Below are positions 1-31,682 of a stretch of DNA of 31,682 nucleotides, in pieces. Below the pieces are notes generated by a model, which had not been told where the DNA came from, searched no databases, and saw nothing but the letters and a program-made list of their open reading frames with translations. The translations under genes and the position numbers were made by a program. The stretch is from a virus: positions 1 through 31,682 of the IMG/VR virus record IMGVR_UViG_3300027489_000013; one strand, written 5' to 3'. Each line of letters starts with the position of its first letter. Positions within the stretch are counted from its first letter, which is position 1.

Positions 1-1
1 G

Positions 2-319
2 GGTGAGTATGAGTTGATCGCACTCGTTGGGGCCGTGCCGGTGGCAAGGTGGTTTGTGACGCTGACTCTGACGACTGCGACGTTCCAAGCCAGAGACAAG
101 GTCGGAGCAGTGGAACTGGACTCCGCTGTTGCTACAAAGATTGACAACATCCAAGACGCTGCAGGGTGGCTCTTGGCAATAAGCTCTGGGGCCGTCGCGA
201 ATCCGCAAACGTTGACGGAGCAATACGACATCACTCAATTCGGCGTTAATTATCGCGTCGCAATGGCAGGACTTACCTCCACCGGAACAAGGACAGCGCC
301 AACGCTGAGCAAGCCATGA
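2..319 (+). CDS. Hypothetical protein, 5' end cut by the window edge
   Basis: The frame is open from the first complete codon to a TGA at 317-319, so the visible part (about 105 residues) is probably the C-terminal part of a gene beginning before the window. An internal TTG at 14 could be a start but has no visible ribosome site. The first 25 or so residues are hydrophobic (ELIALVGAVPVARWFVTLTL), and the rest is Thr/Ala-rich and soluble-looking, ending near TSTGTRTAPTLSKP. I do not recognise the family. It overlaps the next gene by ATGA, which ties it to the late operon just upstream of the packaging genes. Confidence 0.55.
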   Translation, partial: GEYELIALVGAVPVARWFVTLTLTTATFQARDKVGAVELDSAVATKIDNIQDAAGWLLAISSGAVANPQTLTEQYDITQFGVNYRVAMAGLTSTGTRTAPTLSKP

Positions 320-534
320 GTCAGGGACGATATTCACAACGGGGGTTTGCGTTTCAGAGCTTTGCGTTTCGGACGTGGGGGCTGGCTGGAGCGGGGGAGT
401 CTGCTGCGACAGATCCGGTCAGTGGATGGACTGCACAACCAGCAAAGCGGCACATCGTCGCATCGGTGGCAAATAGGCTAAGCGTCACATTGCCACAAGA
501 CAGAGTTTGGATTGCGAGGGCTGATAATGGCTGA
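316..534 (+). CDS. Small hypothetical phage protein
   Basis: A 72-residue ORF whose ATG overlaps the TGA of the preceding gene (ATGA), and whose own TGA overlaps the next start, so it sits in a coupled series. The N-terminus is rich in aromatics and glycine (RGFAFQSFAFRTWGLAG). The remainder is polar with no membrane segment or cysteine. I do not recognise the family. Tight coupling on both sides is the main reason to believe it is translated. Its position before the terminase genes suggests an accessory late function, but nothing more can be said. Confidence 0.6.
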   Translation: MSQGRYSQRGFAFQSFAFRTWGLAGAGESAATDPVSGWTAQPAKRHIVASVANRLSVTLPQDRVWIARADNG

Positions 535-910
535 GTGTGTTCAATCTATCAATGTCATCTGCAAGCATGTCGAATCGAATGACACCTACTATGTCGATCT
601 GGCTCCTCGGCTTGGCACATCAGAAACGGTGAGCAGTATCACGTCAGTTACGCCGTCTGATGCAAACATGACGGCAGCATCAGCGACAGTGCTGACAGGG
701 GCAACAACGATCACGCAAACTTCACGAGATGAGCAGGGCAATACGACGACGACCACTTATGTGATCGCAGCCAACAAGGGCGCATCGTTTACGTTGACTG
801 GTGGTACGACAGGGGCAGGATGCGGGACTGTTACCGTCAAGTTCGTGAAGAGCACGGGCAAGACAGATGCGGTTGATTGTTTGGTCGAGGTGCACGGGGT
901 CGATGTCTAA
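527..910 (+). CDS. Hypothetical protein, Thr-rich beta-like
   Basis: A 127-residue protein. I chose ATG 527 (MAECVQSINVICKH) over TTG 512 because it overlaps the upstream stop in the usual coupled way. After an N-terminal part with two Cys (C4, C12), the centre is very rich in Thr, Ser, Ala and Gly (TTITQTSRDEQGNTTTTTYV), then GGTTGAGCGTVTVKFVKSTG, a composition typical of all-beta structural phage proteins. The stop TAA overlaps the ATG of the HNH gene. No family is recognised. It could be an Ig-like or fibre-associated protein, but this is inference from composition only. Confidence 0.6.
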   Translation: MAECVQSINVICKHVESNDTYYVDLAPRLGTSETVSSITSVTPSDANMTAASATVLTGATTITQTSRDEQGNTTTTTYVIAANKGASFTLTGGTTGAGCGTVTVKFVKSTGKTDAVDCLVEVHGVDV

Positions 911-1206
911 TGCCCTCGTCACCAAAGACATTTCGAAGTAAGGAAAGAGCCAAGCAGCGTGAGCAGTTTCGAGGATCAAAACAGAGTCGCGGTTATGGCG
1001 GTGAGTGGGAACGAATGAGCCTATTGAAGCGACAACAAAGCCCGGTGTGTGAGGTTTGCAGAAATGCTCCTGCCGATGATGTCGACCACGTCGTTCCGTT
1101 CGATGGGTTGGATGATCCAAAGCGGACAGAATGGCAGAACTTGCAGAGTATTTGCAGAGCCTGCCACAACGGCAAAACTCATGGCGGGAGGGGGCGAAAA
1201 TGTTGA
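910..1206 (+). CDS. HNH endonuclease
   Basis: A 98-residue protein starting at ATG 910, which overlaps the preceding TAA (TAATG); an upstream in-frame start at 877 would overlap needlessly. The N-terminal 40 residues are basic. The HNH core is then clear: CEVC, followed by a VDHVVPF beta-beta element with the catalytic His, an NLQSICRACH zinc-knuckle/metal element, and KTHGGRG at the end. HNH nucleases next to terminase genes in HK97-like phages are known to be needed for, or to stimulate, genome packaging cleavage together with TerS and TerL. That role fits here because terS follows 69 bp downstream. The alternative is a homing-type HNH. Confidence 0.88.
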   Translation: MPSSPKTFRSKERAKQREQFRGSKQSRGYGGEWERMSLLKRQQSPVCEVCRNAPADDVDHVVPFDGLDDPKRTEWQNLQSICRACHNGKTHGGRGRKC

Positions 1207-1274
1207 GAGGCATACAACGGCAGAACCGCCCTTTTCTCGAACGCATTTTTCCACAAAATTTTCAAAGTTAGGCA

Positions 1275-1724
1275 ATGGGTAGGCAGCCAAAACCAACGGC
1301 TCTAAAAGTTCTCCACGGCGATTTTGCCAAGAATCCACAGCGAAGGAACAAGGCAGAGCCGCAAGTGACCGCCGGAATTCCCGATTGTCCGAGCTGGTTG
1401 ACTAAGGATGCTCGCCAAGAGTGGAAGCGAATTACCGCAGAACTCAAATCGATGAGCGTCGTCACGCCACCAGACCGAGCGGCACTCGAGGCGTATTGCA
1501 TTATCCACGCACGATGGCGAGAGGTCTTGCGGCAGATAGCTAGGGAGGGGCTAACGCTAAGTTCTGAATCAGGATCGTATGAGAATCCAGCCTCAAAGAT
1601 TGCGGCACGATGTGAGGATCAGATTCACAGATACCTTTGCCAATTTGGTCTGACCCCGGCTTCACGATCACGGGTCAACGTCACACAAGAAACGGCACCA
1701 GCGAGGATGAGGCGGCAGCGATGA
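1275..1724 (+). CDS. terS: Phage terminase small subunit, P27 family
   Basis: A 149-residue DNA-recognition subunit of the packaging motor. The N-terminus MGRQPKPTALKVLHGD followed by RRNKAEP and PDCPSWL is the hallmark opening of the P27-like small terminase family. The middle (DARQEWKRITAELKSM, DRAALEAYCIIHARW) is helical, and the end shows the family pattern ENPASK and QFGLTPASRSRV. Length is normal for the family. It binds pac/cos DNA and recruits the large subunit. Its TGA overlaps the ATG of the tiny membrane ORF that leads into the large subunit gene. The 68-bp gap before it holds no other ORF that I would call. Confidence 0.9.
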   Translation: MGRQPKPTALKVLHGDFAKNPQRRNKAEPQVTAGIPDCPSWLTKDARQEWKRITAELKSMSVVTPPDRAALEAYCIIHARWREVLRQIAREGLTLSSESGSYENPASKIAARCEDQIHRYLCQFGLTPASRSRVNVTQETAPARMRRQR

Positions 1725-1807
1725 TGAAAGACATGAAGCAGAATGTTTTGTTTATGTTTCTTGTGTGGGTGGCCGTAACCTTGGTTTTCATTTCACAGCA
1801 TTTATGA
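1721..1807 (+). CDS. Tiny membrane peptide between terS and terL
   Basis: A 28-residue ORF (27 if ATG 1724 is used). It reads MMKDMKQ, then one hydrophobic helix (NVLFMFLVWVAVTLVFIS), then QHL. Its start overlaps the terS stop and its TGA overlaps the ATG of terL (ATGA at 1804), so it fills exactly the gap that would otherwise separate the terminase genes. The basic/acidic N-terminus and single helix suggest an inner-membrane peptide. It may be only a coupling ORF that delivers ribosomes to terL, or a small membrane effector such as a holin-like peptide. No family is recognised. Confidence 0.5.
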   Translation: MMKDMKQNVLFMFLVWVAVTLVFISQHL

Positions 1808-3486
1808 AAATCGACAAAGTTACAAAACGATGGATTAGAAACGAAGCTGACGAAAGGGCGGCTGCGAACGGATGCCGCATGGACGAAGCTCGCGGCCAGT
1901 TTGTGATTGACTGGGCGCGTGACAATCTCGTTCTCTGGGAAGGTGACTGTGCTGGGCTACCATTGATTGCGAGCGACTGGCAGGCAGATTGTGCAATGCG
2001 TCTGTTCGGTTGGGTCAAGATGTCAGCTCGATGGAAACGCGAAGTGCGACGATTCCGAGAGGCGTTGATTGGCAAGCCGAAGAAAAACAAGAAGTCGCCG
2101 ACTGTAGCGTGGTGGGATCTTTACTTGCTTGATGGCGACGGTGAGCCCGGCCAGAACGTTTACACGGCAGCCAAGGACGGGCAGCAGGCCAGAATTGTTC
2201 AGGGCCATGCAATCAAGATGGTCCAGGCATCGCCAACGTTGTCAGCCTACATGCGGATCAATAAAACTGACTCAAGCATCACGGTCGACGAAACGAACTC
2301 GGCAATGCGAATTCTGAGCAGCGACAACGTAGCGTCACAGCAGTCAAAGGAAGGGCTGAACGGTTCATGCTCGGTTGACGAAATCCACGTTGTAGACGCG
2401 GAATTCATGAAGCGAATCAGCCGAATGGGGATTAGTCGCTCAGAGCCAATGATTATCCAGGTGACGACAGCTGGCAACGATCCAACGAGCTACGGAAAGC
2501 AGCGTTACGATTACGGCAAGCGAGTCGAATCCGGAGCATTTGAGAACGAATCGTTCTTCTTCGACTGGCATGAGGCTCCATTTGATCTTACCGACGATGA
2601 CCTGAAGAAAGACCCGATCAAGTTCGGCATGATGGCGAATCCGGCATGGGGCCACACTGTCGGAGAAGAGGAATTCATTTCAGACCTGCAGAGCTGCGAT
2701 ACGCCGTCAGCGTTGCGAACGTTCAAAATGTACCGGCTTAACATTTGGCAGCAGTCATCAAATCCATTTCTTCAGGCTCACGACTGGGAAGCCTGTCAGC
2801 GTGACGTGTCGTGGGAACATCTTGAAACGCTGCCATGCTGGGCGGGGCTTGACCTGTCACGAACTCGTGACTTGACCGCGTTGTGTCTTTGCTTCAAAGA
2901 CCATGACGGCACGCTGCACTTTCGGTGGTGGTTCTGGATGCCTGAAGACACGGCAAAACAGCGTGTCGCGGCTGCTCCATTTACTGACTGGGAGCATGAC
3001 GAAAAGGCTCAATTGACCCTGACAGATGGCGACTGGATCGACTATGATTATGTCTGGTCAACGCTGTGCGAAATTGGACAACGGTTTCAGATTCAAAAAC
3101 TACTTTACGACAAGCGATTCGCAGACTATTTGATTCAGCGGGTGATGGTTGGAGAGCAGAACAGCGACGGAACGTGGAAGCATCGGCCCGCAGAGTTTCC
3201 AATCGAGGAATGCGGGCAAGGCCCGTTCATTTTGAATGAACCGATTGAAGAATTCGAAAAGCTGGTGATGTCCCACAAATTAACGCACGATGGAAACCCA
3301 ATTGCCGCATGGCAGGCCAGCAACGTGACAAGGGGGAAGAATGGCCTGCTGTGCAAACCTAACGGGAAAGATGATGTCAGGACGATCGACGGAATGCAGG
3401 CAGCCGTCATGGCTCTTGCTGGTGTCGAAAAGGGTGAGTCAAGCTTTGCATATTCCACCGCCGGTTCAGGCGTCGTTCTTTTCTAA
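1804..3486 (+). CDS. terL: Phage terminase large subunit (Terminase_1-like)
   Basis: A 560-residue packaging ATPase/nuclease. ATG 1804 is chosen over GTG 1765 because it makes an ATGA overlap with the upstream peptide. The ATPase domain shows a P-loop-like GKPKKNKKSPT at about 90-100, a Walker B VDEIH at 191-195, and a TTAGN coupling motif at 221-225. The C-terminal RNase-H-like nuclease domain begins with GLDLSRTRDLTAL (D350), with further candidate metal ligands at D436 (YDKRF) and D529 (RTIDGMQ). The P-loop has Lys where most relatives have Gly (NKKS for NGKS). The rest of the domain is intact, so I read it as a family variant and not as inactivation. It works with TerS, the portal and probably the HNH protein at 910. 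Confidence 0.93.
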   Translation: MKIDKVTKRWIRNEADERAAANGCRMDEARGQFVIDWARDNLVLWEGDCAGLPLIASDWQADCAMRLFGWVKMSARWKREVRRFREALIGKPKKNKKSPTVAWWDLYLLDGDGEPGQNVYTAAKDGQQARIVQGHAIKMVQASPTLSAYMRINKTDSSITVDETNSAMRILSSDNVASQQSKEGLNGSCSVDEIHVVDAEFMKRISRMGISRSEPMIIQVTTAGNDPTSYGKQRYDYGKRVESGAFENESFFFDWHEAPFDLTDDDLKKDPIKFGMMANPAWGHTVGEEEFISDLQSCDTPSALRTFKMYRLNIWQQSSNPFLQAHDWEACQRDVSWEHLETLPCWAGLDLSRTRDLTALCLCFKDHDGTLHFRWWFWMPEDTAKQRVAAAPFTDWEHDEKAQLTLTDGDWIDYDYVWSTLCEIGQRFQIQKLLYDKRFADYLIQRVMVGEQNSDGTWKHRPAEFPIEECGQGPFILNEPIEEFEKLVMSHKLTHDGNPIAAWQASNVTRGKNGLLCKPNGKDDVRTIDGMQAAVMALAGVEKGESSFAYSTAGSGVVLF

Positions 3487-3496
3487 GGTGCTTTGA

Positions 3497-5131
3497 ATGT
3501 ACGGCGTTTCTGAAATTATCGCGAATCCATCCCCGATCGGCAGCGGCCTGCAGAACTTGTCGGCGCGTGACGCGGGAGGGTGGACTTCAATCATCGGTGG
3601 CGGCAAGTCATCGGCAGGCGTCCGGGTTACTCCGATGTCAGCGATGGGGTATCCACCGCTCTGGCGTGCAATCAACCTGATCAGTTCGCGGGTTTCATGT
3701 CTGCCGTTCGACTGCTTCAAGCGAGACGGAAGCGACCGGCAATATGATGAGCAGCATCCAGCAAATGTTATGTTCAGCGGGGACATGAACGAGAACATGG
3801 ACGCTGGCACGTTTATCGAAGTCATCACGGCAATGGCTGCCCTGTATGGAAACGGGTACGCGGTCATCGATCGTGATTCGCGGGGCAATCCTCTGGAAAT
3901 GTATTTGCTTGATCCGCAGAAGACATTCCCGGCCATGTATGACGGCGTTTTGTGGTACGTCACGCGAATTGAAAGTGAGGAAATCCGTTTTCCTCAGCGA
4001 GACGTGTACCACTACAAAGGACTAAGCCACAACGGCATTCAGGGCATGAACGTCATTGACATCATGAAAGATGCTCTCGGCGTAGGCATGGCGGCTCAGC
4101 AGTTCGGCGGGCGGTTCTTTGGGCAGGGGTCAAACGCTGGCGGCATTCTGATGATTCCAGGGCACTTCAGCGAAGAGAAAATCAGGAACACCATCGACGC
4201 ATGGGAGAAGATGACGCAGGGGCTGCAGAAGGCTCACAAGGTTGCACTGCTGCAGGACGGGGCGAAGTTTCAGCAATTGACGATCACCAACGATCAAGCC
4301 CAGTTTCTTGAAACGCGGCAATACGAAATCCGGGCAACTGTCGGAAACATCTACGGGATTCCACCGCACAAGCTCGGAGACGATACCCGCACAAGCCACA
4401 ACAGTCTGGAGTCAGAGAATCAATCTCTGCTGGATGACTGCCTCAACGTTTGGCTGAAGCGACACGAGCGAGAGGCGAAGCGGAAGCTGCTGACCGATCG
4501 GCAGCGAAAAAATAATACGCACTTCTTCGAGTTCAATCGTGAGGCTCTGATTCAGATGAGCTTCGAGACGAAGGTGAACGGAATCTACCGTCAGACAGAG
4601 ATGGGATTGATTACGTGGAATGAGGGCCGCAGAATGATGAACATGCCCGACATCGGACCTGACGGTGACAAGCGATTCCACCCGGCAAACTGGATGGAGG
4701 ACGGTATTGAACCTGTTCAGAAGCCTGCTCAACCCATGCAGAACCCCGCGCAAAGTCCAGACAAAACACCACCTGAAACGCCACAGAACAACGTTTTGCG
4801 GGCCATGATTGCCAGTTCCGTGACAAACGCTCTACGGATTGAGTCTGACCGTGTTGTTCGTGCTGCAAAGCGGCCTGATGCGTTTCTGTCGTCAGTCGAT
4901 GCCATCTATGAAACATGGACTGACACATTTACGGCGGATCTCGGCTGGCAGTCGGCCGATACGGTCGTGGCAATCGCAAAGCATACCGAGGAAAGCAAAC
5001 GTCAGGTCATGGACGTGGCTGGAGTGGCGACAAGCTCAACGCTTGAGACTCACGTCAGGGATCTGGTTGCGTGCTGGTCAGATCGTGGTGAGATTCTGGT
5101 TGATAATCTTTTGAAGGCGGCGGTGAAATGA
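3497..5131 (+). CDS. Portal protein, HK97 family
   Basis: A 544-residue portal, the dodecameric ring through which DNA enters the prohead. The core has the family signatures: MSAMGYPPLWRAINLISSRV near the N-terminus, then YGNGYAVIDRDSRGNPLEMYLLDP, QRDVYHYKG, GIPPHKLGD and ENQSLLDDCL. The part after about residue 415 is an extra C-terminal tail: a Pro/Gln linker (PVQKPAQPMQNPAQSPDKTP), then a helical domain of about 110 residues that I do not recognise. It starts 10 bp after terL and its TGA overlaps the protease start (ATGA), the usual portal-protease-capsid order. Confidence 0.92.
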   Translation: MYGVSEIIANPSPIGSGLQNLSARDAGGWTSIIGGGKSSAGVRVTPMSAMGYPPLWRAINLISSRVSCLPFDCFKRDGSDRQYDEQHPANVMFSGDMNENMDAGTFIEVITAMAALYGNGYAVIDRDSRGNPLEMYLLDPQKTFPAMYDGVLWYVTRIESEEIRFPQRDVYHYKGLSHNGIQGMNVIDIMKDALGVGMAAQQFGGRFFGQGSNAGGILMIPGHFSEEKIRNTIDAWEKMTQGLQKAHKVALLQDGAKFQQLTITNDQAQFLETRQYEIRATVGNIYGIPPHKLGDDTRTSHNSLESENQSLLDDCLNVWLKRHEREAKRKLLTDRQRKNNTHFFEFNREALIQMSFETKVNGIYRQTEMGLITWNEGRRMMNMPDIGPDGDKRFHPANWMEDGIEPVQKPAQPMQNPAQSPDKTPPETPQNNVLRAMIASSVTNALRIESDRVVRAAKRPDAFLSSVDAIYETWTDTFTADLGWQSADTVVAIAKHTEESKRQVMDVAGVATSSTLETHVRDLVACWSDRGEILVDNLLKAAVK

Positions 5132-5814
5132 GACCACAGACAAAACTCACGGCAAGAATTCCGGCACTGCGGGATTCTGTTTTTGACTCGAACTTCAAAA
5201 TCACTTGCGCCGTTCAGTCTGACAGCGTAGACGTGTGGCTTCACGGCATCGTTGGAGACGAATACACCCAAACGGACTCCGCATCGATCAGCAAAGTGCT
5301 GATGTCGAACCGTGGCAAGCCATTGAACCTCTACGTCAATTCTCCCGGCGGGCTGGCCTATGACGGAGTTGCGATTTTCAACGCGATTCAGGCTCACACG
5401 GGACCGACGACAGGCATTATTGAAGGGCTGGCAGGATCGGCGGCCAGTCTCGCTGTAATGGCCTGCGATACGATCAAGGCTTATGCGACAAGCAAGTTCC
5501 ATCCGCACTATTCGCTTTGTATTGCTATGGGCCACAAGGCTGACATTGCAGACACGCTGCTGATGATGGAAAAGCTTGACGCGGATCTTGAGCAACTTTA
5601 CGCGACGCGCACGGGAAACTCTGTCGAGGTGACAAAGTCGCATCTGATCGGGCCGCATGGCGATGGAACGCACTTTACGGCGGCCGAAGCGAAAGCGGCT
5701 GGCTATGTCGATGAAGTAATTCAGATCACTGGCAAGGCTCCGCAGGGCAGCAAGCCAAAGAACTCTGTCAGTGCCGATCGTTTGCGAATGTGGAAACGGG
5801 CATTGACACACTGA
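5128..5814 (+). CDS. ClpP-fold prohead protease (peptidase S14-like)
   Basis: A 228-residue serine protease of the ClpP/crotonase fold. Such proteins mature the capsid in many HK97-type phages. Visible elements are NLYVNSPGG at 67-75 (the oxyanion-strand motif), GLAGSAAS at 100-107 with nucleophile Ser104, and GPHGDGTHFTAAEAKAAGYVDE with a candidate Asp179. The usual I-H-x-P segment with the catalytic His is not obvious: the aligned region reads SLCIAMGHKAD, so His136 may be displaced or serve instead. The gene is coupled to the portal by ATGA and precedes the capsid gene, which has the coiled-coil N-terminus expected of a cleaved prohead subunit. Confidence 0.87.
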   Translation: MRPQTKLTARIPALRDSVFDSNFKITCAVQSDSVDVWLHGIVGDEYTQTDSASISKVLMSNRGKPLNLYVNSPGGLAYDGVAIFNAIQAHTGPTTGIIEGLAGSAASLAVMACDTIKAYATSKFHPHYSLCIAMGHKADIADTLLMMEKLDADLEQLYATRTGNSVEVTKSHLIGPHGDGTHFTAAEAKAAGYVDEVIQITGKAPQGSKPKNSVSADRLRMWKRALTH

Positions 5815-5894
5815 CATTCATTCGCTAACAATTCACGCATCAGCTAAGCGACCCATGAGGGCACGCTGGCAAATTTCGATCTGATGTTCATGAG

Positions 5895-5949
5895 CAGCGT
5901 CAGTCGTTTGCAGTTTTGGTATTTCCAAACCTGTCAGCGACCGACGCTG
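5895..5949 (+). terminator. Long hairpin upstream of the capsid gene
   Basis: The arms CAGCGTCAGTCG (5895-5906) and CGACCGACGCTG (5938-5949) pair over 12 bp with one A-C mismatch. A small inner TTTGG/CCAAA hairpin (5915-5929) lies in the loop, and the stem is followed by TTTTCGTTT. This looks like a factor-independent terminator or attenuator in the 176-bp gap between protease and capsid genes. An mRNA-stabilising 5' structure for the capsid message is the alternative. The gap also contains a 61-codon ORF overlapping the capsid gene that I do not believe. Confidence 0.5.
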
Positions 5950-5990
5950 TTTTCGTTTGGTCCTGACTCAAAATCAAAGGATCAAACACA

Positions 5991-7433
5991 GTGGACGATT
6001 TTCAGAAACTTGTTGGCGAGCGAACCGCCCTGCTTGATCAGGCTCAGGCACTGGTTGACGCAGGCGTAACGGCTGGCTCACTCAGCGAAGACGATGACAA
6101 GAAGATCGGCGAATTGCACGCTCAAGCAGAAGCCCTGACTGCAAAAATCAATGATCTGCAGGCGGCAAACGATCGAGCCGCGAAAGCACTCGAAGCACAG
6201 AACAAGCTGAAGGCAACTCGCCTGAATCCGCTTGTAAACCGAATCAAAATGATCGGCACAAATGCTCCTGCAATGCCATCAAATGGCGGCAACGGTGCGT
6301 TTAAACTGCCCGCCAATGTTCGCCGGGCAAACCCAAGCAACTTCGCTCCGCACGCTGACGAAGCAGGACGGCAGCCAGTTGAACGTGCTTACCGTTTCGG
6401 CCAGTGGGCACTCGCCACCGCCACAATGTGTATGCCGGGCAAGTTCCAGTTTTACAACTCGGTTGAGTTCTGTCAGCAAAACGGACTGATGAACGTCCAC
6501 GGCGAAGGTGGCGGCGACGTTTCCGGGGCTGGCATTTTCGTTCCGGACGAATTTTCGACGGACATCATCAGGCTTGTCGAGCAATACGGCGTTCTGCGTC
6601 GGCTCGTCCCGGCAACATTGATGACTTCGGAAACAAAGACGACTCCGCGACGTGTCGGCGGGCTGACTGCCTATGCGGTGGGTGAAAATTCAGCCGGAAC
6701 AGAATCAGACGCTGAGTGGAACGAAGTGAAGCTCGTTGCCAAAAAGTGGATGGTTCTCACTCGCATGAGTAACGAACTGGCCGAAGATTCCGTGGTATCG
6801 ATCGCCAACGAATTGATCCGCGAAATTGCTCTGGCATTTGCTTATGCTGAGGACTTGGCGGGCTTTACCGGAACCGGCACATCGACGTTTAACGGCATCG
6901 TGGGAATTCTCACGAAGCTTGACACGCTGACGGCTGGAACTGCTCCGGGCCTGATTCTTGGTGCGGGCAATGCATACAGCGAACTAACGCTGGCAAACTT
7001 CAGCAGCGTTGTGGCTGCTTTGCCACAATACGCCGCCGCAAGCCCTCGCTGGACTTGCCATCGCACGTTCTTTTACAACGTAATGCAGCCTTTGGCTCTG
7101 GCTGCTGGCGGAACGACTGCGGCCGACATTGCCAACGGCATCGCAGCACAGTTTCTTGGCTACGCAGTCGAATTTTCTCAGGTCATGCCATCAGTGGCGG
7201 CAAACAGTCAGATTCCTGTCATCTTTGGCGATCTCGCACTAGGTTGCCAATTTGGTGATCGTCGCATGATGAACATTGAATTCAGCGATCAGGTTTCCGT
7301 GGGCGGTCAGTCCGTTTGGGAACGCGATCAGATCGCAGTGAAGGCAACCAGCCGAAACGATTTCGTGTGCCACGACTTCGGAACCAACTCGGCTGCAGGG
7401 CCGATTGTTGGTCTGGAAATGGCCGGAAGCTAA
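5991..7433 (+). CDS. Major capsid protein, HK97 fold
   Basis: A 480-residue shell protein. GTG 5991 is used, with AAAGGA about 9 nt upstream. Residues 1-85 form a charged coiled coil (DDFQKLVGERTALLDQAQAL, KKIGELHAQAEALTAKINDL) that matches the scaffold/delta domain of HK97 gp5-type proteins, expected to be cut off by the ClpP-like protease. The mature part has the N-arm region after about 165 (GAGIFVPDEFSTDIIRLVEQ), a TPRRVGGLTAYAV E-loop-like stretch, AEWNEVKLVAKKWMVLTRMS, and the terminal SGAGI/NDF strands typical of the fold. Hairpins on both sides suggest a separately controlled, highly expressed message. Confidence 0.92.
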   Translation: MDDFQKLVGERTALLDQAQALVDAGVTAGSLSEDDDKKIGELHAQAEALTAKINDLQAANDRAAKALEAQNKLKATRLNPLVNRIKMIGTNAPAMPSNGGNGAFKLPANVRRANPSNFAPHADEAGRQPVERAYRFGQWALATATMCMPGKFQFYNSVEFCQQNGLMNVHGEGGGDVSGAGIFVPDEFSTDIIRLVEQYGVLRRLVPATLMTSETKTTPRRVGGLTAYAVGENSAGTESDAEWNEVKLVAKKWMVLTRMSNELAEDSVVSIANELIREIALAFAYAEDLAGFTGTGTSTFNGIVGILTKLDTLTAGTAPGLILGAGNAYSELTLANFSSVVAALPQYAAASPRWTCHRTFFYNVMQPLALAAGGTTAADIANGIAAQFLGYAVEFSQVMPSVAANSQIPVIFGDLALGCQFGDRRMMNIEFSDQVSVGGQSVWERDQIAVKATSRNDFVCHDFGTNSAAGPIVGLEMAGS

Positions 7434-7452
7434 TCGACGGCTGACACGATAC

Positions 7453-7477
7453 GCGGGGCTTCGCGTTGAAGCCCCGC
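7453..7477 (+). terminator. Stem-loop after the capsid gene
   Basis: A perfect 10-bp GC-rich stem (GCGGGGCTTC, 7453-7462; GAAGCCCCGC, 7468-7477) with a 5-nt loop lies 20 bp after the capsid stop. It is followed by ACTCTTTGCG and not by a long T run. It is therefore either a weak terminator that lowers expression of downstream genes relative to capsid, or a 3' stabiliser of the capsid mRNA. Confidence 0.6.
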
Positions 7478-7512
7478 ACTCTTTGCGAATCATCCTGTAA
7501 GGGGAAACCATA

Positions 7513-7965
7513 GTGAATCACTTGAGCACAAAACTGGTAAGCGTCACGCCACCAGCGGCAATTAGCGACAATGCCACGCTAACGACTGGCGAAATCGACA
7601 CTCTTGGATGGCGATTCCTGGACATTATCGTCTATTTGGGAGCCACAGACATCGCAATGGCCGCTCTTGCGGTCACTCAGTCTGACACGGCTGGAAGCGG
7701 ACACGCAAATATCACTGGCCTCGTCTGGGGAACGTCAACGAACATTGACGGCAGTACTTCAGCTTTGCCATCGGCCACGGATGACAATCTGTTCCAGCGG
7801 GCTCGAATCGACCTAAAGGGCAAGAAGCGATACATCGACGTGACGGCCACGACTGGCGACGGAACAGCCGGTTCGTTTGTCGCAATTCTGGGCATCCTAA
7901 GCCGTCCGGAAGTTTCTCCGACATCCGCAAGCGAAGCGGGCTGCAATGAAATTTTGGTGGCGTGA
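7513..7965 (+). CDS. Small head protein, probable decoration/accessory protein
   Basis: A 150-residue protein starting at GTG 7513, with TAAGGGGA upstream. It shows the pattern IDTLGWRFLDIIVYLGATDIAMAALAVTQSDTAGSG followed by a Gly/Thr-rich beta-like half (KKRYIDVTATTGDGTAGSFVAILGILSRPE). I remember this arrangement (a 'DTLG..' opening, a 'tqSDt' turn, and a regularly alternating C-terminal half) from short proteins directly after the capsid gene in many phages, where head decoration or fibre roles are suspected. That identification is from memory. It has no cysteine-rich or membrane feature. Position between capsid and connector genes supports a head role. Confidence 0.6.
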   Translation: MNHLSTKLVSVTPPAAISDNATLTTGEIDTLGWRFLDIIVYLGATDIAMAALAVTQSDTAGSGHANITGLVWGTSTNIDGSTSALPSATDDNLFQRARIDLKGKKRYIDVTATTGDGTAGSFVAILGILSRPEVSPTSASEAGCNEILVA

Positions 7966-7968
7966 ACC

Positions 7969-8142
7969 ATGCAAACAATCACGTTCCTCCGTGGTTGGCA
8001 AGGGCGGGCCGTGGGGTCGCAAGACTCCCGGCTGCCTCTTGGCATCATGAAAACTCTGGTTATGGCCGGGACTGCTGAGTTCACGACTCAGGGCATTCAG
8101 CAGCCACAGCATCAAGCAAAAAAGCATCGATCGAAACGATGA
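7969..8142 (+). CDS. 57-residue small head-region protein
   Basis: A short gene starting at ATG 7969, three bases after the previous stop, and ending with a TGA inside the ATGA of the connector gene start. The N-terminal half (MQTITFLRGWQGRAVGSQ, then RLPLGIMKTLVMAGTAEF) fits a common type of mini-protein in phage head modules: a small beta barrel-like 'G...L..G.a..Lv..G.Ae' pattern. The C-terminus is Gln/His/Lys-rich (QQPQHQAKKHRSKR). Function is unknown. Precise coupling at both ends argues that it is real. Confidence 0.55.
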   Translation: MQTITFLRGWQGRAVGSQDSRLPLGIMKTLVMAGTAEFTTQGIQQPQHQAKKHRSKR

Positions 8143-8711
8143 GCACAACCTACAAAGTCACGACAGAGCCGACTACCGAACCGATCACGCTGGATCAGTT
8201 CAAAGACGCTCTGCGCGTGACGGGGTGCGACTTCGATGAACAGCTCACCGAACTGCTGAAAGTGTGCCGCAAACAAGTGGAGCACGACAGCTATCGGAAG
8301 CTGATCACTCAGACGGTGACGATGTATATGGATGACTTCCCGGATGATGACGACATCGAAATTCGTCTTGCTCCGGTGTCGTCCATCACATTCGTGAAGT
8401 ATTACGACGAATCAGAGACGCTTCAGACGCTGCCATCAACGGACTACTGGACAAATCTGATTGAGACCCCTCCCGAGATTGAACTGAAACTTGGCTATTC
8501 GTGGCCAATGGTTCAAATCGAGCGGCCAAACGCAGTTCAGGTTGAAATGGTTTGCGGATACGGAGCAGCGTCAGCCGTTCCTGTTGAAGCAAAACTTGCA
8601 ATCAAAGAACTCGGCAAGATGAACTGGAAGGACTGCACAGGAAGCCGGGCAGTCTATGACAGGCTAATGAATCAACTGGCGTGGACGGGTTACGGAGTGG
8701 CACAGGGATGA
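8139..8711 (+). CDS. Head-tail connector, gp6-like
   Basis: A 190-residue protein. The opening TEPTTEPITLDQFKDALRV and the following 'DEQLTELLKVCRKQVEHDSYRKLITQTV' pattern are the classic start of gp6-like head-tail connectors (Phage_connect_1-type), which form the ring under the portal. The later 'IRLAPVSSITFVKYYD', 'DYWTNLIETPPEIEL' and 'VEAKLAIKELGKMNW' also match the family plan. The length is normal. ATGA overlaps bind it to the genes on both sides, and the order (connector, joining protein, gp10-like, tail terminator) is the standard one. Confidence 0.85.
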   Translation: MSTTYKVTTEPTTEPITLDQFKDALRVTGCDFDEQLTELLKVCRKQVEHDSYRKLITQTVTMYMDDFPDDDDIEIRLAPVSSITFVKYYDESETLQTLPSTDYWTNLIETPPEIELKLGYSWPMVQIERPNAVQVEMVCGYGAASAVPVEAKLAIKELGKMNWKDCTGSRAVYDRLMNQLAWTGYGVAQG

Positions 8712-9052
8712 CTTGTCTTTCCGAGTATGACAAGAAAGTGACGATTCAGAAGGCTGTCGGCACCGCCGACGCTCACGGGCACGTCGATCTGACAACCGGA
8801 AGCAACTGGCAAACCTACGCAACGGCGTTTTGCAAAGTGATCACAAAAGGCGGTCGAGAGTTTTGGAAAGTGCAGCAGGTCAACGCGGACACAGATCAGG
8901 CATGGACGACGCAATGGTCAAAGACAATACAAAACGTTACGCCTGACATGCGGCTCGTTTTTGAGGGAAACACGTACGAGATCCTGACGGCAATAGATGT
9001 CAACATGGACCACGAAGAGATTCAGATTTTGACCCGTCGCAAGGTGGTGTGA
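8708..9052 (+). CDS. Head-tail joining (adaptor) protein
   Basis: A 114-residue protein. ATG 8708 overlaps the previous stop (ATGA), whereas GTG 8681 would extend into the upstream gene. The family pattern is MTCLSEYDKKVTIQK, 'DAHGHVDLTTGSNWQTYATAFCKVITKGGREFW', 'TTQWSKTIQNVTPDMRLVFEGNTYEI' and a final 'IQILTRRKVV', which is the head-tail joining protein layout (SPP1 gp16 / HK97 gp7-like small beta barrel). It closes the head-tail interface after packaging. It is followed by the gp10-like gene with a TGATG overlap. Confidence 0.85.
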   Translation: MTCLSEYDKKVTIQKAVGTADAHGHVDLTTGSNWQTYATAFCKVITKGGREFWKVQQVNADTDQAWTTQWSKTIQNVTPDMRLVFEGNTYEILTAIDVNMDHEEIQILTRRKVV

Positions 9053-9615
9053 TGTCTTGTGAGGTGCTTGGCGTAAAGCAACTACAGAAAACGCTAGACA
9101 GGCTGAAGGCTTCGGTGCAAAACAAACTGGAGCGATTGGCCGTTGTCGCGGCACTAAGAGTGACGGCAAAAGCAATAAAGTCAGAAGTGCCGTCAGCGTG
9201 GAAAGAAGGACGCAAGGCAATCGGGTGGAGCTTTGTTCGCGGCAAGGGAAAGTTAGTCGGCACCACGTTTGCGAAAGCTGGTGTGGGTGCTGGGATTAAA
9301 AAGAAGACTAGAGACAAGCGAGAGACCACAAAAAAGAGTCGAAGCGGACGCAAAGGGGTCGGAATCGGAGTAGCGAATTTGCACTGGTTTGTGCTTGGGA
9401 CTCGGGAGCGAGAAACAGGATCGAAGAGAGTCGGAGCACATCGCAGAGGCGTAGTAAATAAGCGGGTGGCAACAGGTAAAAAAGTGCAAAAAACAGGGCG
9501 GCTCCAGCCAAACCCAATCGTGCAGCGCGGAGCAAATAAAAGCCGATCGGCGGCACTGCAAGCAATGGCAGACAACTTTGAAGCGGGAATCGAAAGAGAA
9601 GCAGTTAAGAAATGA
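9052..9615 (+). CDS. HK97 gp10-like tail/completion protein
   Basis: A 187-residue, very basic protein (many Lys/Arg, e.g. GIKKKTRDKRETTKKSRSGRK). ATG 9052 is preferred to GTG 9049 because AAGGTGG lies at a suitable distance and it overlaps the upstream TGA by one base. The start (VLGVKQLQKTLDRLKASVQN) and the central 'NLHWFVLGTRER' followed by 'GRLQPNPIVQRG' and 'ALQAMADNFEAGIEREA' are the gp10/minor tail protein pattern seen between the joining protein and the tail terminator. The basic middle part is longer than usual and probably disordered. It ends by ATGA overlap into the next gene. Confidence 0.8.
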   Translation: MSCEVLGVKQLQKTLDRLKASVQNKLERLAVVAALRVTAKAIKSEVPSAWKEGRKAIGWSFVRGKGKLVGTTFAKAGVGAGIKKKTRDKRETTKKSRSGRKGVGIGVANLHWFVLGTRERETGSKRVGAHRRGVVNKRVATGKKVQKTGRLQPNPIVQRGANKSRSAALQAMADNFEAGIEREAVKK

Positions 9616-10013
9616 AAAGCGGACTGGTGGCACTACTGGCAAGTGAATCGACGGTCAACGCAATCTGCGGATCGCGAATCTACGTCAGCAAGGCACCCCA
9701 GAAGGCTGCGTTTCCTCACATTGTAATCACTCAAATGAGCAGTGAGGAGAATGGAAGCATTGATGGCGGTTCAGGTCAACTAAGGTTCATAAGCTTTGAC
9801 ATCGACTCTAGAGCAACGACGAGCGTAAAGGCAGAGGAACTAGGGACAGCCGTCAGGACGTTTATCGATGACTATTCTGGCGCGGCCGGAAGCTACACGA
9901 TCGGGTGCGTAATAGTAAACAACGAAATGGACGACTTCGAGCCACCGCAAGACGGTTCCGATATTGGCGTTCATGTCGTTACGCTGGATTTGGAAGTTCA
10001 ATTCAACACATAG
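9612..10013 (+). CDS. Tail completion/terminator protein, DUF3168-like
   Basis: A 133-residue protein. Features are the opening KSGLVALLASESTVNAICGSRIYV, then 'KAAFPHIVITQMSSE', 'LRFISFDIDSRATTSVKAEELGTAVR' and a final 'GVHVVTLDLEVQF'. This is the pattern of DUF3168 tail terminators (lambda gpU / SPP1 gp17-like), which cap the tail tube and attach it to the head. The length matches the family. It starts in an ATGA overlap with the gp10-like gene and is followed, after an AGGAGG ribosome site, by the tail tube gene, the expected order. Confidence 0.8.
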   Translation: MKSGLVALLASESTVNAICGSRIYVSKAPQKAAFPHIVITQMSSEENGSIDGGSGQLRFISFDIDSRATTSVKAEELGTAVRTFIDDYSGAAGSYTIGCVIVNNEMDDFEPPQDGSDIGVHVVTLDLEVQFNT

Positions 10014-10023
10014 GAGGCCCGAC

Positions 10024-10440
10024 GTGGCGAAAATCAAGGTCAAGGGAACAATCATCAAGCAGACAATTTCCAGCACGCTGACGGCCGTCGCTCAGATCAC
10101 GGAGTTCAATCACTCTGGAGCCGAGTCAGAGACATTCGACGCGACAACGTTGGACACATCCGGTGCAGGGAAAGAATACAGCCAAACCGGCTATGCCGAA
10201 GGCGGCTCGTTCGGCTTCAATATGTTTTATGATCCAGCACTTGCCGGGCACAAAGCCATCACGGCGTTAGTGACTACGCCGGCCAGTTGCGTTTGGAACA
10301 TCACGTTTGCGGATGCTGCACCTACTACATGTGCATTCACATCGGCTGGAATTGGGTTTGGCTTAACAGGCGCAATGAATGACGGATTGAAAGCTGATGT
10401 AAATCTGAAACTCACGGGGCTGTTTACTTACAGCGTGTAA
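10024..10440 (+). CDS. Major tail (tube) protein
   Basis: A 138-residue protein starting at GTG 10024, with AGGAGG at 10012-10017. It begins MAKIKVKGTIIKQTISST, then ITEFNHSGAESETFDATTLD. The latter is the familiar tail-tube element (a helix-strand with 'S..E.FD.TTLD') found in lambda gpV-like and TTP-type tubes, followed by 'GYAEGGSFGFNMFYDPALAGHKAI'. The short length suits a single-domain tube subunit with no Ig-like extension. Placement between tail terminator and chaperone genes supports the call. The strong Shine-Dalgarno sequence fits a protein needed in many copies. Confidence 0.85.
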   Translation: MAKIKVKGTIIKQTISSTLTAVAQITEFNHSGAESETFDATTLDTSGAGKEYSQTGYAEGGSFGFNMFYDPALAGHKAITALVTTPASCVWNITFADAAPTTCAFTSAGIGFGLTGAMNDGLKADVNLKLTGLFTYSV

Positions 10441-10455
10441 TAGGACAAATTAGCA

Positions 10456-10845
10456 ATGCAGATCAGGTTTATTAGGTCCGATCTTCAGGTGTCGGAAGCT
10501 TTCGATACGGAGCAGTTCTCAGACAGAATTGACAGGGCTTCGGGGCGTCCGCATTGGAAGCCCGGTGCTGTTATTGACGAAACCGAATTCGCTACTCAAG
10601 TTCTCGTTGGAAACGGCGATGCGGAGCCAGCGGACCTAGAAGCCGAGAAGGCGTGCCCGCAGTGGGCGATTAACCGTGAAAATGTTTTGTTGTCGCGCGA
10701 AATGCTTGCAAAGGGAATCGACCCAATAGGCGAAGACAGGGAACGCTTCCGCAACGGTGAACTTCTCGGATATGACGCGAATGGTAATGATATTCCCGGC
10801 CCAAACTGGGTTGAGCCGGAACATGAAGAGGATGAGCAGGAATAA
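10456..10845 (+). CDS. Hypothetical tail-region protein
   Basis: A 129-residue acidic protein. Its centre, GRPHWKPGAVIDETEFATQVLVGNGDAEPAD, resembles the small phage pattern 'G.vie.p.a..LV..G.AeP.D' and is partly like the 57-residue protein at 7969. The C-terminus is strongly acidic (EPEHEEDEQE). I do not recognise a named family. The position between tail tube and tail chaperone genes is often taken by small tail accessory proteins. An AGGA lies 10-14 nt upstream of ATG 10456, and the stop is two bases before the next ATG. Confidence 0.6.
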   Translation: MQIRFIRSDLQVSEAFDTEQFSDRIDRASGRPHWKPGAVIDETEFATQVLVGNGDAEPADLEAEKACPQWAINRENVLLSREMLAKGIDPIGEDRERFRNGELLGYDANGNDIPGPNWVEPEHEEDEQE

Positions 10846-10847
10846 AT

Positions 10848-11243
10848 ATGAGAGTCGTCGCAACTGCAAATGAGTTTCTCACATCACCGGCAATGGACAG
10901 GCAAAAGGTCGATGTGCCAGTTCCGGAGTTAGGTGAGGGAAAGGTTATTCCAATTTGGGGAATGACACCGAAAGAAAGAACAGATTTCGACGATCGTATT
11001 TCACGGATGAGCAAGGCGAAGAAAGAGCAATACAAAAAGGAAGTCCGTGAAAGGCTTCTGGTCGAGTGCTGCCGAAACGATGACGGCGTTCAGTTGTTCA
11101 CGCTCGATCAGATCGCACAGTTAGGGCAGCGACGGGGCGACGTGGTCGAGCGTCTTGTCAATGTCGCAATTAAGCTTTCAGGGTTTAGCGGGCAAGACAT
11201 TGAGACGCTCGCAAAAAACTCCGAAGAAGCCCCCGAAGGCTGA
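10848..11243 (+). CDS. Tail assembly chaperone, gpG-like (zero-frame product)
   Basis: A 131-residue protein and the short form of the tail assembly chaperone that coats the tape measure protein during tail assembly. The N-terminal half has the usual 'KVDVPVPELGEGKVIPIWGMTPKERTDFDDRI' core, then a helical region (DQIAQLGQRRGDVVERLVNVAIKLSGFSGQDIETLAKN). A canonical slippery heptamer in the correct register lies seven codons before the stop, so a share of ribosomes continues into the next ORF, exactly as in lambda G/GT. Recognition rests on position, size and the frameshift; sequence conservation in this family is low. Confidence 0.82.
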   Translation: MRVVATANEFLTSPAMDRQKVDVPVPELGEGKVIPIWGMTPKERTDFDDRISRMSKAKKEQYKKEVRERLLVECCRNDDGVQLFTLDQIAQLGQRRGDVVERLVNVAIKLSGFSGQDIETLAKNSEEAPEG

Positions 11244-11536
11244 CGGCACTTCGGCTGGCTGAACATGTCGCAAAGACGACAGACGTTGATCAGATGCTGT
11301 CTGGGATGTCTCACGATCAGTTCAACGAGTGGTGTGCAAAAGACATCGTCGATCCCATCGGAGCCAGTGGAACCAATGAAATCCTGATGCGATTGGCAAT
11401 GGTTGTGGCAATTGCCTGCGGTTACAAAGACGCGAAGCTAAATGACTTCGCAACGTGGGTTGAAATTGCCGGGGATGTGCCGAACAACGCTGCCGCAATC
11501 GCAGCACTAGAAGCAATCGGAGCGAGGCGGATTTAA
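10848..11536 (+). CDS. Tail assembly chaperone, gpGT-like -1 frameshift fusion
   Basis: Joining 10848-11219 to 11219-11536 gives a 229-residue fusion. After the slip, the -1 frame reads LRRSPRRLTALRLAEHVA, then a TT...DQMLSGMSHDQFNEW stretch and DIVDPIGASG. This is the familiar 'LRLAe....v..ml..Ms..ef.eW.a.d.l.PiG' pattern of the T part of tail chaperones. The conserved LRLAEH segment lies before ATG 11294, so the second ORF alone (80 residues from 11294) would lack it. That supports expression by frameshift rather than by separate initiation. The fusion ends in TAATG, coupled to the tape measure gene. Confidence 0.83.
11213..11254 (+). promoter_or_regulatory. Programmed -1 ribosomal frameshift signal
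   Basis: The slippery heptamer A AAA AAC (11213-11219) is in the right register: zero-frame codons are gcA AAA AAC. Eight bases downstream a two-part stem starts: AGCC 11228-11231 with GGCT 11257-11260, and a perfect 6-bp CCGAAG 11233-11238 with CTTCGG 11249-11254. The -1 frame is open from 11219 through ATG 11294 to TAA 11536. This is the textbook arrangement of the phage tail chaperone frameshift. Confidence 0.88.
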
Positions 11537-12963
11537 TGGCAAACGCTGGTGACTTAGTCGTAAGGCTCGGGCTGAATTCCAACCCACTGACGCAAGGTCT
11601 CGCAAAGGCTAGCACCGGAGTTAAAGGGTTCGCAGACTCAGCGTCAACGTGGCTGAATCCAGTGACGGCGACATTCACCGCGATGGCTGCCGCCGCTGCC
11701 GCAACAGGTTTGAGCATTCTTGGAATCTCGCAACGTATCGAAACACTAGCCGGAGTCGTCGACAAGGCAAACCAAACCGGGCTGTCTGCAGAGTTCATTC
11801 AGCAGCTTGGCTTTGCTGCCGATCAGTCCGGAGTTTCTGTTGACGGGCTGCTCGGCGGGCTCGACAAGATGACTATCAGCCTCGGTAAAGCCGAACTTAA
11901 CAGCGAGGAAACCGCAAAGAACTTAGAGCAAATTGGATTGAGCGCTGAGAAGCTGTCTGGGCTAAAACCAGAAGACCAATTTTTGGAAATAGCAGACGCA
12001 ATTTCTAAGCTTCCGACAGTAGCCGAAAAGGCTGCTGCATCAGTGGCAATATTCGGTAAGTCAGCGATGGAAATGGCCCCACTGCTCGGTGAAGGCGAAA
12101 AAGGAATTCGCTCACTCATGGAGGAGGCTAAGAACCTCAAGATTGGCATCAGCACAGAAGACCTGCAGTCAATCGCGAAGGCTGATGATGCAATGGCAAG
12201 AATGAAATCTTCGCTGTCGTCCGTTGTCTCGAATATCGCGGTAAGCCTCGCCCCGGTATTTGAACAGGTGAGCAATTCGCTGACGGCGATTTTGCCGCAG
12301 ATATCTGAAATGGCGAAGAGCCTAAGCGGTGTTTTGGCGGAGGCGTTGAAGACGGTTGGCGACATGGTCGACGCTGATGTCATTCCGAAGCTCAAAGAGT
12401 TTTTGACGATCACGGCAGACCTGCTGGCAAAGTGGTCGGCCATGCCTGAAAAGTGGAAATTTCTCGGAGAGGTAATCGCGGCAGCAATCTCGTTAGCGGT
12501 TGAAACGATCAAAGCCGACTGGCGTGAAATGCTAGACGACATGCTGGCAGCGACGGCAGAAAAAGCCAAGACGCTCATGGGAATGTTAAACCCAACGACG
12601 TATTCAAATTCCGTTCTGGACTATTTGTCAAGTGCTGAAAATGCTGACTACTCTGGAGGCGTTGGAGCGGGCGCGGAATCTCCGCAAGCGAAAGCTGAGC
12701 GTAAGTTTGAAAACCTGATGCGACAGCTTAACGGCGAGGCTCCAGTTGCTGGACCTGACGGATCGAAGTTGCGGCCGGATCGCTCGCCGGAAAAACCAGA
12801 CGCAACGGCAGAAAAGCTCAAGGCCGCGATGGCCGGAAACACCCCGGCCGGAGGGAAAGACCCAAATGTAGTGGCGACAGAAAAGCAAACAGATAAGCTC
12901 GTGCGTGCATTGATGGAGATCAAGCCGCAGCCTGTTATTGGTATGGGGCTGGTGGGACCATGA
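11536..12963 (+). CDS. Tail tape measure protein
   Basis: A 475-residue protein beginning at ATG 11536 (TAATG overlap with the chaperone). It has the tape measure opening 'DLVVRLGLNSNPLTQGLAKASTGVKGFADS', a hydrophobic segment at about 43-64 (Ala-rich), long helical stretches (coiled-coil-like, about 100-260), and further hydrophobic helices near 230-245 and 315-331. The end is Pro/Lys-rich and polar. For a family that sets tail length it is short. At about 0.15 nm per residue it predicts a tail of roughly 70 nm, a rule of thumb and not a measurement. No lytic transglycosylase or peptidase motif is seen. Confidence 0.85.
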   Translation: MANAGDLVVRLGLNSNPLTQGLAKASTGVKGFADSASTWLNPVTATFTAMAAAAAATGLSILGISQRIETLAGVVDKANQTGLSAEFIQQLGFAADQSGVSVDGLLGGLDKMTISLGKAELNSEETAKNLEQIGLSAEKLSGLKPEDQFLEIADAISKLPTVAEKAAASVAIFGKSAMEMAPLLGEGEKGIRSLMEEAKNLKIGISTEDLQSIAKADDAMARMKSSLSSVVSNIAVSLAPVFEQVSNSLTAILPQISEMAKSLSGVLAEALKTVGDMVDADVIPKLKEFLTITADLLAKWSAMPEKWKFLGEVIAAAISLAVETIKADWREMLDDMLAATAEKAKTLMGMLNPTTYSNSVLDYLSSAENADYSGGVGAGAESPQAKAERKFENLMRQLNGEAPVAGPDGSKLRPDRSPEKPDATAEKLKAAMAGNTPAGGKDPNVVATEKQTDKLVRALMEIKPQPVIGMGLVGP

Positions 12964-13184
12964 AAGCAAAACTTATTGTCAGGCGATGGGAAGAAACCGC
13001 AATGCACTGGCCGCTGGATAGGCGAGACGCAATCCAGTTTGCGAGGGCAACGCGAAGCAATCCGGACGATGCTACTTCGCCAATCGTAGGACTGTGGGCC
13101 GTATACGGGAAAGGCACGATCCTTGAAGGCGATTCGGCAGAAAAGGCAATTGCTCAAGGCGTTGCGGAAGAGGTGACTGAATGA
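12960..13184 (+). CDS. Small hypothetical tail-region protein
   Basis: A 74-residue protein joined by ATGA overlaps to the tape measure gene and to the following gene. It contains RRDAIQFARATRSNPDD and SPIVGLWAVYGKGTILEGDSAEKAIAQGVAEE, suggesting a small alpha/beta protein. No signal, membrane segment or cysteine is present. I do not recognise the family. The conserved placement directly after the tape measure suggests a tail-tip assembly helper, but that is only positional. Confidence 0.6.
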   Translation: MKAKLIVRRWEETAMHWPLDRRDAIQFARATRSNPDDATSPIVGLWAVYGKGTILEGDSAEKAIAQGVAEEVTE

Positions 13185-14014
13185 CAATTACCTACCTCGG
13201 AGATAATCACGGGCCTGCCACGAACACCAAAGGCCAGCGAAGCTATACAAGAACATTTAAGCTGACGACATCAGCCAAGACTGAGCGAGCCTATCACGTC
13301 GGTTCACATGCGTCATTGCCCGTGATTGGTGAAGTGCATCCAGACGATTCCGGGGCATGGTGCACGACGTTGCAGGTAGATCCGTCTGACCCGTGGAAGG
13401 GATGGACGGTCACGGCTGAATACTCAACAGAACGAGAACTGGCCGAAGATCCGACAAATGACCCAGCCGAAATCACATGGGGATACGAACAGTTTCAGAA
13501 ACCGGCCGTCACAAACTATGCTGGGCAAGCGATTCTGAACAGTGCTGGAGATCCGTTCGACCCGCCGATCATGATCGATGATTCCAGGCCCGTGGTGACG
13601 ATTTCAAAAAACCTTGCATCTGTTCCGGTTTGGGTGTTTACGTACCAAGACGCAATTAACTCAGGATCGTTTACGGTTGATGGAATCACTGTTGCTGCTG
13701 GTCTTGCGAAGATGCAAGACATTAAGATCGTTCGTCGCCAGTCTCGAAATGGCACGTCGTATAGAACAGTGACGTTTTCCATTCATTTGCAGAAACTTGG
13801 ATGGTCATCCAAGCAGTTAGACGCAGGATTTCGCCAAATCGGTTATGGCGGCGGGAGAGAAAATATTCGCAACAGCGTCGACGACGAACTACCCGCTGCG
13901 CCAGTTCCCATCAGCGCCGGGGCTGCTCTTAATGATCCAGATCCAGCGACGGCGGTTTATCGCACGGACGTTGTTTATGAGTCCAAGGACTTTTCAGTAT
14001 TGCCACTGACATGA
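13181..14014 (+). CDS. Probable distal tail protein, unrecognised family
   Basis: A 277-residue protein in ATGA coupling with both neighbours. It is beta-rich by composition, with 'RSYTRTFKLTTSAKTERAYHV', 'GWTVTAEYSTEREL', the motif WGYEQFQKPAVTNYAGQAIL, then 'DPFDPPIMIDDSRPVVTISKN' and a C-terminal part with paired Trp/Lys (HLQKLGWSSKQLDAG). I recall similar proteins in the same slot after the tape measure in related prophages but cannot name the family. By position it may replace the distal tail/baseplate hub protein. No enzymatic motif is visible. Confidence 0.6.
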   Translation: MTITYLGDNHGPATNTKGQRSYTRTFKLTTSAKTERAYHVGSHASLPVIGEVHPDDSGAWCTTLQVDPSDPWKGWTVTAEYSTERELAEDPTNDPAEITWGYEQFQKPAVTNYAGQAILNSAGDPFDPPIMIDDSRPVVTISKNLASVPVWVFTYQDAINSGSFTVDGITVAAGLAKMQDIKIVRRQSRNGTSYRTVTFSIHLQKLGWSSKQLDAGFRQIGYGGGRENIRNSVDDELPAAPVPISAGAALNDPDPATAVYRTDVVYESKDFSVLPLT

Positions 14015-14445
14015 CAGAACCGGCAATTGGTTTCAACAAAGAGGGATACGAGGAATACAAGCAAATTGCGCGTGAAGTGTCGCGCAGGATCATGAATGAA
14101 CAACCGCATCGCGGAAGATGGCAGCAGAAAGAGAGCGGCGGTTCCGGCGGTGGGCATGAGATTTGGTTCACTATCAACAACATGCTTTGCCCCACTGCAG
14201 ATTATGTGGACGAAGAAACATTGGTTGTTACGGCGGAATACTACACGGGCGGCTGCAGCGGAACGCCTCCTGGGTCAAATGATGACGGCACGTTCGATGT
14301 CTTTAACTATTGCGGGCAGTTTGTCGGACTGACGCGAGATGATCTGATAGGGACAAAAGGCAAGGCCACCTATGCCTATCCATTGACCGGCGCATGTGTC
14401 CCGAAGTGGTTCGTTGACTTCCTTTGTGCGCAGCCAGATTGCTGA
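14011..14445 (+). CDS. Hypothetical tail-tip protein with cysteines
   Basis: A 144-residue protein in ATGA coupling with the preceding gene. It has a helical, charged N-terminus (GYEEYKQIAREVSRRIMNEQ), a Gly/Ser spacer (ESGGSGGGHE), and a beta-like half with seven or so cysteines ending VPKWFVDFLCAQPDC. Cysteine content links it to the next gene, which is far richer in cysteine, suggesting the two act together at the exposed tail tip. No family is recognised. Confidence 0.55.
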   Translation: MTEPAIGFNKEGYEEYKQIAREVSRRIMNEQPHRGRWQQKESGGSGGGHEIWFTINNMLCPTADYVDEETLVVTAEYYTGGCSGTPPGSNDDGTFDVFNYCGQFVGLTRDDLIGTKGKATYAYPLTGACVPKWFVDFLCAQPDC

Positions 14446-14446
14446 C

Positions 14447-15664
14447 ATGATTCCAAACTACCTCAAGCGGCCATCGCCAACACGCCTCAAGCCATGCGCA
14501 GAACGCATGGTTGAAACGTGCGACAACGCTCCTGCCGACAGTTGCTGCGGAGTTATCCCCTGCAAACTATGTCTTGAATGGGAAACCTACGACGACGGCA
14601 TTGCTTACGGTTCGGCGACGTTCGCGGGCTCATCATGGACAGGCACAGTTGGCGGACTAGCGTTCGTGTCGTACTGGCAGAGAAACTCCTACGACGAATG
14701 CGAATACATCGTTACGCTCGATGACGAAGAAGTGTACCGTGCGACCTGCTACGAGGGGGCAAGCTGCCGCAATCCATCCGGTGACGTTGATATCTCGACA
14801 GCATATTTGCAGGGGACGCTACGCTGGTCAAAATTCGATCCGCGAGAACTGGCACTGATTGTCGACCCTGACACAGGCTGTCGTGATTTCTTTTGCGGGG
14901 ATTGTCGATGTTCGTGCCGGGCACTTTGCGTCGATGTTCGTGAAGTTGTCTATGGCGATTTCATCGACACGTACTACGGAGAGTTGACCGATACAGCATA
15001 TAGCGAATGCGATCCGCCAGTGTGGTCCGGCACGATCGGCAATTTTACTATAAGCCTGGCATTGGGCCGCGACGATTACGGTAATTGCATTGTTACGCCA
15101 ACGGTAAACGGCGATGAAGGCGAGCCGGTCGCGGTGACTGGCTGTGCGGATATGTCGGGCACCGTTGAGCTTTACGACGGGTCTTCGTTTACGTTTCGCT
15201 GCAAGCAATGCTCCTGCGCTCAGGAGATCGGGGATTGCATTTGCGGTCGACCGATGGGCGAAACGTTGACGCTACTTTTTGCGTCCGCAAATGCACCATC
15301 AACGATCCATTCAGTCACGCTCACCTACGGACAAATCAACGAACCTGACATTACGTGCCTACCGTTTTCTCCGGGTTCGTTTCCGGGCTATTCAGGACGA
15401 TTTACCGGGACTCTGGCAATTCCGATGGGTGGATCACGGACGGACGGAATCGATTTTCGTTTACTCTGCGAATGCACTAATTGCACGCTTTGTTTGTATT
15501 ACCGCTTCGACAGCACGTCGCCTCTTTGGTGCGTGGCTACAGTTGACAGGACTGATTGCACTTGTCCCGCACTTTTAACCGTGAGCGATCTGGCCGGGGC
15601 GTGCGATCTCTGGTCATATCAGATATTCGATGTCACCATTGTGGAAAGCTCGGGGAACTGCTGA
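14447..15664 (+). CDS. Cysteine-rich repeat protein, candidate tail-tip/receptor-binding protein
   Basis: A 405-residue protein starting at ATG 14447, two bases after the previous stop; the longer in-frame start at 14396 would overlap that gene by 50 bp. It holds about 33 cysteines (8%) in CxxC, CxC and CC clusters (SCCGVIPCKLC, GDCRCSCRALC, CKQCSC, CICG, CECTNCTLC). The clusters divide it into three to four units of about 90-110 residues. Each unit is a beta-like, acidic, Tyr/Thr-rich stretch, for example YGSATFAGSSWTGTVGG, YGELTDTAYSECDPPVW and FTGTLAIPMGG. Disulphide- or metal-stabilised repeats in an exposed tail protein are plausible. No known fold is recognised, and the function is inferred only from position. 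Confidence 0.6.
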   Translation: MIPNYLKRPSPTRLKPCAERMVETCDNAPADSCCGVIPCKLCLEWETYDDGIAYGSATFAGSSWTGTVGGLAFVSYWQRNSYDECEYIVTLDDEEVYRATCYEGASCRNPSGDVDISTAYLQGTLRWSKFDPRELALIVDPDTGCRDFFCGDCRCSCRALCVDVREVVYGDFIDTYYGELTDTAYSECDPPVWSGTIGNFTISLALGRDDYGNCIVTPTVNGDEGEPVAVTGCADMSGTVELYDGSSFTFRCKQCSCAQEIGDCICGRPMGETLTLLFASANAPSTIHSVTLTYGQINEPDITCLPFSPGSFPGYSGRFTGTLAIPMGGSRTDGIDFRLLCECTNCTLCLYYRFDSTSPLWCVATVDRTDCTCPALLTVSDLAGACDLWSYQIFDVTIVESSGNC

Positions 15665-15819
15665 TGCTTAGACTCATTGGAGTGATATTCTTGGCCGTCG
15701 TTGCTCAGTTTCTCATCCACGGATGGCGGCACGTTGCCAGCGGGCTTGCACAGTCGTCCGTCGACTCGTGGCGTGAGAACTTTGACGCGGCAATAGAAAA
15801 GGATTTCCCTCGTGAGTGA
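15664..15819 (+). CDS. 51-residue single-span membrane protein
   Basis: ATG 15664 overlaps the preceding TGA (TGATG). The N-terminal 20 residues are hydrophobic (MLRLIGVIFLAVVAQFLIHG), followed by a polar helix (WRHVASGLAQSSVDSWRENF) and an acidic end. This is one signal-anchor-like helix with an outside or inside tail of about 30 residues. It ends 8 bases inside the next gene. Its position after the tail genes is where many phages keep holins, and the size is compatible with a class III-like holin or a spanin subunit. No family match is visible and no endolysin is adjacent. Confidence 0.55.
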   Translation: MLRLIGVIFLAVVAQFLIHGWRHVASGLAQSSVDSWRENFDAAIEKDFPRE

Positions 15820-17005
15820 ATGCCAGTGCGAACTGTCTGGATTTTGCAGCGTGCGGAATGTCGCGGTGAAGCCGACATTGCAGACGATTTGCCGAATCGA
15901 TAAAGCTCGTGTTGATGCGTTCTTGGCGAGTGATGGGAAGCCGCCCGAAAGCGTTTCTCCGTCCCCGAATCGAAAAGCAGGCCGGGCGGTCAAAACATCT
16001 TGCCGTAAGCCATGCACAACCTGCAATCAGAAATCAGCACTATCCCGTGCAGTCGATCGAATCGTTTCGCTGAAAAATGCAGCGGTCGATTTCATCCAAG
16101 ACGGAATGGCAGTCGCGACTTCAGAGCAGCAGGCCAAGCGCTCCGCAATCTGTGCCGCGTGTCCGCTCAATAAGGACGGATGGTGTGACGACACAAAAGG
16201 CGGATGCGGGTGCAATTTATCGCTAAAGGTAATGCCTCGGGCGTCGTATTGCCCGCTCGGTAAGTGGTCGGCGTATCGGGAGGACTACAGACCGCTGGTG
16301 AATCCGACGCGAAGCCTGATGTTTCACCTTTACCCGCTGAAGGGCAAGGAGTGGAACTGGCACTGGCACATTGAGCAGATTCGAAAGCATCAAGACAAGT
16401 TTAACGGCAAAATCGTAATCGGCGTTGGCGTCGATAAAAACACGGCAACCATCGAGGAAGTGCAGGCGTTGTTTGATGGCATCCGCGTTGACCATTGGTT
16501 GCGAGCCGACAACAACAAAATGGCCGAAACACTCACGCACGTCGAAATGCTGAGCTTGTTGAACACAGACGATCCGAACGCCATCATCTTCCGGGCACAT
16601 TCGAAGGGCGTTACGAAATCACGAGACGCTGTTGAGCAGAAGTGGGCGGAGATAATGTGGACGGCGAACATGGATTTGCCGGCGGTTGAGGACGCATTGG
16701 CAAGCCACGGTGTTGCCTGTTGCCTGCGAAGCCAAACGCCCCTTGTTAAGAAAAAGCCGGACGGATGGTTTCCAGCGGGTTCATTTTACTGGATGCGAGC
16801 GAAGCAGGTATTTGAACGCGACTGGCAGACAAAGGAGAACAATCGATGGTGGGTTGAGTTTGTTCCGTCGCACTTGTTTAGCCTGACGGAGTCAGCCTGC
16901 ATCTTCCACGACTTAGTTCCGTCATCCGTTTTGAATCACGGTTATTTCACAGAACATGTCGATGATGAATGGAAAGCGTGGAAATATGCCCGAGGCATCG
17001 AGTAG
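15812..17005 (+). CDS. Cys-cluster plus glycosyltransferase-like protein
   Basis: A 397-residue protein starting at GTG 15812, overlapping the previous gene by 8 bp. Residues 1-72 have scattered Cys (C4, C6, C12, C27, then CRKPCTTC). A zinc-ribbon-like block follows at 114-152: CAACPLN, WCDD, GGCGCNLSLK and CPLGKW, a pattern seen in phage-associated glycan-modifying proteins. From about 165 the sequence looks like a glycosyltransferase domain: SLMFHLYPLKGKEWNWHWHI, GKIVIGVGVD, then NAIIFRAHSKGVTKS, 'W.EIMW', and PDGWFPAGSFYWMRAKQVF. The 'aHtKGvt' element followed by a 'G.fyw.r' element recalls rhamnan-synthesis F-type glycosyltransferases. It begins a cassette with the glycosyltransferase at 17567 and the methyltransferase at 18255. 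Confidence 0.6.
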   Translation: MSECQCELSGFCSVRNVAVKPTLQTICRIDKARVDAFLASDGKPPESVSPSPNRKAGRAVKTSCRKPCTTCNQKSALSRAVDRIVSLKNAAVDFIQDGMAVATSEQQAKRSAICAACPLNKDGWCDDTKGGCGCNLSLKVMPRASYCPLGKWSAYREDYRPLVNPTRSLMFHLYPLKGKEWNWHWHIEQIRKHQDKFNGKIVIGVGVDKNTATIEEVQALFDGIRVDHWLRADNNKMAETLTHVEMLSLLNTDDPNAIIFRAHSKGVTKSRDAVEQKWAEIMWTANMDLPAVEDALASHGVACCLRSQTPLVKKKPDGWFPAGSFYWMRAKQVFERDWQTKENNRWWVEFVPSHLFSLTESACIFHDLVPSSVLNHGYFTEHVDDEWKAWKYARGIE

Positions 17006-17013
17006 AATGGGCA

Positions 17014-17037
17014 CCGCCAGTGCGTCAACACCGGCGG
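17014..17037 (+). other. Hairpin in the leader of a free-standing HNH-type gene
   Basis: The arms CCGCCAGTG (17014-17022) and CACCGGCGG (17029-17037) pair over 9 bp with a single A-C mismatch, leaving a 6-nt loop CGTCAA. It begins 8 bp after the previous stop and lies 38 bp before the start of the HNH-type gene. There is no T run, so it does not look like a terminator. It may be a structured leader or recognition element travelling with the mobile gene. Confidence 0.5.
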
Positions 17038-17075
17038 CACCACTTCCAGTCACCACTCTATTGAGGAGAGCAGCG

Positions 17076-17570
17076 ATGGCAAGGCTAATTAAAGCAGCAG
17101 GACGCCCGCGAGGAAAGCAAGAACGGCACGGGCGTCGCGGATCACCGGAATACATGGTCTGGATGGACATGAAGCGACGGTGCTACCAACCTCACCGAAA
17201 GGAATATGTGTTCTACGGTGCGCGCGGAATAGTTATGTGTGACAGTTGGAAATCATCCTTCGTTGCGTTTTTTGAAGACATGGGTGAGCGACCGTCGCCA
17301 AAGCATCAGATAGATCGCGTTGATGTAAACGGAAATTACTGCAAAGAAAACTGTCGGTGGGCTACTCCGATGGAGAACTCAAATAACAAGCGCAATAATG
17401 TTATCCTTACGCTGAACGGAAGATCAATGACCATATCGCAATGGGCACGCGAAATGAACGTGTTCAAAATGACTTTGGTTAAGCGTAAAAACAGAGGATG
17501 GACGGACGAAGAAATTCTTACGAAGCCGCTTAAAAACGTCGGGCGCACATGGTCGGGAAAACATCAATGA
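17076..17570 (+). CDS. Free-standing HNH/homing-endonuclease-like protein
   Basis: A 164-residue basic protein. ATG 17076 is chosen because GAGGAG lies 8-13 nt upstream; the 40 earlier in-frame residues from 16956 overlap the previous gene and look non-coding. The body has the common mobile HNH pattern: SPEYMVWMDMKRRCYQP, YGARGIVMCDSW, 'SFVAFFEDMGERPS', then IDRVDVNGNYCKENCRWATP (metal-binding D-R-D...N-C-R-W) and NSNNKRNN. The C-terminal end looks like a DNA-binding helix-turn-helix (MTISQWAREMNVFKMTLVKR, then GWTDEEIL). It interrupts an otherwise continuous glycosylation cassette, as expected for a selfish insertion, and ends in an ATGA overlap with the next gene. Confidence 0.75.
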   Translation: MARLIKAAGRPRGKQERHGRRGSPEYMVWMDMKRRCYQPHRKEYVFYGARGIVMCDSWKSSFVAFFEDMGERPSPKHQIDRVDVNGNYCKENCRWATPMENSNNKRNNVILTLNGRSMTISQWAREMNVFKMTLVKRKNRGWTDEEILTKPLKNVGRTWSGKHQ

Positions 17571-18274
17571 CACCCGTCTACGTAAACACATTCAACAGAC
17601 TCACAACGACGCGCAAACTCTGCGAACAGATCGCAGCACTAGACAACGCTGTTCCAATTATTCTAGACAATTGCAGCACATGGGAGCCCTTGCTGGAGTG
17701 GTACGAGTCGTGCACGTTTGAAGTCGTGCGACTTACGGAAAATCTTGGCCATCACGCTCCGTGGAGCTCTGGTATAGTCGACAGGCCCAACGGTGGCTTT
17801 TACTGCGTCACAGACTGCGATCTCGATTTGGAAGGCGTGCCAGCCGATCTGATGCAGGTGCTCGCGTTTCCAATGACATGGCGACGAATGCCGGGCGTCG
17901 TGAAATCAGGAGTTGCCCTGCGAATTGATGACTTGCCGCCGTGGCAAGTGCAGGTCAGGGAATGGGAATCGCGATTTTGGCGGCATAGTATCGCCGGAAG
18001 CTATTACGCAGCTCCAATCGACACGACGCTGGCAATGTATGGAGCGACGACGCCGCACAGAACCGCAACAAAGGTCGCTGGCGTGCGGTCCGTCCGGGTC
18101 GGTGGTCAGTACACGGCAAGGCATGTTCCCTGGTATCTGGATCCGACGAATCTGGATGAAGAGAACGCGAACTATTTCGCAACGGCGAACGACAGCAACT
18201 CATGGCGGCCGGACGGCGATAAGCTCACGTCACGTTTTTGCGTAGGAGCACGACATGCACCCCGGCGCGTTTGA
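17567..18274 (+). CDS. Family 2-like glycosyltransferase
   Basis: A 235-residue protein. ATG 17567 overlaps the preceding TGA, so it is chosen over ATG 17549. The GT-A pattern is visible: PVYVNTFNRLTTTRKLCEQI, IILDNCSTWEPLLEWYE, VRLTENLGHHAPWSSGI, then FYCVTDCDLDLEGVP with the metal/nucleotide DxD (D83-C-D-L-D87), and later WESRFWRHSI and WYLDPTNLDEENANYFA. It would transfer a sugar from a nucleotide donor. Targets could be virion protein, host envelope glycan or phage DNA. The last 20 bp overlap the methyltransferase start, so the two are translated together. Confidence 0.78.
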   Translation: MTPVYVNTFNRLTTTRKLCEQIAALDNAVPIILDNCSTWEPLLEWYESCTFEVVRLTENLGHHAPWSSGIVDRPNGGFYCVTDCDLDLEGVPADLMQVLAFPMTWRRMPGVVKSGVALRIDDLPPWQVQVREWESRFWRHSIAGSYYAAPIDTTLAMYGATTPHRTATKVAGVRSVRVGGQYTARHVPWYLDPTNLDEENANYFATANDSNSWRPDGDKLTSRFCVGARHAPRRV

Positions 18275-18770
18275 GTTCATCGGCAGACATGCAACGCATG
18301 ACGCAATTTCGGTTGTTGAAATAGGCAGTCGCGACATCAACGGATCTGTCAGAGCACACTTTCCCGGAGCAGATTACATAGGTCTAGATCTCATTGCAGG
18401 CCCGGCAGTCGACGTTGTCTGCGATGCTTTGGACTACGAGCCACCGCAAAAGGTTGACATTGTCGTTATTGCGGAAGTGCTTGAGCATTGCATAACGTGG
18501 GACTCGCTGATTTTCCACGCTGCAGGCTGGCTGAAGCCGGGCGGCAAAATCCTCATCACTTGCGCTGGTCCCGGCCGAGAACCACACTCCGCAATCGATG
18601 GAGGCGACCTGCATCCGGACGAACACTACGGAAACATCAGCCAGGACGAACTGGCAGAGGAACTGAGGTTTGCTGGGTTCGATCGAATCGAGGTGAGCGG
18701 GAACGAATACTGGAAGGATACTTACGCGGTTGCGTGGAAGCATGGTTACGGCCCGGAGTCGAGTGGATAA
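18255..18770 (+). CDS. SAM-dependent class I methyltransferase
   Basis: A 171-residue protein starting at ATG 18255 with TAGGAG 6 nt upstream. It has clear Rossmann methyltransferase motifs: motif I SVVEIGSRDINGS (19-31), the acidic DYIGLDL (40-46), motif IV DIVVIAEVLEH (68-78) and GWLKPGGKILITCAGP (91-106), then DELAEELRFAGF. The VLEH and LKPGG signatures are those of the Methyltransf_11-type small-molecule or sugar methyltransferases common in glycan clusters, not DNA methylases. Overlap with the glycosyltransferase suggests it methylates the transferred sugar. It is the last late gene before the terminator. Confidence 0.82.
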   Translation: MHPGAFEFIGRHATHDAISVVEIGSRDINGSVRAHFPGADYIGLDLIAGPAVDVVCDALDYEPPQKVDIVVIAEVLEHCITWDSLIFHAAGWLKPGGKILITCAGPGREPHSAIDGGDLHPDEHYGNISQDELAEELRFAGFDRIEVSGNEYWKDTYAVAWKHGYGPESSG

Positions 18771-18784
18771 ATAACGCGACTCAA

Positions 18785-18835
18785 AAACGCAGTCTGGGAA
18801 GGGCTATCCTCGATCGGGGATAGCCCGCTGCGTTT
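18785..18835. terminator. Bidirectional terminator between late and integrase clusters
   Basis: Two nested stems: AAACGCAG (18785-18792) with CTGCGTTT (18828-18835), and GGGCTATCC (18801-18809) with GGATAGCCC (18818-18826). On the minus strand the structure is followed by TTTTT (complement of 18783-18787), and on the plus strand by TTT. It sits between the end of the plus-strand late operon (18770) and the end of the minus-strand cluster (18844), so it serves both. Confidence 0.82.
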
Positions 18836-18843
18836 GATGACAG

Positions 18844-19029
18844 TTACTTCCCGCCACAAACCGTGCAACGGAACCCCGGCGTGAAAATCCACCGAACAGG
18901 AAGCCACAGCCCCAACGTCAGCAAGACCATGAACAAGTCTCCGCACCCCATTGCGGTAACGTTCCGTTCAAACTTCGTGACACGCCGGCATCGTCCGCAA
19001 TGCTTTGACTTGATTGCAGTACGTTGCAT
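18844..19029 (-). CDS. Small LITAF-like zinc/membrane protein
   Basis: A 61-residue protein on the minus strand. ATG 19029 overlaps the upstream TGA (TGATG) and has AAGGGG upstream; GTG 19053 would give 69 residues. It has two CxxC knuckles separated by a hydrophobic stretch: KHCGRCRRVTKFERN, then CGDLFMVLLTLGLWLPVRWIF, then FRCTVCGGK. A zinc site built from two knuckles that brackets a membrane-embedding helix is the topology of LITAF-type domains. The role in a phage is unknown. It is downstream of the recombinase in the only minus-strand cluster, so it may be expressed in the prophage state. Confidence 0.6.
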   Translation of the reverse strand: MQRTAIKSKHCGRCRRVTKFERNVTAMGCGDLFMVLLTLGLWLPVRWIFTPGFRCTVCGGK

Positions 19030-19124
19030 CACCCACACCCCTTCATCACCCACATCAGCAGCAGAATCGGGCCTGCGAAAATGCAGGCTTTGAGATCACG
19101 GGCGATTCGGCGGGACGGGTTCAT
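19029..19124 (-). CDS. 31-residue membrane peptide
   Basis: The minus-strand ORF reads MNPSRRIARDLKA followed by a hydrophobic helix (CIFAGPILLLMWVM) and KGCG. The arginine-rich N-terminus suggests an inward N-terminal end. Its TGA overlaps the ATG of the zinc/membrane protein. It starts 40 bp after the recombinase stop, with no good Shine-Dalgarno sequence (upstream is pyrimidine-rich), so translation would depend on coupling or be weak. No family is recognised. Confidence 0.35.
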   Translation of the reverse strand: MNPSRRIARDLKACIFAGPILLLMWVMKGCG

Positions 19125-19164
19125 GGGGGAGAGGATTGACGCGGACGGGCGAAATGTCAAATGA

Positions 19165-20031
19165 CTAGCCCGCCGCGAGCCGTTCGGCGGTCATGCTGAC
19201 CAGCCCCTGTGCGGACGGGTCAAGACGGCGATAAGCTGACAAAAGACTGTCTTCTGACGACTGAGCAGCCCCGAACGATTGCGGAACTCTGACGCGATCC
19301 ATTGCAGCCGTCAGGATTTCCAAGGCCGGGACATAATGATCCCGCGTGCCTAATCCGTGCCCGTGCAAAAGTGCCCCGGCATCTGATGACACTTTGCTCC
19401 ATTCGGTAATACCTCGGTCTCTGATCTGGCTCGGAAGGATTCTCGGAATCTTGGCGATGGTGCAAACTCTGTCCAGTTCGCCCCTGACGATGACCTGCGC
19501 GTGATCGTTGCTCAACTTGTAAGGAAGCTTTACAGGTTCGAGCCATTTGCGGAGCCACGGTGGAACTGGGATGCGGTGACGGTGGCCAGTCTTCTGAGCT
19601 GCCCATGTGATCGAACGGCAGTCAGGGACGGCGGAAAGTTGCAGTTTGATTGCGTCCTCAAGCCTGGCACAGGTCCAATACATCAGCACAACCAATTGGC
19701 AGCTCCACGGGGCGAGCCACGGCCAACAGGCATCGATGTCAGAGATTTCGCAAGGCTTCGGATCGGGCTTCGGCTTCTTTACCGTGTTGAGCAGCACGCA
19801 GCCACCAGCGTCAATCACGATCGTTCTCACGTCCTTCACGATGCCCCTGATTGATGACTCTGGAATCTTCTCCGCACGAGCCGCACTCACAAACTGTTCG
19901 ACGTGGGCCTGAGTGATGGTCTGAACGTCCAGATTCCCGATTAGCTTGGCAAATCGTCGGCAGTTGCTGAGCGGTGTTTTTGCAATGCTCTTTCGGTGGC
20001 AGTATTCGGTGGCATGTTCAACGATGTTCAT
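19165..20031 (-). CDS. Tyrosine recombinase (candidate integrase)
   Basis: A 288-residue protein from ATG 20031; an in-frame GTG at 20085 would add 18 residues but lies beyond a palindrome in the leader. The N-terminal half is a SAM-like core-binding domain (IVEHATEYCHRKSI, 'QTITQAHVEQFVSAARAEK'). Catalytic residues can be placed as R123 (TCARLEDAIKL), K147 (AAQKTGHRHRIPV), R204 (LPSQIRDRG), His223 or 225 (LLHGHGLGT) and nucleophile Y233 (RDHYVP). In box II the usual His of HxxR is Ser (S-Q-I-R), a tolerated change in some members. A tail of about 50 residues follows the Tyr. It is divergent from the rest of the genome in orientation and lies next to a tRNA gene, a classic attachment target. 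It is probably the integrase. Confidence 0.8.
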   Translation of the reverse strand: MNIVEHATEYCHRKSIAKTPLSNCRRFAKLIGNLDVQTITQAHVEQFVSAARAEKIPESSIRGIVKDVRTIVIDAGGCVLLNTVKKPKPDPKPCEISDIDACWPWLAPWSCQLVVLMYWTCARLEDAIKLQLSAVPDCRSITWAAQKTGHRHRIPVPPWLRKWLEPVKLPYKLSNDHAQVIVRGELDRVCTIAKIPRILPSQIRDRGITEWSKVSSDAGALLHGHGLGTRDHYVPALEILTAAMDRVRVPQSFGAAQSSEDSLLSAYRRLDPSAQGLVSMTAERLAAG

Positions 20032-20032
20032 A

Positions 20033-20078
20033 GTACGTTCCAGTGATGTGAATCCATTCACTGGCGGGCGGGTACGTT
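20033..20078. promoter_or_regulatory. Palindrome and direct repeats in the recombinase leader
   Basis: The near-continuous palindrome GTGAAT-CC-ATTCAC (20048-20061) is nested in the arms CCAGTGA (20040-20046) and TCACTGG (20058-20064). It is flanked by two copies of GTACGTT (20033-20039 and 20072-20078). It sits 17-30 bases upstream of the recombinase ATG on the minus strand. It could be an operator or a recombinase arm-binding site. The remaining sequence up to the tRNA (20079-20232) contains no ORF I believe and only a weak GATCC/GGATC inverted repeat at 20161-20180. Confidence 0.4.
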
Positions 20079-20232
20079 GTAGCACCCTAAAATCGGTTTT
20101 ATTGATTAGGAAAGAGCAGCGTTTTTTGCGGGGTGTTTCCTACTTGTGGATGGCTAGCGCGATCCTCTCCAGGGGGGATCGTCGCCCCTACTTCAGGAGC
20201 TAGTGCGAAACTGTCGAAAACATTGGGTAAAA

Positions 20233-20317
20233 GCTCGCCTGGTGGAATTGGCAGACACGCATGATTCAGGTTCATGTGCCTGTAATGGGCTTGGGAGTTC
20301 GACTCTCCCGGCGAGCA
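20233..20317 (+). tRNA. tRNA-Leu(CAG)
   Basis: An 85-nt class II tRNA. The acceptor stem GCTCGCC (20233-20239) pairs with GGCGAGC (20310-20316), with discriminator A at 20317. The D-arm contains GGTGGAATTGGCAGACAC, and the anticodon arm is CATGA-TTCAGGT-TCATG giving anticodon CAG. A long variable arm (TGCCTGTAATGGGCTT) and the T-arm GGGAG-TTCGACT-CTCCC complete it. The 3' CCA is not encoded. Everything needed for function is present. It may supplement CUG decoding during lytic growth, or be a tRNA gene associated with the attachment site of the adjacent integrase. Confidence 0.95.
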
Positions 20318-20362
20318 ATAAAGTCTGAGTGTGCTCTTTCTGATTGATTCAAAGTCTGGTCA

Positions 20363-20395
20363 GTCTGAGCGTTCGACCACTCAGGCTTTTATTTT
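20363..20395 (+). terminator. Rho-independent terminator after tRNA-Leu
   Basis: The stem GTCTGAG (20363-20369) pairs with CTCAGGC (20380-20386), 7 bp with one G-U pair and a 10-nt loop. It is followed by TTTTATTTT (20387-20395). It ends the tRNA transcript immediately before, and slightly overlapping, the -35 box of the repressor promoter. Confidence 0.75.
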
Positions 20396-20421
20396 GACAA
20401 ATGTATTCCAATCAGTATACT
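20394..20421 (+). promoter_or_regulatory. Sigma70 promoter of the repressor, with operator in the spacer
   Basis: A perfect -35 TTGACA (20394-20399), 16-bp spacer, and TATACT -10 (20416-20421). The 16-mer TATTCCAATCAGTATA (20404-20419) lies in the spacer and -10. It matches, 14 of 16, the reverse complement of the palindrome at 20717-20732, so it is a candidate operator for autoregulation. Expected transcription start is about 20428, which coincides with an ATG. Confidence 0.75.
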
Positions 20422-20427
20422 CACGGG

Positions 20428-20676
20428 ATGCAAACAGAAATGCTCAACGAAGAACAAGCCAAGGAAAATATTGCGGCCAACGTCCGTCAATTGATGGACG
20501 CGCGCAACATGACTCAGGTTGGCCTGTCAGAAGCTGCCTCGATTAGTCAGGGATTCGTCTCGAAGATCCTGCGCGGCGTAATCATGCCGAACGCGCTGCT
20601 GCTGCACAATGTTGCTGAAGCCCTTGGTGTGTCTACGGATAGGCTTCTTGACTCACCACGACGAAAAGCGTCGTGA
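20428..20676 (+). CDS. XRE/Cro-CI-type HTH repressor
   Basis: An 82-residue DNA-binding protein. ATG 20401 lies upstream of the -10 box and cannot be the start. ATG 20428 coincides with the expected transcript start (possibly leaderless); ATG 20440 would give 78 residues. The HTH_3 domain covers most of the protein: ANVRQLMDARNMTQVGLSEA, ASISQGFVSKILRGVIMPNA (recognition helix SQGFVSKILRG), then LLLHNVAEALGVSTDRLLD. There is no separate dimerisation or LexA-type cleavage domain, so RecA-driven self-cleavage is not expected. It is co-oriented with the early genes. Shared operator-like sequences upstream and downstream suggest control of its own and the early promoter. Confidence 0.85.
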   Translation: MQTEMLNEEQAKENIAANVRQLMDARNMTQVGLSEAASISQGFVSKILRGVIMPNALLLHNVAEALGVSTDRLLDSPRRKAS

Positions 20677-20688
20677 ACAAAATGTTCA
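20674..20688. promoter_or_regulatory. Inverted repeat after the repressor gene
   Basis: TGAACA-AAA-TGTTCA forms a perfect 6-bp inverted repeat with a 3-bp centre, starting at the repressor stop codon. It lies 20 bp upstream of the second promoter. It is a possible second class of operator or an activator site. It does not resemble the TATTCC operators. Confidence 0.4.
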
Positions 20689-20707
20689 AAATTGTTTACA
20701 CTGGATG

Positions 20708-20736
20708 TTGACAGAATATTCCGATTGGAATATCGT
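20708..20736 (+). promoter_or_regulatory. Early promoter with palindromic operator
   Basis: TTGACA (20708-20713), 17-bp spacer, TATCGT (20731-20736). Inside the spacer is the perfect inverted repeat ATATTCC-GATT-GGAATAT (20716-20733), related to the site in the repressor promoter and placed at almost the same distance from the -35 box. It is the likely rightward early promoter repressed by the 20428 gene product. The stretch from here to 20869 shows no believable ORF. Confidence 0.7.
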
Positions 20737-20869
20737 TCCCGCGTTGCTTGGCAACATGAATCTGATTGCGAGTCGAACCGCAAGATGATTCAGGACTAAC
20801 CAGACTTGTCACTGCAGACCGATCCACGGTCGAACTGTCAAGAGATGCTTGATGGTTGGTGACGCAACG

Positions 20870-20892
20870 GAGTAGACGGACGGAGTCTACTC
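20870..20892 (+). other. Hairpin just before an HNH gene
   Basis: A perfect 8-bp stem, GAGTAGAC (20870-20877) and GTCTACTC (20885-20892), with a 7-nt loop. It ends 2 bp before the GGAGG ribosome site of the following HNH gene. There is no T run. It may insulate or expose the ribosome site, or be an operator. Confidence 0.5.
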
Positions 20893-20907
20893 ATGGAGGT
20901 TTGCGGC

Positions 20908-21432
20908 ATGAGTACGCGCGTTTTGCACGATTCGTTCATTGTCACTGATTTACTCAGGCATCGATTCTTTGCAAAGACAATTGAGGCTTCATCCGGCTGT
21001 CTCATTTGGACTGGCGCAGTCCAAAGGCACAGTTACGGCGCTTTCAAAATCGGACATCAAAAGATCGACGCTCATGTCGCATCGTGGCGAATCGCGAACG
21101 GTGGACAACCAGTTCCGCTTGGCCAACTTGTGATGCACAAGTGTGACTGCCGGATGTGCGTCAATCCGCAACATCTGCAACTTGGGACCGTCTCGCAGAA
21201 CATGCTTGACGCTCACAGGGGTGGACGCGGAGAAGACTTCAAGAGCCAGGGCGAGGACCACTACGGCGCTATCTTGACGGATGAAATGGTTCAGCGAATT
21301 AGAGCCGAATACGTGCCGTACAAGCGAAGCTTTAACCAGATGGCTCGCGAGATCGGAGTGAGCGAATCGTGTGTTCGTCTTGCGTACCATAGGAAGTCGT
21401 GGAAGCACATTTCGGTCGGCGAATGTAATTGA
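20908..21432 (+). CDS. HNH homing-type endonuclease with C-terminal HTH
   Basis: A 174-residue protein. ATG 20908 has GGAGG (20895-20899) at 8 nt; ATG 20893 would overlap this ribosome site and is rejected. The nuclease domain is of the HNH_3 type: HRFFAKTIEASSGCLIWTGA, HSYGAFKIGHQKIDAHVASW, LVMHKCDCRMCVNPQHLQLG (His and Cys ligands, Asn), and TVSQNMLDAHRGGRG. The C-terminal 55 residues (AILTDEMVQRIRAEYV, NQMAREIGVSESCVRLAYHR) look like an HTH that would bind the target. This is the I-HmuI-like layout of free-standing phage homing endonucleases. It is the first gene behind the early promoter. Confidence 0.85.
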   Translation: MSTRVLHDSFIVTDLLRHRFFAKTIEASSGCLIWTGAVQRHSYGAFKIGHQKIDAHVASWRIANGGQPVPLGQLVMHKCDCRMCVNPQHLQLGTVSQNMLDAHRGGRGEDFKSQGEDHYGAILTDEMVQRIRAEYVPYKRSFNQMAREIGVSESCVRLAYHRKSWKHISVGECN

Positions 21433-21571
21433 CTGATTGGGCGCGGATCGGCCGCACCCTCATCGAATCAGACTTTGTCACGCAGCCCGAGCAACGGGCG
21501 ACAACTCCACATCGTGGAGCGTGACGCAGATGGAAGCTGCCTCGCAGGGAGGCGGATTAAACGGTAAACGC

Positions 21572-22396
21572 ATGAATGCGGCTATCGAGATACGCGGTAC
21601 GGTCGTTGCTAAAGGTGCGCCGAACAGGTGCAAAGACGGAAGCACAAAGATGTGCTCGATCGTCGTTAGCGATGAACTGGGCCTGATTCGGCTTTACCCG
21701 CTTGCGGTTTCCGAAGATAAAGACATTCGTATTTGGTCCCGAATTTCTGGGCAGGTCCGCAAGTCGAACACAGACCAGCGGGCAGAATCCTTCCGTGTCG
21801 TCGATGTCGAGCCAACAGGTTCCATTGATGACTCAAGGGCAAAAGCCGACCTGATGAACTCGTGCGTGTTGCGATCCGGATACGTCGACCCGATCGAATT
21901 CCAGAACGAACGCAGACGCAGCATCTGTATCGTCAAGTCAGAGTCAGCACTCGGGGCTGAGCTGGAATCGAGAACGGAAGTAGATCAGGAACCGGCAATC
22001 GACAACGAAGATGCCTGGGTGATGACTCAAGCCGACTTTCCGTTCAAGCCATACATTAAATGGCGAAGCGTTCAGGGAGTATCACACCGAACGCACATTT
22101 GCTCGCAAGAGGTCTACATGGGCATGAAGCACAATGCCTCAAGCCCGTTCAGAATCTTCGAGAATCTCCATGTCGGTGACGCAGATTACGAACACTGGCT
22201 GATTCTCGGAAACATGCGAGACCGGCGAAACGTGTGGGTCATTGCTCACATGCACCGGCAAAAAAAAATTGCTTCCGCTACGAATACAAACTCGCTGACT
22301 TTCGATGGCGACGAAGAAAACTGGCCCTACTCGCAGCAAGAGGCAATCAATGCGAGGACTGTGGAGCCACAAAGAACATTCAGCTTCACCACCTGA
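21572..22396 (+). CDS. Conserved-type hypothetical protein; 3' end may be fused by frameshift to HNH
   Basis: In frame from ATG 21572 (MNAAIEIRGTVVAKGAPNRC) this gives 274 residues. ATG 21530 has a GGAG 10 nt upstream and is an equal alternative. The N-terminal half reads like a small OB/beta protein (IRGTVVAKG, IRLYPLAVSEDKDIRIW). The middle is charged, and a segment HWLILGNMRDRRNVWVIAHM resembles the natural C-terminus of a protein family I remember from bacterial genomes but cannot name. At 22260-22268 there is a run of nine A. Beyond it this frame continues 43 residues with no family character, while the -1 frame becomes a perfect HNH domain, so the true protein may switch frame here. Confidence 0.6.
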   Translation: MNAAIEIRGTVVAKGAPNRCKDGSTKMCSIVVSDELGLIRLYPLAVSEDKDIRIWSRISGQVRKSNTDQRAESFRVVDVEPTGSIDDSRAKADLMNSCVLRSGYVDPIEFQNERRRSICIVKSESALGAELESRTEVDQEPAIDNEDAWVMTQADFPFKPYIKWRSVQGVSHRTHICSQEVYMGMKHNASSPFRIFENLHVGDADYEHWLILGNMRDRRNVWVIAHMHRQKKIASATNTNSLTFDGDEENWPYSQQEAINARTVEPQRTFSFTT

Positions 22397-22488
22397 TCTA
22401 CGAGATAGATCGTGAGCCGTGGGAATACGCAGATTCAGAACTGCGTTTGTTGTGTCGGAATTGTCACAAAAGGGAGCATGGGAAATGA
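22234..22488 (+). CDS. HNH domain protein, possibly the -1 frame extension of the preceding gene
   Basis: An 84-residue ORF that would start at GTG 22234 without a visible ribosome site. From residue 13 on it is a complete HNH domain: CFRYEYKLADFRWRRRKLAL, CEDCGA, NIQLHHLIYEIDREPWEY, LRLLCRNCHKREHGK. The domain starts exactly at the A9 run. If ribosomes (or RNA polymerase) slip -1 on A AAA AAA in the upstream gene, the product from 21572 would be a 305-residue protein with a C-terminal HNH nuclease. A sequencing error in the homopolymer would give the same picture. Its TGA overlaps the ParB-like gene start (ATGA). Confidence 0.75.
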   Translation: MGHCSHAPAKKNCFRYEYKLADFRWRRRKLALLAARGNQCEDCGATKNIQLHHLIYEIDREPWEYADSELRLLCRNCHKREHGK

Positions 22489-23465
22489 AGTATCATGAGG
22501 CGGCAAACATCTTTCCGCTGATGGACGAAGACGAACTGCGGACGCTGGCAGAAGACATCGGATTGAGAGGCCAGTTGGTTCCTATTGAGATATGCGACGG
22601 GATGATTCTTGATGGTCGCAATCGCTGGGCCGCGTGCGAGTTTGCTGGAATAGAGCCTTTAACAATTGAGGTGAATCCAAAAGATCCGGTTGCCTATGTC
22701 CTCAGCTTAAATTTGCATCGTCGTCATCTTGACGAAACGCAGCGGGCGATGGTTGGAGGTCGTGCTAAAGGCGTTTACGAAAAGCAGGCCAAGGAGCGAA
22801 TGATTTTAGGGAAGAAGTCAGACCCTCGGGCAAATTTGCCCGAGGGTACTGGTCGGGCTCGCGACAAGGCTGGAGAGGCTGCCGGTGTCTCTGGCAGGTC
22901 AATTGAGAGCGCGGCCAAGGTGCTTGCATCCGGATCTAAGGAATTGATCGCAGCATGTGACAGAGGCGAGGTAGCAGTATCGGCAGCAGCCAAGATCGCA
23001 GACCTTCCAAAGGCTCGCCAGAACGAGATCATCAACAAGGCCAAGGACGAAGGTAAGCAAGTCGGCAAAGAGGTTGCAAAGGCCGCAAAGAACATAGTTC
23101 CGCAATCGGCCGACGACTGGACCGAATCAGAAAAAGAACGCCGCGCCGCAGTGGAGCGAGGTGAGACCGTCGTAGCCAACAAAAAGGCGGATCGCCAGTT
23201 GATCCGATGGGCGAGCGAGAAGGGGCACTTTCTTCCAATCGACCGTGGCACGCAATGGGGAAACCCGTTTGTAGTTGGTGAGGACGGCGACAGAGACACG
23301 GTGTGTGATTCCTTTGAAGTCTACTTCAATCTGAAGCCGAGCTTGCAAGTCAAGATTCCATCTCTTGCGGGGAAGGTGCTCGGTTGCTGGTGCTTCCCTG
23401 AGCGATGTCACGGCAATCATCTGGTTGAGCAACTTGTTGAGCAGGAGGTGCAAATTGACCAGTGA
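22485..23465 (+). CDS. ParB-like nuclease/DNA-binding protein fused to DUF4326
   Basis: A 326-residue protein. ATG 22485 (ATGA overlap) replaces the longer 22419 start. Residues 1-85 are a ParB/Srx-type domain: HEAANIFPLMDEDELRTLAE, GLRGQLVPIEICDGMILDGR, NRWAACEFAG (the GxxRxxA box), and VLSLNLHRRHLDETQRA. Then comes a helical HTH-like middle (AGEAAGVSGRSIESAAKVLA). The last 90 residues match DUF4326: IDRGTQWGNPFVVGEDGDRD, then LAGKVLGCWCFPERCHGNHL. ParB-like proteins in phage early regions often regulate, partition or nick DNA. DUF4326 function is unknown. A perfect 26-bp palindrome lies inside its coding sequence. Confidence 0.85.
   Translation: MKYHEAANIFPLMDEDELRTLAEDIGLRGQLVPIEICDGMILDGRNRWAACEFAGIEPLTIEVNPKDPVAYVLSLNLHRRHLDETQRAMVGGRAKGVYEKQAKERMILGKKSDPRANLPEGTGRARDKAGEAAGVSGRSIESAAKVLASGSKELIAACDRGEVAVSAAAKIADLPKARQNEIINKAKDEGKQVGKEVAKAAKNIVPQSADDWTESEKERRAAVERGETVVANKKADRQLIRWASEKGHFLPIDRGTQWGNPFVVGEDGDRDTVCDSFEVYFNLKPSLQVKIPSLAGKVLGCWCFPERCHGNHLVEQLVEQEVQIDQ
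22822..22847. repeat. Perfect 26-bp palindrome inside the ParB-like gene
   Basis: ACCCTCGGGCAAA (22822-22834) is followed without any spacer by its exact reverse complement (22835-22847). A match this long is not expected by chance in a sequence of this size (order of 1 in 2000). It is a candidate binding site for a dimeric protein, possibly the ParB-like product itself, or an mRNA cruciform. Confidence 0.8.
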
Positions 23466-23697
23466 CAGATCCAAAAAACTCCCTGCCCTGATGGCACGGT
23501 GGCGGAAGAAAACAAACCAGCCGATGCCGCTCGATATCGCATCGCTCCCGCTCGACAGGATCGAGTCAGCTGTGCGGCATATCGAGGCAGGAAACATTGT
23601 GTGCGTCCCAAAAAGTCTGTCACTCGGTGAGCCAAGCAAGCCGATCGACATGACCGACGATTCGCTGATGGACTGGGACCGGCATAAGGAGCACTGA
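23455..23697 (+). CDS. Small hypothetical protein
   Basis: An 80-residue protein starting at TTG 23455, chosen because AGGAGG (23443-23448) lies 6 nt upstream and the ATG-less alternative starts lie deep in the ParB gene. It reads MTSDRSKKLPALMARWRKKT, DIASLPLDRIESAVRHIEAG, VCVPKSLSLGEPSKP, ending with an acidic tail (DMTDDSLMDWDRHKEH). It has a basic N-terminus, a helical middle and an acidic end. I do not recognise the family. It overlaps the ParB-like gene by 11 bp and is followed directly by the next start. Confidence 0.6.
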   Translation: MTSDRSKKLPALMARWRKKTNQPMPLDIASLPLDRIESAVRHIEAGNIVCVPKSLSLGEPSKPIDMTDDSLMDWDRHKEH

Positions 23698-23698
23698 C

Positions 23699-24052
23699 AT
23701 GGGACAGCGAACCCTGTTCGATGAGCCGGAAACGAAGTCGGCTCCGATTGCTCGGGCCAGTGATCCAGTAACGAGCCACAAGGCTGCTGAAAAGGTGCAG
23801 AAGATCGTCACGGCTCAACATGCTCTCGTGCTGGCTGTGCTGAAACGTCGCGGTGTACCAATGACCGCGAAGGAACTGGCAAAGGCGTGCTGCGATGAAT
23901 ACTGCAGTCATCTGATTAACGATCGAGAAGCCTACGCGGCAAAGCTCGACAACTACCGGAAGCGAGCTGACGAGATCAAACGGGATCCTAATCTGTGCGA
24001 GAAGTTGGAAGAGGAACGGAACGGCGGCCAGTTGTTCAGAGCGAAGCAGTGA
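23699..24052 (+). CDS. Phage winged-helix-like protein
   Basis: A 117-residue protein. The motif ARASDPVTSHKAAEKVQKIV (about 19-38) followed by a helix-turn-helix-like stretch (LVLAVLKRRGVPMTAKELAK) is common in phage early regions, where the pattern 'SDP.TSH.AA' precedes a winged-helix domain. The C-terminal 45 residues are a charged helix (AAKLDNYRKRADEIKRDPNL). It is probably a DNA-binding accessory or regulatory protein. It starts one base after the previous stop and is coupled by GTGA to the next gene. Confidence 0.6.
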   Translation: MGQRTLFDEPETKSAPIARASDPVTSHKAAEKVQKIVTAQHALVLAVLKRRGVPMTAKELAKACCDEYCSHLINDREAYAAKLDNYRKRADEIKRDPNLCEKLEEERNGGQLFRAKQ

Positions 24053-24345
24053 AGGGAATTCGGCCGGGAAAACCAGACAGGCCAATTCCGGCAAAAGGTT
24101 CTTGGCTCACAGTGTTATGGCAAGTCGAGTTGCTGGAACAAAACGGTCGGAGGCATAGCCAGTGGTTGTGCCAATGTAAGTGCGGGAAAACGGTGAAGGT
24201 GATGCGTGTCAAGATCCAAGACGGTTCAAAGAAATCATGCGGGTGCCTTCGAGTCGAACAGGCCAGAGAACGCGGACGAAAAACGATTCACATTGCGATA
24301 GCCGCACACATGGAAGCGGCAAAGAAAAGGAGTGCTGATCGATGA
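24049..24345 (+). CDS. Small zinc-ribbon-like phage protein
   Basis: A 98-residue basic protein. GTG 24049 overlaps the previous TGA (GTGA); the 18 earlier residues from 23995 are read in the wrong frame of the upstream gene. Its centre SQWLCQCKCGKTVKVMRVKI plus KKSCGCLR is the CxCxCG...SCGC motif often found at the N-terminus of AP2/HNH-type phage proteins, here standing alone. It probably binds zinc and nucleic acid. The remainder is a basic helix (EQARERGRKTIHIAIAAHME). It ends in an ATGA overlap with a tiny membrane ORF. Confidence 0.65.
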   Translation: MKGIRPGKPDRPIPAKGSWLTVLWQVELLEQNGRRHSQWLCQCKCGKTVKVMRVKIQDGSKKSCGCLRVEQARERGRKTIHIAIAAHMEAAKKRSADR

Positions 24346-24464
24346 AACCATGCCTCGTTTATTTGTGCGTCATCGTCGTGGCTTGTGCCTTCGCGATCTG
24401 CATCGAACACGGCAAAGCAATCCTGACGATGTTGGGCCTGCAGGATGACGAACGAGAACGCTGA
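24342..24464 (+). CDS. 40-residue membrane peptide
   Basis: ATG 24342 overlaps the preceding TGA (ATGA), with AAAAGGAG about 10 nt upstream. It reads MKPC, then a hydrophobic helix (LVYLCVIVVACAFAICI), then EHGKAILTMLGLQDDERER. The four Cys in the first 20 residues are unusual. This is one membrane span with a cytoplasmic, acidic tail or the reverse. No family is recognised. It may be a small early membrane effector. Confidence 0.55.
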   Translation: MKPCLVYLCVIVVACAFAICIEHGKAILTMLGLQDDERER

Positions 24465-24475
24465 ATAGTCCGCAG

Positions 24476-24633
24476 CTCACTCCCAGACTTTAAGTGCGTC
24501 CGAGTGAGACGATCTGGCGTGCTGTGCGGCAAGCAGCGACCAGAAGAACCGTGAGATCCGGTTTACTAAATCAAGAGTGATCGGAAAGCGGCTGGCTCGT
24601 TGCTGGTCGTGGCCCCTTGCAACGGCGGGGGCC
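24476..24633 (+). other. Hairpin-rich leader upstream of csrA
   Basis: The 270-bp gap before csrA contains at least three stems: CTCACTC/GAGTGAG (24476-24482 and 24502-24508, 19-nt loop), AACCG/CGGTT (24547-24551 and 24559-24563), and GGCCCC/GGGGCC (24611-24616 and 24628-24633). No believable ORF is present. A short frame from ATG 24653 overlaps csrA and looks spurious. It may be a structured 5' leader or small RNA. GGA, the core of CsrA sites, occurs near 24584 and in the Shine-Dalgarno itself. Confidence 0.4.
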
Positions 24634-24734
24634 GAATACAAGCGGGCTCGGCATGGATCAAAGCCGATCGGGTGATCTCCGACGCAAACGATTTGCGGCC
24701 CGTTTTTTCAAACAACAAAGCAAGGAGGTGTTTA

Positions 24735-24926
24735 GTGTTAGTTCTGAGCCGAAAAGCCAATCAGGAAATCTGCATCGGTGATGACATCCGCGTGATGGTC
24801 ATTGAGATCAGGGGCGACAAAGTCAGGCTTGGAGTGACGGCTCCGCGGGACACGTCGGTCCATCGTCACGAGATATATGACGCTATCAAGCAAGTCATTG
24901 AGTCCAACGACAGTGATTGTGATTGA
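24735..24926 (+). CDS. csrA: Carbon storage regulator CsrA/RsmA
   Basis: A 63-residue protein from GTG 24735 with AAGGAGG (24722-24728) at 6 nt. It matches the canonical family along its whole length: MLVLSRKANQEICIGDDIRV (L4 and R6 of the RNA-binding strand), MVIEIRGDKVRLGVTAP, then VHRHEIYDAIKQVIE with the second RNA-binding arginine in VHR. CsrA homodimers bind GGA in hairpin loops or Shine-Dalgarno regions and block or modify translation. A phage copy could reprogramme host messages or time its own early-late switch. The AAGGAGG of its own leader fits an autoregulatory CsrA site. Confidence 0.93.
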   Translation: MLVLSRKANQEICIGDDIRVMVIEIRGDKVRLGVTAPRDTSVHRHEIYDAIKQVIESNDSDCD

Positions 24927-24932
24927 GTCACA

Positions 24933-24987
24933 CCTGCGGGCGGCTCGCCAGCGGTGGCGTTCACGGTCGTCAATGGCCGTCCGCAGG
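24933..24987 (+). other. Inverted repeat after csrA
   Basis: The arms CCTGCGG (24933-24939) and CCGCAGG (24981-24987) are perfect, 41 bp apart, and the enclosed sequence is GC-rich with partial internal pairing. It lies in the 86-bp gap between csrA and the next gene. No T run follows, so it is at most an attenuator or RNA structure. Confidence 0.3.
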
Positions 24988-25012
24988 ATGTGTTTCGTAT
25001 GGAGCATTTTGA

Positions 25013-25249
25013 ATGAGTGGCAGCACAAAACGTTGCGATGCAAAGCTGAATACATCAGGCCGATATTTTCCACAGGAGTATCCAAGCCAAGAAGAGATCG
25101 CAGAGCAAAAGCGGATACAGGCCGAGATCCTCGAGGAAAAGATTGCAAGGGGGCCGGTTGATCCGGAGGGCACATTGGTGAGGTCGACGAAAGTCTATTC
25201 GCTGAAGATGCTGCCCGGTGGTCGTGGAGTGCTGAGGGGTCAGGGATGA
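25013..25249 (+). CDS. Small hypothetical early protein
   Basis: A 78-residue protein from ATG 25013 with GGAG about 8 nt upstream. It reads MSGSTKRCDAKLNTSGRYFP, then a charged helix (YPSQEEIAEQKRIQAEILEE) and a basic end (YSLKMLPGGRGVLRGQG). I do not recognise the family. It lies between csrA and the exonuclease gene in the same direction. The 46 bp up to the exonuclease gene contain nothing notable. Confidence 0.55.
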   Translation: MSGSTKRCDAKLNTSGRYFPQEYPSQEEIAEQKRIQAEILEEKIARGPVDPEGTLVRSTKVYSLKMLPGGRGVLRGQG

Positions 25250-25295
25250 AAAACAGGAATTAAGGTAAGGCCAGCAAGTTTAGAAAGACAGCCAG

Positions 25296-26186
25296 ATGAG
25301 TAGTGTGTCAGGTTTGAAGTGCCCGGAGCCGGGTGTGTATGAGAACGTTGCCGCAGAGGACTACTTTGCTTGGTCGGCGGTCAGCAACTCGAAGTTGAGT
25401 CTGCTGAAGCGGTCCCCGCGGCACTATCAGCACGGGTTTAGCGAAGCAACGCCGGCAATGCAGCTCGGCTCATTGGTCCACAGCGGTGTGCTCGAGCCGT
25501 TGGCGATTGCGAAGCGTTATGTGTTCATGCCCGATTATGCCAAGCATCCCGGCAACACAACGGCCAGCGGTGATCGGTCGTTTTCTTCCGCGACGAAGTT
25601 TGTCAAGCAGATGGAGGAGAACTTTCGCCAGTTGAACTTTGACAAGGAGATCGTCACGGAGGAGCAGTACAACACAATGGTCGGCATGGCGACCGCTCTG
25701 GCCGACAACGACAAGGCAAAGCATCTGCTGCGAGAGGGACGGGCTGAAGTGTCTGTCGTCTGGGACGATTCAGAGACGGGCCTTCGGTGCAAAGCTCGAG
25801 CAGACTGGCTCAAGCCCGGCATTATGGCGGATCTGAAAACCACGATGGATGCCGGCCAGTTTGAGCGGTCGATTGTGAAGTTCGGCTATCACAGACAAAT
25901 GGCGTTTTACACGCGAGGATTGATGGCCAACGGCATTGAAGCGGAACCGTGGATCATTTGCGTTGAGAAGTCCGCTCCATTTGGCTGCCGATGTGCCCCG
26001 ATGGACACGGAAGCACTTCGGATCGGGGCGAGCGAGATTGATGATTTGCTGGACTTGTTGGTGGAGTGCCAGTCTCGCGACGTATGGCCGGGCTACGAAA
26101 ACCCGTCAGTCTGGAGCGTTCCGGAGTGGTACGCGAAGAATGAGCAGCTTGAACTGATCGTTGATGGTGAAACCGTTCTTATTTGA
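25296..26186 (+). CDS. PD-(D/E)XK exonuclease, RecE/exonuclease VIII-like
   Basis: A 296-residue nuclease. The phage RecE-like plan is clear: YFAWSAVSNSKLSLLKRSPR, LGSLVHSGVLEP (57-68), a Glu in AEVSVVW (E151), then CKARADWLKPGIMADLKTT with D170, D179 and K181 of the PD-(D/E)XK core, and YHRQMAFYTRG at 198-208. These 5'-3' exonucleases resect double-strand ends so that a partner can anneal single strands. No RecT/Erf/Beta-type annealing protein is recognisable next to it. The following gene is the best candidate partner. RusA lies two genes downstream, so this is a recombination module. Confidence 0.85.
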   Translation: MSSVSGLKCPEPGVYENVAAEDYFAWSAVSNSKLSLLKRSPRHYQHGFSEATPAMQLGSLVHSGVLEPLAIAKRYVFMPDYAKHPGNTTASGDRSFSSATKFVKQMEENFRQLNFDKEIVTEEQYNTMVGMATALADNDKAKHLLREGRAEVSVVWDDSETGLRCKARADWLKPGIMADLKTTMDAGQFERSIVKFGYHRQMAFYTRGLMANGIEAEPWIICVEKSAPFGCRCAPMDTEALRIGASEIDDLLDLLVECQSRDVWPGYENPSVWSVPEWYAKNEQLELIVDGETVLI

Positions 26187-26200
26187 TCTGGAGGTGTGTT

Positions 26201-26575
26201 TTGAAAGCGAATGAACTTTGCCCTAGTCCGAACCTGCAGGCGTTGGACATCGGGACGGATCTGGGTGACTCGGTCAATGTGACAATCAAGGGCTTCGACA
26301 AGTCGGAAGTCGGCAAGGAAAAGCAGGTCAGGTCGAGGCTGTTCGTCGAAGAGTTCGACAGGCCACTGGTGATCAATAGAACCAACGTGAAGGCGTTGAT
26401 TGATCTGTTTGGGAACGACACGGCAGACTGGATCGGAGAGTCATTCAATCTGTACGTCTCGGAAACCTCGTTCAACGGTGACACCGTGCGATGTCTGCGA
26501 GTGCGAGCGGTGAAGGCGGAAAAGGTCGTCGATGATAAAGCGGCCGGCACAAAGTCGACACGCAAAACGAAGTGA
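26201..26575 (+). CDS. Recombination-module protein of unknown biochemical role
   Basis: A 124-residue protein from TTG 26201, chosen because TGGAGGTG lies 5-6 nt upstream. It opens KANELCPSPNLQALDIG and contains 'VTIKGFDKSEVGKEKQVRSR', 'RPLVINRTNVKALIDLFGND' and ADWIGESFNLYVSETSF followed by RCLRVRAVKAEKV. I recognise this pattern ('lv.NktNa..i..l.G.dt..WiGk...Ly') from phage genes beside exonucleases and replication genes. It is small and beta-rich, so it may bind single-stranded DNA or replace an annealing protein. The charged Lys/Thr-rich tail is typical of nucleic acid binding. GTGA overlap links it to rusA. Confidence 0.65.
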   Translation: MKANELCPSPNLQALDIGTDLGDSVNVTIKGFDKSEVGKEKQVRSRLFVEEFDRPLVINRTNVKALIDLFGNDTADWIGESFNLYVSETSFNGDTVRCLRVRAVKAEKVVDDKAAGTKSTRKTK

Positions 26576-27048
26576 GAGCTGCTGTGATTCGATTGATCGT
26601 CAACGCGGTTCCGATCGCACAGCCACGAGCAAGGGCCACAAGTCGAGGGGCTCACGCTGCGATGTACTCGCCAACAACGGTGAAGACAAAAGCAGGCAGA
26701 AAAGCTCACCCGATCGTGGCGTTTAAAAATGCGGTTCGGGCTGCGGCGGTTAGCAATGGAAATGATGGGACAAGCCTGATCGATTCTGCTGTCCGGGTTG
26801 ACTGCTGTTTTCTCTTTCCGAGGCCGCAGCGACTGCTCAAAAAGAGTTCTCCAAAGTGTCGTTTGCCGCACATCATCAAGCCAGACAGGGACAACCTCGA
26901 CAAGGCTGTCCTGGATTCTCTGACTGGCTTGGTGTGGGTCGACGATTGCCAAGCGTATTCAGGACTGATTGAAAAATTCTATGTTGCTGACGGGGAGGAG
27001 CCTCACGTTGTCATTGTTATCACAAAGATCGGATTTATCTGTGATTGA
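26572..27048 (+). CDS. rusA: RusA-family Holliday junction resolvase
   Basis: A 158-residue protein from GTG 26572 (GTGA overlap). The RusA signature KPDRDNLDKAVLDSLTGLVW followed by VDDCQ gives the catalytic acids D105, D107 and D124/D125. An earlier VNAVPIAQPRARAT strand and the RLPHIIKPD context match the family. It cuts four-way junctions made by the exonuclease-driven recombination and may also trim branched packaging substrates. Length is a little above the usual 120-140 because of an insert around residues 60-90. It overlaps the HD gene by 8 bp. Confidence 0.88.
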   Translation: MRAAVIRLIVNAVPIAQPRARATSRGAHAAMYSPTTVKTKAGRKAHPIVAFKNAVRAAAVSNGNDGTSLIDSAVRVDCCFLFPRPQRLLKKSSPKCRLPHIIKPDRDNLDKAVLDSLTGLVWVDDCQAYSGLIEKFYVADGEEPHVVIVITKIGFICD

Positions 27049-27568
27049 TCAAAACCCAACTGCCTATTTGACTCGGCCAACGTGGCTACTGCCGCCAGTC
27101 GAGCAGTTGAACGAGTTTCCGACAGAACGGATCGCCACAAATTTGTCCCGGCTGAATCGATACGCCGGGGCGGTCGAATGGACCGTTGCTCAGCATTGCT
27201 TGTTGGTGCATGACTTGTGCATTGCAGAGTCTAAGCGGGTCAGGCTGTGGGCGTTGCTGCATGATGCTCACGAATGCTGGATCGGTGACATGCTCAGGCC
27301 AGCGAAGCAGTTCGCAGGAATGGCCATCACGGATGCTGAGCTGCATCATGATCGACATATCTGGAGGCTATGCGGATTCATGCCGAACAGCGAGGAATGC
27401 AAGATCGTAGCGGCAATGGATACCGCGGCAATCAGTGACGAGTTCACCTTGAGTGAGACAAGAGGGACCGTGCGTGACGTTCCAGTTAGTCAGTGGACCG
27501 TCAAATGGCGATGGCATGACTTGGTTTCCTTTCTGCTCCACGAGGTTTCACATGGGGCAATCGTATGA
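27041..27568 (+). CDS. HD-domain phosphohydrolase, YfbR-like
   Basis: A 175-residue protein from GTG 27041. The HD signature is complete: LSRLNRYAGAVEWTVAQHCL (H52), LWALLHDAHECWIGD with H74-D75 and E78, and VAAMDTAAISDEF with D127. This is the phage version of the YfbR-type 5'-deoxynucleotidase fold, which removes phosphate from deoxynucleoside monophosphates. A role in nucleotide pool management during phage replication is likely. ATGA overlap joins it to the next gene. Confidence 0.8.
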   Translation: MIDQNPTAYLTRPTWLLPPVEQLNEFPTERIATNLSRLNRYAGAVEWTVAQHCLLVHDLCIAESKRVRLWALLHDAHECWIGDMLRPAKQFAGMAITDAELHHDRHIWRLCGFMPNSEECKIVAAMDTAAISDEFTLSETRGTVRDVPVSQWTVKWRWHDLVSFLLHEVSHGAIV

Positions 27569-27846
27569 GCGGCCATGCGTCACGGTTGGCCTGGCTGAAG
27601 GCTCACGGGTTTGAAGCGGACAACCGCTCCGTCGAGCTGGACGAAATTGGGAATGTGATTTGGATCGACGGCCACAAGGGGAAAAGGATGGTTTCACTCT
27701 GGCTGTCGACTCGCGACGGCAGGGCGATCATTCACGGGATTACGGATCCAGCGTTGACGTGGGAACAGGTTCAGGAATGGATTGATCCAAAGCCGGAACC
27801 GGAAAAAGAGCCGGTGAAAGTTCAGAAGAGTTTCTTTGAAGATTGA
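27565..27846 (+). CDS. Small hypothetical early protein
   Basis: A 93-residue protein in ATGA coupling with the HD gene. It reads SRLAWLKAHGFEADNRSVEL, IGNVIWIDGHKGKRMVSLWL, TRDGRAIIHGITDPALTWEQ and a Pro/Glu/Lys-rich tail (PKPEPEKEPVKVQKSFFED). It looks like a small alpha/beta protein with a disordered C-terminus. The terminal short aromatic motif KSFFED could be a docking peptide, possibly a sliding-clamp-like motif, but this is speculation. No family is recognised. Confidence 0.55.
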   Translation: MSGHASRLAWLKAHGFEADNRSVELDEIGNVIWIDGHKGKRMVSLWLSTRDGRAIIHGITDPALTWEQVQEWIDPKPEPEKEPVKVQKSFFED

Positions 27847-27858
27847 TGGAGCATCTTT

Positions 27859-28791
27859 GTGGCTGGCGAATACCCGCAGAGGGATAGTTTTTTTTCCCAT
27901 CGATTTGTCAGGCTGCTGATGAAGTCGTGTGCGGCGCTGGACATGGGACCGACGGCGTGCCTCCTGTTGTGCTACATCGCTCACACTGAGGACGCAGCAA
28001 AATACAGGGGGGCTGTCAGGTTCTGGAATCAACAGTTGATGACCGTGATGGGGTTCAAGTCTCCAAAGCAACTTATCGATGCAAGGGCAAAGGCTGTTGA
28101 GGCTGGCTGGCTCGTTTATGAGCGGTCAGGAAATCGCGAAGTTGGTCAGTACTGGGTGACGGTTCCAGACCATTTTGAGGGGCTGACAGACGGAATCATT
28201 GAGGCGAACTGTTCCGTTAATCATTCCGAATCCGGAACGAATAGCGGAACGAATACGAAACGGATAGCGGAACGAATAAGTGACGGATCCCGGAACGAAT
28301 ACGAAACGGAAAGCGGAAAGCCTTCTATCCCTATACCTTTACCTGATCCTATACCAGAAACACAAAGGGACGCTGTCGCGTCCGTCGTGCCCCAAGTGGT
28401 TTCAGTCAATGCAGTGGATGCGGCTCCGGTCAAAGCTCCACGGCGGCCGAGCCAAGTGTTCGTGAAACCGACCGTCAGCGATGTCATCACCTATGTGATC
28501 GAGATCAAAGCGACTGTCGACGCAAAGACGTTCTACGACTACTACGAGTCAAACGGATGGCGAGTCGGGCGCAACCCGATGAAGGACTGGAGAGCGACTG
28601 TCCGCCAGTGGCAGAATCGGAATCAGCAGGGGAGTTTGTACAGCAATGGCACAAAACCACGACATTCAGCGGCGACCAGAGAGCAGGCCAATGCAGACGC
28701 CTTCGCAGCCTTCGACGCCGCCGCTGCTGCCCAAAGCGGTCGAGATGCGTCCGAAGATTGGCGAGGCTCTGACACGGCTCTGCTCACTTAA
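27859..28791 (+). CDS. Replication initiator, lambda O-like organisation
   Basis: A 310-residue protein from GTG 27859. Residues 1-115 form a winged-helix-like DNA-binding domain: FFSHRFVRLLMKSCAALDMG, CLLLCYIAHTEDAAKYRGAV, FWNQQLMTVMGFKSPKQLID, then AVEAGWLVYERSGNREVGQY. A low-complexity linker (118-175) is encoded by DNA iterons. The C-terminal part (190-265: TVSDVITYVIEIKATVDAKT, FYDYYESNGWRVGRNPMKDW) is the DnaD/phage replisome organiser-type ending, which usually contacts the helicase loader. The layout DNA-binding domain, iteron-encoded linker, partner domain is that of lambda O. The C-terminal 49 codons overlap the next gene. Confidence 0.8.
   Translation: MAGEYPQRDSFFSHRFVRLLMKSCAALDMGPTACLLLCYIAHTEDAAKYRGAVRFWNQQLMTVMGFKSPKQLIDARAKAVEAGWLVYERSGNREVGQYWVTVPDHFEGLTDGIIEANCSVNHSESGTNSGTNTKRIAERISDGSRNEYETESGKPSIPIPLPDPIPETQRDAVASVVPQVVSVNAVDAAPVKAPRRPSQVFVKPTVSDVITYVIEIKATVDAKTFYDYYESNGWRVGRNPMKDWRATVRQWQNRNQQGSLYSNGTKPRHSAATREQANADAFAAFDAAAAAQSGRDASEDWRGSDTALLT
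28233..28301 (+). repeat. Iterons, probable phage replication origin
   Basis: Four exact copies of CGGAACGAATA start at 28233, 28245, 28268 and 28291 (spacing 12, 23, 23 bp). Two of the units continue with CGAAACGGA plus TAG or AAG. The 23-bp period is not a multiple of three, so the repeats are conserved as DNA and not as protein. They lie in the linker coding region of the initiator gene, as the lambda origin lies in gene O. Downstream (28321-28365) is a pyrimidine-rich stretch with two CCTATACC copies. Confidence 0.8.
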
Positions 28792-29050
28792 AAATCAAGC
28801 ACAGTTCACGACGCATCAGCTCGAGACGTGGTTGGCAACGCTGAGCATCTTTCCGCCAGAGGTTGTGAACCGTGCGATTTTGGAAATAGCACTCTCAACG
28901 GATCAGTTTCCAGACTGCGGAAAAGTCGTCGCGAAATGCCAGGTTGAAATGCAGAAGAAAACCAAACAGGTCACTCAGGCGGATCCAAACAAGCCGTTGA
29001 AGGGCACAGTTGACCGAGTAGCGGCGGCGTTCAATATCAAGGTCAGTTGA
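28646..29050 (+). CDS. Probable helicase loader-like protein (lambda P/G39P position)
   Basis: A 134-residue protein overlapping the initiator gene by 146 bp in another frame. ATG 28646 has GGGGAG 11 nt upstream; ATG 28691 and ATG 28745 are alternatives with less overlap. After a Pro-rich N-terminus (SQPSTPPLLPKAVE) the domain is helical: PKIGEALTRLCSLKNQAQFT, HQLETWLATLSIFPPEVVNR, AILEIALSTDQFPDCGKVVA, then a basic end. The 'W...L......v..ai...i......fP' pattern resembles the G39P/DnaI N-terminal type helicase loader or inhibitor. This is a weak resemblance; position directly after the initiator is the better argument. Confidence 0.6.
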   Translation: MAQNHDIQRRPESRPMQTPSQPSTPPLLPKAVEMRPKIGEALTRLCSLKNQAQFTTHQLETWLATLSIFPPEVVNRAILEIALSTDQFPDCGKVVAKCQVEMQKKTKQVTQADPNKPLKGTVDRVAAAFNIKVS

Positions 29051-29091
29051 ACAGTTAAGACATCGGACGGAGCGCCGAAACCCTCACGGAT

Positions 29092-29106
29092 GATTCCATA
29101 GGAATC
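29092..29106. promoter_or_regulatory. Inverted repeat before the second recombinase gene
   Basis: GATTCC-ATA-GGAATC is a perfect 6-bp inverted repeat with 3-bp centre. It lies just upstream of GTG 29112. The half-site ATTCC...GGAAT is shared with the switch-region palindrome (there with a 4-bp centre), so the repressor or a relative might bind here. No clear -35/-10 pair is visible. Confidence 0.4.
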
Positions 29107-29111
29107 TTTGT

Positions 29112-30338
29112 GTGAGTTATGCAATGTCCGCAGTTCTCAGTGATTTTCAGTTTACGTTCGATGCGTGTTGTGTGGGCCAGATTCCTCTGCGGGTGTTTCC
29201 GGAACCTCAGAGCAGTGTGATCGAGGCGGCAAAGCCTCAAGTGATCGACTCCCGAAGTTTGGTGGATTTGTACGACGAATTCTTGGCGGCCAGTGATAAG
29301 GAAAAGCGAGTGTCAGTGAAGACAATCAGAGACAACCGGGCTGCACTCCACAAGTTTGAAGCCTGGGGGAAGGCTCAGCATCGAGTTGTGGCCGACAGGC
29401 CGCTGAGCTTGCTGGAGCAGCCGAAGATTCTCCGCGGTTATGCTGAGTTCCTGCGGAGCCAGGCGAAGGGAAATTCGTCGGCGATGGCCAGCAAAGCTCT
29501 GTCGGCAGTCGGCAAGCTGGCCGGGGCGTGCGTGCGTGTTGGTATGCTGAAGCAAAAGCCGGAGACAGTCAGTAAATCAACGATCAATCTGCTGAGGCCG
29601 CGAACGGAAGAACAAAGACGGGTAAAGGCTGTTCCGGTCACTGTGGGCGAGCTGCAGGCGATGCTGGCTGTTGTTGATGGTGCGAAATGGCCGCGGCTCG
29701 GGAAAGTAAAACCGTCAGTGTTTTGGCAGACCAGTTTGCTCGCTCATTACGTCTACGGGTTCCGTTCACAGGATTGGTTCGCCGCACGGTCGGCCGAGAA
29801 GAAAGGGCTATTGTGGTCCGGGGTGATAACCTCGAGTCAATGCCCTGCTCTGGATGATTTGCACAATGCAGCCGGTTGGGCGTGGTACCTGGTACACAAG
29901 ACAGCAAAAAAGGATGAAGCGGCTGAGCGGCCGTCAGATGTTTTGGTTCCCCTGTCATCAAAGATGCGAGAACTGATTGAAGGGTTCCGCGGGCTGGATC
30001 CGGAAAGAGTGTTTCCGATGGCCAACAACTCACGGACCTACTCTCAAGAGTTTTCAAAACTGCTTGAGCGTGCCGGTCTTTCGGATGACGCGAGACGCAG
30101 TGAGGGAAAGCCGATCATCCGGTTGAGTCTCGGTCAGAGAAACGTGGCGAGCTTCCGGAAGGGATCGTCTGCACTTTGGGCGAAGTGTGTGAGCAGAGCG
30201 GCATCCAGTTACATGCTTCACCATGCAGTCAGCGAAGAGGGCGTGGCAAAGATGACTGCAGAGTCATACCTGCAGAATGAAGAGATCCTGAGAGACATCG
30301 TCGCGAAGATTGAGAGTCTGCCGGTGTGGTCGCTTTAG
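29112..30338 (+). CDS. Second tyrosine recombinase-like protein
   Basis: A 408-residue protein from GTG 29112 (AGGAA 7 nt upstream); ATG 29124 is an alternative. An N-terminal extension of about 45 residues precedes a core-binding domain (LVDLYDEFLAASDKEKRVSV, then TIRDNRAALHKFEAWGKAQH). The catalytic half has R218 (YVYGFRSQDWF), K263 (YLVHKTAKKDE), box II around LSLGQRNVASFRKGSS (R343 or R349), His370/371 (YMLHHAVSEEG) and the Tyr in MTAESYLQNEEIL (Y386). Box II again lacks the standard H-x-x-R spacing. It could be the true integrase, a resolvase for genome dimers, or a degenerate DNA-binding relative. Location in the early operon on the plus strand is unlike a usual integrase. Confidence 0.72.
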   Translation: MSYAMSAVLSDFQFTFDACCVGQIPLRVFPEPQSSVIEAAKPQVIDSRSLVDLYDEFLAASDKEKRVSVKTIRDNRAALHKFEAWGKAQHRVVADRPLSLLEQPKILRGYAEFLRSQAKGNSSAMASKALSAVGKLAGACVRVGMLKQKPETVSKSTINLLRPRTEEQRRVKAVPVTVGELQAMLAVVDGAKWPRLGKVKPSVFWQTSLLAHYVYGFRSQDWFAARSAEKKGLLWSGVITSSQCPALDDLHNAAGWAWYLVHKTAKKDEAAERPSDVLVPLSSKMRELIEGFRGLDPERVFPMANNSRTYSQEFSKLLERAGLSDDARRSEGKPIIRLSLGQRNVASFRKGSSALWAKCVSRAASSYMLHHAVSEEGVAKMTAESYLQNEEILRDIVAKIESLPVWSL

Positions 30339-30383
30339 GATCGAAGTGGAACATCCGCTGCTCACAAAAACATTGGGGAAATG

Positions 30384-30710
30384 ATGAGCCAGAAAATTCC
30401 GCGTGATGTGTATCGAGTCGTCTACGACAAAGACGGGAAGCCGTTTGTCGCTGGGCGTCGGCTAATTTCTGTCAATCGCAGCTGGTACACGTACGAATGC
30501 AAGGACGGAACGCTCATCAAGGAAAACGGGAATCACTGGCACGATACGATGATGGCGGCGATGTATGTCGAGTGTGACTTTCTGTTGATTCAGATGACAA
30601 TGCCGAATGTGTTTCCGCAGGATGTCACGCGCGACAAAATGAAATGCCTGCTCGATGAGGCTGTAGAGATTGGCAAGTTGGTTGAAATGGTCGGGCACAT
30701 TGGAGCCTGA
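30384..30710 (+). CDS. Small hypothetical protein, member of a tandem pair
   Basis: A 108-residue protein from ATG 30384 (ATG 30381 is in frame one codon earlier), with GGGGAAA upstream. It opens SQKIPRDVYRVVYDKDGKPF and VAGRRLISVNRSWYTYEC, then GTLIKENGNHWHDTMMAAMY, and a helical end (DEAVEIGKLVEMVGHIG). I do not recognise the family. The first 28 residues are 24/28 identical to the start of the gene at 31599, so it is one of two paralogues enclosing the DNA methyltransferase. Confidence 0.65.
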   Translation: MSQKIPRDVYRVVYDKDGKPFVAGRRLISVNRSWYTYECKDGTLIKENGNHWHDTMMAAMYVECDFLLIQMTMPNVFPQDVTRDKMKCLLDEAVEIGKLVEMVGHIGA

Positions 30711-30726
30711 AACAACAGAGGTAATT

Positions 30727-30749
30727 GCATCCGCTAGGCGCGCGGATGC
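30727..30749 (+). other. Hairpin in the methyltransferase leader
   Basis: A perfect 8-bp stem, GCATCCGC (30727-30734) and GCGGATGC (30742-30749), with a 7-nt loop. It lies between the preceding stop (30710) and the methyltransferase start (30778). There is no T run. It could be an operator or an RNA element limiting methyltransferase expression. Confidence 0.45.
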
Positions 30750-30777
30750 TGGAAAACATTGGGAAAGTAAAGATCCT

Positions 30778-31548
30778 ATGATTCAAGGAAATACTGTGAC
30801 CGTTGCCCCATCGCAATCTATTGTTCGTCCACCTTCACCGCATTACGACGAGGATGGAATAACGATTTATTGCGGAGATTGCCGGGACATTCTTCCGCTC
30901 GTTGGAATGGTCGACATTACATTTTCGTCTCCACCGTACAACACGATCGCGGCAACATCCCCCAGCGGAATGATGGCAGAGCACAACCACAAGCAAAACA
31001 AAGGCTATGACGGATTCGAAGACGATATGCCTGAATCAGACTACCAATTGTGGATGCAAGACGTTTTCGGATTGTGTCGTGCAATCTCACGAGGGCTGGT
31101 TTGGATCAACCACAAAACACGGTTTCGCGATAAACAGGGAATTCATCCTCTTCAGATTTTCAATTGGCCCTTTTACTCAGAGGTTGTCTGGGATCGAGCA
31201 GGCAGCATCACAATGAACGCGAGAAAGTTCGCCCCATCTCATGAGTACATTTACGGGTTCGGATTGCCGCATTATTGGGACAACGCAGTGAATACCATGA
31301 TGACCGTTTGGCGAATCATGCCAGAGCGAGACGTGAAAGGCCATCCGTGCCCGTTCCCAGTGTCGATTGCGTCTCGATGCATTACGGCGTCATGTCCGGA
31401 AAGCGGCGTTGTGTTGGACCCATTCATGGGCAGCGGTACGACATTGGTGGCTGCACGTCAGGAGGGGCGGCGGGCAATCGGGATCGAGATCAACCCGAAA
31501 TACTGCGACGTGGCCGTAGAACGTTTGCGGCAAAAGAATCTGTTTTGA
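30778..31548 (+). CDS. DNA methyltransferase, beta class (m6A or m4C)
   Basis: A 256-residue orphan DNA methylase. ATG 30778 is chosen because earlier in-frame starts run into the previous gene and the hairpin. Motif order is that of the beta class: catalytic motif IV DITFSSPPYN (46-55) comes first. SAM-binding motif I VVLDPFMGSGTT (ending about 222) comes near the C-terminus, followed by ARQEGRRAIGIEINPKYCDV. Between them are LVWINHKTRF, the PFYSEVVWDRAGS element and the HEYIYGFGLPHYW element. S-P-P-Y is found in N4-cytosine and N6-adenine enzymes, so the base cannot be decided. No restriction enzyme gene is adjacent. It probably protects phage DNA or regulates it. Confidence 0.88.
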   Translation: MIQGNTVTVAPSQSIVRPPSPHYDEDGITIYCGDCRDILPLVGMVDITFSSPPYNTIAATSPSGMMAEHNHKQNKGYDGFEDDMPESDYQLWMQDVFGLCRAISRGLVWINHKTRFRDKQGIHPLQIFNWPFYSEVVWDRAGSITMNARKFAPSHEYIYGFGLPHYWDNAVNTMMTVWRIMPERDVKGHPCPFPVSIASRCITASCPESGVVLDPFMGSGTTLVAARQEGRRAIGIEINPKYCDVAVERLRQKNLF

Positions 31549-31598
31549 GTCAAAAGTGAGCAGCGGAACTTGTATTCGATAGTCAAAGGAAACCAGCA

Positions 31599-31682
31599 GT
31601 GAGCCAGCAAATTCAGCGTGACGTGTATCGAGTCGTCTACGACAAAGATGGAAAGCCTTACGTCGCTGGGCGAAAGTTGATT
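31599..31682 (+). CDS. Paralogue of the 30384 gene, cut by the window edge
   Basis: The 28 visible codons start at GTG 31599 with AAAGGA (31585-31590) 8 nt upstream. They read SQQIQRDVYRVVYDKDGKPY then VAGRKLI. They match the start of the 30384 gene at 24 of 28 residues and about 70 of 84 bases, and most base changes fall in third positions or in conservative codons. It is therefore a diverged, selected duplicate and not a recent copy. The 3' end lies outside the window. Confidence 0.7.
   Translation, partial: MSQQIQRDVYRVVYDKDGKPYVAGRKLI

Follow-up and report, generated by a model that had tools for sequence, protein, structure and literature searches.

A putative immunity cassette with paired operators, exchanged among uncultured tailed phages

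IMGVR_UViG_3300027489_000013 is a 31.7-kb IMG/VR contig, a linear virus record that may be incomplete, and its full length of 31,682 bases is called the window in this study. The record carries structural genes (terminase, portal, capsid, and tape-measure) and, 3' of a small helix-turn-helix (HTH) gene, a set of early-type genes (HNH, ParB-like, CsrA, exonuclease VIII-like, RusA, and phosphatase). Searching 50,697 isolated phage records returned no match for the integrase and one weak match only for the capsid, and host searches with the integrase and with a tRNA 3'-fragment pattern found no match in 84,980 genomes. The following features surround the HTH gene:

19165-20085, minus strand: tyrosine-recombinase-like integrase, the flanking gene (PHROG 1 integrase, E 1.1e-8; conserved R, K, R, H, and Y positions in the alignment)
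20233-20317, plus strand: tRNA-Leu(CAG), found by ARAGORN; probable att-site region, where the exchanged cassette has its left edge (identity to relative L003 drops from 0.97-1.00 to about 0.45 across the tRNA)
20320-20395, plus strand: terminator-like RNA element, made up of an outer stem, an inner hairpin whose loop is conserved, and a U-tract (covariation)
20394-20421, plus strand: repressor promoter, TTGACA-16-TATACT, sigma-70-like match (TTGACA at 20394-20399)
20404-20419: predicted operator in the repressor promoter, TATTCCAATCAGTATA, 5/8 pairs symmetric
20428-20676, plus strand: putative Xre-type HTH repressor, 82 aa (PF01381 HTH_3, E 5.6e-10, 39.6 bits with the cut-off at 23)
20708-20736, plus strand: early promoter, TTGACA-17-TATCGT, sigma-70-like match (TTGACA at 20708-20713)
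20717-20732: predicted operator in the early promoter, TATTCCGATTGGAATA, 7/8 pairs symmetric
20803-20908, plus strand: structured 5' leader of the early transcript (helix 20808-20812/20859-20863 closes two hairpins; four ANGGA motifs)
20908-21432, plus strand: first early gene, HNH endonuclease (PHROG 1872, E 2.4e-24; start ATG at 20908 inferred from GGAGGT)

The two predicted dyad sites are both located in promoter spacers and flank the HTH gene, whose product passed the curated PF01381 cut-off for Xre/Cro-CI HTH proteins and thus bears out the 82-residue HTH protein of an earlier note on this DNA. That note had also claimed that the two sites agree at 14 of 16 positions after reversal and sit at nearly the same offset from a TTGACA box; recomputing gave the same 14/16, with gaps of 4 nt for the 20404 site and 3 nt for the 20717 site. 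What it called a palindrome downstream is a dyad, short of perfect symmetry by one pair in eight. The early site is the more symmetric of the two, which suggests different affinities, a point that adds to the earlier note. Allowing for 3 mismatches, the motif had 5 matches against 0.87 expected, a count reached by 0/100 shuffles, and scanning the 31,682-base record for further copies yielded no other good one besides these two sites. Of the sigma-70-like matches in the region, the two promoters ranked highest (11/12 and 10/12); as promoter-like matches there numbered 3 against 2.4 in shuffles, the promoters by themselves prove nothing. The matched dyad pair flanking the gene was reached by 4/300 shuffles and by 0.9% of random genomic positions. 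Evidence from the window alone is therefore moderate, and it is the relatives that make the case convincing.

Seven further contigs were found by their integrases, two of which (L008 and L009) were alike in the cassette region, and L009 was omitted from the comparisons. L056, with an integrase 49% identical to that of the window, was added by a repressor search, and the comparison set thus consisted of eight integrase-bearing contigs of an uncultured phage group, window included. The same order was common to 8/8 contigs: integrase, tRNA-Leu or its 3' fragment, terminator, repressor promoter, small HTH gene, early promoter, and early genes. Repressor and early genes pointed the same way in all eight cassettes, as had been noted for the window. 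The protein in the slot between the two promoters fell into four types, two of them Xre, one a MerR-like winged HTH, and one another HTH:

Type A, Xre: the window and L006
Type B, 74-aa winged HTH: L003, L004, and L008
Type C, 64 aa, other HTH: L005
Type D, another Xre: L007 and L056

For the type A repressor, AlphaFold gave a model of insufficient quality (pLDDT 62); the usable type B model (pLDDT 86) was closest to MerR-type proteins, yet no match reached E 1e-3. Repressor-only searches recovered no type A relatives besides L006. Each of the eight repressors has small residues at its C-terminus (AS, SA, RA, AG, or VS), mostly behind a basic tail, and these ends could possibly serve as a proteolysis signal usable for induction. 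The start codon of the 20428 ORF lies 6 nt past the -10, and the repressor mRNA is for this reason probably leaderless. Seven cassettes have their start codon 6-7 nt past the -10, so that transcription start would fall at the AUG, and L056 shows the same spacing only if its second ATG (locus position 3001) is the start. Profile searches showed that a second HTH_3 gene is absent from the window and from the 35.6-kb L007 contig; the L056 contig held one further HTH_3 gene over the cut-off and one weak match. No match to the S24/LexA-like cleavage domain (PF00717) was found in 11 records, and neither a Cro-like partner nor an inducer-sensing domain was evident.

A gapless 16-mer comparison of own against early promoter regions was not significant for L004, L005, and L007. 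I then used a dyad-aware score, chosen after this result had been seen, which, for every combination of an own-promoter with an early-promoter region, takes the best two dyads with a common half-site. All-against-all scoring took in seven cassettes (all except L056), and each type's own pairing was both the row and the column maximum, at 32/35 for A, 36-39 for B, 30 for C, and 34 for D, with dyad-pair shuffle means near 26. Across the seven cassettes, 4, 0, 0, 0, 0, 8, and 0 of 300 shuffles reached the observed score; type C was the weakest, with 8/300 shuffles and about 6% of random genomic positions reaching its score. When whole contigs were scanned for half-sites, the cassette sites were the top two sites of their own type (the second score of type C being tied with others) and comparable sites of the other types were absent. 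The early site was more symmetric than the own site in types A, B, and D, and the own-promoter site of type D abuts the -35, outside the spacer.

Both operators were kept in L006, whose repressor is 76% identical to that of the window, and a 27-nt block of the early promoter that takes in its -35 and its operator, GTTGACAGAATATTCCGATTGGAATAT, was unchanged between the two while its flanks had diverged. Likewise, the early operator of L056, CGGGTGGAATACCACCCG, was identical to that of L007, with repressors 69% identical, and L056, which was read later, had the same pair score as L007 (34). A change of repressor type comes with a change of both operators. Cognate operators in the own and early promoters that co-vary with the repressor are the pattern of an autoregulated phage immunity repressor, and this co-variation supports the proposal of the earlier note that the HTH protein would repress both its own and the early promoter.

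Comparing the window with L003 located the unit that changes. DNA identity was 93-100% up to about 20180, dropped to 72% in the tRNA, and was about 45% from the terminator through the repressor to the early promoter. The integrases of these two phages are 95% identical and their repressors, operators, and promoters are unrelated, which indicates that a cassette of ~0.5 kb is exchanged among relatives. Sharing of repressor types tells the same story from the other side: the window and L006 both carry type A with integrases that are 78% identical, and L007 and L056 both carry type D with integrases that are 49% identical, so that repressor and integrase histories disagree, as exchange would predict. 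The unit that the earlier note described as a compact switch is, beyond being compact, an exchangeable cassette.

The cassette was present in 8/8 integrase-bearing records. The integrase was missing from three long relatives (39, 30, and 24 kb) whose portal proteins are closely similar (89-100%), and a profile search found no HTH_3 gene in any of them (L029, L031, and L033, from records G001, G003, and G013, respectively). In G001 and G013, which may be virulent, a helicase-like and a methyltransferase-like gene, recognised by eye, lie ahead of the early genes. I conclude with a probability of roughly 0.8 that the window derives from a temperate tailed phage and that 20320-20736 is its immunity (lysogeny-maintenance) cassette, in which an Xre protein would act on early and own operators and which is exchanged as a block among sister phages.

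The position of the gene next to the integrase and the tRNA would also suit an excisionase-like directionality factor of the Cox/Apl kind, repressing transcription as well but having its main job in excision at the neighbouring att, and types B and C indeed gave weak matches to excisionase families (PHROG 66, 2907, and 2655). The binding sites of Apl-like directionality factors are direct repeats at att, spaced by one helix turn (PMC7498355), whereas the only two sites predicted here are single dyads, both within promoters and neither near the tRNA/att. Since types A and D are moreover Xre proteins with repressor-type matches, and the type B model appears closest to MerR-type regulators, this explanation is unlikely. 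Low odds also attach to the 20428 product being a Cro-like early regulator, with the true maintenance repressor elsewhere or beyond the ends of the linear, possibly incomplete record. Its 82 aa are Cro-sized, but the gene is preceded by a promoter of its own that contains an operator, and it lies upstream of the early operon rather than inside it; the profile searches revealed no further HTH_3 gene in either the window or L007 and no S24 peptidase domain in the 11 records, and the integrase-less relatives are without HTH_3 genes.

A restriction-modification controller (C) protein would likewise be a small, probably leaderless Xre protein, and in the window an HNH endonuclease comes next that could be its nuclease; such a role is highly improbable because the downstream gene is not constant among relatives, the operators overlap the spacer in the fashion of a repressor, and a methyltransferase is not adjacent, the nearest downstream DNA methyltransferase lying about 10 kb off, at 30670. 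Chance resemblance of AT-rich promoter spacers, which about 1% of random positions would allow for the window alone, is likewise highly improbable, as the pairs recur with a sequence specific to each of the four repressor types, and the sites have stayed constant where their flanks diverged.

The left edge of the exchanged cassette lies at the tRNA. A whole tRNA-Leu(CAG) was present in four phages (window 20233-20317, L003 468-552, L006 3866-3951, and L056 2777-2860) and only its 3' fragment in L004, L005, L007, and L008. The tRNA sequences differ though the integrases are alike, with the exchange boundary at the tRNA. In the terminator element, 9/22 consensus pairs were changed on both sides among 6 sequences, compensatory changes that support it. 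Its outer stem covaries between the window and its relatives and its inner motif, CAAAGTCTGG / CAAGTCCCGG, is conserved; the role of the RNA element at 20320-20395 may go beyond termination. In the interval from the repressor gene to the early promoter no terminator was found, so that repressor transcripts might enter the early genes even in a lysogen.

The structured early leader was also found in L004-L008 and L056, and a second copy lies at 21472-21572 of the window. The closing helix, GTCAC/GTGAC (GCAAC/GTTGC in L056), encloses two hairpins of variable sequence, and two to four ANGGA motifs per leader are situated 3' of the hairpins in the seven leaders counted. Helix lengths vary among the aligned relatives. 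Rfam gave no match in the window region and only tRNAs in the relatives. Beyond the second leader copy, the ORF listed at 21437-22396 probably has its TTG start placed too early, an in-frame ATG at 21572, 3' of that leader, being likelier. The first early gene varies among close relatives (HNH, GIY-YIG-like, or ParB-like), which suggests that mobile endonuclease genes were inserted 3' of the leader. The window also encodes a CsrA homolog (24600-24926, domain 24738-24893; PF02599, E 9.9e-23), and a CsrA gene was present in 8/13 records of the group, integrase-less ones included; phage CsrA genes have been reported previously (PMC7366521, PMC9144972). The structured early leader is possibly a target of the phage's own CsrA, and a conserved structured leader with ANGGA motifs in CsrA-encoding phages is the most interesting further lead from this analysis.

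Taken as an immunity switch, the cassette would work as follows. The 82-aa Xre protein, presumably as a dimer, would bind the dyad in the spacer of the early promoter as well as the weaker related site in the spacer of its own, same-direction promoter, and the bound repressor would keep RNA polymerase off. The more symmetric early site would be filled first, shutting the early genes at a stage when repressor synthesis continues to some extent; with more repressor present, its own promoter would be shut, too, and its level would remain steady. Transcription from the side of the tRNA would be kept out by the terminator 5' of the repressor promoter. The repressor gene is inherited as one block with the two operators and the two promoters, and in sister phages this block has been replaced by others that have unrelated DNA-binding proteins, which should alter immunity specificity. 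On this basis, cassette types predict which sister phages are homo- and which are heteroimmune.

The underlying sequence rule, a dyad at the repressor promoter and a usually more symmetric dyad in the early promoter, offers a way to find immunity repressors together with their operators in phages that have not been cultured and whose small HTH genes usually stay unassigned, and here the putative immunity modules are seen to cross protein-fold boundaries. A broader and more doubtful proposal is that of a minimal one-regulator lysogeny switch with an interchangeable DNA-binding fold, in which Xre, MerR-like, and other HTH proteins would have entered the same slot independently, each with its operator pair, with breakpoints at the tRNA att site and the structured early leader, and in which phage CsrA may act on the leader as a further layer of control in place of Cro or antitermination.

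Among known systems, heteroimmune exchange in lambdoid phages replaces the repressor gene jointly with its operators, so that specificity changes while the flanks remain constant, and joint replacement is likewise seen here. Lambda, however, has divergent repressor and cro promoters over shared, tripartite operators, Cro, and a cleavable CI. The cassette, in line with the contrast to lambda drawn in the earlier note, has same-direction promoters with one site each and a single regulator, there being no second HTH_3 gene in the window, and its replacement reaches unrelated DNA-binding folds; without the C-terminal S24/LexA-like domain, the 20428 product stands outside the lambda CI type.

In mycobacteriophage BPs, which encodes an integrase, the gp33 repressor, and gp34, one operator lies in the -35/-10 spacer of the early promoter (PR) and a second is proximal to the repressor gene (PMC4557955). 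The cassette resembles this in having the integrase beside the repressor, an operator in the early-promoter spacer, and a second site at the repressor, but BPs has divergent promoters, a repressor acting at five loci, a Cro-like gene, and attP within the repressor gene, as is characteristic of integration-dependent immunity of the BPs type, whereas here the promoters share one direction, two sites are present, no Cro was found, and the probable att, taken as the tRNA-Leu or its 3' fragment, lies outside the ORF and 5' of the terminator at all loci. The switch of telomere phage PY54 has a single operator site and leaderless repressor mRNAs, with transcription of cI and cro starting at the AUG as determined by RACE (PMC4488713); the single operator site and the probably leaderless repressor mRNA are shared here, unlike the separate CI and Cro and the lambda-like arrangement of PY54. 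Finally, cognate sets of repressor and sites differ between subclusters of Cluster A mycobacteriophages (L5, Bxb1) and result in heteroimmunity (PMC6550527). Repressor and site sets similarly differ between the relatives studied here, but Cluster A phages combine homologous repressors with many dispersed, asymmetric stoperators, whereas each contig of the present group has two dyads.
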